From NCBI GenBank assembly GCA_937127445.1, contig CAKZLY010000014.1:191001-255000 (forward strand): a stretch of DNA of 64,000 bases, read 5' to 3'. The notes under the pieces were generated by a model that worked only from the letters and a program-made list of their open reading frames with translations, searched no databases and was not told the origin of the DNA. Made by a program: the position numbers and the translations under genes. Positions 1 to 64,000 of this stretch are shown here, in pieces. The stretch is from Eximiradius sp. (GTDB lineage Bacteria > Bacteroidota > Ignavibacteria > Kapaibacteriales > UBA2268). How positions within the stretch are numbered: the stretch's first letter is position 1; each line of letters starts with the position of its first letter.

Positions 1-1530
1 ACAAAAGAAACATCAATTAATCTATTACGCTGGGTTACTGTTGGAATTACTTTTATCCAATTAGTAGTTGCTCTGCTAATTTATGCGAATTTCCGAACAG
101 ATTTAGTCGGAGTAAACGACCCAAATAGTTTCCAGTTCGTCGAAAAAGTCAAGTGGATTAGCGTAAAAGGTTTGCCACTGTTCGGCGACTTAAATATCGA
201 ATACTTTGTTGGTATTGATGGATTAAGTGCTCCGATGGTACTCCTTACTGCCCTGATTTGCTTTGTAGCAACTTTTTCCTCTTGGAGCATCAAGAAAGCC
301 CACAAAGGATACTTTATGATGTATCTGCTTCTCGATTTAGGAATGATGGGTGTTTTCGTAGCTTTGGACTTCTTCCTTTTCTACGTCTTTTGGGAACTTA
401 TGCTCCTGCCGATGTATTTCCTTATCGGTATCTGGGGCGGTCCACGCAAAGAATATGCTGCCATTAAGTTCTTTATCTATACTTTGTTCGGCTCGGTATT
501 TATGCTTTTGGTAATGATAGGGCTGTATTTCTCCGTAGGTTCATTCAACCTGCTGGATATGATGAACCCAGCAAATTTCAAGCCCGGAGAAATTTTTACC
601 GGTTTCCAGACGACTTGGCGACTTGTTGCTTTCGTGGCTTTGTTTGTCGGCTTTGCTATCAAAGTCCCTACCGTCCCGTTCCATACTTGGTTGCCGGACG
701 CTCACGTTGAAGCGCCTACGCCAATTTCAGTTATTCTGGCTGGCATATTGCTGAAAATGGGAACTTATGGTATGCTTCGCGTTGCTTGGCCTATCTTCCC
801 CGAAGCAGTAGCTTATTTCAACAACTATATCGCATTTATCGGTATGGTTAGCATAATTTACGGTGCGTTGTGCGCTTTGGGGCAACATAAAGTTGGGAAA
901 CGCGATTTGAAAAAACTTATTGCCTACTCATCTGTTTCCCATATGGGTTACGTTATGCTCGGTATTTCTGCCCTTAATTCTAATGGGCTAACCGGCGCAA
1001 TCTTCCAAATGTTCAATCACGGGACAATCACTGCAATGCTCTTTATGATTGTGGGCGTAATTTACGATCGTGCCCACACCCGCGGCCTTGATGAATTCGG
1101 TGGTCTGGCTAATAAAATGCCCGTTTATACAGGAATTATGGCTATTGCCTTCTTCGCTGCTATTGGATTGCCCGGACTGAGCGGATTTATCAGCGAAGCG
1201 CTCGTATTCCTCGGTGCTTTTGCTACTTATCCTGTGCTTACTGTAATTTCCGCTCTTGGTGTTGTCCTCGGTGCTGCTTATATGCTTTGGGCTCTTCAAA
1301 GAATGTTCTTCGGCAAACTACCTGAACGTTGGAGCGGTCCTTGGGACCCCACCGGAAAAGAATATAAACACGACGACATCAATGGCATCGAGCTGGCAGC
1401 TCTTGTTCCGCTTGCTATCGTTGTGATTTTCCTCGGTGTGTTCCCGGGTGCTGTCGTTAATTTGATGACTTCATCGGTTAATCATCTTATTGAAATTGTT
1501 AAAATCGGTGGTCAGTTCGCCGGTATGTAA
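1..1530 (+). CDS. nuoM: NADH-quinone oxidoreductase subunit M (5' truncated by window edge)
   Basis: The supplied ORF begins at an internal TTG (172), but frame 1 is open from base 1 (TKETSINLLRWVTVGITFIQ...FQFVEKVKWI) and continuous with the NuoM core (GPRKEYAAIKFFIYTLFGS, KVPTVPFHTWLPDAHVEAPTPISVILAGILLKMGTYG). Confidence 0.96.
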   Translation, partial: TKETSINLLRWVTVGITFIQLVVALLIYANFRTDLVGVNDPNSFQFVEKVKWISVKGLPLFGDLNIEYFVGIDGLSAPMVLLTALICFVATFSSWSIKKAHKGYFMMYLLLDLGMMGVFVALDFFLFYVFWELMLLPMYFLIGIWGGPRKEYAAIKFFIYTLFGSVFMLLVMIGLYFSVGSFNLLDMMNPANFKPGEIFTGFQTTWRLVAFVALFVGFAIKVPTVPFHTWLPDAHVEAPTPISVILAGILLKMGTYGMLRVAWPIFPEAVAYFNNYIAFIGMVSIIYGALCALGQHKVGKRDLKKLIAYSSVSHMGYVMLGISALNSNGLTGAIFQMFNHGTITAMLFMIVGVIYDRAHTRGLDEFGGLANKMPVYTGIMAIAFFAAIGLPGLSGFISEALVFLGAFATYPVLTVISALGVVLGAAYMLWALQRMFFGKLPERWSGPWDPTGKEYKHDDINGIELAALVPLAIVVIFLGVFPGAVVNLMTSSVNHLIEIVKIGGQFAGM

Positions 1531-1566
1531 TTTTTTCGTTTGAGTAATAATAATTAAGACAAATAT

Positions 1567-3090
1567 ATGGACAGCTTACTTTCTTTATTTATCGGACAAT
1601 ACGTAGCAGATTTAAAGCGCAGCCTCGCCTTGTTCGCTCCCGAACTTGTCCTGGCAACGGCTTTCGTTTTGCTTGTTATTGTTGATTTGATTTTTCAGAA
1701 GTCAAAATACATTACCGGTGTAGTTGCCTTGCTCGGTTTTGCTGTTGCGACTATCTTTATGATTGTTAGCCCGGCAAATACTTCGTTTGGCTTCTGGCAA
1801 ATGTATGTGTTCGACCCATTCAGCAATTTCTTTAAATATATTTTTCTAATTTCTGGCTTTGCGGTTGTGCTTATTTCCTTCTTCTCGAATGAACTAAACA
1901 AATCCGACCGTACTATGGGCGAATATTACACGCTCATTCTTGGTATGACGCTCGGTATGTTCGTTATTTCGAGTGCCGGCAATTTAATCCTGATTTATCT
2001 TGCTCTCGAAACTATGTCGCTAAGCTCCTATGTGCTTGCCGGCTACACAAAAGAAATAAAACGTGCAAGTGAAGCCTCCCTGAAATATGTTATTTATGGC
2101 GCATTAGCTTCGGGGTTGATGATTTACGGCATTTCCATTTTATACGGGCTTACCGGCACGCTGAGCTTATTCCAGATTAACGCATTCCTTACTCAATATC
2201 AGGGGCCGGTTTTTCCCCTCGTTGTTGCTTCTCTTTTAGTATTGGTAGGCTTTGGATATAAAATTTCAGCTGTCCCCTTCCATTTCTGGACACCAGATGT
2301 TTATGAAGGAGCCCCAGTTGCAATTACAGCTTACTTGTCTGTCGCCTCCAAAGCTGCTGGATTTGCCGTATTTATGCGATTTCTTAAAGCTGGATTTATA
2401 GATCCTACAAATGCAAGCGAACAAGTTTGGACAATGGTTTCATCTATTGATTGGAAGTTCATCGTTGCCGTTCTATCTGTTCTTTCGATGACTATTGGTA
2501 ATTTTGTCGCTCTTTGGCAGACAAACGTAAAACGTATGCTTGCCTATTCGAGTATCGCTCACGCTGGCTATATGCTTATGGGCGTTACCGTTATGACCGA
2601 GGGCGGATACATTGCTGTTATGATTTACTTCTTTACTTACCTTTTGATGAACTTCGGTGCTTTCTATGTTGTTCAGCTTATCGCAAATGAAATCGGTAGC
2701 GAAGAACTCGAAGATTATAACGGACTCGGCTATCGTTCGCCTTTGCTCGGAACAGCAATGGCTATATTCCTTGTTTCACTAACTGGATTGCCGCCAACTG
2801 CTGGCTTTGTAGGTAAATTATACATCTTCCAAGCTGTAATTAATTCAAATATGATTTGGCTTGCTGTCGTAGGCGTGCTAAATTCGGTTGTGTCGCTTGC
2901 ATACTACGCAAAAGTTTTCAGAAATATGTGGTTACGTGGCGTCGATAGCAATTCAGCACCTTTGAAATACTCAATCTATGCTCAATTGCTTGTTTATGCA
3001 TTCGTTATTCCAACACTCTATTATGGTATATTCTGGACGCCGCTGGTGTTCTGGGCGAAAAGCTCAGTTATGATGTTCATCGGCAAATAA
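1567..3090 (+). CDS. nuoN: NADH-quinone oxidoreductase subunit N
   Basis: ORF of 507 aa; NuoN motifs (YLALETMSLSSYVLAGY, SAVPFHFWTPDVYEGAP, KRMLAYSSIAHAGYMLMG); follows nuoM. Confidence 0.96.
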   Translation: MDSLLSLFIGQYVADLKRSLALFAPELVLATAFVLLVIVDLIFQKSKYITGVVALLGFAVATIFMIVSPANTSFGFWQMYVFDPFSNFFKYIFLISGFAVVLISFFSNELNKSDRTMGEYYTLILGMTLGMFVISSAGNLILIYLALETMSLSSYVLAGYTKEIKRASEASLKYVIYGALASGLMIYGISILYGLTGTLSLFQINAFLTQYQGPVFPLVVASLLVLVGFGYKISAVPFHFWTPDVYEGAPVAITAYLSVASKAAGFAVFMRFLKAGFIDPTNASEQVWTMVSSIDWKFIVAVLSVLSMTIGNFVALWQTNVKRMLAYSSIAHAGYMLMGVTVMTEGGYIAVMIYFFTYLLMNFGAFYVVQLIANEIGSEELEDYNGLGYRSPLLGTAMAIFLVSLTGLPPTAGFVGKLYIFQAVINSNMIWLAVVGVLNSVVSLAYYAKVFRNMWLRGVDSNSAPLKYSIYAQLLVYAFVIPTLYYGIFWTPLVFWAKSSVMMFIGK

Positions 3091-3137
3091 AAAGAAATGT
3101 TGATAATTACATAAAAATGAGCAATGGTTTTTCTTAT

Positions 3138-3180
3138 AACCTTCGGAAGATTCTCGACCTTTCCGAAGGTTTTTGTTTTA
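3138..3180 (+). terminator. Rho-independent terminator of the nuo operon
   Basis: Perfect 11-bp stem AACCTTCGGAA / TTCCGAAGGTT, 12-nt loop, followed by TTTTGTTTTA; 48 bp after nuoN. Confidence 0.85.
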
Positions 3181-3517
3181 TTCCTCCCGTTTGCATATAA
3201 ATTGCAATTCAGCGCACTGTCCCAAAAGCAAGACCTTTTCATTTTTTCTTGATTTCATAAAAGCTCGTGTTTAAAAATTCAAAGCAAATAAGATAACTAA
3301 ATAAACCTGAATAATCATTATAATTATACAATATATAATGAAACATTCGCCTTTTGTCATTATCTTTAAATATTGAGTTTTTGAATTGAAATAACAATAA
3401 ATATATTTTATAAATTATTTATTTCATACAAAAAAAATTATCTGAATGGGAAATAGTTATTAACATTAAAAAAAATCCGTGAAAAATCCCCATAAATTTA
3501 AAAAAATCAAAAATTTA

Positions 3518-3549
3518 TTTGGAAAGAAATATTTTTTTTTATAGTTTTG
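3518..3549 (+). promoter_or_regulatory. Bacteroidota-type promoter for the ribosomal superoperon (TTTG-N20-TAGTTTTG)
   Basis: TTTG at 3518-3521 and TAGTTTTG (TAnnTTTG) at 3542-3549, upstream of rpsL after a 430-bp AT-rich gap. Confidence 0.6.
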
Positions 3550-3602
3550 TCAGCTCTATGAGAGTAAATTGTTAAAAAGTAATAAAAAATGGAGACTTTT
3601 GA

Positions 3603-4004
3603 GTGCCAACAATAAGTCAGTTAATACGAAAAGGGCGTAAAAAGGTAATTTACAAGAGTAAATCGCCCGCTTTGCAATCTTGCCCGCAAAGACGCGGCGT
3701 ATGCACTCGTGTTTATACAACAACGCCAAAAAAACCTAATTCAGCATTGAGAAAAGTGGCACGTGTTAGGCTGTCCAATCAAATTGAAGTAACTGCCTAT
3801 ATCCCAGGCGAAGGACACAACCTTCAAGAACACTCCATCGTTTACGTTCGCGGTGGTAGAGTAAAGGACTTGCCCGGTGTCCGTTATCACATTATTCGTG
3901 GTACAGCCGATACACAAGGTGTTGATGGTCGCAAGCAAGGTCGCTCTAAATACGGTGCTAAAAGACCGAAAGCAAAAGGACCCGCTGCTGCAGGTAAAAA
4001 ATAA
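3603..4004 (+). CDS. rpsL: 30S ribosomal protein S12 (GTG start)
   Basis: [12 protein letters not shown]...[19 protein letters not shown]...[12 protein letters not shown]. Confidence 0.98.
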
Positions 4005-4032
4005 TAATGGATATGTTTATTAAGAGTTTAAT

Positions 4033-4500
4033 ATGAGAAAAAGAAGAGCAGAAAAACGTCCAATGGTACCGGATCCAAAATTTGGAGATCCTGTCGTTTC
4101 TAAGTTTATCAATTGCATAATGCTACAGGGCAAGAAAAGCACAGCTCGTAGCATCGTTTATGATGCTTTCGATATTATCGAAGAACGAGCCAAGCAAAAT
4201 CCACTCGAAGTGTTCCACAAAGCTATGCAAAATGTGGCCCCTCTGGTGGAGGTGCGTTCCCGTCGCGTCGGCGGTGCAACATACCAGGTGCCCGTGGATG
4301 TTCGCGAAGAACGTCGTATCGCTTTGGCTATCCGCTGGCTTAAAACCTATGCTAAAGCTCGCCGCGATCATTCTATGGCTCAACGCCTTGCTGCTGAAAT
4401 TATGGCTGCTTCTCGTGGAGAAGGCTCCGCTGTGAAAAAACGTGAAGATACTCATAGAATGGCAGAAGCTAATAAAGCTTTCGCCCACTTTAAATGGTAA
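4033..4500 (+). CDS. rpsG: 30S ribosomal protein S7
   Basis: RKRRAEKR...[33 protein letters not shown]; 155 aa. Confidence 0.98.
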
Positions 4501-4547
4501 TCCTATTTTCGTTCTTTGTCAACTTGTTAGCCTGATTGCGTGTAACT

Positions 4548-6605
4548 ATGCCGACTGAAACCGACAAATCAAAAATCAGAAACATTGGGATAATGGCTCA
4601 CATCGATGCAGGTAAAACCACTACTACCGAAAGAATTCTCTTCTATTCCGGCTACCTGCATAAACTCGGTGAAGTCGACGAAGGCACTGCCTTTATGGAT
4701 TATATGGAGCAGGAAAAAGAACGCGGCATTACTATTATGTCCGCTTGTACTCCTGTCTTCTGGAAAGATTATATTATTAATATAATCGATACTCCTGGGC
4801 ACGTTGATTTTACTGCCGAAGTTCAACGCTCACTTAGAGTTCTGGATGGAGCTGTTGCAATTTTCTGTGCTGTCGGCGGCGTAGAACCACAAAGTGAAAC
4901 GGTTTGGCACCAAGCTGATGAATATCGCGTTCCGCGCATTGCGTTCGTTAATAAAATGGACCGTATGGGCGCTGATTTCTACCGCGTTCTCGATATGATG
5001 CGGCAACGCTTGGACGCTAACCCCATAGCAGTTGAAATTCCAATCGGCTCCGAAGATAGCTTCTCGGGCGTTATCGACCTGATGAAAATGAAAGCTGTCT
5101 TCTTCGACTATGAGTCTCACGGTTCAGTCTTTACAGAAGGCGAAATCCCTGATGAATACAAAGAAAAAGCCGAAGAAATGAGACAAATTATGGTCGAAAA
5201 AATTGCCGAGTTGGACGATGTGCTTGTGGAAAAATATCTTAACGGTGATGAAATTTCGGAATCCGAACTTAAAGCAGCTCTCAAAAAAGGCGTCCTCGAG
5301 CTTAAAGGTGTGCCGGTTTTGGTAGGTGCTTCACTTAAAAATGTTGGTGTGCAGCCTCTTATCGAAGCGATTATTGATTATCTCCCATCACCTGATGAAA
5401 TTGAACCGGCTCACGGCTTCGACATCAAAGATGCTGATAAAAAAATCGTTCGACTTCCGAAAGATGACGAACCTTTCTCGGCTCTTGCTTTTAAAGTGCT
5501 GGTAGATCCATACGTTGGTCGCGTATGTATCGTGAGAATTTACTCCGGCGTGCTTAAAGTTGGTGAAACCAGATACAATCCCGGAGCAGATAAAAAGGAA
5601 AAAATTCTAAAAATTCTCAAACTTTACGCCAATCGCCGTGAAGAAATCCAGCAGGCATCAGCAGGTGATATTATCGCTATCCCCGGACTTCGGTTTACTA
5701 AAACAGGCGATACGCTTTGCGACCAGCAAAAGCCTATTCTTTTCGAGAAAATTCGTTTCTCCGAGCCTGTTATTAATCAGTCCATCGAAGCTAAGACACT
5801 TGCTGACCAAGATAAGCTGCTCGAAGCACTCGAGAAACTTGCCGACGAAGACCCTACTTTCCGATATAAATTTGATGAAGAAAGTGGGCAGATTATCATC
5901 AGCGGTGTTGGCGAACTCCATCTGGAAATTATTGTTGACCGATTGCTTCGAGAATTCAACGTCGCAGCCCGCGTCGGCAAACCAATGGTGGCTTATCGCG
6001 AAACTGTTTCCAGAGAAGTCGAGCAAGAAGGACTTTTCGACAAATCAACTGGCGGCAAAAATCAATTCGGTTACGTTAAATTGATTGTTTCCCCAGGCCG
6101 TCAAGGCTCTGGTATTGCCGTTAAAAATGAAATACCAAAGAAAACCCTTGACGATTTATACGCAATCGCACTTCAACAAGGCGCTCGCGAAGCGCTAAAT
6201 ATCGGACCTAACGGTTACCCGATGGTTGATGTTGAAGTAAGGCTAATCGATTCAAAATACGTGGAAGGCGAATCAACCGAAGTTGCATACAAAATCGCTG
6301 CTTCTATCGCAGTTAAAGATGCAGTTCGTCAAGCCGACCCCGTATTGCTCGAACCGGTGTTCAAAGTTGAGGTGATGTCTCCAGAAGAATACGTCGGAGA
6401 TATTATTTCAGATATGAACTCAAGGCGAGGACGAATCGAAGGCATTTCGCAAAGAGGGACAATGCAGGTGGTCAATTGCGTAGCTCCGCTTTCTGAAATG
6501 TTCGGTTATGTAACCAAACTGCGTTCTCTCAGTCAGGGACGCGCAGTCTATTCGATGACGTTTTCGCACTATGAACCGGCATTGCAAAAAAATGGAAGCT
6601 ATTGA
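4548..6605 (+). CDS. fusA: Elongation factor G
   Basis: [26 protein letters not shown]...[23 protein letters not shown]...NKMDR; ATG at 4548 preferred over the TTG at 4536. Confidence 0.95.
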
Positions 6606-6657
6606 TTTTTTATAAATTTATTAACTAAATGTAGTTCAAAATTTTAGGAGCTAAAAA

Positions 6658-7869
6658 ATGGCTAAAGAAAAATTTGATCGTTCCAAACCACACGTAAACG
6701 TAGGAACAATCGGCCACGTTGACCACGGTAAGACTACTCTTACTGCTGCTATCACAATGGCACTCTACAAAAAACTTAACAAAGGCGAAGTTCGTACCTT
6801 CGATTCGATCGATAACGCACCAGAAGAACGTGCACGCGGGATCACGATTGCTACTGCTCACGTTGAATACGAAACTGAAAAGCGCCACTATGCTCACGTG
6901 GACTGCCCTGGTCACGCTGACTACGTAAAGAACATGATTACTGGTGCCGCTCAGATGGACGGTGCAATTCTTGTTTGTGCTGCTACTGACGGTCCTATGC
7001 CTCAAACTCGCGAACACATCTTGCTTGCTCGCCAAGTCGGTGTTCCAAAAATAGTTGTTTTCCTTAACAAAGTTGATATTGCTGACCCAGAACTTTTAGA
7101 CCTCGTCGAAATGGAACTTCGCGAACTTCTTTCGCAATACGAATTCCCAGGCGACGAAATCCCTATTATCCGCGGTTCTGCTTTGAAAGCTTTGGAAGCT
7201 GGTTCAGATTCAAGTGCTAGTGCAGATGATCCACGCTTGCAATGTATCTATGAACTTATGGATGCTGTCGACAGCTACATCCCAACTCCTCAACGTGATG
7301 TTGATAAGCCATTCTTGATGCCTGTCGAAGACGTGTTCTCGATTACTGGTCGTGGCACTGTTGCTACTGGTCGTATCGAACGCGGCATTATCAAAGTTTC
7401 CGAAGAAGTTGAAATTGTTGGTTTCGGTTTGCACAAGAAAACTACTTGCACCGGCGTTGAAATGTTCCGCAAACTTCTTGATGAAGGCGTTGCTGGCGAT
7501 AACGTTGGTCTTCTCCTCCGCGGTATCGAAAAGAAAGAAATCGAACGCGGTATGGTTATTGCAAAACCAGGTTCAATTACTCCTCACCACAAATTCAATG
7601 CTCAAGTTTACGTATTGAAGAAGGAAGAAGGCGGACGTCATACTCCATTCTTCAATGGTTACCGCCCACAATTCTATTTCCGTACAACTGACGTAACTGG
7701 TTCGCTCCATCTGCCAGCTGGCGTTGAAATGGTTATGCCTGGCGATAACTTAGATAACTTAGAAATCGAACTCATTACTCCAATCGCTATGGAAGAAGGT
7801 CTTCGTTTCGCTATCCGCGAAGGCGGTCGTACAGTTGGTGCTGGCGTTGTAACTAAAATTATTGAATAA
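6658..7869 (+). CDS. tuf: Elongation factor Tu
   Basis: [33 protein letters not shown]; 403 aa. Confidence 0.98.
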
Positions 7870-7906
7870 TTTGTTCCTAATTTAGGATAGTTTGAGGAAT
7901 AGTAAA

Positions 7907-8215
7907 GTGGCAACACAAAGAATAAGAATAAAACTAAAATCATTTGACCACAATCTGATTGATAAATCAACGGAAAGAATTGTTCGTACAGTGAAACAGA
8001 CCGGTGCAGTGGTATCAGGTCCGATACCACTGCCTACCCGTCGTACTGTCTATACAGTTAATCGTTCCCCTCACGTTGATAAAAAATCTCGTGAGCAATT
8101 CGAAACAAGAATTCATAAGAGACTTATTGATATTTTTAGCTCTACTCAAAAAACTATCGACGCTCTTATGAAACTTGAAATACCTGCTGGTGTAGATGTT
8201 GAAGTTAAGGTTTAA
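7907..8215 (+). CDS. rpsJ: 30S ribosomal protein S10 (GTG start at 7907)
   Basis: [21 protein letters not shown]...[32 protein letters not shown] track starts 15 nt earlier at TTG. Confidence 0.97.
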
Positions 8216-8229
8216 TGTAGGAGTTTAGG

Positions 8230-8853
8230 ATGAAATCAGCAATTTTAGGAATGAAACTCGGAATGACATCTGTATTGACAGAGGACGGAAAATCAATACC
8301 GGTTACCGTTATCGAAGCTGGACCTTGCCCTGTGGTGCTTGTCCGCACCCCCGAACGTGATGGCTATAAAGCCGTTCAAGTGGGCTTCGTTGATAAAAAA
8401 GAAAATAAAACTAATAAACCTTTGCTCGGTCATTTCAAGAAATCTGGCGTTGAACCTAAAAGATTTCTTAAAGAATTTCGCGAACTTCAACGCGAACTTA
8501 ACGTCGGCGATGTCCTTACAGTCGAGCAATTCGTAAAAGGCGATAAAATTCGCATCAGCGGGACAAGCAAAGGTCGCGGCTTCCAAGGTGTTGTTAAACG
8601 CCATCACTTCGGCGGCGTCGGTATGACAACACACGGTCAATCAGATAGAGTTCGCCACCCCGGTTCTATCGGCTCATCATCATATCCATCACGCGTATTC
8701 CGCGGTTTGAGAATGGCCGGTCGTATGGGTGGTAAGCGTGCTACGGTTCGCAACTTAGAAGTAATTGATGTTATCCCGGGAAAAAATCTGCTACTTGTCA
8801 AAGGTAGTGTTCCGGGCGCTCCAAAAACTTTATTAGAAATTATAAAGCAATAA
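8230..8853 (+). CDS. rplC: 50S ribosomal protein L3
   Basis: [29 protein letters not shown]...[16 protein letters not shown]. Confidence 0.98.
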
Positions 8854-8865
8854 GGCTAAAGTAAA

Positions 8866-9492
8866 ATGCTTGTAGATGTATATACAAAAGATGGTCAAAA
8901 ATCTGGGCAGATAGAACTTCCCGATGATGTGTTTGCTGTCGAACCAAATGAACACGCAATGCATCTTGCAGTTGTTCAATATCTTGCAAACCATCGTCAA
9001 GGTACAAGAAAAACTAAGGTTCGCTCAGAAGTGGCCGGCGGCGGCAAAAAACCTTGGAGACAAAAAGGTCGTGGTACTGCTCGTGCTGGTTCGACCCGCT
9101 CTCCTCTGTGGGTTGGCGGTGGCACTATCCACGGTCCGAAACCAACTGTTTTCGAAATGAAACTGCCCAAGAAAATTAAACGCCTTGCAAGGAAGTCTGC
9201 TCTGTCCTTGCGCGCAAAAGAAAATAATCTTATGGTTGTCGAAGATTTCTCCTTCGACGAAATTAAGACTAAATCAATGGCTCAAATTCTCAAAAATTTG
9301 CAATTAGACGGTGCTTCGACTTTGTTCCTTCTACCGCAGCCAGACTATAAGTTATATATGTCCGCTCGGAATATACCTAAGATCGAAATCGCACCTGCTG
9401 ACAAAATATCTACTTACGATATTTTGAAGCATAAAAAGATTGTTCTTTTTAAAGGCGCTGTTGAGCCAATCCAAAAGACATTCAATAATTAA
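8866..9492 (+). CDS. rplD: 50S ribosomal protein L4
   Basis: RQGTRKTKVRSEVAGGGKKPWRQKGRGTARAGSTRSPLWVGGG. Confidence 0.98.
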   Translation: MLVDVYTKDGQKSGQIELPDDVFAVEPNEHAMHLAVVQYLANHRQGTRKTKVRSEVAGGGKKPWRQKGRGTARAGSTRSPLWVGGGTIHGPKPTVFEMKLPKKIKRLARKSALSLRAKENNLMVVEDFSFDEIKTKSMAQILKNLQLDGASTLFLLPQPDYKLYMSARNIPKIEIAPADKISTYDILKHKKIVLFKGAVEPIQKTFNN

Positions 9493-9507
9493 TGGAAACG
9501 ATTAACT

Positions 9508-9807
9508 ATGTTGCAGATAATAAAAAGACCGGTTATCACGGAAAAAGCTATGAAGCTTGCGAGCGCTCGACAATACGTGTTCGCTGTGGATCCCAAAGCT
9601 AATAAAATCGAAATTAAAAAAGCTATCGAAGAAATGTTCGAAGTCGATGTTATTAGCGTTCGCACCGTGAATATTAAAGGAAAGAATAAAATTCGTCTAA
9701 CTCGTCGCGGTCTTATGCGTGGTCGTACGCCTAATATCAAAAAGGCTTACGTTACATTGAAAGAGGGACAATCAATTGAATTAGTCTCCGGACCGGTTGA
9801 AGAATAA
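9508..9807 (+). CDS. rplW: 50S ribosomal protein L23
   Basis: IIKRPVITEKAMKLASARQYVFAVDPKANKIEIKKAIEEMF. Confidence 0.97.
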   Translation: MLQIIKRPVITEKAMKLASARQYVFAVDPKANKIEIKKAIEEMFEVDVISVRTVNIKGKNKIRLTRRGLMRGRTPNIKKAYVTLKEGQSIELVSGPVEE

Positions 9808-9834
9808 TATTATTAAATTAATGATGAAACTAAA

Positions 9835-10674
9835 ATGGGAATTAGAGTATTAAAACCAATAACACCAGGGACAAGGTTCTACTCGGTATCAGATTTCGCT
9901 GAAATCACTACCGATAAACCTTATAAGCCACTTACAACACCACTCAAAAAAACTGGTGGTAGAAATAATACCGGTAGAATTACTTCGCGCCATCGTGGCG
10001 GTGGGCATAAACGCAGATACAGAATTATCGATTTCAAAAGAAATAAAATCGGTATCAATGCCGTTGTCGAAACTATCGAATACGACCCAAACCGCACTGC
10101 ACGAATTGCCTTAGTCCGCTACGAAGATGATGAACGCCGTTATATTATCGCTCCCGACAAACTTAAAGTCGGCGACGTTATCCAAACCGGACCAGACGCT
10201 GAATTCAAAGATGGAAACGCTCTTCCATTATACAAAATACCCGTCGGTCTGTTTGTCCATAACGTTGAACTTAAACCAGGCAAAGGCGGTCAAATCGCTC
10301 GTAGCGCCGGTTCGAGCGTCCAGTTGCTTGCTATCGACGGCAAATTCGCTCACCTGAAAATGCCTTCTGGCGAAATTCGTATGGTGCCAAGCAAATGCTA
10401 CGCTACTTTGGGTGTTGTAAGCAACTCAGACCACGAAAATATTCTACTCGGTAAAGCCGGTAGAAGCCGTTGGCTCGGTATCAGACCTCAAACTCGCGGT
10501 ATGGCAATGAACCCAATCGACCACCCAATGGGCGGTGGCGAAGGTCGTTCAAAATCCGGCGGCGGCCGCCAGCATCCTCGCTCCCCTTGGGGCCAAATTG
10601 CGAAAGGGCTTAAAACCCGTAAAAAACGCAAGCAATCATCGAAATATATTGTTCGTTCTCGTAATAAGAAATAG
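9835..10674 (+). CDS. rplB: 50S ribosomal protein L2
   Basis: [32 protein letters not shown]...[29 protein letters not shown]. Confidence 0.98.
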
Positions 10675-10690
10675 TAAGGACTAATGTAAT

Positions 10691-10972
10691 ATGGCTCGTT
10701 CATTAAAAAAAGGTGTTTTCGTTCATTATAAATTACTCAAAAAAATTAATGAATTGAACGAAACCAAGAAAAAGCAAGTAGTTAAAACGTGGTCGCGAGC
10801 TTCTACTATAACACCAGATTTTGTTGGGCATACTGTCGCTGTCCATAACGGAAAAAACTTCGTCCCAGTCTATGTTACCGAAAATATGGTCGGCCATAAA
10901 CTCGGCGAATTCGCCCCTACTCGCATTTTCCGCGGACACGCAGGCAACCGTAAAGAAGCTAAGAAGAAATAG
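10691..10972 (+). CDS. rpsS: 30S ribosomal protein S19
   Basis: [11 protein letters not shown]...[52 protein letters not shown]. Confidence 0.98.
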
Positions 10973-10982
10973 TTGGAGATAA

Positions 10983-11336
10983 ATGATGGAAGCAAGAGCA
11001 CAAAAAAAATATATTCACTCATCACCACGCAAAATGAGATTGCTTATTGACCTCATTCGTGGCAAAAAAGCAATGGAAGCTCTGACGATTTTGCGTTTCA
11101 ACAAAAAGCTCGCCAGCCGCGACGCTGAAATGGTTCTTCGTTCGGCTCTCGCTAACTTGAACCAAAAAGCAAAAGAAGAGGGTATTAACGTCTCGGACGA
11201 AAATATCGTTGTCAGCCGTGCTTACGTTGATTGCGGACCAACAATGAAAAGAATACTGCCCGCCCCTATGGGTCGTGCTTACAGAATGCGTAAACGCTCT
11301 AATCATCTTACAATTGTTGTCGAAGCAAAAGAATAG
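10983..11336 (+). CDS. rplV: 50S ribosomal protein L22
   Basis: [30 protein letters not shown]...[28 protein letters not shown]. Confidence 0.97.
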
Positions 11337-11356
11337 TATTAATTAAGGAGTATAAA

Positions 11357-11992
11357 TTGGGACAGAAAACTAATCCAATAGGCCTTAGGCTCGGTATTAT
11401 AAGAAGTTGGGACGCTAACTGGTTCGACGAAAAAAATGTCGCTGAAAAACTTTCAGAAGACATTAGCGTCCGTAACTACATTCGCAACCGTAAAAAGAAA
11501 GCCGGCGTCTCCCGCATCTTAGTTGAACGCACTGCGAAACAACTTCGTATAACGATATTTACCTCTCGTCCGGGTCAAATTATAGGCCGTTCGGGTAAAG
11601 ACATTACTCAATTAGAAGAAGAACTCAAGAAAATTACGGGCAAAGACGTTAAAATTCTTATCCACGAAATTAAACGTCCCGAACTTGATGCTCTTCTTGT
11701 TGCTGAAAACATTGCACAGCAACTCGAAGGTAGAATTTCATTCCGTCGCGCTATGAAGCAAGCTGTTTCATCCTCGATGAGAATGGGTGCCCAGGGTATT
11801 CGTGTGATGTGTTCCGGTCGCTTGGGCGGCGCTGAAATGGCTCGCACCGAGCAATATAAAGAAGGACGTATTCCATTACACACTCTTCGCGCAGATATCG
11901 ACTACGGTACTGCTACAGCACACACTATCTACGGTGCTATCGGTATTAAAGTGTGGATATTCCGCGGCGAAATAATCGGCAAACAATCATAG
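11357..11992 (+). CDS. rpsC: 30S ribosomal protein S3 (TTG start)
   Basis: [23 protein letters not shown]...[19 protein letters not shown] upstream of the TTG. Confidence 0.98.
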
Positions 11993-12017
11993 TTAATTAT
12001 TAAGTGAGTTAGATAAA

Positions 12018-12449
12018 ATGTTATCACCAAAGAGAATAAGATATCGTAAAGCACAACGCGGCGTAATGCGAGGTAACTCCAACCGTGGCCATCTGGTTGC
12101 TTTCGGCTCCTATGGCTTGAAAGCATTAGAAGAACACTGGATTACCAATCGTCAAATCGAAGCCGCTCGTATTGCAATCAATAGATATCTAAAACGCGAT
12201 GGTAAAGTTTGGATTCGAATCTTCCCGGATAAACCATATACCAAAAAACCTGCCGAAACTCGTCAAGGTAGCGGTAAAGGTAGCCCGGAAGGTTGGGTGG
12301 CTGCTGTTCGCCCCGGCAGAATCCTGTTCGAAGTCGATGGCGTTTCTCGCGAAGCTGCCCAAGAAGCTCTCAGACTTGCATCGCATAAGTTACCAATTAA
12401 AACGAAATTTGTAACACGTATAGATTTGGCTTATAATGAAACCACGTAA
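12018..12449 (+). CDS. rplP: 50S ribosomal protein L16
   Basis: [38 protein letters not shown]. Confidence 0.98.
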
Positions 12450-12642
12450 AGCAAAAGATCTGAGGGAGCTAACCGATAGCGAACTTGAGCGTTTGCTCCA
12501 AGAGTCGCAGGAAACTCTTGTTAAACAAAGATTCCAGCACTCTCTTAAGCAGTTGCAAGATACGGCTTATCTTAAAATCCTTCGCAAAGATATCGCCCGT
12601 ATCAATACTATTTTAACTGAACGTCGTAATGCCAAAATTTAA
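12436..12642 (+). CDS. rpmC: 50S ribosomal protein L29
   Basis: [31 protein letters not shown]; start overlaps rplP end by 14 nt. Confidence 0.95.
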
Positions 12643-12652
12643 AGGATAAGCA

Positions 12653-12934
12653 ATGGAAATTCAGACTGTTGAACAAAAAGTAACTAAATCGCGTAAGAGA
12701 ATTCTTACCGGCAAAGTAGTCTCCGACAAACCGGAAAAATCTATCGTTGTGATGGTTGAACGCCAGGTTGCTCATCCGATTTATAAAAAGTATTTTAAAC
12801 GCTCTAAAAAATATATGGCACACGACGAAAATAACGAAGCGCACGTAGGCGATACTGTCCGCATTATCGAAGAGCGCCCACTGAGCGCTCGCAAAAGATG
12901 GAGATTACTTAAAATTGTTGAGCGTGCTAAGTAA
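12653..12934 (+). CDS. rpsQ: 30S ribosomal protein S17
   Basis: [46 protein letters not shown]. Confidence 0.97.
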
Positions 12935-12951
12935 TTAAAGGGTTATAAACT

Positions 12952-13320
12952 ATGATTCAAGAAGAAACAAATTTGACGGTAGCTGATAACTCCGGTGCTA
13001 AAAAAATTCGCTGCATTAGAGTGCTCGGCGGCCACGGCAAAAAATATGCAACAGTTGGCGACCTCGTTGTCGTCTCCGTCAAAGCAGCTATCCCCGGTGC
13101 TCCCGTCAAAAAAGGTAGCGTTCATAAAGCTGTTATCGTTCGTACTGCTAAAGAAATTCGTCGCAAAGATGGCTCCTGCATCAGATTCGACGATAACGCA
13201 GCCGTTATCCTGAACGATAAAGGCGAACCTCGTGGAACTCGTATTTTCGGTCCTGTTGCCCGCGAGCTTCGTGAAAAAAATTATATGAAAATTGTTTCAC
13301 TCGCTCCGGAAGTATTATAA
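12952..13320 (+). CDS. rplN: 50S ribosomal protein L14
   Basis: [27 protein letters not shown]; 122 aa. Confidence 0.98.
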
Positions 13321-13330
13321 GGTGACTACT

Positions 13331-13654
13331 ATGGCTAAACTTAAAATTAAAAAAGGCGATACCGTTCAAGTTATTGCTGGCGACGACAAAGGTAAAATCG
13401 GCAGAGTACTAGAAGTTTACCCAAAAACTATGAAAATTTTGGTCGAACAAGTTAACGTTCATAAAAAACATACTCGCCCAAACCAGCAATACCCTAATGG
13501 CGGTATTATCTCTAAAGAATTGCCTATTCATTACTCTAACGTAATGATCCTCGATTCCGATAAAAAGCCAACTCGTATTGGTATCCGCCACGAAATTAAA
13601 GGCGGTAGCAAACAAACAATTCGCTTTGCTCGTACTAATAATAAAGATTTATAA
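13331..13654 (+). CDS. rplX: 50S ribosomal protein L24 (ATG at 13331)
   Basis: MAKLKIKKGDTVQVIAGDDKGKIGRVLEVYPKTMKILVEQVNVHKKHTRP. Confidence 0.97.
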   Translation: MAKLKIKKGDTVQVIAGDDKGKIGRVLEVYPKTMKILVEQVNVHKKHTRPNQQYPNGGIISKELPIHYSNVMILDSDKKPTRIGIRHEIKGGSKQTIRFARTNNKDL

Positions 13655-13675
13655 TATTAGGCAGTAATAGATATT

Positions 13676-14338
13676 ATGGCAACTAAAACAACTAAAAAAC
13701 CAGCAGCACCTGCAAAACCCGGCGTAAGCAAACGCGGAGACTTCCCCTTCGAAGGTAAACGCCTCGAAGAAGTTCAGGACAAACAAATTCCAACTCCACG
13801 TCTGTTTACCTTCTACAAAGAACACGTTGTGCCTGCATTGATGAAAAAATTTAACTATAAGTCAATTATGCAGGTGCCTCGTCTCGAAAAAATTTGCCTC
13901 AATATGGGGATAGGCGACGCTGTTCAAGATTTGAAACTTTTGCAAAGTGCTATGAACGAACTCGAACTTATCTCGGGCCAACGCCCTGTGGTAAGACGAG
14001 CTAAAAAAGCTATTTCGAACTTTAAACTACGCGCCGGTATGCCTATCGGTGTCTCCGTTACGCTAAGAAGAGCAAGAATGTATGAATTCCTCGACAGATT
14101 CATCAATATTGCTGCACCACGTATTCGCGATTTTCGTGGTTTTAGCGAAAAAGGGTTCGACGGACGCGGAAACTACTCGCTCGGTATCAAAGAGCAAATC
14201 ATTTTCCCCGAAATCGACGTAGATAAAGTTTCGAAAATCGGTGGGCTCGATATTACTTTCGTAATGAGTTCACACTCCGACGAAGAGTCGTATGCATTAC
14301 TACAAGAATTTGGTTTTCCATTCCGTAAAAAAGATTGA
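13676..14338 (+). CDS. rplE: 50S ribosomal protein L5 with N-terminal extension
   Basis: Core [39 protein letters not shown] preceded by about 40 residues ([42 protein letters not shown]). Confidence 0.96.
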
Positions 14339-14347
14339 GAATGAACT

Positions 14348-14617
14348 ATGTCTAAAGTAAGTGTAAAAATGCGCAACGAAAAAAGACGCAGATTGGTAGA
14401 AAAATATCAAGCTAAACGCGAGGCTCTCAAAGCAGCCGGCGATTGGGAAGGCTTGCAGAAATTGCCCCGTAATAGCTCCCCTACACGTCTGCGCAACCGT
14501 TGTTCCATCAGCGGACGTGGTCGCGGCGTCTACCGTAAATTCGGTCTCTGCCGCAATATGTTCCGTCAATTAGCTCTGGAAGGAAAAATTCCAGGTATTC
14601 GTAAGGCCAGTTGGTGA
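14348..14617 (+). CDS. rpsN: 30S ribosomal protein S14 (Zn-less type)
   Basis: 89 aa, [21 protein letters not shown]...[51 protein letters not shown]; no CxxC zinc knuckles. Confidence 0.97.
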
Positions 14618-14636
14618 TATTAATATGGTAGGAATT

Positions 14637-15032
14637 ATGCCAGTAACAGATCAAATATCTGATTTTTTAACACGCATTCGTAATGCCGGCCGCGCTGGTC
14701 ATAAAACAGTTACAGCACCGGCTTCGAAGCTGAAAATTGCTATAGCCCGTATCCTCAAAGATCAAGGCTTTATAGCAGACTATGCAATTATCGAGGACAA
14801 AGTACAAAATCAAATAAAAGTTACTTTGAAGTATTATAATCGCGAACCTGCTATTCGCGAAATGAAACGTATCAGCAAACCCGGACGCCGTATCTATGTG
14901 TCGGTCGATAATTTGCCACGCATCAAAAACGGTCTCGGTATTGCTATTATTTCGACTTCCAAAGGTGTTCTCACCGATAAAGATGCGAAAAAATTTAACG
15001 TTGGCGGCGAATTCATTTGTTCAATTTGGTAA
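14637..15032 (+). CDS. rpsH: 30S ribosomal protein S8
   Basis: MPVTDQISDFLTRIRNAGRAGHKTVTAPASKLKIAIARILKDQGFI; ATG at 14637 favoured over 14625. Confidence 0.96.
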   Translation: MPVTDQISDFLTRIRNAGRAGHKTVTAPASKLKIAIARILKDQGFIADYAIIEDKVQNQIKVTLKYYNREPAIREMKRISKPGRRIYVSVDNLPRIKNGLGIAIISTSKGVLTDKDAKKFNVGGEFICSIW

Positions 15033-15054
15033 TCTAATTTAAGGAGAGCCTGTC

Positions 15055-15594
15055 GTGTCCAGAATTGGTAAAAAACCTATACAAATACCTGACAAAGTTC
15101 AGGTCAAAATCGAAGATAGACTTCTTACAGCTAAAGGTCCAAAAGGCGAGCTTTCTTTTAGATTGCCCGAAGGTATTGATTATTCCTTGGATAACAATAC
15201 CCTTACTTTCAGCCGCCAAAACGACCTTAAACACATCCGTGCGCTCCACGGGCTCACTCGTGCAGAAGTCTATAACCGTATCGTCGGAATTTCCGAAGGG
15301 TTTACCCGCACTCTGCTTATCGAAGGCGTCGGCTACAAAGTTGAAATGAGAGGTAAAAACCTGCTCCTCTCTATGGGCTACTCTCATCCAATTTTGTTCA
15401 TCCCGCCCGATAATGTTACTATCGAAGCTCCAAACCCAACTACTATCAAGATTTCAAGTATCGACAAAAATACTTTGGGTCTTGTTGCTGCGAAAATTCG
15501 CTCCATTCGTCCACCTGAGCCATACAAAGGCAAAGGTATTCGCTACGAAGGCGAATATATCCGCCGCAAAGCTGGTAAAGCTTCTGCTAAATAA
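15055..15594 (+). CDS. rplF: 50S ribosomal protein L6 (GTG start)
   Basis: MSRIGKKPIQIPDKVQVKIEDRLLTAKGPKGELSF...KGKGIRYEGEYIRRKAGK. Confidence 0.98.
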   Translation: MSRIGKKPIQIPDKVQVKIEDRLLTAKGPKGELSFRLPEGIDYSLDNNTLTFSRQNDLKHIRALHGLTRAEVYNRIVGISEGFTRTLLIEGVGYKVEMRGKNLLLSMGYSHPILFIPPDNVTIEAPNPTTIKISSIDKNTLGLVAAKIRSIRPPEPYKGKGIRYEGEYIRRKAGKASAK

Positions 15595-15633
15595 TGTTGT
15601 GTAATGTTACAATGTTTGTTTTAAGAGTTTAAA

Positions 15634-16005
15634 ATGAGAAAACAAAGAATAAAGCAAGAAAGAAAAATCCGTCGTAAATTGCGTATACGTAAAAAGGTTC
15701 ACGGAACCGCCGAACGCCCTCGTTTGAGCATATTCCGTAGCCTTACTCATATCTATGCGCAACTCATCAACGACGACGAAGGTAAAACTCTGATTTCTGC
15801 ATCCTCTATTGATAAGGAAATTGCCCCACAAATCAAACCCGAGATGAAGAAATCAGAAGTTGCAAAATTTGTTGGTACAGAATTAGCCAAACGCGCTCTT
15901 GCTGCCGGTATCACAAAAGTTACTTTCGACCGCAATGGTTTTATCTACCACGGGCGTGTGAAAGCACTTGCAGATGGAGCTCGCGAAGGTGGTCTTATTT
16001 TTTAA
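15634..16005 (+). CDS. rplR: 50S ribosomal protein L18
   Basis: [41 protein letters not shown]...[24 protein letters not shown]. Confidence 0.97.
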
Positions 16006-16035
16006 GATAAGTTCTAATAGAACTGAGGAGTAGAA

Positions 16036-16539
16036 GTGTCAAAGATTAAAGCATCAGAATTAGAATTAAGAGACAAATTAGTTTACGTCGGCAGAACCGC
16101 TAAGGTTGTTAAAGGCGGACGTCGTTTTAACTTCTCGGCAATTGTAGTTGTCGGCGATGGTAACGGTCATGTCGGCTATGGCTTGGGTAAAGCAAGCGAA
16201 GTAGTAGATGCAGTTACGAAAGCTACCGAAGCCGCTAAAAAAAATATTCGTAAAGTTCAATTGCAAGGAACTACCGTTCCTCACGAAGTAATTGGTAAAT
16301 TCGGAGCGGCTAAGGTGCTAATCCGCCCAGCTACACCTGGTACAGGCGTTATCGCCGCCGGCGGTGTACGTGCTATTTTGGAACTTGCTGGAGTTCAAGA
16401 CGTATTAACTAAAAGTCTCGGTTCGTCTAACCCTCACAACTCAATTAAAGCTACTCTCCAAGGCTTGCTTACTATGGAAAGTGCTGAGTCGGTCGCCGCT
16501 CGCCGCGGCATCCCAGTCGAAAAAGTTGTGCGCGGTTAG
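16036..16539 (+). CDS. rpsE: 30S ribosomal protein S5 (GTG start)
   Basis: [44 protein letters not shown]. Confidence 0.98.
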
Positions 16540-16590
16540 TTCGCTTTTTGCATTGGTTTAATATTAGCGCGTATTTTAAAGGTAGTTAAT

Positions 16591-16776
16591 ATGAAAAAAT
16601 TAAAAATTACTCAAACTCGCAGCATTATTAAGTGCTTGGAAAACCAAAAACGCACTATTAAGGCGCTCGGGTTGGGTCGTCCTAATTATTGCAACATTCT
16701 CCCTGACAACCCTCAAACTCGCGGGATGATTAATGTTGTTAAGCATTTAGTTAAAGTTGAAGAAGTTTCAGAATAA
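16591..16776 (+). CDS. rpmD: 50S ribosomal protein L30
   Basis: KKLKITQTRSIIKCLENQKRTIKALGLGRPNYCNILPDNPQTRGMINVVKHLVKVEEV. Confidence 0.95.
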   Translation: MKKLKITQTRSIIKCLENQKRTIKALGLGRPNYCNILPDNPQTRGMINVVKHLVKVEEVSE

Positions 16777-16787
16777 GAAGAAATAAA

Positions 16788-17246
16788 ATGAAACACATTG
16801 GTAACCTAAAAGCAGCCGAAGGCGCTAAACATAAAAAGAAACGCATTGGTCGCGGTCCCGGCTCCGGTCACGGTGGTACTGCTACCCGTGGGCACAAGGG
16901 ACAAAAATCAAGAAGCGGCGCCGTTATCCCTCGTTTCTTCGAAGGCGGGCAAATGCCTCTCAACAGACGCCTTCCTAAATTCGGCTTTACAAACAGATTT
17001 CGTGTCGAATATCAAGTCGTTAATGTTGGAACGCTCCAAAAATTAATCGATGATAATAAAATTTCGGGCCCTGTCAATTTCGATAATCTTCTGAAATTGG
17101 GCGTTATCTCGAAAAGCCGCGTTCCACTTAAAATATTAGGTAGTGGGGAACTTCACTCCTCTATCGAAGTCCACGCTCATGCTTTTTCTCAGTCTGCTAA
17201 AAATAAGATTGAAAATGCGGGAGGCAAGGCGGTAATCAATGGCTAA
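16788..17246 (+). CDS. rplO: 50S ribosomal protein L15
   Basis: KKRIGRGPGSGHGGTATRGHKGQKSRSG...RLPKFGFTN. Confidence 0.97.
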   Translation: MKHIGNLKAAEGAKHKKKRIGRGPGSGHGGTATRGHKGQKSRSGAVIPRFFEGGQMPLNRRLPKFGFTNRFRVEYQVVNVGTLQKLIDDNKISGPVNFDNLLKLGVISKSRVPLKILGSGELHSSIEVHAHAFSQSAKNKIENAGGKAVING

Positions 17247-18588
17247 CTTTGTTAAAACTATACAGAATATTTTCAAAATCGAAGAACTTCGTCAAAGAAT
17301 TCTATACACTCTGGGTATTTTGATTATTGTCCGGTTGGGTGCTCACATCACCCTCCCGGGCATAGATGTTCATGCTCTTGCTATTTCGAACCAAGACGCT
17401 GCATCGAATACCCTCTTCGGTCTCTTCGATTTGTTTGTCGGTGGTGCGTTCTCTAACGCTGCTATCTTTGCTTTGGGTATTATGCCCTACATTACCTCTT
17501 CGATTATCTTCCAGCTAGCAGGGGTTGTTATCCCGGAAATCCAAAAAATGCAAAAGGAAGGCGAAGAAGGTCGACGCAAAATTAATCAATATACCCGACT
17601 TGGTACAGTTGTTATCTCTGCTCTGCAAGGCTGGGGACTTAGCATTAAACTTGCTTACCAGCAAACTGCCGGCGGTGTGCCAGTTGTGCCAGATAGTGGA
17701 TTTCTCTTTACAATTTCGACGATTTTCTTACTTACTGCTGGCACGGTCTTTATGATGTGGTTGGGCGAACAAATTACCGAACGCGGTATCGGTAACGGTA
17801 TTTCGCTTATAATCTTCATCGGTATTATCGCACGTCTGCCTGCCTCGCTCTGGCAAGAATGGTTGCTTATTCAAGCTGGTTCAAGACATTGGCTCGTTGA
17901 ACTGGTTGTTATTACGCTACTTGTATTCATTATTGCCGCTGTTGTGTTGGTTACGCAAGGTGCTCGCAGAATCCCTGTTCAGTATGCTAAACGTCAGGTC
18001 GGACGCAAAGTTTATGGCGGAACTACCCAGTATATACCACTTCGCGTAAATACTGCAGGTGTGATGCCGATTATCTTTGCTCAGGCTCTTATGTTTATCC
18101 CAAATACTATACTTAGCTTTTTCCCCGAAAGTAAATTTATTATTACATTAGCTCAACTTTTCCACTATGATTCGTTTGTATATGCAATCCTTTATTTTAC
18201 ATTGATTGTTCTTTTCACTTACTTTTATACTGCAATTATCTTCAACCCGAAAGATATCGCAGATAATATGAAAAAACAAGGTGGATTTATCCCTGGAATT
18301 CGTCCCGGTCAACATACAGTTGAATATATTGACTCTATTTTGACAAGAATTACTCTTCCTGGCTCGATTTTCCTGGGATTAGTTGCAATCTTGCCAACAT
18401 TTGTTACTAACATTTTTAATCTAAGTATGGGTTTCGCACAATTCTTTGGCGGAACATCCTTGCTGATTGTTGTTGGCGTTGCTCTCGACACCTTGCAGCA
18501 AATCGAATCACACTTGCTAATGCGTCATTACGACGGATTTATGAAGAGCGGTAGAATTAGAGGAAGAGTTGGAACAGGCGGTTTCTAA
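17239..18588 (+). CDS. secY: Preprotein translocase subunit SecY
   Basis: RILYTLGILIIVRLGAHITLPGID...GIMPYITSSIIFQL...NGISLIIFIGI; 449 aa; overlaps rplO end by 8 nt. Confidence 0.98.
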   Translation: MANFVKTIQNIFKIEELRQRILYTLGILIIVRLGAHITLPGIDVHALAISNQDAASNTLFGLFDLFVGGAFSNAAIFALGIMPYITSSIIFQLAGVVIPEIQKMQKEGEEGRRKINQYTRLGTVVISALQGWGLSIKLAYQQTAGGVPVVPDSGFLFTISTIFLLTAGTVFMMWLGEQITERGIGNGISLIIFIGIIARLPASLWQEWLLIQAGSRHWLVELVVITLLVFIIAAVVLVTQGARRIPVQYAKRQVGRKVYGGTTQYIPLRVNTAGVMPIIFAQALMFIPNTILSFFPESKFIITLAQLFHYDSFVYAILYFTLIVLFTYFYTAIIFNPKDIADNMKKQGGFIPGIRPGQHTVEYIDSILTRITLPGSIFLGLVAILPTFVTNIFNLSMGFAQFFGGTSLLIVVGVALDTLQQIESHLLMRHYDGFMKSGRIRGRVGTGGF

Positions 18589-18590
18589 TA

Positions 18591-19409
18591 ATGAATAAAA
18601 AATTCAGCAACAATTATCAGGTGAGAGTAAAAATTAACTCCAAAGACGAGATTAGCAAAATTGAAAAAGCTTGCAGAGTTGTTGCTGATACTCTTAGTAC
18701 TTTGAAAAATTATGTGAAAGTCGGGGTAACTACAAAAGAGTTGGATGAAATCGCAGAAGATTGCATTCGCTCACGTAATGCCCGCCCCGCTTTCAAAGGT
18801 TATCAGCCGGACAAAAGCCTGATGCCATTCCCCGGCACAATTTGTGCCTCCGTTAATGAAGTGGTCGTTCATGGTATTCCGAGCGACTACAAATTAAAGG
18901 AAGGCGATATTATATCGATAGATTGTGGTGCCGAACTCGATGGCTTCTTTGGCGATAGTGCTGTTACTTATCCGGTCGGTAAAATAGAGCCTTCGGTTGA
19001 ACGTCTATTACAAGTTACCGAAGAATCTCTGTTCCTCGGTATCGATAATGCTATCGAAGGGCGAAAGGTCTATGACATATCAAGTGTTATCCAACAGCAT
19101 TGCGAAAAAAACGGCTATTCGCTTACTCGCGAGCTCGTTGGACACGGAATCGGGCGTAGGCTCCACGAAGAGCCACCAATCCCGAACTTTGTACCACCTT
19201 TGCTCTACCGCAATCGATACCCAAACGTTAAACTTATGAGCGGTATGGCTCTGGCTATCGAACCGATGGTTCATATGGGACGAAAAGAAATTGCTACTGC
19301 AAGCGATGGATGGACAATTGTTACTGCCGACGCAAAGCCAGCAGCTCATTTTGAACATACTGTAATTGTTGATAAAAATAAAGCAATTATACTAACTTTG
19401 AGAGATTAA
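18591..19409 (+). CDS. map: Methionine aminopeptidase type I
   Basis: [49 protein letters not shown]...[17 protein letters not shown]; after secY. Confidence 0.96.
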
Positions 19410-19416
19410 CAGGAAT

Positions 19417-19635
19417 ATGGGTAAACAAGATTTAATAAAAGTTGATGGTGTTATTGAGGAAACTTTGCCTAATACTCAATTTATTGTCCGTCTCGAAAAC
19501 GGTCATAAAGTGCTCGCTCATATTTCTGGCAAAATGAGAATGAACTTTATTAAAATTTTGCAAGGCGATAAGGTTACTGTTGAAATTTCTCCTTATGATT
19601 TGTCAAAAGGTAGAATTATTTACAGATATAAATAA
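19417..19635 (+). CDS. infA: Translation initiation factor IF-1
   Basis: [65 protein letters not shown]. Confidence 0.97.
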
Positions 19636-19656
19636 CAAAATATAGAGAGAGACAAA

Positions 19657-19773
19657 ATGAAAGTTACTGCATCAGTTAAAAAAAGAAATCCCGACGATAA
19701 AATCGTTAAAAGAAAAGGTCGGGTCTATATTATTAACAAAAAAAATCCACGTTTTAAACAAAGACAAGGTTAA
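19657..19773 (+). CDS. rpmJ: 50S ribosomal protein L36 (38 aa; absent from the supplied ORF track)
   Basis: Read directly: [38 protein letters not shown]; cysteine-free L36 form. Confidence 0.95.
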
Positions 19774-19785
19774 TAGGAGGGAGAC

Positions 19786-20163
19786 GTGGCACGTATTGCA
19801 GGTATTGACTTACCAAAAAACAAAAGAGGTTTTATAGGTTTAACCTATATCTATGGTATTGGTCGAACAACCGCTGAAAAAATTCTACAAGAAGCGAACG
19901 TTGAACCAACTAAAAAAGTTAGCGAATGGACAGACGAAGAAGTTGCACGTCTTCGCCAGGTAATTGATAATTACAAAGTTGAAGGTGCGCTCCGCAGCGA
20001 AATCCAGATGAATATCAAACGTTTGATGGATATTGGCTGTTATCGTGGACTTCGCCACCGCCGTGGCTTGCCTGTTCGCGGTCAACGCACACGTACAAAC
20101 GCTCGTACACGCAAAGGTCGCAAAAAGACTGTCGCCGGTAAGAAAAAAGCAACTAAGAAATAA
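19786..20163 (+). CDS. rpsM: 30S ribosomal protein S13 (GTG start)
   Basis: [34 protein letters not shown]...[33 protein letters not shown] upstream. Confidence 0.98.
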
Positions 20164-20207
20164 TTTGTTTTTGTTAACTATTGTTGAAATAAATACAGGT
20201 AGAATCT

Positions 20208-20588
20208 GTGGCTAAGAAAAGAATTAAGAAAAAGACCGTAACCGATATTCACGGCAAAGCTTTTATCCGTGCTACCTTTAACAATGTTCAGGTAACTATT
20301 GCGGATATGTACGGAAACTCGCTTTGCTGGTCCTCAGCTGGTAAAAACGGTTTCCGCGGCAGTAAGAAAAATACTCCTTATGCCGCGCAAGTCTCTGCTG
20401 AAAAAGCTGCTAAAGAAGCTTACGATATGGGATTACGCAAAGTTGACGTTATCGTCAAAGGTCCCGGCTCGGGTCGTGAAGCCGCAATTAGAGCGCTTAC
20501 TCAGGCTGGATTGGAAATTCATTCTATCATCGATAAAACTCCAATCCCCCATAATGGTTGCCGTCCACCTAAAAGAAGAAGAGTTTAA
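20208..20588 (+). CDS. rpsK: 30S ribosomal protein S11 (GTG start)
   Basis: [49 protein letters not shown]. Confidence 0.98.
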
Positions 20589-20630
20589 TTTGTTTTTTTA
20601 TTTTGATTAACTAAATCTGGCGCTAAATTT

Positions 20631-21638
20631 ATGAATATTCAAATGCAAATGCCTGATAGAATTCAGATTGAAGAAACCTCCGATTTCCACGGTCGGTTCA
20701 TTCTTCAACCTCTTGAAATTGGTTATGGTGTTACTCTCGGTAATTCTCTCCGCAGAGTGCTTCTATCTTCCATTCCCGGTTCGGCTATTATTGGTGTTAA
20801 AATTAGCGATGTGCTTCACGAATTTCAAACTATTCCCGGCGTTACCGAAGACGTCTCCGAAATTATTCTGAACCTCAAAGAAGTTCGCTTCAAACTTCTT
20901 GATAAAAAATTAAACAGAATTTATTTCCAAGTTAATGGTCCGGGCGAATGGACTGCTAAAAATATCCAGGACGCTAACCCTCAAATCGAAGTTCTAAATC
21001 CTGAACATCATATCGCTACTCTTGCTGATGATGCTTCTTTCGATGTCGAGCTTCGCTTGGGCCGCGGCAAAGGATACGTCCCCGCCGAAGAACATCAAAT
21101 TGTTGATTTCCCAGTCGGTATGCTCCCAATTGACGCTATCTATACCCCTATTAAAAATGTTATTTTTAGCGTCGAACCTTACCGCGTCGGGCAAAGAACA
21201 GACTACGAAAGACTTGTCCTCGATGTTCGCACCGACGGTACTATCTCGGCTCGCGACGCAGTTCACTTCGCTGCTAAAATCATAAGCGACCATATGAAAT
21301 ACTTTATCAACTTCAACGCTGTCGAAGAAGAAATTCCTCAGGTCGAAACAGCAGAAGAAGAAGTTAAACTTGCTGAAAAAAACAAACTTCGCAAAATTCT
21401 TCTTACCCCTGTTGATGAACTTGAACTTTCTGTTCGCGCTCACAATTGCCTTAAAGCTGCTAATATTAAAACTTTGGGCGAACTTGTCCAACTACAAGAA
21501 TCAGAATTGCTTAAATTCCGTAACTTCGGTAGAAAGTCCCTTTCCGAACTTGCCGAAGTTGTTCGTCTCTGCGGATTAGAATTCGGTATGAATGTTGAAG
21601 AATATCTTAAAGAAGAACCTAAAAACGCTATTGATTAA
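20631..21638 (+). CDS. rpoA: DNA-directed RNA polymerase subunit alpha
   Basis: FHGRFILQPLEIGYGVTLGNSLRRVLLSSIPGSAI; C-terminal domain ELSVRAHNCLKAANIKTLGELVQ. Confidence 0.98.
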   Translation: MNIQMQMPDRIQIEETSDFHGRFILQPLEIGYGVTLGNSLRRVLLSSIPGSAIIGVKISDVLHEFQTIPGVTEDVSEIILNLKEVRFKLLDKKLNRIYFQVNGPGEWTAKNIQDANPQIEVLNPEHHIATLADDASFDVELRLGRGKGYVPAEEHQIVDFPVGMLPIDAIYTPIKNVIFSVEPYRVGQRTDYERLVLDVRTDGTISARDAVHFAAKIISDHMKYFINFNAVEEEIPQVETAEEEVKLAEKNKLRKILLTPVDELELSVRAHNCLKAANIKTLGELVQLQESELLKFRNFGRKSLSELAEVVRLCGLEFGMNVEEYLKEEPKNAID

Positions 21639-21669
21639 TTTTGATTATTGATTAATTTGAGATAGAAAA

Positions 21670-22404
21670 ATGAGACACCTTGTTAAAGGAAGAAAACTAA
21701 AGAGAACTGCAAGCCATCGCAAAGCCTTGCTTGCAAATCTTGCTACTTCACTTTTTGAACACAAAAAAATTACCACCACTCTGGCAAAAGCTAAAGAATT
21801 GCGTCCTTATGCTGAACATTTAATTACTAAGGCTCGCACTGCTCTTATGCGTGAGCGCCAGGGCTTGCTCCCAGAAGGTCATACAGTCGATGTTCACAAT
21901 CGTCGTATGGTTGCTCGCGTTATTCGCAAAAAAGCTGTGCTTCAGGAACTTTTCGATGCTATCGCTCCTGTTGTAGAAAGCAGAAATGGTGGCTATACCC
22001 GCATTATCAAACTTGGCACTCGTCGCGGTGATGCTGCTCGGCTTGCGGTGATTGAACTTGTCGATTGGTCTGCTCCGCAAGATGGTGCTTCCAGCACTAA
22101 ATCTAAGAAAAAAGCTGCTAAAAAAACTTCAAAACCAGCTTCCAAAAAAGCAGATGAAACTAAATCTGCGCCAAAAGAAGTTGTAGAAGAAAAAACTGCC
22201 AAAAAAGAAGCCGTTGATACAGAAGTAATCGAAAAAAATAATGCTCCCGTAGAAAGCACAACCGACACTCCTCATACTGCTGCAATCGAAGAACCAACCG
22301 CCGTTGCAGAAAAAACTCAAAACGAAGAACAAGTTCCCGAAAATCAAGAAGCATCTCAAAAATTATCTTTCGACGATACTGCCGAGCAAGAAGAACAAAA
22401 ATAA
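21670..22404 (+). CDS. rplQ: 50S ribosomal protein L17 with about 100-aa low-complexity C-terminal tail
   Basis: [55 protein letters not shown]; tail rich in Lys/Glu/Ala. Confidence 0.97.
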
Positions 22405-22432
22405 TATATTTGTAACGCCATTATTTAACAAT

Positions 22433-22467
22433 AAAGCGTCCCAGTTTCGTAGGACGCTTTTATTTTT
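22433..22467. terminator. Rho-independent terminator between rplQ and the convergent moxR
   Basis: Perfect AAAGCGTCC / GGACGCTTT stem with 10-nt loop, then TATTTTTTT on + strand. Confidence 0.85.
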
Positions 22468-22477
22468 TTCAGAAATT

Positions 22478-23464
22478 TTAGACTTCTTTAATCAATTGCT
22501 CGATAATTTCTGCAGCCGATACATTGTCCGCTTCAGCATTGAAACTTGTTACTATTCTGTGTCGCAGCACTGGCAAAGCAACCGCACGAACATCATCAAT
22601 ATCAGGTGTGTATCGTCCCTGAAGAGCTGCACGCGATTTTGCGCCCAAAATTAAATATTGCGATGCTCGCGGACCTGCCCCATAATTAATGAAATCCTTG
22701 ATAAATTTGCTACTCGATTGCTTCGGACGCGATGCTCGCACTAACCCAACTGCATATTCAACTACATTATCAGCAACAGGCACACGACGAATTAAATCCT
22801 GAAACTCAATTATAGATTTGCCGTTCAGCACTTTATCTACTTCGGGACGCCATTCAGCAGTTGTTGTTTTGACTATTCGAACTTCTTCCTCAAAACTTGG
22901 ATAATCAAGCCATATATTGAACATAAAACGGTCTAACTGTGCTTCGGGAAGAGGATATGTCCCTTCCTGTTCAATTGGGTTTTGTGTCGCAAGTACAAAA
23001 AATGGTAAATCAAGCTTATGAGTTTTGCCGCCAGCAGTAACCTCATATTCTTCCATAGCTTGAAGCAATGCTGATTGCGTTTTCGGCGGTGTGCGGTTTA
23101 TTTCGTCTGCAAGCACAATATTGGCAAAAATAGGCCCGCGAATGAAACGAAATTCCTTCTGTCCGGTTGAAATATTTTCCTCGATTACTTCGCTTCCGCT
23201 AATATCGCCTGGCATTAGGTCCGGCGTAAACTGAATTCGGTTGAATTTTAATTCCAGCGCTTTTGCAAGTGTCCGTATTAACAAGGTTTTTGCAAGGCCC
23301 GGCACACCTATAAGCAATACGTGACCACGTGCAAACAACGAAACTATTAACTGCTCAATTATTTCATCTTGTCCAATTATTACTTTGGAAATTTCGTTTT
23401 TTACCATTCTTATTGCTTTTGCAAGTTCGGTAATTTTTTCTTTATCGCTCACTCTTTCGCTCAT
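22478..23464 (-). CDS. MoxR-family AAA+ ATPase
   Basis: IGQDEIIEQLIVSLFARGHVLLIGVPGLAKTLLIRTLA...PDLMPGDISGSEV...LADEINRTPPKTQSALLQAMEE...ATQNPIEQEGTYPLPEAQLDRFM. Confidence 0.95.
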   Translation of the reverse strand: MSERVSDKEKITELAKAIRMVKNEISKVIIGQDEIIEQLIVSLFARGHVLLIGVPGLAKTLLIRTLAKALELKFNRIQFTPDLMPGDISGSEVIEENISTGQKEFRFIRGPIFANIVLADEINRTPPKTQSALLQAMEEYEVTAGGKTHKLDLPFFVLATQNPIEQEGTYPLPEAQLDRFMFNIWLDYPSFEEEVRIVKTTTAEWRPEVDKVLNGKSIIEFQDLIRRVPVADNVVEYAVGLVRASRPKQSSSKFIKDFINYGAGPRASQYLILGAKSRAALQGRYTPDIDDVRAVALPVLRHRIVTSFNAEADNVSAAEIIEQLIKEV

Positions 23465-23608
23465 ACTTTATCTTTTAGAAACCAACAAACACTTATTGAC
23501 GTTATTAACAATTTGTAATTGTTATAATTCGCAAATTAATTGTTTTTTTTAATATTAAAAAAAATTAACTAATATTAATGATGATTTTTCGTCTTACTTA
23601 AAAATAAA

Positions 23609-24862
23609 TTGAACAAAATGGAATTTATAAAAATATTCATACAGATTTTCGTCGAAATGTCGCCCTATATAATGTTAGGGTTGATATTTGTCGGTGTGCT
23701 TAATCTATTGATAAAAAAAGAGACCATTTCCAAACATTTAGGAAAACAGGATAATTTTTCAATAATTAAGGCCTCCTTGTTTGGTGTGCCGCTCCCTTTG
23801 TGCTCCTGTGGCGTAATACCAACGTCCGTATATTTTGCAAAAAGTGGAGCAAGCAAAGGAGCTGTTATTTCATTTTTAACCTCAACACCGCAAACAGGCA
23901 TCGATTCAATTATTGCAACTTATGGGATGATGGGACCGATATTTGCTGTGTTTCGTCCATTTGCAGCTCTTTTTATGGGAATAATTAATGGTTCACTAAT
24001 TAACAAAATATTTAAACAAGAGCAACCGAACCACACTCTGTTTGTCGAAGAATACTCGCTTAATGAGAAAAATACATCAATCAAAAGCAAAATTTCTGCA
24101 TTCTACAAATATTCTTTCGTTGAATTTCTTGATGATATCGCACCGCAATTTGTAATGGGACTTTTGATTGCAGCAGCTATAACATATTTCATCCCAGACA
24201 ATTTTTTCACTGGAAGCATTATTCAAGACGGCTTGTTGGGTATGCTTGCTGTCATTCTGATAGGTGTGCCAATGTATATTTGTGCGACCTCATCAATTCC
24301 GATTGCAATGAGCCTAATTGCAAAAGGTTTTTCGCCGGGTGTGGCTTTTGTATTTCTTGCCGTCGGTCCAGCCACTAACGCTGCTTCGTTCGTGATTTTG
24401 ATGAAAGTATTAGGGCGAAAAGTAGCATTTTCCTATCTACTAATATTGATAATTACTTCTATAATCTTTGGCTACTTGCTCGACTATATCTTTTATGTTT
24501 CGGGAGTAAGTCCGCTTTCGCTATTATCTTCACCTCACCACTATCACACAACCGGAATTAACAGTTTTTACTTATTTGTTTCAATAGTTTTCCTTATTTT
24601 TCTTGCTATGTCGTTTTATAGAATTTATATCAAAAAGTATTTCGAAAAAACAAAGGATAGTAGTATGATTAATCTTAAAGTGAAAGGAATGAATTGCAAT
24701 CACTGCGTAAACAATGTTACAAAAATCATTCAATCAGTTGATGGCACAAAGAAAGTAGAAGTCGATCTTGCAACAGAAACCGCCAAAATTGAAGGCAACC
24801 CTGATTTGACAGAAATCAAAAGGTTAATCGAAGAAGCTGGCTATAAAGTTGAAATAGATTAG
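23609..24862 (+). CDS. ArsP/DUF318-type permease (SO_0444-like Cu/Zn efflux family) fused to a C-terminal HMA domain
   Basis: FGVPLPLCSCGVIPTSVYFAKSGASKGAVISFLTSTPQTGIDSI...GPATNAASFVI; C-terminal INLKVKGMNCNHCVNNVTKIIQSVDGTKKVEVDLATETAKIEG (MxCxxC HMA). Confidence 0.87.
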   Translation: MNKMEFIKIFIQIFVEMSPYIMLGLIFVGVLNLLIKKETISKHLGKQDNFSIIKASLFGVPLPLCSCGVIPTSVYFAKSGASKGAVISFLTSTPQTGIDSIIATYGMMGPIFAVFRPFAALFMGIINGSLINKIFKQEQPNHTLFVEEYSLNEKNTSIKSKISAFYKYSFVEFLDDIAPQFVMGLLIAAAITYFIPDNFFTGSIIQDGLLGMLAVILIGVPMYICATSSIPIAMSLIAKGFSPGVAFVFLAVGPATNAASFVILMKVLGRKVAFSYLLILIITSIIFGYLLDYIFYVSGVSPLSLLSSPHHYHTTGINSFYLFVSIVFLIFLAMSFYRIYIKKYFEKTKDSSMINLKVKGMNCNHCVNNVTKIIQSVDGTKKVEVDLATETAKIEGNPDLTEIKRLIEEAGYKVEID

Positions 24863-24991
24863 AAATAGTTATCCTTTTATTTCAATAATTTGGAATTTCA
24901 TAGAACCTGTTCTTCTTTTCCCCCTTAATTAACTTGCTTATTTTTTAAATTCTTGTTAATTTTCAGTTTATTTCTTTTGCATATTTTGAAA

Positions 24992-26320
24992 ATGGATGAA
25001 GAAAACTTATCAAAACGCAAAAAGCGTGTTATTATTCTACCTGCATTTGTGTTGATAATTATTCTGGGGGCTTATTTTGGTTTTCAGCATTTTTCTTCTA
25101 ACTCGAACAATGCACACATTCCAGATTCTACCGCTGCTAATTCATTCGAAGAAGACAAAGAATTTATCGAAGCGGTTATCCCAATCGTCGATTCTACCGA
25201 ACAATATGTGATAGTGAGCTCGCAAGACGATATTTCCGTCGCTATCGACAATTCTGCGGGAAAATCAATAAAACAAATCTACAACGGACGCCGTATCAAT
25301 ATCGCTGTTACCGGTGTGGATAGCCGTCTGGGAACAAATACTCGCCACGCCGATGCAAACCACATCATCTCTTTGCTTATTGATAGCGGCAGAATCGAAC
25401 TCTTTGCAATTCCAAGAGACACTTATGTTGACTGTGGTTACGATGATAGTACCGGGCTGAACAAACTTACAGTGCTGCGTGCCGGTGCCGGACGTGAACG
25501 CTACCTGCACGAACTCGCAAATATTGCTCGACTTGATAAAATTCACTACTGGGTTGAATTTGGCTTCTCCCAGGCTATGGGATTAATAGAACTTCTCGGA
25601 TATAACAATCCAAAAGCTACATTGCGCGTGCTTCGCTCTCGTAAAGGGCTTGGTGGCGACGACTACCAGCGCGTCTACAACCAATCTCAATTTATGCGCC
25701 AATCTATTCTTCGCCATTTTGGAAAACTTGACGGTCAATTGGGCGCTTTGTTTATTCGCGCCAGTCTTGCTTTGGTCGAAACTAACCTCACATTCGACAT
25801 TGTAAATGAACTTTATGAAAAAATGAAAAATAAAGGTTTTCCTCATTCAGCGACAGATATTAAAGTATTTGTTCGTCCGCCTGTTCCTATCAACTACAAA
25901 GTATATGATTTTACAGATGAAGAAACTATTTCCGAACTTCGATTGAAAATTGATAGGTTCTATCGCTATAACGAAGCAAACTCCGATAGCAATAATCAAT
26001 ATTTTGAAGTAAATCCGCTCCGTATACTCCAAAAAACTATCTCTTCCGCTGCTGCCGATACTGCCCGCAATCCACAATCTTCGATTAACAAACTTCAAAC
26101 GTATTTCGACCAGCGTTCCTGGTACCAAATTGATGACCTGAACGAACGTATTCGGGTGCGTAATGAAATGGCTGCTATATTAATTGCTGCTTACAATAAA
26201 AGAAAAAAATTTGATGAAGCTAACAAAGTTAAGAATATTATTGAAACTGAAAATAAATTATTGAAAAACAAGCAAATTACGGATAAATATGAAGAAAGTG
26301 GTAATAGCTCGGCACGCTAA
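24992..26320 (+). CDS. LytR-CpsA-Psr (LCP) family protein
   Basis: One N-terminal TM, then NIAVTGVDSRLGTNTRHADANHIISLLIDSGRIELFAIPRDTYVD (LCP core). ATG at 24992 favoured over 24953. Confidence 0.8.
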   Translation: MDEENLSKRKKRVIILPAFVLIIILGAYFGFQHFSSNSNNAHIPDSTAANSFEEDKEFIEAVIPIVDSTEQYVIVSSQDDISVAIDNSAGKSIKQIYNGRRINIAVTGVDSRLGTNTRHADANHIISLLIDSGRIELFAIPRDTYVDCGYDDSTGLNKLTVLRAGAGRERYLHELANIARLDKIHYWVEFGFSQAMGLIELLGYNNPKATLRVLRSRKGLGGDDYQRVYNQSQFMRQSILRHFGKLDGQLGALFIRASLALVETNLTFDIVNELYEKMKNKGFPHSATDIKVFVRPPVPINYKVYDFTDEETISELRLKIDRFYRYNEANSDSNNQYFEVNPLRILQKTISSAAADTARNPQSSINKLQTYFDQRSWYQIDDLNERIRVRNEMAAILIAAYNKRKKFDEANKVKNIIETENKLLKNKQITDKYEESGNSSAR

Positions 26321-26807
26321 ATCCAGTTGGGACAACCCCGATTGGAATGATTTCGAACGTCCACTCAATAAACGTGGGCTACGAGACGCTCCTTTTATGG
26401 CTCAAATCGTTGCTAAGTTAATCGAAAAGCCCGATTTAATTATCAGCTCTTCGGCTGTTCGGGCTGCTGCCACCTGCCGTTATTTCGCCGAGGCTTTTCA
26501 ATTCGACGAAAATAAAATTATATATGATGAAAACATCTATTCAAATGGCATCCGCTATATCTTGAATCTTCTTTCATCCCTCGATGATAATCTTAATTCT
26601 GTTATGATTTTCGGGCACAATCCCGATATTACCTCGCTTTTCTCTCGACTTACTGGCGAATATATCGACAACGTTCCAACTTGTGGCGTTTTCGGTGTTG
26701 CCTTCGATATTGAAACCTGGAAACAAATTGATGATGAAAATGGGAAGTTGCTTTTTTACGAATATCCTAAAAAACATTTCAAAGGTGATAAAACAATTAT
26801 CGATTAA
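26289..26807 (+). CDS. SixA-like histidine phosphatase
   Basis: KKVVIARHAKSSWDNPDWNDFERPLNKRGLRDAPFMA (RHG motif), GHNPDI; start overlaps the LCP gene end by 32 nt. Confidence 0.88.
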   Translation: MKKVVIARHAKSSWDNPDWNDFERPLNKRGLRDAPFMAQIVAKLIEKPDLIISSSAVRAAATCRYFAEAFQFDENKIIYDENIYSNGIRYILNLLSSLDDNLNSVMIFGHNPDITSLFSRLTGEYIDNVPTCGVFGVAFDIETWKQIDDENGKLLFYEYPKKHFKGDKTIID

Positions 26808-29362
26808 TCTATACTTTTGCGTGCAATTGCCACAAGTATCCGCAAAATTGCATAATCAATTTCTTCAACTAAATTGTCTCGCAGCCTGCTGAGCGTAATA
26901 GCAGGCTTTTTGTATATAATTTGCCGAATTTTATTGAATGTTTTGCTGTCTGTTAAAAGTCTCCAATCGAGCGAAACCTGTTCATTCATAATACCTTCTT
27001 GTACAAGCCGGGCAATTGTCCCTTTGTCTGTGTTGTAAATCTTTGCAATTTCCTCAATTCCTCTCTTCTCTTTGAACAATTTTACAATATTTATTAGATC
27101 TTCGTCAATTATTTGCTCTTGCTCGTTTTGCTCGAAATTTTGATTTACTGCCCGATAAAAATCTTGCCCATACTTATCCAGAATGTAACGGCTTATGCCT
27201 GGAACCTGACAAAACTCTCGGTAACTTATGTGCGGTTTGCGTGCAATTTCCCTCAATGCCTTGTCGCTTGCGACCGATCGTTCAGTAATCCCTTCGCTTT
27301 GAGCAATTTGTTGCCGTATTGCTTTCAATTTTCCAATCAATTCATTGTTCGAAACAGGTTCATCGCACGCTTTGCCTATATGGTGCAAGCCTTCGGGTGT
27401 AATGCTCAATATTGGGTACATACCCGCCGAAACTTGTAGCAATCGTCTTGAAATTGCATTTTCTATTACATACTTAATATCATATTCCGAAAATTCATTC
27501 AATGCACCAAATAGTTCCATTTCATTTAGCTGATATTTCCTTGTTTTAGCGTTGCTTTTGCCTTGTAGAAACTGGATAAAAAACGTCTTTCCGAATTTGT
27601 TGTTTATCTGATGAATAGCATTAAGCACCGTTTTCAAAATCAACTCACGTTTCTGTAAAGTTGCTTTTGTGTTGCTTCGATTAGTGCAAGATGAGCAATG
27701 CCCGCAAATTGACGAGTAGCTGTCGTCCCGGAAATAATCAAGTAGGTAATTTCGTTTACAATTTGTTGTATAAGCATAGTTTATTACATTGTTCAGCTTC
27801 GATATGGCGATTTTGCGCCTTTCTTGAAGTTCCTCGTAGTTTATTTTGCTTGCTAAAGCTATTTTGGAAGTTCCCAATAATTTAATTTCACCCACGAGCG
27901 AACCATTTTCGAATTCAATAAAATGCAGGATTGACAATGTTTTCAATGTGTCTTCAAACGTTTTCTGTTGAATATTGAATTTCATAAGAATTTGTCCGAC
28001 GTCCAATTCCACTGGACGACGAAATGCCTCAGCTGAGACTTGCTTCAATATTGCAGTAAGTGCATCTCGACGTTCTTCGGTTGTGTTTTGCAGAAAATTT
28101 CGTACTTCTTCTGTTGTAGCAAGAAACTTAATCTGAGCCGCCACATTTCGCCGTGATAATTCGATTATCCCTGCCCTTTCCAAAATTTCAAGCGACGAAA
28201 CGAAACGCCCTTCGCTAATAGCAGCCTGATTTGCTAATTCTGCTATTGGCATAGCGATGCGTTTGCTTTGGTCTGCACAACTAATTAGTGTGATGAAAAC
28301 TCTTTCTATATCCTCTTGCTCTGGGTAGCGGTTTGCAATAAAAAATTCCTGCAAAGCAGTGTCCTGATTATTGTGCAGCAAGTAGCAATTTGCAGGAAGT
28401 CCGTCACGACCGGCTCGTCCTGCCTCTTGATAATATGCTTCGAGAGTGCCCGTGTAGTCACAGTGAATTACATTTCTCACATCTGGCTTATCTATTCCCA
28501 TTCCAAATGCGTTTGTTGCAACAATAATTGCGATTTCCCCCGATAAAAATAAGTTCTGCGAAATTATTCTTTGCTCAGTTGGCATACCCGCGTGATATGC
28601 TACACACTGAACACGCAAACTTTCCAGATGCTTGGCTACTTCTTCTACTCTGTTTCGTGAACCACAATATATAATTGTCGAACCTTTTGGGGTCGATTTG
28701 ATAATTTCAGCAATTTTTTCTATTTTCTGTGTTGTTTCAATTGTGTGATAAGATAAATTCGGTCGGTCAAATCCTTTAACAAATTTTCTTACATTTCTCA
28801 TTCGTAAGTATCGAATTATGTCTTCCTGAACTTCGGCGCCAGCAGTTGCTGTAAAAGCTGAAATCGGATGTATGTCTAAGTTTCCTAAAGCCTTGTAAAT
28901 ATTCAAATATGCAGGCCGAAAATCATGTCCCCACTCTGATATGCAATGTGCTTCGTCCACTGCAAGAAATGATATTTTAATATTTGCAAGCAATCTCTTG
29001 AAAAAATCACTTTCTAAACGTTCTGGTGCTATATAGACAATCTTGTATTCTTCTAACAAAATATTTCGTAGTCGCTCTTGCATTTCCTCGAATGGAAGCG
29101 AACTATTGATGAAGGTCGCGGCTATTCCACGCGCTATTAATGCATCCACTTGGTCCTTCATCAAAGCAATTAGCGGCGAAATCACAATTGCTGTGCCTTC
29201 GAGCATAAGCGCCGGTATTTGGTAGCAAATGGATTTTCCGCCACCTGTTGGCATAATTGCAAGTGTGTCATTCCCCGCAAGAATGGACTTGATTATTTCC
29301 TCTTGCCCCGAACGAAATGATTTATAACCAAAATATTTTCCCAAAACTTCAATTGGTCCCAT
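26804..29362 (-). CDS. recQ: ATP-dependent DNA helicase RecQ with HRDC and C-terminal HTH
   Basis: GYKSFRSGQEEIIKSILAGNDTLAIMPTGGGKSICYQIPAL...VDEAHCISEWGHDFRPAY...GRAGRDG; 852 aa. Confidence 0.93.
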   Translation of the reverse strand: MGPIEVLGKYFGYKSFRSGQEEIIKSILAGNDTLAIMPTGGGKSICYQIPALMLEGTAIVISPLIALMKDQVDALIARGIAATFINSSLPFEEMQERLRNILLEEYKIVYIAPERLESDFFKRLLANIKISFLAVDEAHCISEWGHDFRPAYLNIYKALGNLDIHPISAFTATAGAEVQEDIIRYLRMRNVRKFVKGFDRPNLSYHTIETTQKIEKIAEIIKSTPKGSTIIYCGSRNRVEEVAKHLESLRVQCVAYHAGMPTEQRIISQNLFLSGEIAIIVATNAFGMGIDKPDVRNVIHCDYTGTLEAYYQEAGRAGRDGLPANCYLLHNNQDTALQEFFIANRYPEQEDIERVFITLISCADQSKRIAMPIAELANQAAISEGRFVSSLEILERAGIIELSRRNVAAQIKFLATTEEVRNFLQNTTEERRDALTAILKQVSAEAFRRPVELDVGQILMKFNIQQKTFEDTLKTLSILHFIEFENGSLVGEIKLLGTSKIALASKINYEELQERRKIAISKLNNVINYAYTTNCKRNYLLDYFRDDSYSSICGHCSSCTNRSNTKATLQKRELILKTVLNAIHQINNKFGKTFFIQFLQGKSNAKTRKYQLNEMELFGALNEFSEYDIKYVIENAISRRLLQVSAGMYPILSITPEGLHHIGKACDEPVSNNELIGKLKAIRQQIAQSEGITERSVASDKALREIARKPHISYREFCQVPGISRYILDKYGQDFYRAVNQNFEQNEQEQIIDEDLINIVKLFKEKRGIEEIAKIYNTDKGTIARLVQEGIMNEQVSLDWRLLTDSKTFNKIRQIIYKKPAITLSRLRDNLVEEIDYAILRILVAIARKSID
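26883..26912 (+). terminator. Terminator-like hairpin for the LCP-sixA unit, inside the antisense recQ 3' end
   Basis: AGCCTGCT-N9-AGCAGGCT perfect 8-bp stem followed by TTTTG, 76 bp downstream of the sixA stop. Confidence 0.45.
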
Positions 29363-29443
29363 TCCTAAAAATAATCATTATTTTTCTTTTTATTGCATAG
29401 TTCATTGAATATATCAATTGATTAATTTTCATAGATTTATTAA

Positions 29444-29472
29444 TTTGCACTTCTTTTAAATTGTTATTTTTG
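29444..29472 (+). promoter_or_regulatory. Promoter candidate for gltX (TTTG-N17-TATTTTTG)
   Basis: TTTG 29444-29447 and TATTTTTG 29465-29472 directly upstream of gltX ATG 29493. Confidence 0.5.
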
Positions 29473-29492
29473 AATTAATTACGGAATGGATA

Positions 29493-30956
29493 ATGAGCGT
29501 TAGAGTAAGATTTGCACCTTCCCCAACCGGTTCCCTTCATGTTGGTGGACTACGAACAGCACTTTACAACTACCTTTTTGCTCGTCATCACGGTGGGCAA
29601 TGCGTTCTGAGAATAGAAGATACCGATAGAACTCGCTTTGTCGAAAATGCACAAGAAAATTTAATAAAATCTCTTCGTTGGGCAGGAATTGAATTCGACG
29701 AAAGTCCAGAAGTCGGCGGTCCTTATGGTCCTTATGTTCAATCTAAACGCTTCGATTTATATCGCGAGTATGCAATGGAGCTTTTAGAACGTGGCACTGC
29801 ATATTATGCTTTCGATACACCCGAAGAACTCGATGCTATGCGCGAGCGTCAGCAAAAAGCAGGCATAGCACCTAAATACGATCGCTCCACTATGCGTAAT
29901 CAATTCACACTCGGACAAGAAGAAACCCAACGGCTTATCGAAAGTGGAGCACCTTATGTTATCAGAATGAAAGTGCCGCTTACAGGAGAAATTCGTTTCA
30001 GCGATTTAATCCGCGGTGAAGTAGTTGTCTCGGGCAAGGACGTTGACGACCAGATTTTGCTTAAGTCCGACGGCTTTCCAACTTACCACCTTGCTAATGT
30101 TGTGGACGACCATTTAATGAAAATAACTCATGTTATCCGTGGCGAAGAATGGTTGCCCTCAACCCCGAAACACGTTTTGCTTTACGACGCTTTCGGTTGG
30201 GAACGCCCACAATTTGCCCATTTGCCGCTGCTTCTGAACAAAGACAAAACCAAACTGAGCAAACGACAAGGCTCTGTTGCTGTCGAAGATTTTGTCGAAC
30301 GCGGCTATTTCAAAGAATCTTTCGTTAATTTTATTGCTTTGCTCGGCTGGAATCCCACCGCAGACCGCGAAATTTTCTCTATGAATGAACTAATTGAGAC
30401 TTTTTCCCTCGAAAAAGTTAATAAAGCCGGCGCCGTCTTCGACACTCAAAAGCTTGATTGGATGAATTCCCAATATCTACGCGCTTTTGAACCTGCCGAA
30501 CTTGTCCGCCGCCTGAAACCTTATATGCCCGATGAAATGCTGAGTAAATTCAACGATGATTATATCAAAAAAGTTATTGTTCTTCTACGCGAAAGAATTG
30601 ATATTCTTCGAGACGTCCTTACTTTCGGCGACTATATGTTCGAAAAACCCAAAAGCTACGACCCCGATTATTTGCAAAAACATTGGAAAGACAATACTCT
30701 TGAACTCATCAAACCACTAATTGACGTCTTCCGCTCCATTGACGTCTGGGAGCACAAACAGCTTCACGACGAAACAATGAAATACATCGAAAGCCGTTCA
30801 GTCAAACTTAAAGATGTTATTCATCCTATTCGTGTGATGATTACAGGAAAATCAGTTGGTGCTGGTATGTTCGAAACTATGGAAGTGCTTGGGAAACAAG
30901 AATGTATTGAACGTTTCGACCTGTTTGTAGAAAAGAAAGAAAAAGGTTTGCTCTGA
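29493..30956 (+). CDS. gltX: Glutamate-tRNA ligase
   Basis: VRFAPSPTGSLHVGGLRTALYNYLFAR...TKLSKRQGSVAV (HIGH-like and KLSKR motifs). Confidence 0.97.
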   Translation: MSVRVRFAPSPTGSLHVGGLRTALYNYLFARHHGGQCVLRIEDTDRTRFVENAQENLIKSLRWAGIEFDESPEVGGPYGPYVQSKRFDLYREYAMELLERGTAYYAFDTPEELDAMRERQQKAGIAPKYDRSTMRNQFTLGQEETQRLIESGAPYVIRMKVPLTGEIRFSDLIRGEVVVSGKDVDDQILLKSDGFPTYHLANVVDDHLMKITHVIRGEEWLPSTPKHVLLYDAFGWERPQFAHLPLLLNKDKTKLSKRQGSVAVEDFVERGYFKESFVNFIALLGWNPTADREIFSMNELIETFSLEKVNKAGAVFDTQKLDWMNSQYLRAFEPAELVRRLKPYMPDEMLSKFNDDYIKKVIVLLRERIDILRDVLTFGDYMFEKPKSYDPDYLQKHWKDNTLELIKPLIDVFRSIDVWEHKQLHDETMKYIESRSVKLKDVIHPIRVMITGKSVGAGMFETMEVLGKQECIERFDLFVEKKEKGLL

Positions 30957-30959
30957 TTT

Positions 30960-31469
30960 ATGTCTTTTCGCAATTTAATAGAGAAAATTCAGACACTTAC
31001 AAGTATGACCAAAAATGAAATTTTTGCTCTTCTCTTCATCTTCGGTTTTGGCTTGTCCGGCATTCTCTTGAAATCGATTAATGCTAATAACGAGCTCTTC
31101 ACAAATGAAGAATACAAATCTGCGACTAATAGAGCTATGAAGGTGGAACGCTCCACCTTCGTTAGCACTGACTTTCACAACAATCCAAATTCCTTCCTCG
31201 TATCTGCTGATACCTTAAAGCCGAAAGAAACTTTTTTCCCTTCTCCAAACAAAACTTCTAAAAAATCAGAATTTAGCGGGATTATTAATATCAACACCGC
31301 TTCGAAAGTGCAGCTCATGCAACTCCCTGGAATCGGTGAAAAAACTGCTCTTGCTATTATCGAATATCGCAATAACAAAAAATTTCAATCTATTCAAGAA
31401 ATTATGAAAATTAAAGGTATTGGTCCGAAAAAGTTCGATAAAATTAAAAACAACATTACGGTCGAGTAA
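30960..31469 (+). CDS. ComEA-like helix-hairpin-helix protein
   Basis: N-terminal TM, then GIININTASKVQLMQLPGIGEKTALAIIEYRNNKKFQSIQEIMKIKGIGPKKFDKIKNNI. Confidence 0.85.
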   Translation: MSFRNLIEKIQTLTSMTKNEIFALLFIFGFGLSGILLKSINANNELFTNEEYKSATNRAMKVERSTFVSTDFHNNPNSFLVSADTLKPKETFFPSPNKTSKKSEFSGIININTASKVQLMQLPGIGEKTALAIIEYRNNKKFQSIQEIMKIKGIGPKKFDKIKNNITVE

Positions 31470-31470
31470 A

Positions 31471-32649
31471 GTGCCACCTATTGGCATATATATTCACATC
31501 CCATTTTGCAAACGAAAATGCCATTACTGCGATTTTTATTCAATTACTAATCTTAAAGAAATACCAAATTACATTAATTACTTGCTATTGGAAATACAGC
31601 GTCGAAGCCTATCTTTTTTCGAACAATCCTCAATAAAGACTAATACAATCGACACAATATTTATCGGCGGAGGTACTCCATCATTAATAAATCCAAAATA
31701 TATTGAGAAAATATTATCCGAAATAGATAAATATTTCGACCTCTCTTCTGATGCAGAAATAACACTCGAATGTAACCCTGCCGCAAGTGATGCGAAATCC
31801 TTTTCTGATTATGCTTTTCTCGGAATAAATCGAATCAGCATTGGCGTGCAATCTTTTCTTGACGACGAACTTCGCTTTTTGCAACGTCTCCACTCAACAA
31901 GCGAAGCGATGGCAACAATCGAAACTGCCCGTAAATACTTCGATAATCTATCCATTGACCTGATTTTCGGGCTTCCCGGGCAAACTTTCGCTAATATAAA
32001 TAAATCGCTTTCGCAAGCAATTGAACTTGATTTGCCTCATATTTCATACTATGCTTTGATTTACGAGGAAGGCACTCCACTGCACAATGATTTGCTTGAA
32101 GGCAAAATTCTTCCAATCGCCGACGAGCAAAGTGCTGAATATTATTTGCAAATCGGCGATACTCTTGGCTCCAAAGGCTACGAACATTATGAAATTTCGA
32201 ATTACGCACGCTTGGGCTACCGTTGCCGACACAACATTAAATATTGGACTTGTTCAGAAACCCTTGCTTTCGGTGCGTCTGCTGTTGGTATGATTAATGA
32301 CTTCCGCTACAAAAATGTTTCAGATGTGTCGAGGTATTTCGCTTTGTTGAACAATGGCAATCTCCCTGATGAGTTATGCGAGAAACTTACGTTTGAAGAA
32401 CGTTTAACAGAGTTTGTTTTCCTTTCTCTTCGTTCTCTTGGCTTGAACTTTAAAGATTTTTCCGAACGATTTGGTGTTGATTTATTCGCACTCTTGAACA
32501 ACGAAATTGAACTATTGGTTGCTTCAAATTTAGCAACATTTGAAAATAAAACACTAAAACTAACGCCAAAAGGTTATTATATTTGCGATGAGATAACTTT
32601 GCGTTTATTAAAAAAAATAGAGAAAGCAAATGTTCAAAATATTCGATAG
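31471..32649 (+). CDS. hemW: Radical SAM heme chaperone HemW / coproporphyrinogen III oxidase-like (GTG start at 31471)
   Basis: IYIHIPFCKRKCHYCDFYS (CxxxCxxC), FIGGGTPSLINPKYIEKIL, ISIGVQSF, YYALIYEEGTPL. Confidence 0.92.
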   Translation: MPPIGIYIHIPFCKRKCHYCDFYSITNLKEIPNYINYLLLEIQRRSLSFFEQSSIKTNTIDTIFIGGGTPSLINPKYIEKILSEIDKYFDLSSDAEITLECNPAASDAKSFSDYAFLGINRISIGVQSFLDDELRFLQRLHSTSEAMATIETARKYFDNLSIDLIFGLPGQTFANINKSLSQAIELDLPHISYYALIYEEGTPLHNDLLEGKILPIADEQSAEYYLQIGDTLGSKGYEHYEISNYARLGYRCRHNIKYWTCSETLAFGASAVGMINDFRYKNVSDVSRYFALLNNGNLPDELCEKLTFEERLTEFVFLSLRSLGLNFKDFSERFGVDLFALLNNEIELLVASNLATFENKTLKLTPKGYYICDEITLRLLKKIEKANVQNIR

Positions 32650-34018
32650 ATATCTCTTAAGAGCTCATATTGCCCCATTTCTATTTGGTTTTTGTACTGT
32701 GATTTTTCTTTTTCTTATGCAATTTTTGATGAAATATTTGGATCGGCTGGTAGGCAAAGGAATTGATGTTTGGGTGATTTTGCAGCTTATTGTCTATAAT
32801 ATTGCTTGGATGGTGGTGCTTGCTGCTCCGATGGGCGTGCTTTTCTCAACTTTGATGGCATTCGGCAATTTGTCCTCGAACCACGAAATAACAATAATCA
32901 AAGCAAGTGGCGGCAGCCTCACCAGAATGATGTCCCCGATTATCATTGTTTCAGCTTTTCTTACTCTTGCTCTTTTTTGGTTCAATGATAGAATTCTGCC
33001 TGAAACCAATCTTCGCGCTAAAACTCTGATGGGCGATATTACCCGAACAAAACCAACTTTTATTTTAGAATCAGGGCAATTTTCCACAGAAATAGAGGGC
33101 TACACAATTATCGCTCGCAACGTTGACTCCTTGACAGGGCTTTTGCGAGGGGTTACTATCTATGATTTAACTGGAATGGCTTCCCGTAATATTATTTCTG
33201 CTGATACAGGTACATTAAACTTTACTCCAGACTATAGTAAACTAATTTTGAAACTTCGCAATGGCGAAATTCATCAACTTCAATCTGGCAGAGCAAGCAA
33301 TTATAAAATTGTCGAGTTCGTTGATTATCAGATAGTGATGAACGCAAGCGGTTTTTCATTCCAGCGTTCTGATATTGACGGCACTGCCCGCGGAGATCGT
33401 GAAATGAAAATTAGCGATATGAAGCAAATAGTTGATGAATCAATGAAATACGTCGAAATTGCTCGAAATAACAAATCAAAAACAATTAATTCGCACCTTG
33501 ATTACATTCTTCATAGCAAAATGTCCACAGAAACTGACGAATCACGTGTTGTTTCCAGCAATTTTGCTTATGTAGATACTTCCTGGCAAGCTCGAACAAG
33601 TCGTATAACTCAAAGGCTGAGCTTTTTGGAAACAACCGTTCGCTCCAATTCTTTTGCTGAAAGAGACTACACCTTACGCGCAAATCAATATTTAGTCGAA
33701 ATTTACAAAAAATATGCTATCCCATTTGCTTGCTTTGTGTTTGTGTTTGTCGGTTGCCCGCTTGGAATTATCTCTCGTCGCGGGAATTTCGGAATAAGCG
33801 CCTCGATTAGTCTTGGCTTCTACATTTTCTATTGGGCTTGCCTTATCGGCGGAGAAAAACTTGCAGACCGTGGCTATATCGATCCCTGGCTTGCTATGTG
33901 GGCAGGTGACATTATTATCGGAATAGTTGGGATTATTCTAACCTTACGCACCAGCTACGAAACTTTGGAATTTCTTAGTATATCGAAATATTTTAGACGT
34001 AAAGTAGCTACGAATTAG
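32630..34018 (+). CDS. LptF/LptG family LPS export permease
   Basis: KIFDRYLLRAHIAPFLFGFCTVIFLFLMQFLMKYLDRLVGKG; terminal TM block; start overlaps hemW by 20 nt. Confidence 0.9.
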   Translation: MFKIFDRYLLRAHIAPFLFGFCTVIFLFLMQFLMKYLDRLVGKGIDVWVILQLIVYNIAWMVVLAAPMGVLFSTLMAFGNLSSNHEITIIKASGGSLTRMMSPIIIVSAFLTLALFWFNDRILPETNLRAKTLMGDITRTKPTFILESGQFSTEIEGYTIIARNVDSLTGLLRGVTIYDLTGMASRNIISADTGTLNFTPDYSKLILKLRNGEIHQLQSGRASNYKIVEFVDYQIVMNASGFSFQRSDIDGTARGDREMKISDMKQIVDESMKYVEIARNNKSKTINSHLDYILHSKMSTETDESRVVSSNFAYVDTSWQARTSRITQRLSFLETTVRSNSFAERDYTLRANQYLVEIYKKYAIPFACFVFVFVGCPLGIISRRGNFGISASISLGFYIFYWACLIGGEKLADRGYIDPWLAMWAGDIIIGIVGIILTLRTSYETLEFLSISKYFRRKVATN

Positions 34019-35207
34019 CTCTTTCGTATTCTTCTTTCATTAGTGCAATTTCAAATTCATTCAGTGATTTGTTACGTCTCTTCATCATTGCTTTTGCTGT
34101 TTCTATGGCTTGCTCGAAGTTATGAGTTTTGCTTCCTTCGCCGCCGCCCCACGTGAATGACGGTATTTGGTTTGGGAAAAATCCCGAATGAAACAAATTG
34201 CAATGTATTCCGCAAGTAGTCCCTGTTGTGAATTGCGAGTTTATGGCTGTTTTTGTGTGGTCGCCCGCCATTAGCCCGATGAACATTTTATCGGTCGGCA
34301 CTCGCTTTCCCGGCAACCTCATAACAATATTTGAGTATGTGTTTTTCAGGTCTGAATTGTTTGTATCTGCACCAAAATTTACCCATTCGCCCACGAAAGA
34401 GTGTCCCAAAAATCCTTCGTGTTGCTTATTAGAATATCCTTGAAAAACAACTGCTTCAACTTCGCCACCAACTTTACAGAATTCACCAAATGAGCAATTT
34501 TCATATATTTTTGCTATTGCTTTGATGAGCGATTTTTTCCCGATATACGCAGGACCGATAATTACGCTATTAGCCATTATTTTTGCTCCATCGTCGATAA
34601 TTATTGCTCCATTGCTCGCATCCAGAACTACTCCTGGCATAATTTCTACATCTAGACCAACGTATATTTCGTTTCCTATTAAATGAGATCCAAAAAATGG
34701 GTTTGTTATGTTTTTTAATTGCTGAAGACGATCTTTTATCAGTAACAAATCATAATTTATTTGCTTGCCATTTATGTCGATAATTTCCCAGATATAATGA
34801 ATAGATTTAACTTCAATCTTCACGTTAATTTTTTCGCTTTCTTTATCAGAAAACTGCTTAAATTCAGCAACTATATTGTTTTTGCTTCTAAAAGAAATGT
34901 CTTTTGAATGATTTGCTGAAATTATAAATTTAATTTCTTCTATCAGCGAAAAGTTCGGAATAATATTTCCATCAATAAATAATACATTTTTATTGTAAGC
35001 AGGGTTCTTTATCTTATTTCGTTCTAAAAATGAGGATTTTCGCAGTTTATCGCTTTCATAAGCTATTGGAATTTCAGGCGAAAGTAGTTGCCATCGTTCA
35101 TAATTTTTCAAACAACCACATAAAAACTCATACGATGGATGCAGAATAGAAAATGGATACAGGTTTTCTAAATCTTGTGGGTCCCGAAGAACAATTGTAT
35201 TTATCAT
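34008..35207 (-). CDS. GlmU-like putative sugar nucleotidyltransferase with left-handed beta-helix
   Basis: VVLDASNGAIIIDDGAKIMANSVIIGPAYIGKKSLIKAIAKIYENCSFGEFCKVGGEVEAVVFQGYSNKQHEGFLGHSFVGEWVNFGADTNNSDLKNTYSNI. Confidence 0.85.
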   Translation of the reverse strand: MINTIVLRDPQDLENLYPFSILHPSYEFLCGCLKNYERWQLLSPEIPIAYESDKLRKSSFLERNKIKNPAYNKNVLFIDGNIIPNFSLIEEIKFIISANHSKDISFRSKNNIVAEFKQFSDKESEKINVKIEVKSIHYIWEIIDINGKQINYDLLLIKDRLQQLKNITNPFFGSHLIGNEIYVGLDVEIMPGVVLDASNGAIIIDDGAKIMANSVIIGPAYIGKKSLIKAIAKIYENCSFGEFCKVGGEVEAVVFQGYSNKQHEGFLGHSFVGEWVNFGADTNNSDLKNTYSNIVMRLPGKRVPTDKMFIGLMAGDHTKTAINSQFTTGTTCGIHCNLFHSGFFPNQIPSFTWGGGEGSKTHNFEQAIETAKAMMKRRNKSLNEFEIALMKEEYERANS

Positions 35208-35220
35208 TTCATTGCTCCAA

Positions 35221-36456
35221 TTACCAAGGAAGTATTTTGTTCAATGCAGTATCGGTAAGCCGAACAATTCCTCGTCGCGTCGATAAAGCAAAAATAATAC
35301 TACCATCGCCAGTAACTGCTGGTACAGTATAGAAAGTATCAATTTCATTTAATGAGCGGTCTTCTACCAACTTTCCATTGTCGTTGTCCAAGAAGAAAAT
35401 AGCTGCGCCGTTCGGCGTTGTCCCGACAACTGCTGATTTTGATTTTCCAATAAGTAGGGGAGAGGTGGCAGACATTGAAAGGAAAATCCTCCAATTCTGT
35501 TTCCCTATCCGGCTGAACGAAAATATCCCGCTCATTGTTTCACCCACTCCTGTGTTATATCCAATTACGTAGGCATTTTGTTCGCTTGCCGATAAATATC
35601 TCGGGAACACAGGCAATTCCTGTCGCCATTTCTCGAAACCTCGCTTATCGAAGCAAATAAGTAGCGAACCGCTTTTACCTGCATTCTGCATAAAACCAAT
35701 TAGATAAACGTTGTCACCACTTACAACCGGGTTTCTTATTATTCTTACAAAATCAATTGGCTTGTTGTATATCTCTTTTCCATTTTTGTCTATCATTACT
35801 AAATTATCAGTGTCGCCGAATGTGTTCTTTGTCAGGACAAAATATACATTCCCGTTTTCGTCCGCAGCAAATGATCTCGAAATTGATGTATTATATTGCT
35901 TTTGAAATATCAATTTACCATCGAACGAGACTTTTAACAGTTTCCCGCTTGTTGTTCCAATGAGCACTCCGTCATTGGTTGCCAGCACATCAGAAAACAT
36001 TTCAAATGGATCGAATTCATCAGAAAACTTGTATTCCCAGCGTTTTTCTCCTCGATTGTTGAAAGAATACAAAATTGGCTTAAGCGAAACAAAATAAATG
36101 TTCTGCTCATAGTCAGCCACCGCTCGGGTCGATACTGGTGTGCTATCTGGCACCATAAAGGTAGATTTTACAATATCTTTCGAGACAAACGAAATTGTTC
36201 CATCTGCACTTATCATATAGTAGTCGTTGTGCCCAACAACAAGTGGTTCCATCTGACTTCCTGTGTACAAGGCAGAATCAACTTTCCCGTCGAAATTTTT
36301 GGTTTCCAACACGTTTGAGGAAAATCTCTTGTAGTCAGAATAGTCATTCGAGCGAGTGTAACTTCCACCTGAATTGAAAACGCCTTCTTTAAATGGATCG
36401 CCACATGATGAAATAATAATTGAAATGAAAATAATGAGTATTATGTTTTTTTTCAT
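35221..36456 (-). CDS. Lipoprotein with PQQ-like beta-propeller repeats
   Basis: Lipobox-like IIFISIIISSCGDPF; repeated blades (GTTSGKLLKVSFDGKLIFQKQY, LICFDKRGFEKWRQELP). Confidence 0.75.
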   Translation of the reverse strand: MKKNIILIIFISIIISSCGDPFKEGVFNSGGSYTRSNDYSDYKRFSSNVLETKNFDGKVDSALYTGSQMEPLVVGHNDYYMISADGTISFVSKDIVKSTFMVPDSTPVSTRAVADYEQNIYFVSLKPILYSFNNRGEKRWEYKFSDEFDPFEMFSDVLATNDGVLIGTTSGKLLKVSFDGKLIFQKQYNTSISRSFAADENGNVYFVLTKNTFGDTDNLVMIDKNGKEIYNKPIDFVRIIRNPVVSGDNVYLIGFMQNAGKSGSLLICFDKRGFEKWRQELPVFPRYLSASEQNAYVIGYNTGVGETMSGIFSFSRIGKQNWRIFLSMSATSPLLIGKSKSAVVGTTPNGAAIFFLDNDNGKLVEDRSLNEIDTFYTVPAVTGDGSIIFALSTRRGIVRLTDTALNKILPW

Positions 36457-36554
36457 TTTAGACTTTCTCGTATGTATTTTAAAGTATAAAAATATAAATG
36501 AATTTGCTCAAATGCAAGAAAAAATAGGAGAAGTTGTATTTTTACATATCTATA

Positions 36555-36587
36555 AAAAAAGAGACGCAACAATTGCGTCTCTTTATA
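36555..36587 (-). terminator. Rho-independent terminator of the ferredoxin gene
   Basis: AAAGAGACGCAA-CAA-TTGCGTCTCTTT: 12-bp perfect stem, 3-nt loop; T-tract on the minus strand. Confidence 0.85.
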
Positions 36588-36604
36588 AAAAATCCTATTA
36601 ATTT

Positions 36605-36805
<201 letters not shown>

Positions 36806-36838
36806 CTAAACAACTTAAATTAGTTATACAAAATTTCG

Positions 36839-36858
36839 TATTTAGTTTAAACTAAATA
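36839..36858. promoter_or_regulatory. 20-bp perfect palindrome TATTTAGTTTAAACTAAATA in the ferredoxin leader
   Basis: Exact self-complementary 20-mer 46 bp upstream of the ferredoxin start. Confidence 0.6.
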
Positions 36859-36883
36859 ACTTACGTTATTCTGTTTACAATTA

Positions 36884-36914
36884 CAAATTTAAATAAAAAA
36901 ATCATTCTACCAAA
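36884..36914 (-). promoter_or_regulatory. Promoter of the ferredoxin gene (TTTG-N19-TAAATTTG on the minus strand)
   Basis: Plus-strand CAAATTTA 36884-36891 and CAAA 36911-36914, spacing 19. Confidence 0.7.
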
Positions 36915-36995
36915 AAATATATGATTACTCATAATAATTGGTTTTGAATTAATGATTACAATTTCACAATTATCAAAATAAAAAACATGCAAAAA

Positions 36996-37022
36996 AATCA
37001 GGACAATAAAAATGTCCTGATT
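36996..37022 (-). terminator. Rho-independent terminator of clpP
   Basis: AATCAGGACA-N7-TGTCCTGATT perfect 10-bp stem, with A-run at 36991-36997 (T-run on the minus strand), just after the clpP stop. Confidence 0.85.
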
Positions 37023-37048
37023 GGATGTAATAACGGATGTTTTTAATA

Positions 37049-37666
37049 TTATTTATCTTCAGAGCTTTGCTCGCTATCTTTGTTTGGCATCAAAATTTTA
37101 TCGATAATGCCGTAATCGAGAGCTTCTTCGGGTGTCATATAGTAGTCGCGGTCCGCATCTTTGCGAATTTTATCAACATCTTTGCCTGTGTGTTTAGCAA
37201 TAATGTTATATAGATTATCGCGCATCCTGATAATTTCGCGAGTATAAATCTCTATATCAACCGACTGCCCTTGTGTCCCACCAGATGGCTGATGCATAAG
37301 AATGCGCGAATTTGGCAGAGCATAACGCTTTCCTTTGGTACCAGCACATAGTAACACCTGTGCCATAGAAGCGCACATTCCTATAGCAATTGTTGTTATA
37401 TCTGGTTTGATGTATTGCATCGTATCATAAATTGCAAGACCGGCGCTTACACTTCCGCCAGGTGAATTAATATATAAATGAATGTCTTTTTTGGGGTCCT
37501 CGCTTGCTAAAAAAAGCAGCTGTGCAATTACAAGCTCCGAAATGTGGTCATCAATTGGTCCGCCAAGAAATATAATTCTGTCTTTGAGCAGTCGAGAATA
37601 AATATCATAAGAACGTTCGCCACGACTTGTTTGTTCGATTACAATTGGCACTAATTGGTCATTCAT
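37049..37666 (-). CDS. clpP: ATP-dependent Clp protease proteolytic subunit
   Basis: [24 protein letters not shown]...[22 protein letters not shown]...[11 protein letters not shown]...MHQPSGG. Confidence 0.97.
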
Positions 37667-37729
37667 ATTTTCCCTATTAATAAATTATACAGTAATATGG
37701 GTAAATGACGAACAAAGTTTGAAACAATT

Positions 37730-40066
37730 TCACTCTGCTTTGTCTAATTCAACAAAAAATGTAGACCCCTGGTTTGGTTGGCTTTCTACCCAGATGCGTC
37801 CTTTGTGGTAATCTATAAATTCTTTGCATAGTAGTAGTCCTAATCCAGTGCTCGATTCATCTTCTGTTCCAGTGCGAGAAACTTTTTCGGCTGGATTGAA
37901 TAACTTGCTCTTCAATTCTTCATCCATTCCAATGCCATAATCCTTTATAGAAACTACATATTTGTTGCCATTTTCGTTAACCTGAACATCAACTTTTTCT
38001 CCTCGAAACGAAAATTTGAGCGCATTTGATAACAAATTTCGGAAAATTGTATTCAACATCTGCAAGTCGCCAAAAACGTAGGCGTCGTTCTGTATATTCA
38101 GATAAAGAGAAATCTCCTTTAATTTAAAGCTACTTAACAACAAATCGGATATATTTTTTATTACTAATCGAATGTTGAGCCTTTCAGGATTAAATTGCTT
38201 CTTTCCACGTTGCACTCGCGACCATTCCAGCAGATTCTCGAGCAATTCCAATATATTGGAAGCAGATTTATGCATGTTTTCGGTATATTCTTGCAATTCA
38301 GTCAGTGTCAGTTCATTAAGGTTCTCGGAGAACATTTTGGACATCCCGACAAATGAAGAAATTGGTCCTTTCAGGTCGTGAGCAATAATTGAGAACAGCC
38401 TATCCTTCTGATCTATAATTTCTTTCAGTTTTTCACGACTTTCCAATATTTCATTTTCATATTTTTTCTTTTCGGTTATGTCGGTTACAGCACCGATTTG
38501 ATAGATTGCTCCGGGTTCGTCTGGCTTAGTAAATGGTTTTATGTGGTCTAATATCCAGCGCATTTCGCCTGATTTACTCAATATTCTATATTCTGCTTTG
38601 ATTTCTTCTAAATTATTTAATCGTGGTATATACTCTTCCTGAAATTTCTTGAAATCTTCGGGATGTATTATTTTAATTATTGTATTATAAGCTTCTTTAT
38701 AGTAGTCTAATTTATAACCTGTAATTTTTTCAAAACTACCCAGTAGCCATAATACTTCTATCTGCTTACCAGGAACACCTTTCGCCAGATATACATAATC
38801 AGTTATCATCTCCGAAATCATTTTGTAGCGCTCGTTTGTTTCGCTAAGCATTTTTTCGTAATTCTTCTTTTCAGTTATGTCTCTTCCAACAACAACTAAG
38901 CCTTTGCGTTCACCATTTTCGAAAATAGGTATTTTAATTACATCAAAAATTCTACTTTCTCCTTCCGGATTTGGAATAATCTCATCTCCTCGGACGGGTT
39001 TGCCTGCTTTCCAGGCTTTTTCATCACTATATATGCAGTATTCAAGAGCTTCTTTATAAAATGGAGCATATTGTGCCAGTTCTGCGTCAGTTTTTCCACG
39101 GTAATTCACTTCTTCCAAGCCAAATAGCTCCAAATTGAAATCATTTGTAATTATCCATCGTCCTTCGCCATCTTTAAAAGTAATAATATCTGGTATTGTA
39201 TTAATTAATGTACGCAATCTTAGCTCGCTCTCCTGTAAAGCATTCTCTATAATCATCTTCTCAGTAATATCTTCAATTAAAGTTGCAAACTGCAACTTAC
39301 GTGGCGAAAAAGCAATTACTTTGAAGTATTTATCTAATTCCTGAGAATAGCTCGTGAATTTCTTAACTGTCGAATTTAGAGCTACTTCACCGTATTGTTC
39401 AATCCAATAGTATTCAGTATCTGGTAGTACCTCTTTTACACGCTTACCAATAATTTTATCCTTTTTCAAACCAGTTAATTTTTCGAAAGCAGAATTGATA
39501 TCGAGGAATACATAATCAACGGGATTTCCATTTTCATCCAGAATAATTTCGTGCAGAGCTAGCCCCTGATCCATTTTCTCTATAAGTTCTCTGTATTTTT
39601 CTTCGCTTTCTCGTAATCGTATTTCTGCAATTTTTCTCTCTGTTATGTCTTCAATTGTCCCTTCGTAATATAATTCACCATCTTCATCGAGCACTTTCTT
39701 CCCAATGTCTCTGACCCAAATAATCGAGCCATCCTTGCGTATAAATCTATATTCTTCTGCTATCATATCTGTTGTACCGAATTGAGCAGTCTGAACTATA
39801 CGCAATTCTGGAACAGCGTAAAGACTAAAAGCATTTACTTTGCTTAATTCTTCAAATGAATTATATCCTGCGAGGTTAACTAATGCCTTGTTTGCATAAA
39901 TGATTGTACCATCAGGCTTGGACTTGTAAACACCAATTGGCAGATCATCAAGTGATAAATGGACCTCTGCTGAAATGTCCGAGTTGGACGTATTTATTTC
40001 TTCGTCTTCTGCTTTATTTCGAAGGCTATTTTGGTTATCTTTGGGTCGTCCCTTTTGATTTTTCAT
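37730..40066 (-). CDS. Cytosolic sensor histidine kinase with four PAS domains
   Basis: Four PAS/PAC units ending in GTIEDITERK, ATLIEDITEK, VVGRDITEKK, GAVTDITEKK; HisKA FSIIAHDLKGPISS; HATPase NLLSNALKF...STGLGLLLCKEF. Confidence 0.92.
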   Translation of the reverse strand: MKNQKGRPKDNQNSLRNKAEDEEINTSNSDISAEVHLSLDDLPIGVYKSKPDGTIIYANKALVNLAGYNSFEELSKVNAFSLYAVPELRIVQTAQFGTTDMIAEEYRFIRKDGSIIWVRDIGKKVLDEDGELYYEGTIEDITERKIAEIRLRESEEKYRELIEKMDQGLALHEIILDENGNPVDYVFLDINSAFEKLTGLKKDKIIGKRVKEVLPDTEYYWIEQYGEVALNSTVKKFTSYSQELDKYFKVIAFSPRKLQFATLIEDITEKMIIENALQESELRLRTLINTIPDIITFKDGEGRWIITNDFNLELFGLEEVNYRGKTDAELAQYAPFYKEALEYCIYSDEKAWKAGKPVRGDEIIPNPEGESRIFDVIKIPIFENGERKGLVVVGRDITEKKNYEKMLSETNERYKMISEMITDYVYLAKGVPGKQIEVLWLLGSFEKITGYKLDYYKEAYNTIIKIIHPEDFKKFQEEYIPRLNNLEEIKAEYRILSKSGEMRWILDHIKPFTKPDEPGAIYQIGAVTDITEKKKYENEILESREKLKEIIDQKDRLFSIIAHDLKGPISSFVGMSKMFSENLNELTLTELQEYTENMHKSASNILELLENLLEWSRVQRGKKQFNPERLNIRLVIKNISDLLLSSFKLKEISLYLNIQNDAYVFGDLQMLNTIFRNLLSNALKFSFRGEKVDVQVNENGNKYVVSIKDYGIGMDEELKSKLFNPAEKVSRTGTEDESSTGLGLLLCKEFIDYHKGRIWVESQPNQGSTFFVELDKAE

Positions 40067-40174
40067 TTTAGGACCGAAAAAATTTACATTCTAATATAAT
40101 TATTAATAAATTAATACATGATTAATAATATGTTAATATATTTTAATGTAATTAGAAAAATTGAGGGAAAAATT

Positions 40175-41584
40175 CTAATCAGCTTTATTATATAAATGAG
40201 TTAAGTTAATAGAACTGACAACAACTGATTCGATCTTCTTATCTTCTTGTTTAAGAGGGTCTATGAAAAAAATAAATTTTTCAAAATGTCCATCTGTTGC
40301 CGGTATTTCTAATTCTACCTGTGAGCTTTCACCGGAGAAAGCTTTTATCAACTTTTCAAATAACAAATCTTTCAAATGTGCGGGACATATTTCATAAAAT
40401 TTATTGCCTTCATCTAACTCATAACCAAAAAATTGCTTTACATCTTTTTCAAAACTTTTGTTGAAAGCAATAATATTATAATTAGTGTCGAGCAGGACAA
40501 AAGATTGGCGAGTGTTGTTCAGTATTGCATTGAGCTTTCGCTCTGATTGAGCCAAAGCAGCTTGCTGTTGATGCAAAGCTCTATCGGCCTCTTTTCGCTT
40601 TGTAATGTTAATAATAGAGCAAATGATAAAATTTTCGTTATTAAGTTTGAATTTTCTCGAAAAAAGTTCAATACTAAAATTTTCACCATTCTTTTTTTTC
40701 TCAATAGATTCAGTAAAAAAATCATAATTTAATATGTTTATATCATAATTTTCAAATATTTTTTCTATAAGCTCCCTGCTAATAAATAATTCAGATTCCC
40801 TTCCAATTAATTCACTTTTATTATATCCAAACATTTTGCAGGCACTTTGATTAATTGCTACAACCGTAGCGTTTGCGTCGAAAATTATAATACCTTCTAC
40901 TACTGATTCAAAAATCATTTGATACTGCTGCATACTTATCTCTGTCTGCATCTGGGCTAATTTTAAATCTGTAATATCCCGTGCTATTCCATCGATTTGA
41001 TATATCTTCCCACTTTTGTCAATTTTTCTTGTCAATTTATCTAATATATATCTAATTTGTCCATCTAATTTTTTTATCCTATATACTACTTCAAGTTGAG
41101 GTGTGTCTTCCAATCTCGACATGGCATTGAAAAAAATATTCTTGTCGTCTGGGTGAATTAACCCAAACCACAAATTCGGCATGTTTCTTAAATTTTCTAT
41201 CTCTATTCCATACACCTTTTCGACAGCCTTGTTTACAAATAGTAGCTTTATTATCGGATATGACACTGACCACACAATATCATCAATGTAAAACAATATT
41301 TCATTGAGATGCCCCTCTTTTGAGCGGAGTTCTTTCTCAATTTGTTCTAACGCTATTTCTTTCTCATACAATTTTTGGGTTATCTCATTGATTTTTTCGT
41401 GTGTTTTATCTATGGTTTCGTTAAGAATTGCTATGCTCTCAAAATAAGAAAAATCGCTTTCGTTAATAAGAGATGATTTTTCTAATTTTTGCATAAGAGC
41501 AGATATAATTTTCTCCGATTGCTGCAATTTTTTCTCTAATTCAGCAATTGATGGGGATATACCTCTATTTGGATCACTTTGCAT
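40175..41584 (-). CDS. PAS-repeat protein with N-terminal coiled coil and no kinase or output domain
   Basis: Coiled-coil N-terminus then three PAS units (DDIVWSVSYP..., MIFESVVEGIIIFDANATVVAINQSACKMFGY, LNAILNNTRQSFVLLDTNYNIIAFNKSF); ends at SSINLTHLYNKAD. Confidence 0.85.
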   Translation of the reverse strand: MQSDPNRGISPSIAELEKKLQQSEKIISALMQKLEKSSLINESDFSYFESIAILNETIDKTHEKINEITQKLYEKEIALEQIEKELRSKEGHLNEILFYIDDIVWSVSYPIIKLLFVNKAVEKVYGIEIENLRNMPNLWFGLIHPDDKNIFFNAMSRLEDTPQLEVVYRIKKLDGQIRYILDKLTRKIDKSGKIYQIDGIARDITDLKLAQMQTEISMQQYQMIFESVVEGIIIFDANATVVAINQSACKMFGYNKSELIGRESELFISRELIEKIFENYDINILNYDFFTESIEKKKNGENFSIELFSRKFKLNNENFIICSIINITKRKEADRALHQQQAALAQSERKLNAILNNTRQSFVLLDTNYNIIAFNKSFEKDVKQFFGYELDEGNKFYEICPAHLKDLLFEKLIKAFSGESSQVELEIPATDGHFEKFIFFIDPLKQEDKKIESVVVSSINLTHLYNKAD

Positions 41585-41591
41585 CTATTGC

Positions 41592-42854
41592 TTAATCCTC
41601 TGTTGGAATATCCACATAAAAAGTTGTGCCTTCATTCAATTTGCTTTCGACCGCAATTTTCCCACCCATCTTTTCGATAAAATCTCGACATATTACAATA
41701 CCTAAACCCGTGCCTTTCTCTTTTTCAGTTCCTGGTGTCGATTGCACCTTTTCGAGTGTAAATAATTGCGATTTTTTCTCTTCACTCATCCCAACCCCGG
41801 TATCTGAAACAGATAAGCGAAGAAACGGCTTCCCCTCCTTAACGACTTTCTCTGCGTTGAGAGTTACTTTTCCTCCTTTGTGAGTGAATTTGATTGCATT
41901 AGATACCAGATTCCTTACAATTGTTGCCATCATATTGTTATCGAATAGCGCATAAGTGCCAATAGGAATATTATTTTCTATCGCGATCTCTTTTTGTTCT
42001 GCTTGTTGGTTTAATGTTAAAAGTGTCCCAGCAAGAATAGATGCTAAGTCTTCTTTTGCGATATTCATCTGAATTCTTCCCATTTGCGATCGCGACCATT
42101 CAAGCAAATCTTCAATAAATTTATATGTTTGCTGAGCGGTTTTATTTAGCGAATGAACCATATCAGCTAATTCTTCTTTGCTAAATTCATTAATATGATG
42201 ATTTATTATATCTGTCATTGTCAATAAACCAGCAAAAGGGCTTTTTAAGTCGTGAGATACTATCGAAAAGAATTTATCTTTCATTTCATTTAACTTTTTC
42301 AATTCTTCATTGCTTTTCCTTAAAAAAGTTTCATTTTGAATTAGTTGAAGGTATAATTTATTCAAGTTCTGTGCTTGTTGTTCTAAATCACTGTATGCCT
42401 TTTTGATCTGTTCATTCTTTTGCATTAGCTCTGTGTATTGCTGCTTTATCAGATCTTTTGAATTTTTCAGCTCAAGATGAGTTTTAATTCTTGCCATTAC
42501 TTCAAGAGCATTGAAAGGCTTTGTAACGTAATCGACACCGCCAATTTCAAAAGCTTTGAGGATGTCTTCTGTTTCTGTTTTAGCTGTAAGAAATATTATA
42601 GGAATTTCGCGCGTTAACTCGTTGTTTTTCAATGTTTCACATACTTCGAAGCCCGACATCTCCGGCATCATAATATCGAGTAGAATTAAATCGGGTGCCT
42701 TACCTCTGGCTGTTTCGATTGCTTTCGGCCCGTTGTCAGCAATCAATAAATTATAATGCTCGCGTAGCAAAGTCCCAATTAAGCGTATGTTTTGAGGCTG
42801 GTCGTCAACCACAAGAATTGTATTTTTCTTTGTAGTTTGTGGCATATTATTCAT
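41592..42854 (-). CDS. Response regulator receiver - histidine kinase (REC-HisKA-HATPase)
   Basis: TILVVDDQPQNIRLIGTLL...LILLDIMMPEMSGFEV...TAKTE...TKPF; FSIVSHDLKSPFAG; NLVSNAIKFTHKGG...GTGLGIVICRDF. Confidence 0.93.
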   Translation of the reverse strand: MNNMPQTTKKNTILVVDDQPQNIRLIGTLLREHYNLLIADNGPKAIETARGKAPDLILLDIMMPEMSGFEVCETLKNNELTREIPIIFLTAKTETEDILKAFEIGGVDYVTKPFNALEVMARIKTHLELKNSKDLIKQQYTELMQKNEQIKKAYSDLEQQAQNLNKLYLQLIQNETFLRKSNEELKKLNEMKDKFFSIVSHDLKSPFAGLLTMTDIINHHINEFSKEELADMVHSLNKTAQQTYKFIEDLLEWSRSQMGRIQMNIAKEDLASILAGTLLTLNQQAEQKEIAIENNIPIGTYALFDNNMMATIVRNLVSNAIKFTHKGGKVTLNAEKVVKEGKPFLRLSVSDTGVGMSEEKKSQLFTLEKVQSTPGTEKEKGTGLGIVICRDFIEKMGGKIAVESKLNEGTTFYVDIPTED

Positions 42855-42866
42855 AAATTCACCACA

Positions 42867-45800
42867 TTATTTTAATTTATTATAAATTTCACTGAATGCT
42901 TTCGATAGTTTCTCAATCTCGAAATTATCAAAATAACTATTCAAAACATTAGATACATTAATTAATTTCTCATTATTGTTCGTTTTAGCAAATTGTCTTA
43001 ATTGATTAATAAAATCTTCGGCTTCCTGCAAATCTGTATATTTCATCAAATTTTCAATTTGATTTGCGAATAATTTAGAAAAATCTTTCAAGATTTCCGA
43101 ATTAATTGAATTTAATAATTCATTAATATTACATTTTGCAGCTAATAATTCTTCTGGTTGCTCCTCTTTGTCGCTTGCAGTAAAATCAAGATGCCTTACA
43201 AGCTCGGAAATTATCTCATTGCGGTTAGCTGGTTTACGCAGAAATCCATTGAAAAGGGTATTAACCCTTGTCTCATCTTCCTTCATCGATGATGCTGTGT
43301 AAGCGATAATCGGTATGTTCTTAATTCCAAGCTCATCACGAATAATATTTCTCGTCTGGTATCCGCTCATTTCTGGCATACGTAAGTCCATCATAATAAG
43401 ATTAACTTCAATCGTGCGAAGCAATTCTATTGCTTTCCGCCCATTGCTCGCCTCCAAAATAGTAGTATTCGTATCTTCAAGATGCGCCCGAACAATATCA
43501 ATATTTTGCTGTATATCATCTACTATCAGAATCTTCGCACCTTTGAAGTCAACTATTTTACTCGACCAATCGATTTGTTCGCTTGCCTTTTTGATTTCAT
43601 CGAGTCTCTGCACGTTATATAATCGGACAGTGAATGTAGAACCTTTCCCGAGTTCGCTTTCGACTGTGATTTCCCCACCCATCATCTTTACCAAACGGCT
43701 CGATATTGCAAGCCCAAGCCCTGTGCCGCCAAAGTGCTTCACACTAACAGTGCTTGCCTGACGAAACGATTCAAATATTAAATCTTTGTCCTCTGGTGCA
43801 ATCCCAATTCCTGTGTCTTTTACATCGATTTTCAGGTTGTAATGTTGATTATCTACTTTATGGTGCGAAAGCGAGATATACACACCACCTTCTTTCGTGA
43901 ATTTGATTGCGTTCCCGACCAAATTTATCAGCACCTGACGAATTCTAACTTCATCAAGAAATAGATTATCCGGTGGATTTCCCGGAATTACAAGTTCAAA
44001 TTTTAATTTTCGCTGGTTTGCCTGCTCGAAAAAAATCTGGTATATATCATTTAAAGTTTCTGCAATATTAACGGGTTCAGGTTGAAGTTCTATCCGACCT
44101 GCTTCTATTTTTGATAAATCAAGTATGTCGTTGATTAAGGCAAGCAATGTACGCCCACTTTTCTGAATTGTTTCAAGATATCCTTTGAATGGCTGCTCAC
44201 GTATGGATTTGAGCATAATATCAGAAAATCCTAAAATGGCATTCATCGGAGTTCGTATCTCATGGCTCATATTCGCTAAAAATTCAGATTTTGCACGGTT
44301 CGCTTGGTCTGCTATCTGTTTCTGCTTGATAATTTCTAACTCAAATTTGTTCCGTGCTATTGCACCAGCAATTATTTCTGCTGCAAGCCTGTATAAAGAT
44401 ACTGTGTCGTAGTCCCAATCACGCTCTTTTTGCAAAGTATCAAACACTATAAAACCTATTAACTCATTCCCGTAAAACATTGGAACGCTAAGCAATGATA
44501 TTATTCCGATTTCCAACAGTGTCGATTTTTCTTCAAATTCATCAGGCAGCTTCTGAACATTCTGTATTTGAACAAAATCATTGTCCTTGAAGAGATCTAT
44601 CCAACGTCGAATCATTTGATATCGTATTAAACTAATTTTTTCTATTTCTTGCGGCACATTTTCCAAAATCCAGCTATATGTATTTTCAATATGTTGGCTT
44701 GATTCGTGTAATGTGAAAATATATACTCTATCAGATCCCGAGAAACGACCTAATATTTCGAGCGCAAATACTATTCCACTATGCAAATCCTTAGCTGTTG
44801 ATTGAATTAATACAGAAGATAATTCATTGATTATTGAGTTTAATCGATACATTTCTTCTAATTTTTTAGCTGCTAACTTATTCTCTGTTATATCGCGGAC
44901 AATTCCCATTAATAAATTATTCCCAAACGGGCTTATTCTAACTTCGTAATATTTATATTCATTCTTATAATTTATATTGAACTCGTAACGTTGAAGCTCA
45001 CCGGTTTCTAATGCTTTTTCAAGATAAAAATAAAGATTATTTGCAATATCTATTTCAAGTACTTCGTTGAGTTTTTTGCCGATGAAAAACCTTGGTGGAA
45101 TAAGCAATTGCTTGGGATTTGACGTATGATAATCAATGAATTTACCCTCTCGAGTTAATATAAATACAAGATCGGGCGAAGAATCAAGTAGAGCACGGTT
45201 GCGTGCCTCGCTTTCGCGTAATGCCTCGTTTGCTAACTTGCTTTCAGTTATGTCCAGAGCAAGACCCAACACGCCAATAATTTTCCCCTCTTCGTCTGTC
45301 ATTCGTGATTTCACTATTTGCAGGTAGTGCTTTGTCCCATCGTTGAAAGTTACTTCTTCTACAAATTCAATAGGTAAATTCGATTGAATTGCCTGCTGGT
45401 CGGTTTCTTGTAATTTTTTAAGTTCATCTTCTGTAAAGGACAACCCATTCTCGTTTCCTGTGTTTATACGCATTAGCATATTTTCGAAAATCGTATTGCT
45501 TTCAGTGTCATTAAGCCAAATAAATATTGGTGCATTGTCTAATATTGATTCAATTAATTTTTTCTGGCGATTTAAGTCGATTTCTGCAAGTTTTTTCTCT
45601 GTTATATCGCGATTTGAAATTCTGCGCCCTAAAAAATTCCCTTGTGTGTCGAATATTGGCCTATTTATGTGCTGGATGTATCTTATTTCGCCGCCTTTGC
45701 GTTTTATTCTAAATTCGAGTTCTACAGTCCGAGATTCCGATTTTAAATTAGTTACATTAGAGAAATAATCATAGTCATCAGGATGAACTATAAAGTGAAG

Positions 45801-46598
45801 CAAGTCGGGATTTGTTATAAATTCATCTGGCAAATATCCCGTTATGCGTTCGCAAGATGGTGAAATATACATAAATTTGTTATCGGGGTCGAGCCAATAT
45901 TCCCAATCATAAGTGTAATTGGCAAGTGTTCGAAATTTTTGTTCACTGCTTAGAAGCTTCAATTCTGCTTCTCTCTGGTACGTTATATCAGAAGCAATTC
46001 CATCCAATCTATATTGCTCTTCTTCGGCAATTGTTATTCGAAATCGGTTCTTGATCCAGCATATTTTTCCACTTGGCAGAAACACACGGTATATTACCTC
46101 TTGTGTAGTTCCATCTTTTGCAACCTCAATCCTTTTCTCTAATTCCGACCTATCTTCTGGGTGAATTATGTCCAACCATAATTGAGGATACTTTATGAAA
46201 TCTTCCGCGGGGAACTCAAATATTTTTTCTATACTCTGGTTTGTAAATAGTAAATTTAACTCTGGATAAGTAGCCGACCATACTATATCATCGAGAGAAT
46301 TGATTACTGCATAAAGTCTTTTCTCTTTTGCTTTTAAGCTTCTTTCGTAAGACTTTTTCTCTTCTTCAAAATGTGCTAGCTCGGAACATAAAGATTGAAA
46401 TTCTAAATTCTTCTTCTCTAAAATTTCATTAAGTAAGGCATTTGTTTCGAACAGCCCATAGTCGTTTTCATCAATTGATTGGATTTTTTCAATACGCTCA
46501 ATTAAAGCCTTCTGTATTTTTCTTGCTTTGCTTAGCTCTCTTTCGAGATTACTTATTTTTATAAGGATTTCGTCGATATTAATATCTCCATTTCCCAT
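42867..46598 (-). CDS. Hybrid sensor histidine kinase: coiled coil-PASx4-GAF-HisKA-HATPase-REC-degenerate Hpt-like tail
   Basis: PAS units ([35 protein letters not shown] etc.), GAF ([11 protein letters not shown]...[23 protein letters not shown]), [37 protein letters not shown]...[15 protein letters not shown] 46598 preferred over TTG 46616. Confidence 0.92.
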
Positions 46599-46612
46599 AA
46601 ATTCAATATAAA

Positions 46613-49600
46613 TCAAGTACTTTTAACAACAGGAAGAGTGAAGTAAAATGTTGAACCTTTATTTTCCTTACTGTTAAGATAAATAATTCCGCCGTGTTTT
46701 TCAACAAATTCTTTGCATAATATTAGTCCAAGTCCCGAACCCGTTTCTTTCTCAGTACCTTTAGTCGTAATTTGTGCATCTATTCTGAATAGCTTATCTT
46801 TATGTTCTTCGGGAATACCAACCCCGTTATCTTCGACAGCAATTTCAGCAAAATCTCCTTCTACCTTGTTAATAAAAATCTTAATTCTTCCGCCACGATG
46901 AGTGAATTTTATTCCATTCGTTACAAGATTTCTTACAACTCCCGTTATCATATTCCTGTCGCAATAAACTACGAAATCATCAGGCACATTTATCGACAAA
47001 TCAATTTCTTTATTGGTTGCAATTTCTCGCAAAGTGTATAGTGAATTATTTATGATTTCTTTTAATGTGATTTGCTCAGGATTATACGGTATTTTCCCAA
47101 GTTGTAATCGCGACCATTGCAATAAGTCATCAAGCAATTTATATACAGAATTTGCTGAATTATATATTGCTTGCGACATCTTACGAAGTTCACGCAAGGA
47201 CAAATCTTCCAGATCTTTGGCCATCATATCGGTTAGTCCCAAAAAACCACTGAATGGTCCACGTAAATCGTGCGAAATGATTGAGAAGAAGTTATCCTTT
47301 GCCGATATAGTTTCTTCAAGTCGTTGCTTGATTTCTTCGAGCTCTTTTATTAGATTATTCTTTTCTTCCAGTGTTTGTTCTATCTTTTGGTTTGACAGTT
47401 TTAATGCATCTAATAGTGCTCTCTGCTCTTCATCAGCTCGCTTTTTATCGTCAATATCTTCTATAAAACACAATATTTCATCATCTTTTAATAACACAGC
47501 AGAAATTTTCGCCCAAAATACTTTTTCTTTTGCATCTTGCATAATTATTTCAATTGTTCTATTTTCACTATTTAAAGTTGAAAGTGTATCTATAAATAAA
47601 TCGTGCTTCTGAAAAATAAAATATAATATATTTTTATTAAGTAGATTTTCTTCTGATGTTTTAATTAATTCCTGAAATGCTCGATTACAGCCATGAATGA
47701 TGCCATCCTTCCTAATCGAGACTATTCCCATCGGTGCAGCCTGAATGTACGCTTTGAACGTTTTGTAGCTTTGTTCAAGCAAATTCTGATTAATTTTCTT
47801 TTCTGTTATATCGAGCAAATTTAATAATACATATTCACTGTTCCCAGATTGAATAAAAGAAGTCGTTGCCAGAAATGTGTATTCTCTAAGCATACCATTG
47901 AGCATAAGTTTTGCGTTGTGTTCGATACCGGTAACACTCTGTCTGGTTTCGAGTGTTTTCTGTATAGCTTTGTTCAATTTGCACTCAGAGCAATCAGGTC
48001 CAAATCCGCAGCCAAGATCCGAATCTTTCTCGTGTATGCAACCAAAACAACCACAGGCTCTCTTGTTAATAAGCTCTTCAAGTGGAATCCCCAGGAAATC
48101 TGTTGTTGTTTTATTAGCGTAGACTATCCTTGAGTTGGTATCCAATAAGCTAATTAGTACAGGTGAGCTATCATAAATTGCTTGTAATTCTGTGTTTATT
48201 TTGTTGAGTTCTTTTATTAACTCTCTTTCGTATGTTATATCACGCTTTATAGCGACATAATTTATGATTTTACCTTTGTCGTTTTTTACCGGCGTTATTG
48301 TTAAAAACTCTATATATTTTGAACCATCTTTACGCCTGTTGATAATTTCTCCTTTCCAAGTTTTACCGTTTGCTATCGTTTTCCACATAGTTTTGTAGAA
48401 TTCTTTGTTCTGTTCACCGGAATTAACAAGCTCCCTTGGATTTTTCCCTATTGCTTCTTCCAGCGAATAGCCTGTTAGTTCCGAAAATGCAGGATTTATA
48501 TACTGTATGTTTCCTCGAACATCAGTTATGACAACACTTTCCGTTGTAGAATTGATGGCAGAATTCAGTAGTTGTAGCCTTTCTTCTTGCAAACGTTTTT
48601 CTTTGTCAATATCTATATGTGCAGCAATAATTTTAGTTGGGTTGCCTTCTTTATCCCATTCAGTTACTCTACCATTACATTTTACCCACTTCCAATTTCC
48701 ATCTTTTGTCTTCATCCTATATTCGTGACTAAATTGTCCGTGCTTATTTGAAATAAGTTCCTTTATTGTTGTTTCTACTTTTTCCCTATCTTCTATATGA
48801 ATATGTTCAATAATATTTTCTATACTGTTTTCAAATTCATCAGGACTATACCCTAATATTTTAAAGAACTTATGATTTAATGCAACTTGCCCATTTGCAA
48901 TGTCATATTCCATAATGCTATTATCAATGATATCTGTAATAGTTTCCAGCTTTCTTAAATAGGATTTCCTTTTTGTAATATCTCTTGCCGCTCCAACAAA
49001 ACCAACCAAAACTTTTTCTTTAAACACTGGTTGCGAACTAACTTCAAGCCATACTAAATTGCCTTTTGGTGTTGTGTATGGGACCTCAAAAACGGCATCT
49101 TCTATTGTTCCTTTTTCTAAAAAAATTTTTTCCCTATTCATCAACAAAGCGAACAATTCACTTTCTTCCGAAATGTCCAATAATTTTAACACAGATTTCC
49201 CTATTACTTCCTCACAACTCAGACCCGAAATCTTTTCAAATGCAGGCGAAACATATTTAATAATGTAATTTTCATCAACCTCCCAAACTACATCCTGTAT
49301 GCTTTGCATATACAAATCAAATCGCATCTTTTCATTTAATATCGTTTCTGATTGTGCCTTTTGAAATGTGATATCTCTATTGTCGGCTATTCTCCCTATA
49401 TATTTGCCGTTTTCATAAATTGGCCTGCATATGTGCGAAATGGTTTTTATTTGTCCGCTTTTCGTAACAATTCGAAATTCTACTTCGAATGTGTTGGGAT
49501 TTTCAGTATAAGCGACTTTTGCATGTTCAATATATTTTTCTTTGTCTTCATCGTAAACAATATCTATCAAAAAATTATTATTTACTTCTATCTCTTCCAT

Positions 49601-49723
49601 CGAATACTCTGTGAATTGCTCTACTGATTTTGAATGGAACTCTATTTTCCCTTGCGGGGTCATCCAATATATCCAATCAGCAATGTGGTCCGCAATTATT
49701 TTTAATGATTTTTCTTTCATCAT
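46613..49723 (-). CDS. Cytosolic sensor histidine kinase with six PAS domains, one containing a Cys-rich insertion
   Basis: PAC endings RIADNRDITFQK, GAARDITKRK, AAHIDIDKEK, AIKRDITYER, LNLLDITEKK, CFIEDIDDKK; FSIISHDLRGPFSG; GSGLGLILCKEF. Confidence 0.92.
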   Translation of the reverse strand: MMKEKSLKIIADHIADWIYWMTPQGKIEFHSKSVEQFTEYSMEEIEVNNNFLIDIVYDEDKEKYIEHAKVAYTENPNTFEVEFRIVTKSGQIKTISHICRPIYENGKYIGRIADNRDITFQKAQSETILNEKMRFDLYMQSIQDVVWEVDENYIIKYVSPAFEKISGLSCEEVIGKSVLKLLDISEESELFALLMNREKIFLEKGTIEDAVFEVPYTTPKGNLVWLEVSSQPVFKEKVLVGFVGAARDITKRKSYLRKLETITDIIDNSIMEYDIANGQVALNHKFFKILGYSPDEFENSIENIIEHIHIEDREKVETTIKELISNKHGQFSHEYRMKTKDGNWKWVKCNGRVTEWDKEGNPTKIIAAHIDIDKEKRLQEERLQLLNSAINSTTESVVITDVRGNIQYINPAFSELTGYSLEEAIGKNPRELVNSGEQNKEFYKTMWKTIANGKTWKGEIINRRKDGSKYIEFLTITPVKNDKGKIINYVAIKRDITYERELIKELNKINTELQAIYDSSPVLISLLDTNSRIVYANKTTTDFLGIPLEELINKRACGCFGCIHEKDSDLGCGFGPDCSECKLNKAIQKTLETRQSVTGIEHNAKLMLNGMLREYTFLATTSFIQSGNSEYVLLNLLDITEKKINQNLLEQSYKTFKAYIQAAPMGIVSIRKDGIIHGCNRAFQELIKTSEENLLNKNILYFIFQKHDLFIDTLSTLNSENRTIEIIMQDAKEKVFWAKISAVLLKDDEILCFIEDIDDKKRADEEQRALLDALKLSNQKIEQTLEEKNNLIKELEEIKQRLEETISAKDNFFSIISHDLRGPFSGFLGLTDMMAKDLEDLSLRELRKMSQAIYNSANSVYKLLDDLLQWSRLQLGKIPYNPEQITLKEIINNSLYTLREIATNKEIDLSINVPDDFVVYCDRNMITGVVRNLVTNGIKFTHRGGRIKIFINKVEGDFAEIAVEDNGVGIPEEHKDKLFRIDAQITTKGTEKETGSGLGLILCKEFVEKHGGIIYLNSKENKGSTFYFTLPVVKST

Positions 49724-49802
49724 TTATTATTATAAATGTATTAATACTATCACTGTTATTGTATTGACTTTGTTACTATCACAATATTGCAAAAAATTTA
49801 AT

Positions 49803-49810
49803 CAAAAATA
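49803..49810 (-). promoter_or_regulatory. Candidate -7 element (TATTTTTG, minus strand) upstream of the PAS-kinase array
   Basis: Plus-strand CAAAAATA matches TAnnTTTG on the minus strand; no well-spaced -33 TTTG found. Confidence 0.3.
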
Positions 49811-49994
49811 ATAATCTTCAATTAAGTAAAACTACTGATTTTTCTATTGTTCTAAAAAATTAATAATTTATAATTAAACAAATTTATTTCAATTTATATA
49901 AATTTTATTTTTATCTGAAATATTATAATTGCTTGATTTTTCGAAATATAAATATTAATTTATATTTCTCATTTGCAATTTTGTAGGAAGCACA

Positions 49995-52088
49995 ATGAAT
50001 AAATCAAATAAAACTCAAACAAACACAATAGACTTTTTCGCTCCTCAGTATTATATTAATCGCGAGCTCAGCTTAATTGAATTTAACCGCAAAGTGTTGC
50101 TCGAAGCTGAAGGTAATCAACATCCTTTGCTTGAGCGTCTTAAATTCGTATGTATTTTCAGCTCCAATTTAGACGAATTTTTTATGATACGCGTCGCCGG
50201 GCTGAAAAGCCAAATTGCCGAAGGTGTTATCGAATACTCTTACGATGGCAAAACCCCTCACGAGCAACTCACAGAAATTCGCAACGCTCTGCTCCCGCTA
50301 TACCAGATGCAAGAAAGACTGCTAAACGAAGAAATTTTACCTGAACTTCGTAAATACGGTGTTGTCTTCCATCGATTCGACGAACTTGATGAAAAGGACA
50401 AATCTTATCTGGAAAAATATTTTCGTGAGAATATCATGCCGGTGCTTACTCCTCTTACTTTGGGTCCTGCAAACCCTTTCCCGCGACTGATTAATCGTAG
50501 CTTAAACATTGCTTTTGCATTTCAAGATAATTTAGCTGATGATGAGGATCGCCGTATAGGGTTCTTGCAAATTCCTACTGTTGTACCAAGATTTATACCT
50601 CTCAACGGCAAACGTAAAAACAACTATATTCTTGTCGAACAAGTTGTTCGTGCTTTTGCTGAACAACTCTATCCCGGAATGACTATTCTTTCGTCGAACA
50701 CTTTCCGTGTTACTCGTGATGCTGATATTGAAATTGCCGAAGACGAAGCTGAAGACCTGCTTTCAGAAATTGCCGAACAAGTGAAACAACGCCGATGGGG
50801 TGGTGCCGCTGTCCGTCTCGAAGTTAATTCCAATATGCCCGACTTCGTCGCTAATATCCTTATGAAATCTCTTGATTTAGAACCAACTGACGTCTATACT
50901 CTGAACCGCCCGCTCAATCTTCCCGATTTTATGGAATTGCTAAAACTCGAACTCAAAGATATTAAAGATAAGCCATTCTCTACACGGGACCTACCTCAAT
51001 TCAAGCAAGATGGTCCCGGCGTGTTCGAAGCTATTCGTCAATCTGACCTGCTTGTGCATCATCCCTATGATTCATTTACAAATAGCACTTTGCGGTTCTT
51101 AAATCAAGCTGCCGACGACCCCGACGTCCTCGCTATCAAGATTACTCTCTACCGCACTGGTCGATATTCGGCTATCGTCGAGGCTCTTAAACGTGCCGCC
51201 GTAAATGGAAAATACGTTACTGCTTTCGTCGAACTTAAAGCTCGTTTCGACGAGGAGTCCAACATAATCTGGGCAAAGGAACTCGAAAATGTTGGCGTTC
51301 ACGTCGTCTATGGCGTTCCTGGACTGAAAACCCACTGCAAAATTGCTCTTATTGTTCGTCGCGAAGGCGGTAAATTAAAAAAATATCTTCATCTCTCCAC
51401 TGGCAACTACAACCAGGTTACTGCTCGCATCTATACCGATATCGCAATGTTCACCGCAAATGATGAATTTGGCGACGACGCTGTTGATTTGTTCAACTAC
51501 CTTACGGGTTATTCTCATTACGATAATTGGAAACATTTTTCTGTTGCACCGATTAATTTGCATAATAAATTGATTTCTTTTATTCGCCGCGAAGCCGAAC
51601 TTCATTCCCCCGATAATCCCGGACTTATTATTGCAAAACTTAATCAAATTGCTCAAAAAGAAGTTATCGCTGAACTCTACAAAGCTTCTTGCAAAGGTGT
51701 CAAAATTCAACTTATTTGCCGTGGTGTTTGCTGCCTGAAACCTGGCGTCCCAAATATTAGCGAAAATATCGAGGTCCGCTCTATTCTTGGGCGTTTCTTA
51801 GAGCATAGCCGTGTCTTCTACTTCAAAAATGGTGGCAACGAAGAAGTTTATCTTTCAAGTGCCGACTGGATGACACGCAATTTGCATCGCAGAGTAGAAA
51901 TAATGTTCCCTGTCTATCAAAATAACTTAAAGCAACAACTTATTGAACTTCTCCATCTTTATTGGAAAGACAATTCTAAATCTTGGCGATTGCTTCCCGA
52001 TGGCTCTTACGAAAAACTATCCCTATCGAAGGGCGCTAAACAGTTTTCCGTGCAAGAATATCTACTAAAAAATAATAAAAATAATTAA
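49995..52088 (+). CDS. ppk1: Polyphosphate kinase 1
   Basis: YYINRELSLIEFNRKVLLEA...SNLDEFFMIRVAGLKSQ...DPDVLAIKITLYRT...HLSTGNYNQVTARIYTD. Confidence 0.96.
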   Translation: MNKSNKTQTNTIDFFAPQYYINRELSLIEFNRKVLLEAEGNQHPLLERLKFVCIFSSNLDEFFMIRVAGLKSQIAEGVIEYSYDGKTPHEQLTEIRNALLPLYQMQERLLNEEILPELRKYGVVFHRFDELDEKDKSYLEKYFRENIMPVLTPLTLGPANPFPRLINRSLNIAFAFQDNLADDEDRRIGFLQIPTVVPRFIPLNGKRKNNYILVEQVVRAFAEQLYPGMTILSSNTFRVTRDADIEIAEDEAEDLLSEIAEQVKQRRWGGAAVRLEVNSNMPDFVANILMKSLDLEPTDVYTLNRPLNLPDFMELLKLELKDIKDKPFSTRDLPQFKQDGPGVFEAIRQSDLLVHHPYDSFTNSTLRFLNQAADDPDVLAIKITLYRTGRYSAIVEALKRAAVNGKYVTAFVELKARFDEESNIIWAKELENVGVHVVYGVPGLKTHCKIALIVRREGGKLKKYLHLSTGNYNQVTARIYTDIAMFTANDEFGDDAVDLFNYLTGYSHYDNWKHFSVAPINLHNKLISFIRREAELHSPDNPGLIIAKLNQIAQKEVIAELYKASCKGVKIQLICRGVCCLKPGVPNISENIEVRSILGRFLEHSRVFYFKNGGNEEVYLSSADWMTRNLHRRVEIMFPVYQNNLKQQLIELLHLYWKDNSKSWRLLPDGSYEKLSLSKGAKQFSVQEYLLKNNKNN

Positions 52089-52191
52089 ATACTATTGACT
52101 TTTTTTATTGATTAATTCGTTATAAATTTGAATTTATCATTTATTTGTGATAAATTATATTCTATTATTTTCAATATTTTTTGTGCTTTGT

Positions 52192-53481
52192 ATGAAGAAA
52201 TTTTTGTTGTTGATATGCCTTCTGCTTGTTAGTTCACAATACGCTCAAAGTCAGCTTTCACGAGGAGAAACAATGGACAAAGTGCTGGCTGTTGTCGGTA
52301 ATGAAGTGATTTTGCTTAGCGATGTGCGTGGACAACTTCTGATGATGGCTCAGCAAGACCCACGAGTAAATCCCGACGACCCAAAGCTCTTTCAGGAATT
52401 GCTTGATGCATTAATAAATGAAAAGCTACTTATTACTAAAGCAGTCGAGGATTCAATCGTAGTTACTGACGAACAAATCGAAGCTCGTTGGCAAGCTTTT
52501 CTACAAACTTTAATTCAGCAGTTTGGTTCAGAAGAAAGAGTTGAGCAAGTTTATAAAAAATCTATCAATAGAATAAAATTCGAACTGCGCGACGATATTC
52601 GCAATAAATTGCTTTCTGCTAACCTTGTTCAGCAACTTATTGGAAATGTTTCAATTACACCAAAAGAAGTCGAAGAATTCTTCAAATTATACCGCGATTC
52701 TATCCCCAAAGTGCCAGATACTTATGAAATCTATCACCTTGTCAAATATGTTGATGTACGACAGGACGAAAAGAAACGAGCTTTGGAACTTGCACGAAGT
52801 GTTAGGGATTCTATTCTCAACGGTGGTGCTTTCGAAAGTTTTGCTGCTCGCTATAGTCAGGATTTTGCTACCTCCTCGAAAGGCGGAGACCTCGGCTGGG
52901 TTTCTCGTGGTAAGTTCTTCCCCGAATTCGAAAATGCTGCCTTTTCGCTCGAATCTGGCGATATCTCGCGCCCTGTCGAAACGCCATTTGGTTTTCACTT
53001 AATTCAGGTTGTCGAGAAAAAGAAAGATGCTATACACGCTCGCCATATTCTGTTCAAAATTTCGCAGTCGTCAGACGACTATGAACGTACTCGTGCTTTT
53101 CTGGATTCCCTTCGTTTAGTCGCTATCGAACAAAATAATTTTTCCGAGCTTGCCCGCCTCCATTCCGACGACAAAGAAACTCGCGGCTTTGGTGGGCTCA
53201 TTGGCAGACTGCCTATGAATGAACTCCCCTCGAACTTCCGCGAACAAATTAAACAACTTAAAGATGGCGGTATTTCCGACCCTCTTTCTTATAATGTTGT
53301 CCAAAATAAACCTGCTTTCCATATTATTTATAAAAAAGCAACTATTCCCGAGCATTACGCTACTCTCAAACAAGACTATGAATATATAAGCAACATCGCA
53401 CTTGATCATAAAAAAATGAAAATATACAATGATTATATCCAAAAATTGCGAAAAGAAATTTATTGGGAAGTTAAGAAATAG
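52192..53481 (+). CDS. SurA-like periplasmic peptidylprolyl isomerase (two parvulin domains)
   Basis: Signal peptide MKKFLLLICLLLVSSQYAQSQ; VLAVVGNEVILLSDV; GGDLGWVSRGKFFPEFENAAFSLESGDISRPVETPFGFHLIQVV; HARHILFKI. Confidence 0.9.
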   Translation: MKKFLLLICLLLVSSQYAQSQLSRGETMDKVLAVVGNEVILLSDVRGQLLMMAQQDPRVNPDDPKLFQELLDALINEKLLITKAVEDSIVVTDEQIEARWQAFLQTLIQQFGSEERVEQVYKKSINRIKFELRDDIRNKLLSANLVQQLIGNVSITPKEVEEFFKLYRDSIPKVPDTYEIYHLVKYVDVRQDEKKRALELARSVRDSILNGGAFESFAARYSQDFATSSKGGDLGWVSRGKFFPEFENAAFSLESGDISRPVETPFGFHLIQVVEKKKDAIHARHILFKISQSSDDYERTRAFLDSLRLVAIEQNNFSELARLHSDDKETRGFGGLIGRLPMNELPSNFREQIKQLKDGGISDPLSYNVVQNKPAFHIIYKKATIPEHYATLKQDYEYISNIALDHKKMKIYNDYIQKLRKEIYWEVKK

Positions 53482-53491
53482 AAGGTTGCGT

Positions 53492-53869
53492 ATGGACAAT
53501 AGCAAAAAAATACTTATAGTCGATGATTCCATAGTTGCGCGGATGGCAATTAAGAAAATTCTTTCAAAAAAATTTAATTCTATTAAAGAAGCAAGCAGTG
53601 GGACAGATGCAATTGAATTGCTTAAAAACGAGCAATTTGATTGCATTCTTGTTGATTACCTCATGCCGGGCATTAATGGAGTTACTACAATCAAAATTAT
53701 GCGCGAAATGGGTATCAATTCCCCCATTATTGTTATTTCTGCTAACCAACAAAAGGCTATCTTAGACAAATTCAGTGAACTGGGGGTTGTTGCCATCTTG
53801 AAAAAGCAAGTTGCCGAACAAGATTTGTTCGATGCTGTCGAAAAAGCTCTTTTTTCTCGCGGAGGTTAG
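53492..53869 (+). CDS. CheY-like single-domain response regulator
   Basis: MDNSKKILIVDDSIVARMAIKKIL...CILVDYLMPGINGVTTIKIM...VISAN...ILKK; about 125 aa, no output domain. Confidence 0.92.
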   Translation: MDNSKKILIVDDSIVARMAIKKILSKKFNSIKEASSGTDAIELLKNEQFDCILVDYLMPGINGVTTIKIMREMGINSPIIVISANQQKAILDKFSELGVVAILKKQVAEQDLFDAVEKALFSRGG

Positions 53870-53871
53870 TT

Positions 53872-54486
53872 ATGAATTACGAACTTACTCAAATTCAGCA
53901 AGAATCTATTCTCGAACTGCTTAATATTGGTATCAATGAAAGCACAAATATTCTTAGCGGAATACTCAACGTCGAAATTGAACTTTCTATCCCAAGAATT
54001 CGCATTATCTCTTCCGACCGTCTTATCGAAGAACTAAAAGATTTGGGAAAGGAAGATTACTCAGCTGTGAATATGGAATTTCACAACAGTTTTTCTGGTA
54101 TTTCTCAACTCGTCTTTTCGCAGGAAAGTGCTAACAAATTAGTTAATGTGTTCTCACGTCAGGTGCTCGATACTTACGAGTTCGACGAAATCAAAGCCGG
54201 CGCTCTGGTTGAAATCGGTAATATTATTCTCAATGCTATTCTTGCTACTTTCAGTAATTCACTCGAACACGAATTCGAATTCTATGTGCCTGTCTTTTTC
54301 GAAAACTACAAAAAGGAATTTTTCGAACAACGCCTGAAATTTATCGACGAAGTAGTTCTTCTTGGCAAAGCAATATTTCTCATTGAAGAACTTAAAATTT
54401 CCGGTGATATTATACTATTCTTCAATATCAAATCCTTCCAATACTTCGTAAGTATTATTGACCAGTATGTAAACAAAATTAGTTAA
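53872..54486 (+). CDS. CheC-like CheY-P phosphatase
   Basis: Two ExxN catalytic-type motifs: ILELLNIGINESTNILSGIL and ALVEIGNIILNAILATFSN; adjacent to the cheY-like gene. Confidence 0.85.
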   Translation: MNYELTQIQQESILELLNIGINESTNILSGILNVEIELSIPRIRIISSDRLIEELKDLGKEDYSAVNMEFHNSFSGISQLVFSQESANKLVNVFSRQVLDTYEFDEIKAGALVEIGNIILNAILATFSNSLEHEFEFYVPVFFENYKKEFFEQRLKFIDEVVLLGKAIFLIEELKISGDIILFFNIKSFQYFVSIIDQYVNKIS

Positions 54487-54504
54487 ATATTATTCTGTAT
54501 TGCT

Positions 54505-55695
54505 ATGCTCAAAGATATTTATTACGAAAATCCTTTAATTACTTACGACCATATACCAATAGGTATTTGCATAATTAATAGTAATTTCAATATTATTTTC
54601 TGGAATAGAACCCTTGAAGCCTGGACTAATATTCAACGCGAAGAAGTAATATTTAAAAATATATTTGAATTGTTTCCACATTTGCAGGCACCTAAATACA
54701 AGGCAAGATTAAAATTGATGTTCGAAGGGCGTCCACCGATGGTGCTTTCTCCGATGCTTAATGAATACTTTATCCCAATCAAAGATATTGATGGGAAATA
54801 CCAGGCTCAAACGGTTACTCTTTCGTCTATCTCAACCAATGAAACTGGCTCATACAACGTAATCATTGCTGTCGAAAACGTTGCCACTTTATTCAATAAG
54901 GTTCAGCAATATAGGATGATTAAAAACCAAGCAATTGATGAATTAAATCGTCGCACCGAAGCCGAAGAAAAACTCAAAGAATATACAAAAAAATTAGAAT
55001 TGCTGAATTCCACAAAAGACAAGTTTTTTTCCATTATTGCTCACGATTTGATAAATCCGATCTCCGCTCAATATAAACTTGTTAAAATACTTAAAGATAA
55101 TATTGAACAATTCAGCAAAGAAGATATTATCGATATAATTGATGAAATCAAAAACTCAGCTTCACATACATATAAGTTGCTCGAAAATCTTCTTACCTGG
55201 TCTCGCTCCCAGCTAAACAAATTTTCTATTCATATTGAGCAACATAATCTGTCCGAGATAATTAAATTGGCTGCAAACGATATATCTTCACAGATAGTAG
55301 TGAAGAAAATTTCCTTTTACATCTCCGAAAACTGCAACTCAACTGTTTGTTGCGATAGTAATTTACTCGCAACTGTTATTCGGAACCTACTCTCCAACGC
55401 TGTTAAATTTACAAATTATGGAGGTAAAATATCAGTTAGTTGCCGTATCGATAACGATTTCACTTATATTTTTGTCGAAGACAACGGAGTGGGTATGGAC
55501 GAAGACACTTTAAACAACCTATTTAAATTAGATAAAACACAATCTAAACTCGGAACTAATAAAGAAGTTGGAACGGGGCTTGGACTTGTCATCTGCAAAG
55601 AGTTTGTCGAGAAAATGAGTGGCGAAGTCTTTGCCGAAAGTAAACTGGGCGTTGGAAGTAAATTTACTATAAAATTACCCACTTGCCCGAATTAA
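54505..55695 (+). CDS. PAS sensor histidine kinase (cytosolic)
   Basis: PAS DHIPIGICIINSNFNIIFWNRTLEAW; FSIIAHDLINPIS; NLLSNAVKFTNYGG; VGTGLGLVICKEF. Confidence 0.9.
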   Translation: MLKDIYYENPLITYDHIPIGICIINSNFNIIFWNRTLEAWTNIQREEVIFKNIFELFPHLQAPKYKARLKLMFEGRPPMVLSPMLNEYFIPIKDIDGKYQAQTVTLSSISTNETGSYNVIIAVENVATLFNKVQQYRMIKNQAIDELNRRTEAEEKLKEYTKKLELLNSTKDKFFSIIAHDLINPISAQYKLVKILKDNIEQFSKEDIIDIIDEIKNSASHTYKLLENLLTWSRSQLNKFSIHIEQHNLSEIIKLAANDISSQIVVKKISFYISENCNSTVCCDSNLLATVIRNLLSNAVKFTNYGGKISVSCRIDNDFTYIFVEDNGVGMDEDTLNNLFKLDKTQSKLGTNKEVGTGLGLVICKEFVEKMSGEVFAESKLGVGSKFTIKLPTCPN

Positions 55696-56774
55696 TAAGC
55701 AAAACCGCCTTTTCTGAATAATTCCAGAATCTGCTGGAAGTCATCTGGAAGCTGACTATCGAAACGCATAAATTGCTTCAACGCTGGGTGATAAAATCCC
55801 AGCGTTTTTGCGTGTAAAATTTGACGCTCGTTCGCTATACCTAAGCACTTTTCTGCTGTGGAACGAAATTTTGGGTTTTCCCCGCCGAATACAATTGTTG
55901 TCCCACCATAAGTTGGATCCCCAAAAATTGGATGCCCAATGTTGTGCGAATGAACACGGATTTGATGTGTTCGCCCCGTATGCAATACAAACCGAGCGAG
56001 CGACACATACTTATAATTTTCAAGCACTTCGTAATCAGTTTTGGCATATTTCCCACCTTTCGGAAGAATAGTGAAAATCTTGCGGTTTTTGGGTGAACGC
56101 CCAATATTTCCGACAATTGTGCCTTTCTCTTGCTTCAGATTGCCCCAAATAATTGCCTGATATTCGCGTTCGGTTGTCTTTTCGGCAAATTGTCGCGACA
56201 ATTCTGCGTGAATTGTTGCATTCTTTGCTACAACAAGCAGACCCGAAGTGTCTTTGTCAATTCTATGCACTAATCCCGGACGTACAGCGTCGCTTGCATA
56301 AATTTGTTCATCGGTTAGTTCATCATCATTGTCGCTTTCTTCGTCCTCTTCTTCGATCTCAAGTTTTATTGCCTCGCGCAACCCAAAATGATAGAGCAAC
56401 GCATTAATAAGTGTTCCGCTTCTGTGCCCAATCGATGGGTGAACAACCAATCCTCGCTGCTTATTGACAACTACAAGATGCTCATCTTCATAAGCTATTT
56501 CAATTGGTATCGGCTCAGGAATTAGCTCTATTGGCGGAAGTTTCATAATTATGCATTCAACTTCATCGCCAGGCTGAATTTTGCGGCTTGCTTTTGCAGG
56601 TTTCCCGTTTATTCTTACACAATCTGCATCTATGGCTTTTTGAACACGGTTGCGAGTCGCTCCTGCAATCGCCCGTGTTAAAAAAACATCCACTCGTTCA
56701 GGCTTTTGCCCGCCTGTGATGCTAAATCTATAAATAGTTTCGACTTTCTCAGGATAGTTATTATTCGGCTGCAT
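55692..56774 (-). CDS. RluD-family pseudouridine synthase with S4 domain (ATG 56774 favoured)
   Basis: RVDVFLTRAIAGATRNRVQKAIDADCVRINGKPAKAS; GLVHRIDKDTSGLLVVAKN; HTGRTHQIRVHSHNIGHPIFGDPTYGG. Confidence 0.94.
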   Translation of the reverse strand: MQPNNNYPEKVETIYRFSITGGQKPERVDVFLTRAIAGATRNRVQKAIDADCVRINGKPAKASRKIQPGDEVECIIMKLPPIELIPEPIPIEIAYEDEHLVVVNKQRGLVVHPSIGHRSGTLINALLYHFGLREAIKLEIEEEDEESDNDDELTDEQIYASDAVRPGLVHRIDKDTSGLLVVAKNATIHAELSRQFAEKTTEREYQAIIWGNLKQEKGTIVGNIGRSPKNRKIFTILPKGGKYAKTDYEVLENYKYVSLARFVLHTGRTHQIRVHSHNIGHPIFGDPTYGGTTIVFGGENPKFRSTAEKCLGIANERQILHAKTLGFYHPALKQFMRFDSQLPDDFQQILELFRKGGFAY

Positions 56775-57378
56775 TTTCTTTCTGCAAATCCTCTGTTCGC
56801 GTTCTATTCCCAAAGATTTCTTTTATTCCTGGTAGTTTATTGTGAAATAATATCAATAGAATTATTCCACAAGTAACGCAACTATCCGCAATATTGAAAA
56901 TAGGGAAGTGCGTGTAGTTTATGCCCATAAAGTTTATGTCTGGTATATCCACCTGTATGAAGTCTACCACATGCCCATAAAAAAGAGGCTGTGTCCCGTA
57001 AAAAACACCATAGAAAACTCTATCGATTAAATTTCCAACTGCACCAGCAAACACTAAACTAATCCCAATTTTCACAGCTTTTTGAGCAAAAGTGATTTTA
57101 TATAAGTAGTAGCCGAGCACAATTGAAGCAAATATGGAAAATAAACTTAAAAAAATCTTTCCCCAGCCAAATTCTATTCCAAAAGCCATCCCGGGATTTT
57201 CTATGTATGTAAGTTGCAGTAATGTCCCCCAAATCGGTATTGACTCCCCATAATACATTCCTTCGTGCTGCCACCCGAACAAATTAAAGCCTTTCACGGC
57301 AAGTTTAGTCGCTTGATCGAATATTATTAATAAAATAGAAACGATAAAGTATATATTATTATTTTCTCTGTTTTCCAT
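56761..57378 (-). CDS. lspA: Lipoprotein signal peptidase
   Basis: IFDQATKLAVKGF...NPGMAFGIEFGWGK...FAGAVGNLIDRVFYG...VVDFIQVDI...FPIFNIADSCVTCGIILL. Confidence 0.93.
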   Translation of the reverse strand: MENRENNNIYFIVSILLIIFDQATKLAVKGFNLFGWQHEGMYYGESIPIWGTLLQLTYIENPGMAFGIEFGWGKIFLSLFSIFASIVLGYYLYKITFAQKAVKIGISLVFAGAVGNLIDRVFYGVFYGTQPLFYGHVVDFIQVDIPDINFMGINYTHFPIFNIADSCVTCGIILLILFHNKLPGIKEIFGNRTRTEDLQKENAAE

Positions 57379-57408
57379 AAATTTTTCATTAATAAATCAC
57401 ATAAAGAA

Positions 57409-57416
57409 CAAATATA
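57409..57416 (-). promoter_or_regulatory. Candidate -7 element (TATATTTG, minus strand) upstream of lspA
   Basis: Plus-strand CAAATATA; TTTG partner at 57440-57443 with 23-nt spacing. Confidence 0.35.
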
Positions 57417-57726
57417 GCAAAAAATAAACTAATTTTTTGCAAATAGTGCAAATTGAAATTTAGTCGCGAGATAAATGATAACTTTTTAAATAATAATTAA
57501 TAAAAAGGTGTTATTCTGCTTACAGCTCATAACATCTCTACGAAATATATGTTCCAAAAGTGTTACAAAAATAAAAAAGTAAATTTTAGATACAAGACCT
57601 CTCTTATGTTGCTATACGATTTGCAGGTTGTACCAATAAATACTAAGTCGAAAATAAAAAGACTAAAAAGTGAGCAATTATATAAGATATTTCGAATAAG
57701 AAATGTAATCGAATGTATATCTCTTG

Positions 57727-57808
57727 CGGAGGATGAGGGACTCGAACCCCCACAGGCTTGCGCCCGGCGGTTTTCAAGACCGCTGCAATACCATTATGCG
57801 AATCCTCC
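57727..57808 (-). tRNA. tRNA-Ser(UGA)
   Basis: Minus strand GGAGGAT...GCGGTCTTGAAAACCGC...GGGGGTTCGAGTCCCTCATCCTCC-G: 7-bp acceptor stem GGAGGAT/ATCCTCC, anticodon loop CTTGAAA (TGA), long variable arm, discriminator G. Confidence 0.93.
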
Positions 57809-57909
57809 GTAGCGTCTTGAACTACAAAATTAATTTATTTTTTATTTTCTTCCAAAAAATTTTTTTTGTCGGCTCCGCTTTTCCATCAATAATTGAAAAT
57901 AATTGAAAC

Positions 57910-57956
57910 TTACGTAAAAAAATTACGTATTCTCTTCGAAATATTTTTTATTTTTG
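57910..57956 (+). promoter_or_regulatory. TetR operator candidate (TACGTAA-N5-TTACGTA) followed by TATTTTTG -7 box
   Basis: Inverted repeat 57911-57929 and TATTTTTG 57949-57956 just upstream of the tetR gene. Confidence 0.6.
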
Positions 57957-58002
57957 TGCATCAAAAAAACTGATTTTGTTTTTTAAGTTTTTGGAGTTTA
58001 CT

Positions 58003-58647
58003 TTGGACGTTAAAGATAAAATACTTAAAGTTGCGCGCGAAGAGTTTGTTCGACTTGGTTACCGAAATGTCCGTACTGACGAATTATCTCAAAAAATTGG
58101 TATTAGTAAACGCACTCTCTACGAACATTTCCGAACAAAAGAAGAATTGTTCGAAGCTATTATCGATTTAGAACTCGAAAAAATCAAATCTTTCGTCGAG
58201 AACATTATTGAATACGTCGAGCAAAACCCACAGGCTAATCTAATCGAAGAAATTAACAAAATATGGCAATTGAATGCTGATTCGGCAATTGAATTTACCC
58301 GTGAATTTTTCGATGATATGCAAAAATATACTCCTCATCTCTGGGATAAAATTTATCAGTTTCGCCAAAAAGTAATCGAAAAAAACTTTGTCCGTATCTT
58401 TAAAACTGGCGTCGATATGGGCTTCTTCCGTTCTGATGTGAATATTGAAGTCCTTTTTCATATGCACCTTACTCTTGTGCAAAATCTTGTTACTCCATCG
58501 ATGATTATGCGATTGCAAGCCTCGCCAAAAGAGATTGTAGAAACTATTCTTAATGTTATGTTCAGAGGTGTGCTCACCGACTCAGCTCGCCAACAATATT
58601 CTGACTTTTGCAAAAAATTATGTTCAATAAATTTTCAAGAAAGTTGA
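58003..58647 (+). CDS. TetR/AcrR family transcriptional regulator (TTG start at 58003)
   Basis: DKILKVAREEFVRLGYRNVRTDELSQKIGISKRTLYEHFRTKEELFEAIID HTH. Confidence 0.92.
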   Translation: MDVKDKILKVAREEFVRLGYRNVRTDELSQKIGISKRTLYEHFRTKEELFEAIIDLELEKIKSFVENIIEYVEQNPQANLIEEINKIWQLNADSAIEFTREFFDDMQKYTPHLWDKIYQFRQKVIEKNFVRIFKTGVDMGFFRSDVNIEVLFHMHLTLVQNLVTPSMIMRLQASPKEIVETILNVMFRGVLTDSARQQYSDFCKKLCSINFQES

Positions 58648-60068
58648 TGAAAAAACTATTATTCCTAACCATTATAGCAATAAGCACGCTTGCTGCCTCC
58701 GCTCAGATTAAGGTATATACGCTCGAAGACGCTATTCGAACAGGATTAGAGAACAATTACGACATCAAGCAAGCGGTTCTCGAAATCGAAAAAGCGCGCG
58801 CCGCTGTTCGCGAAGCTTACGGCTATGCTATGCCATCAGTGGATTTATCGGCTGGATTCAATCATTTCGTCGAAAAGCCAAAAACAGCTTTTCCAGATTT
58901 TGCCTCAATGCTTACAAATGCAACCTACGGAGTACTGTTCGACGAAGGTTTGCTGCCTCGCGATAATTCGAAATTTTTGCCAATGAAAACAAAATTACAA
59001 TCGTTTGCACAAACTAATTCATACGAGACAAAACTCCAGGTATCACAAATCCTTTTCAACTCCACAGTTTTCGAAGGTATCGGCGCATCTGGCACTTATC
59101 TTCAAACCTCAAAAGTTTCATTGAAATCTAATATTGTTTCTAAAATAACAGAAATTAAGAAAAACTTTTACTCAGTCATTCTTACTAAAAAATTATTAGA
59201 TATAACCCGCGAAAGTTTTGAAAATGCTCAACGAAACTTATCTAATGTGAAAGCTCTACGCGAACAAGGAATTGTTTCGGAATTCGATGCCCTCACAGCC
59301 GAAGTTCGCGTAGAAAACATTCGTCCTTCGTTGCTTCAAATGGAAAATGCTTTGAAAATGGCTAAGGAAGCATTGAAAATTTCAATGGCTATACCTCAAT
59401 CACAAGATATTGACGTCGAAGGTGAAATTGACTATGACGAAGGCAATATTCTTCCCGAACAAACCGCTGTTGAACAGGCAATGAAAAACAATTACGATTT
59501 GCTCACCCTGGAGAACCTTCGCCGTGTCAATAATGCTTATGTTGAAGTGAATCGTTCTGATTATTGGCCATCTCTTGTTGCATTTGGAAGCTACTCTTTT
59601 AATGGATCTTCTGATAATTTAAACTTTAATAATTATAGAAGTGCTATCGTTGGATTGAGTTTTAGCATCAACCTATTCAACGGTATGCGAACCACAAACA
59701 AAGTTCAGCAAAGCCTCATTGAAGTTGAAAAAACTGACTACCAGATTATGCAACTTCGTCAAGCTATTTCTATTCAAGTAAAATCAAAAATAAATGATTT
59801 GGAACGTATTAAATCTAATATCGAAGCTCAAGAACGCAATGTGAAACTTGCTGAACGTGGCTACGAAATTGCTACCGCTCGCTATCGCGAAGGAACCGGC
59901 AGCCAGCTCGAAATCGAAAATGCAGACCTTGCTCTTCGTCAGGCTAAAACTAATCTCTTGCAATCGTATTACGACTGGACAATTGCTAAAAACGAACTTG
60001 AAGCCTTGCTCGGTAACATTAGTTCCAGATATTTCACAATTTATTCTAAATATATTGATGAAAATTAA
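58647..60068 (+). CDS. TolC-family outer-membrane efflux protein
   Basis: Signal peptide MKKLLFLTIIAISTLAASAQ; YTLEDAIRTGLENNYDIKQAVLEIEKARAAVREAYGYAMPSVDLSAG; start overlaps tetR stop (TGATG). Confidence 0.9.
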   Translation: MKKLLFLTIIAISTLAASAQIKVYTLEDAIRTGLENNYDIKQAVLEIEKARAAVREAYGYAMPSVDLSAGFNHFVEKPKTAFPDFASMLTNATYGVLFDEGLLPRDNSKFLPMKTKLQSFAQTNSYETKLQVSQILFNSTVFEGIGASGTYLQTSKVSLKSNIVSKITEIKKNFYSVILTKKLLDITRESFENAQRNLSNVKALREQGIVSEFDALTAEVRVENIRPSLLQMENALKMAKEALKISMAIPQSQDIDVEGEIDYDEGNILPEQTAVEQAMKNNYDLLTLENLRRVNNAYVEVNRSDYWPSLVAFGSYSFNGSSDNLNFNNYRSAIVGLSFSINLFNGMRTTNKVQQSLIEVEKTDYQIMQLRQAISIQVKSKINDLERIKSNIEAQERNVKLAERGYEIATARYREGTGSQLEIENADLALRQAKTNLLQSYYDWTIAKNELEALLGNISSRYFTIYSKYIDEN

Positions 60069-60091
60069 TAATTCAAGGAGTTATATAAATT

Positions 60092-61129
60092 ATGAAAAGC
60101 TTTAATTTATCAAAAACACTTTTATTTGGATTAATTGTAGTTTTGTCCCTTTCCGCCTGCCAGAAAAAGGTGAAACCAGGCAAAAGTATTGAACAAATTC
60201 GCGCCGAATCAGGTGTCCCCGTTAGGATTATGACTATTGGTGAACGTGGATTTGAAAAAGACCTTAGCTTTTTTGCTAAAGTCTCCGGTATTAAAGAAAC
60301 AATGCAACAAGCTGCTATCGAAGACAAAATCGTAAAAATTAATGCTAAAGTTGGTTCACGCGTTAGCGAGGGACAAGTGATTGTTGAGTTCCCAAAAGAC
60401 AATCCTCGTATTCAATATGACCAAGCAAAAATTGGTTACGAAAACGCTAAAAAACTCTATGAGCGTATGAAGCAATTGCTTGCTGCAGGCGAAACCTCAC
60501 AACAAAATTTCGACAACGCCGAAGCTCAATATTTAGTTGCAAAACGCAACTGGGAATCTATATATAAATTGATTTATATCGAATCGCCAATAAGTGGCAC
60601 AATTACACAAATGCTTGTTAAAGAAGGTGATAAAGTCAAAGCCGGCGACAATTTATTTACAGTTGCTCAACTCAACAAAATGAAAGCAAAAGTTTGGGCT
60701 TCTCCTGTTGAAGTTCAATATATCAAACCTGGTATGGACGCAACAATGAAAATAAATGGTGATCAATTTACTGGAAAAGTATCTGTTGTTGATTTGTCCA
60801 TCGACCCTCAACATAACGCCTATGGCGTGGAAATTGTCTTCGACAATTCTCACGGAAAAATCCGCAGCGGTGTTACAGCTGATATTCGCATAAACGCATA
60901 TAAGAAAAATAGTGCAATCGTTGTGCCTCGTCGTTATATAGTTTTCGATGGAGACGATAAATACGTGTTCATTGAAAAAAATGGTAAAGCATACAAACAA
61001 GCGGTGAAAACTGGTGTCGAAAGTAGCATCGATATTGAAATTACCGAAGGCTTGAACCCCGGCGATCACCTTATCACAGAAGGAATTTTCCTGCTTCGCA
61101 ATGGTAGTAAAGTTAAAATTGTAAATTAG
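60092..61129 (+). CDS. RND efflux periplasmic adaptor (lipoprotein)
   Basis: Lipobox LSLSACQKK; VKINAKVGSRVSEGQVIVEF; YIESPISGTITQMLVKEGDKVKAGDNLFTVAQL. Confidence 0.93.
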   Translation: MKSFNLSKTLLFGLIVVLSLSACQKKVKPGKSIEQIRAESGVPVRIMTIGERGFEKDLSFFAKVSGIKETMQQAAIEDKIVKINAKVGSRVSEGQVIVEFPKDNPRIQYDQAKIGYENAKKLYERMKQLLAAGETSQQNFDNAEAQYLVAKRNWESIYKLIYIESPISGTITQMLVKEGDKVKAGDNLFTVAQLNKMKAKVWASPVEVQYIKPGMDATMKINGDQFTGKVSVVDLSIDPQHNAYGVEIVFDNSHGKIRSGVTADIRINAYKKNSAIVVPRRYIVFDGDDKYVFIEKNGKAYKQAVKTGVESSIDIEITEGLNPGDHLITEGIFLLRNGSKVKIVN

Positions 61130-61139
61130 AGGTGTAAAT

Positions 61140-64000
61140 ATGAAAATTGCTCATATATCTGTCAATCGCCCAATAATGATGAGTATGCTTATCATCGTAT
61201 TCGTATTATTTGGTGGATTGGCATATTTCAGCCTTACTCTCAACCAGATGCCTGATGTTGAAATCCCGTATGTAACCATTTCAACAGTTTATCCAGGTGC
61301 CGGTCCAAAAGAAATTGAAACTCAGATAACCAAAAAAATCGAAGACGCTGTTTCGACAGTTTCTAAAATTAAAGTAATTGATTCCTACTCGCTCGAAGGC
61401 GTTTCCATTTCTATTATTCAATTTGAGCTCGATAAAGATATCGATATTGCTAACCAGGAAGTAAAAGATAAAGTTGATGCTATTGTGAGCCAGCTCCCAG
61501 ATGATGCTGAATTGCCTATTATCCAAAAAGTGGACTTGCAGGCTTTCCCTGTAGTTAATGTGATTCTTTCGGGAGAACAAACCGACCCTCGCGACCTGTA
61601 TTTCTACGCCGATAGAGTGCTTCGCGACCGCTTCTCTCAAATCGAAGGTGTTGCTAATGTTACCATCACTGGCGGGCAAGAACGTGAAATTCAAGTAAAA
61701 CTCGACAACCGTACCGTATACGAAAACAATATCTCACTTCCGCAACTTATTCAAATTTTAAAAGCTCATAATATTGATGTTCCTGCTGGATACTTTAAAC
61801 TACAAGGACAGGAATACACAGTTCGTATGCAAGGACAATATTCGTCGCCAGAACAAATTAAAAAATTACAAATTCCTACAATCGGTGGATTGAAAAAAAT
61901 TGGGCAAATCGCCGAAGTCTTCGACGAAGGAAAAGATGTCCGCGAACGCGCTGTATTCTTTGATAATAAATTGAAAGACAGACTTGATAATGTGATTAAT
62001 ATTGGTATAGTTAAGTCACCAGATGGTAATGTCGTAAATGTTGCTGATGCGATACGCAAATCTTTGCCACAAATAGAAAAAACTTTGCCGAAAGGCATGA
62101 AATTAGATATCGCATTGGACCGCTCTACATTTATCAAAAGTTCTGTCAGCGATGCTCTTTCTAACATTTATATGGGCGTTATTCTAACAGGATTAGTGCT
62201 ACTATTCTTCCTGCACGATATTAGAACAACCTTTATCGTTGCTCTGGCGATGCCAATTTCCATTGTTTCTACTTTCTTTTTGATGCAAGTATCAGGGTTT
62301 TCGTTAAATACCATGACTCTTATGGGATTGTCTGTCTCTGTTGGTGTGCTTGTTTCTAACTCAATTGTGGTAATTGAAAACATTTTCCGACACAAAGAAG
62401 AACTCGGCTCGGATAACAAAGAAGCTGCCGCCAAGGGAACGGATGAAGTTGTTGTCGCTGTTCTGGCTGCTACAATGACAAACCTTGTTGTGTTCCTACC
62501 GATTGCCCAAATGACTTCTATGGTTGGGCTATTCTTCCGTGAATTTGCTCTCACTGTAACATATGCAACATTGTTCTCTCTACTTGTTTCGTTTACTGTT
62601 ACTCCGATGCTTGCTTCTATTTTGCTCCCAAAACAAATTAAAGTTGGAAAGATCGGTGCAGCTATAGAAAAATACTGGTCGAAAGTGGAGCAATTCTATA
62701 AGCGTACTCTTGCGTGGGTCCTTAGCCGAAAACTTTATGCTTCGTTTGTTGCTTTCGGTTCATTTGGATTGCTAATTCTAAGCTTTATAGTTCTGGGCCC
62801 TTCTATTGGTTTCGAAAACTTCCCTCGTATTGATGATTCACAAATTAGAATTGATGTGGAATTGCCCGATGGATATAATATTGATGAAACATCTATTGTT
62901 ATGGCAGAAATTGAACGCCGTATTAGCCAATACCCAGACGTTACTAAAATCATTACAAGCTTAGGCAAACAAACCGAACTGGATAAGAACACAAACCTTG
63001 CATCGATGGATGTAACTGTAACCGATGCAAACAAACGCGAAACTACTCTTCAAGAATACATAACTGAATTTACAAACTTGCTTTCTGATATCCCAAACGC
63101 AAAAATTAAAGTTGACTTTGCTGAAAATGTCGGTGGTCCCGGCGCTCCAATCGAATTCTACTTAATGGGAAATGATGCATTGGTGCTCGAACGATTAAAA
63201 ACAAAAGTTATTAATGAAATATCAGATGTTCCCGGGCTTATTAATTTCGATAATTCATCTCGTTCTGGCAAACCGGAAATTACAATTTATCCATATCGTG
63301 AAAAAATAGAAGAAGCTGGTATTACTGTTATGGATGTTGCGATGACTCTTCGCGCTTCGATGGAAGGTCTCGTTGCTACAACATATAGGGAAAAAGGCGA
63401 AGAATACGATATTAAAGTAAAACTTTTCGACGATGCTTACAACACACCAGAGAAAGTCGGTAATATTCCGATTGCAACACCAAACGGTCCATACCGCTTG
63501 TCGCAATTAGGTGAAGTTCGCTTTACTAAAGGTTTTGCAAAGATTTTGCACAGAGATAAACTCACAACCATTAAATTTACCGGTTCTCCCGCAGCTGGTG
63601 TCCCATTAGGTCAGGTTACCGACGAAATTGAAAAGCGTCTCGCTAAAATTGAGATGCCTGCCGGATACTATTACAAATGGGGTGGTAGTGCCGAGATGAT
63701 GAATGAAACTGTTGCAGAAATGTTGCGCGCGTTTTTAATTGCAATTGTGCTTACTTATATGTTGCTTGCTGCACTGCTCGAAGATTTAGTCCAACCGCTT
63801 ATCATTATGAGCACTTTGCCTTTATCATTTATTGGTGTGCTGGGCATCCTGTTTATTACTGGTGCAACTATGAATACAATTTCTATGATGGCAATAATAA
63901 TGCTTGTGGGGATTGTGGTCAACAACGCAATTCTCATTCTTGATTACTCTAACCAATTAGTTCGCAAAGGAATGAGCCATAGAGACGCTCTAATTGAGGC
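61140..64000 (+). CDS. RND efflux transporter permease (AcrB/HAE-type), 3' truncated by window edge
   Basis: Not in the supplied ORF track because no stop falls inside the window. Read from ATG 61140: MKIAHISVNRPIMMSMLIIVFVLFGGLAYFSLTLNQMPDVEIPYVTISTVYPGAGPKEIETQITKKIEDAVSTVSKIK; open to 64000. Confidence 0.95.
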   Translation, partial: MKIAHISVNRPIMMSMLIIVFVLFGGLAYFSLTLNQMPDVEIPYVTISTVYPGAGPKEIETQITKKIEDAVSTVSKIKVIDSYSLEGVSISIIQFELDKDIDIANQEVKDKVDAIVSQLPDDAELPIIQKVDLQAFPVVNVILSGEQTDPRDLYFYADRVLRDRFSQIEGVANVTITGGQEREIQVKLDNRTVYENNISLPQLIQILKAHNIDVPAGYFKLQGQEYTVRMQGQYSSPEQIKKLQIPTIGGLKKIGQIAEVFDEGKDVRERAVFFDNKLKDRLDNVINIGIVKSPDGNVVNVADAIRKSLPQIEKTLPKGMKLDIALDRSTFIKSSVSDALSNIYMGVILTGLVLLFFLHDIRTTFIVALAMPISIVSTFFLMQVSGFSLNTMTLMGLSVSVGVLVSNSIVVIENIFRHKEELGSDNKEAAAKGTDEVVVAVLAATMTNLVVFLPIAQMTSMVGLFFREFALTVTYATLFSLLVSFTVTPMLASILLPKQIKVGKIGAAIEKYWSKVEQFYKRTLAWVLSRKLYASFVAFGSFGLLILSFIVLGPSIGFENFPRIDDSQIRIDVELPDGYNIDETSIVMAEIERRISQYPDVTKIITSLGKQTELDKNTNLASMDVTVTDANKRETTLQEYITEFTNLLSDIPNAKIKVDFAENVGGPGAPIEFYLMGNDALVLERLKTKVINEISDVPGLINFDNSSRSGKPEITIYPYREKIEEAGITVMDVAMTLRASMEGLVATTYREKGEEYDIKVKLFDDAYNTPEKVGNIPIATPNGPYRLSQLGEVRFTKGFAKILHRDKLTTIKFTGSPAAGVPLGQVTDEIEKRLAKIEMPAGYYYKWGGSAEMMNETVAEMLRAFLIAIVLTYMLLAALLEDLVQPLIIMSTLPLSFIGVLGILFITGATMNTISMMAIIMLVGIVVNNAILILDYSNQLVRKGMSHRDALIE

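Follow-up and report, generated by a model that had tools for sequence, protein, structure and literature searches.

A receiver, CheC-like protein and PAS histidine kinase encoded side by side in a Kapabacteria genome represent a widespread cassette with a constant PAS domain and exchanged outputs

Three adjacent genes, encoding a stand-alone CheY-like receiver, a predicted CheC-like phosphatase and a cytosolic PAS histidine kinase (Table 1), are to judge from their conservation a real unit of a widespread family, in which the constant third element is a PAS domain while the output domain behind it is exchanged. They are located in a window of 64,000 nucleotides (C14:191001-255000), the whole stretch of DNA analyzed here, in a 2.45 Mb, 99%-complete assembly of the Kapabacteria/Ignavibacteria group. 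CheC is chiefly associated with chemotaxis. In this genome, as across many phyla, its gene is found outside the chemotaxis cluster, accompanied by those for a receiver and for a dedicated PAS domain that carries either a kinase or a cyclic-di-GMP synthase as output, and it is this exchange of the output behind the PAS domain that makes the cassette of interest.

Table 1. Positions of the cassette, its upstream neighbor and a minus-strand run of signaling genes in the window.
Feature	Position	Strand	Length	Match or remark
SurA-like peptidyl-prolyl isomerase gene	52192-53481	+		Rotamase 3.5e-40
Stand-alone CheY-like receiver (REC)	53492-53869	+	125 aa	PF00072 5e-25
CheC-like phosphatase (predicted)	53872-54486	+	204 aa	two pseudo-symmetric sites
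Cytosolic PAS-HisKA-HATPase_c histidine kinase	54505-55695	+	396 aa	HATPase_c, PAS and HisKA matches
Cassette-specific PAS domain of the kinase	54505-54909	+		PAS profile
Kinase of the minus-strand run	37730-40066	-
PAS-only protein of the minus-strand run	40175-41584	-
REC-HisKA kinase of the minus-strand run	41592-42854	-
Large hybrid kinase of the minus-strand run	42867-46616	-
Kinase with several PAS domains, minus-strand run	46613-49723	-

The initial annotation had the three genes, their positions and their spacing (2 bp between the receiver and the CheC-like gene, 18 bp between the latter and the kinase gene) right, and its domain calls, a CheY-like receiver, a CheC-like protein retaining both E-x-x-N motifs and a cytosolic PAS kinase of the HisKA type, are upheld by the matches and residues given below. 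The stop codon of a SurA-like gene lies 10 bp upstream of the receiver gene and the trio is therefore probably part of a longer transcript in this genus. The same neighbor is common to loci L040-L043, and co-transcription of the SurA-like gene with the trio is probable in this genus and one other. Different neighbors are present in other genera, and the SurA-like gene is outside the conserved unit.

Thirteen cassette relatives all share the acidic pocket (D11/D12) of the receiver, its phospho-acceptor D55, S83 and K105. The receiver's identity with E. coli CheY is 23%, and Tyr106 and Pro110 of the motor-binding surface are replaced by Ile and Gln. The genome encodes a different CheY that is 53% identical to the E. 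coli protein and keeps both the Tyr and the Pro; it belongs to a Pfam-confirmed cheR-cheY-cheY-cheZ-cheA cluster on contig C6. Judged by Tyr106 and Pro110, the cassette receiver does not pass for a chemotaxis CheY. The difference in identity and the absence of these two residues indicate that the cassette is probably not a chemotaxis CheY/phosphatase pair, and it is probably separate from the canonical cheY/cheZ/cheA cluster.

The initial annotation had described the cassette as being without CheA, CheW or receptors. This is true inside the window but not for the genome, in which we found ten CheW-domain matches (including the C-termini of CheA proteins), three MCPs, FliM and FliN. A search for cheA, mcp and fliM thus recovered all of them, plus CheZ, and the implied absence of chemotaxis is refuted; a genome devoid of chemotaxis was rejected on the CheW, MCP, FliM and CheZ matches. 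A full chemotaxis system to which the receiver and the CheC-like protein might belong therefore exists, but its ownership of the cassette is not borne out.

The CheC-like protein matched Thermotoga CheC (PDB 1xkr) with 1e-8 in phmmer and 2e-21 with a profile, and its AlphaFold model (pLDDT 82.6) superimposes on 1xkr with a TM score of 0.81, followed by FliY, CheX and FliM as the next structural matches. Each of its two sites conforms to E-X2-N-X22-P, with E15/N18/P41 at site 1 and E114/N117/P140 at site 2, the family proline being 23 residues beyond the ExxN motif in both. Across the best 80 of 386 related loci, site 1, the motif of which had been left out of the search seed, is conserved without exception (Glu 79/79, Asn 81/81, Pro 82/82). 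Site 2 is equally conserved in these loci, a figure that is biased because its motif had seeded the search. The first position of the D/S-X3-E motif departs from expectation at both sites, being Glu at site 1 and Gly at site 2; among the distant relatives in the same best 80 loci the site 1 residue is Asp in 71 of 79, and Glu is a conservative departure. PF04509 found no match anywhere in the genome, PF13690 scored 22 bits on the CheC-like protein, below its 27-bit cut-off, and the Thermotogales CheC equivalog model gave 46 bits against a cut-off of 250. Since the Pfam CheC/CheX models missed even the window protein, they are uninformative about further CheC proteins in the genome; a protein search detected this one copy only. 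Taken together, the protein is by fold and motifs a divergent member of the CheC phosphatase family, for which dephosphorylation is predicted. An identity as CheX was rejected on account of the sub-threshold PF13690 score, the presence of two sites and a structure nearer to CheC than to CheX.

A class I (chemotaxis) CheC or a CheC-CheD adaptation system was likewise rejected, as there is no cheD in the locus. The only CheD match of the genome is on contig C30 (G000:C30:30102-30410), and the four g22 genomes that carry the cassette have none. The C30 match is situated within an open frame of 328 aa, about twice the length of an ordinary CheD, as is also seen in several relatives, and a fusion is possible.

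For the kinase, matches were obtained to HATPase_c (1e-24), PAS (6.5e-8) and HisKA (1.6e-5); the HATPase_c domain is clear, and the HisKA match, at 25.3 bits, falls slightly under its cut-off of 26.9. H180 and D181 are invariant in 12 relatives and N184 occupies position His+4. In HisKA kinases, the acidic residue following the His is needed for kinase activity and an Asn at His+4 for phosphatase activity (PMC3510030). With this Asn kept, the kinase may erase phosphate too, in which case CheC may be partly redundant.

A profile seeded with the first 135 residues of 12 Kapabacterial kinases set the PAS domain apart. CheC-adjacent proteins scored 15-202 bits with it in 72 of the best 80 of 386 loci, whatever their output domain, against at most 10.4 bits for PAS proteins from elsewhere in the window and from the sampled part of the same genome, a control set of modest size that included one multi-PAS protein. 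The other proteins of the best 80 of 386 loci reached at most 15.4 bits, with three exceptions that are located just beyond the adjacency limit. A kinase profile was without comparable specificity. The PAS domain, which bears G20, W33-N34, a Phe-Pro pair and S82 as its signature, is on these profile scores a cassette-specific type that is common to CheC-linked kinases and diguanylate cyclases. The closest solved structure to this subfamily is PDB 3mxq (5e-9), deposited as 'Sensor protein'.

To collect the wider family, the CheC alignment was run against 84,980 species genomes and yielded 386 relatives; the best 80 of them, selected on CheC similarity alone, were analyzed. These come from Nitrospirota, Nitrospinota, deltaproteobacteria, Bacteroidota, Planctomycetota, Spirochaetota, Anaerolineales, Verrucomicrobia and the alpha-, beta- and gammaproteobacteria. 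By automatic calls, a few of which are affected by contigs ending early, a receiver is encoded directly upstream of CheC in about 62 of the best 80 of 386 loci, and 72 of the 80 encode a PAS protein on its downstream side. On Pfam and motif evidence, the third protein of these loci is a HisKA kinase in 34 cases (14 of them hybrid) and carries a GGDEF (diguanylate cyclase) domain in about 20, some with EAL; it is a HisKA_2 kinase in two Azospirillum proteins that were tested, to which ten more are similar by profile, and a HisKA_3 kinase in locus L121. Five Thioploca/Beggiatoa-type loci (L079, L082, L088, L090 and L095) lack the third gene and keep receiver and CheC. In a Prolixibacteraceae locus (L061:375-1617), a tandem pair of CheC genes separates the receiver gene from that of the PAS kinase.

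Within the family of the source organism, a CheC relative is present in 13 of 54 genomes, and receiver, CheC and PAS kinase are adjacent in 12-13 genomes of seven genera, wherever the contig permits. Synteny was confirmed in this way with identities going down to about 30% and flanking genes that vary by genus, so that the adjacency cannot well be due to chance. All Kapabacteria loci that were read have a kinase gene in third position. Pairwise distances of the three proteins are correlated (r 0.97-0.98), which fits co-inheritance and is no evidence of interaction. All 13 cassette genomes encode CheZ, compared with 16 of the 41 other family genomes; at the genus level this is 7/7 with the cassette against 10/20 without (p 0.026, not corrected for phylogeny). 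FliM is likewise found in 13/13, a co-occurrence that is uninformative since most family genomes have FliM, and a CheA dimerization domain is detectable in 12/13. Housekeeping genes flank the cassette in most genera. In one genome (G031, L044:3447-8377) it is convergent to a fliM-fliO run and about 50 bp from its end. A link of the cassette to motility is suggested, and the distribution of CheZ together with the fliM-fliO adjacency makes coupling to the motor possible.

For loci that bear a kinase, we regard a path that leads from the kinase through the receiver to CheC as the best reading of the encoded domains. We consider it fairly probable that the cassette is a self-contained two-component module, in which the kinase phosphorylates the receiver and CheC removes the phosphate, alongside the flagellar CheA-CheY-CheZ pathway. 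For cue, phosphotransfer, dephosphorylation and output alike, we infer the following course: the PAS domain would sense a cytosolic cue, the kinase would autophosphorylate on H180 and hand the phosphate on to the receiver at D55, from which the CheC-like protein would strip it again, and the cassette would probably tune motility or surface behavior. The view that the neighbors are coincidental or vestigial and without a joint function is hardly credible, being contradicted already by conservation: the trio extends over seven genera with different flanks, its exchanged-output form over many phyla, and catalytic residues are retained at 30% identity. The write/erase unit outside chemotaxis that the initial annotation proposed accordingly holds as a conserved, separate unit; its logic of a kinase that writes is not general. 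Kinase-to-receiver transfer as the common denominator is opposed by about 20 GGDEF and five PAS-less loci among the best 80 of 386, the GGDEF loci indicating that the third gene is not always the writer of the receiver, and for the whole family a kinase that writes and a CheC that erases was rejected on these GGDEF loci.

The exchange of outputs suggests a second reading, with CheC and receiver acting on the PAS domain. Phosphorylated receiver bound by CheC would then dock on the dedicated PAS domain and switch the attached enzyme, with the kinase as a target or feedback part, which we hold to be possible though unlikely. That the PAS domain is the constant part, with a profile that matches CheC-adjacent proteins regardless of their C-terminal domain and other PAS domains barely, speaks in favor of such docking, as does the fact that diguanylate cyclases do not phosphorylate receivers; a precedent is the CheY-P-dependent binding of CheC and CheD in B. 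subtilis (PMC3579733, PMC3513319). Yet with a kinase as third gene in every Kapabacteria locus read, ordinary kinase-to-receiver transfer is simplest, and a hybrid kinase is encoded close by in at least one of the GGDEF loci (L100). The corresponding description of the cassette, in which receiver and CheC are permanently paired with one dedicated PAS domain and CheC, bound to phosphorylated receiver, would control through this domain, in plug-in fashion, whichever enzyme it carries, kinase or diguanylate cyclase, is put forward only tentatively. If the PAS domain were the target of CheC and receiver, one conserved control unit would be reused on different signaling currencies, and the cassette genes offer natural pairs for testing this idea. 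Less plausible still is an auxiliary chemotaxis input or sink, in which CheA phosphorylates the receiver, or the receiver acts at the motor, with CheC as an extra CheY-P phosphatase. The constant company of CheZ and FliM, the CheA domain in 12 of the cassette genomes and the fliM-fliO neighborhood in G031 agree with it, and in L101 CheC adjoins a CheA-like gene and CheW, as read by eye; but a canonical CheY is encoded elsewhere in the genome along with CheZ, the cassette receiver is devoid of the motor-binding Tyr and Pro, most genera show housekeeping flanks and CheD is absent from the cassette-bearing g22 genomes.

Several known systems resemble the cassette. CheC of Thermotoga maritima and Bacillus subtilis takes part in chemotaxis together with CheD, its substrate being the CheY-P that CheA produces; the cassette protein shares its fold and active-site motifs at a sequence identity of only about 20%. 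Muff and Ordal reportedly assigned class II CheCs, in 2008, to non-chemotaxis systems. These have in common with the cassette the CheC fold, a pair of ExxN-X22-P sites, a locus free of cheD and a position apart from the chemotaxis cluster, a likeness qualified by the first D/S-X3-E residues noted above. Ordinary HisKA two-component systems with single-domain receivers have the same PAS-HisKA-HATPase kinase and stand-alone receiver, whereas the cassette has a dedicated, predicted CheC-type phosphatase built in. In Burkholderia cenocepacia, BCAM2836 is presumably, to go by its locus number, the diguanylate cyclase neighbor of the REC and CheC protein BCAM2837. Such REC-CheC response regulators have been catalogued as a 'CheC-like' family, for example Psyr_0886 of P. 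syringae (PMC2222644, PMC5654926). BCAM2837 has been described as probably sharing a transcript with genes for a diguanylate cyclase and a histidine kinase, and the strain deleted for it swims but has a swarming defect (PMC3296584). When the diguanylate cyclase BCAM2836 was deleted, swimming rose by up to 18% and the biofilm was affected as well (PMC6335245). REC-CheC regulators are like the cassette in uniting receiver and CheC as one regulator, with sensor enzymes probably co-transcribed in the case of BCAM2837; they differ in being a fusion where the cassette has two separate proteins, and the predicted Burkholderia operon comprises a diguanylate cyclase and a kinase, that of the window a kinase alone. 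With CheC-type phosphatases outside chemotaxis and REC-CheC regulators already known, the cassette, though conserved and probably functional, is not categorically new. No description of the exchangeable-output PAS pattern was found in the literature searched, a weak indication that the pattern has yet to be reported.

Further signaling genes were noted in the same genome. Contig C15 carries a receiver-bearing kinase (L034:5408-7420) that scored 331 bits with the cassette kinase profile, second only to the cassette kinase by kinase-domain score; it adjoins a gene with a CheW domain and is a possible paralogue for cross-talk. The minus-strand run of five signaling genes in the window (37730-49723) is followed by an apparent polyphosphate kinase gene on the opposite strand. 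About 15 kb beyond the window end (L036:14907-17496, G000:C14:269906-272495), a CheW-like gene stands beside a gene whose 692-aa product matches Hpt and CheW weakly and HATPase not at all; we regard the two as a degenerate or highly divergent CheA-CheW pair.
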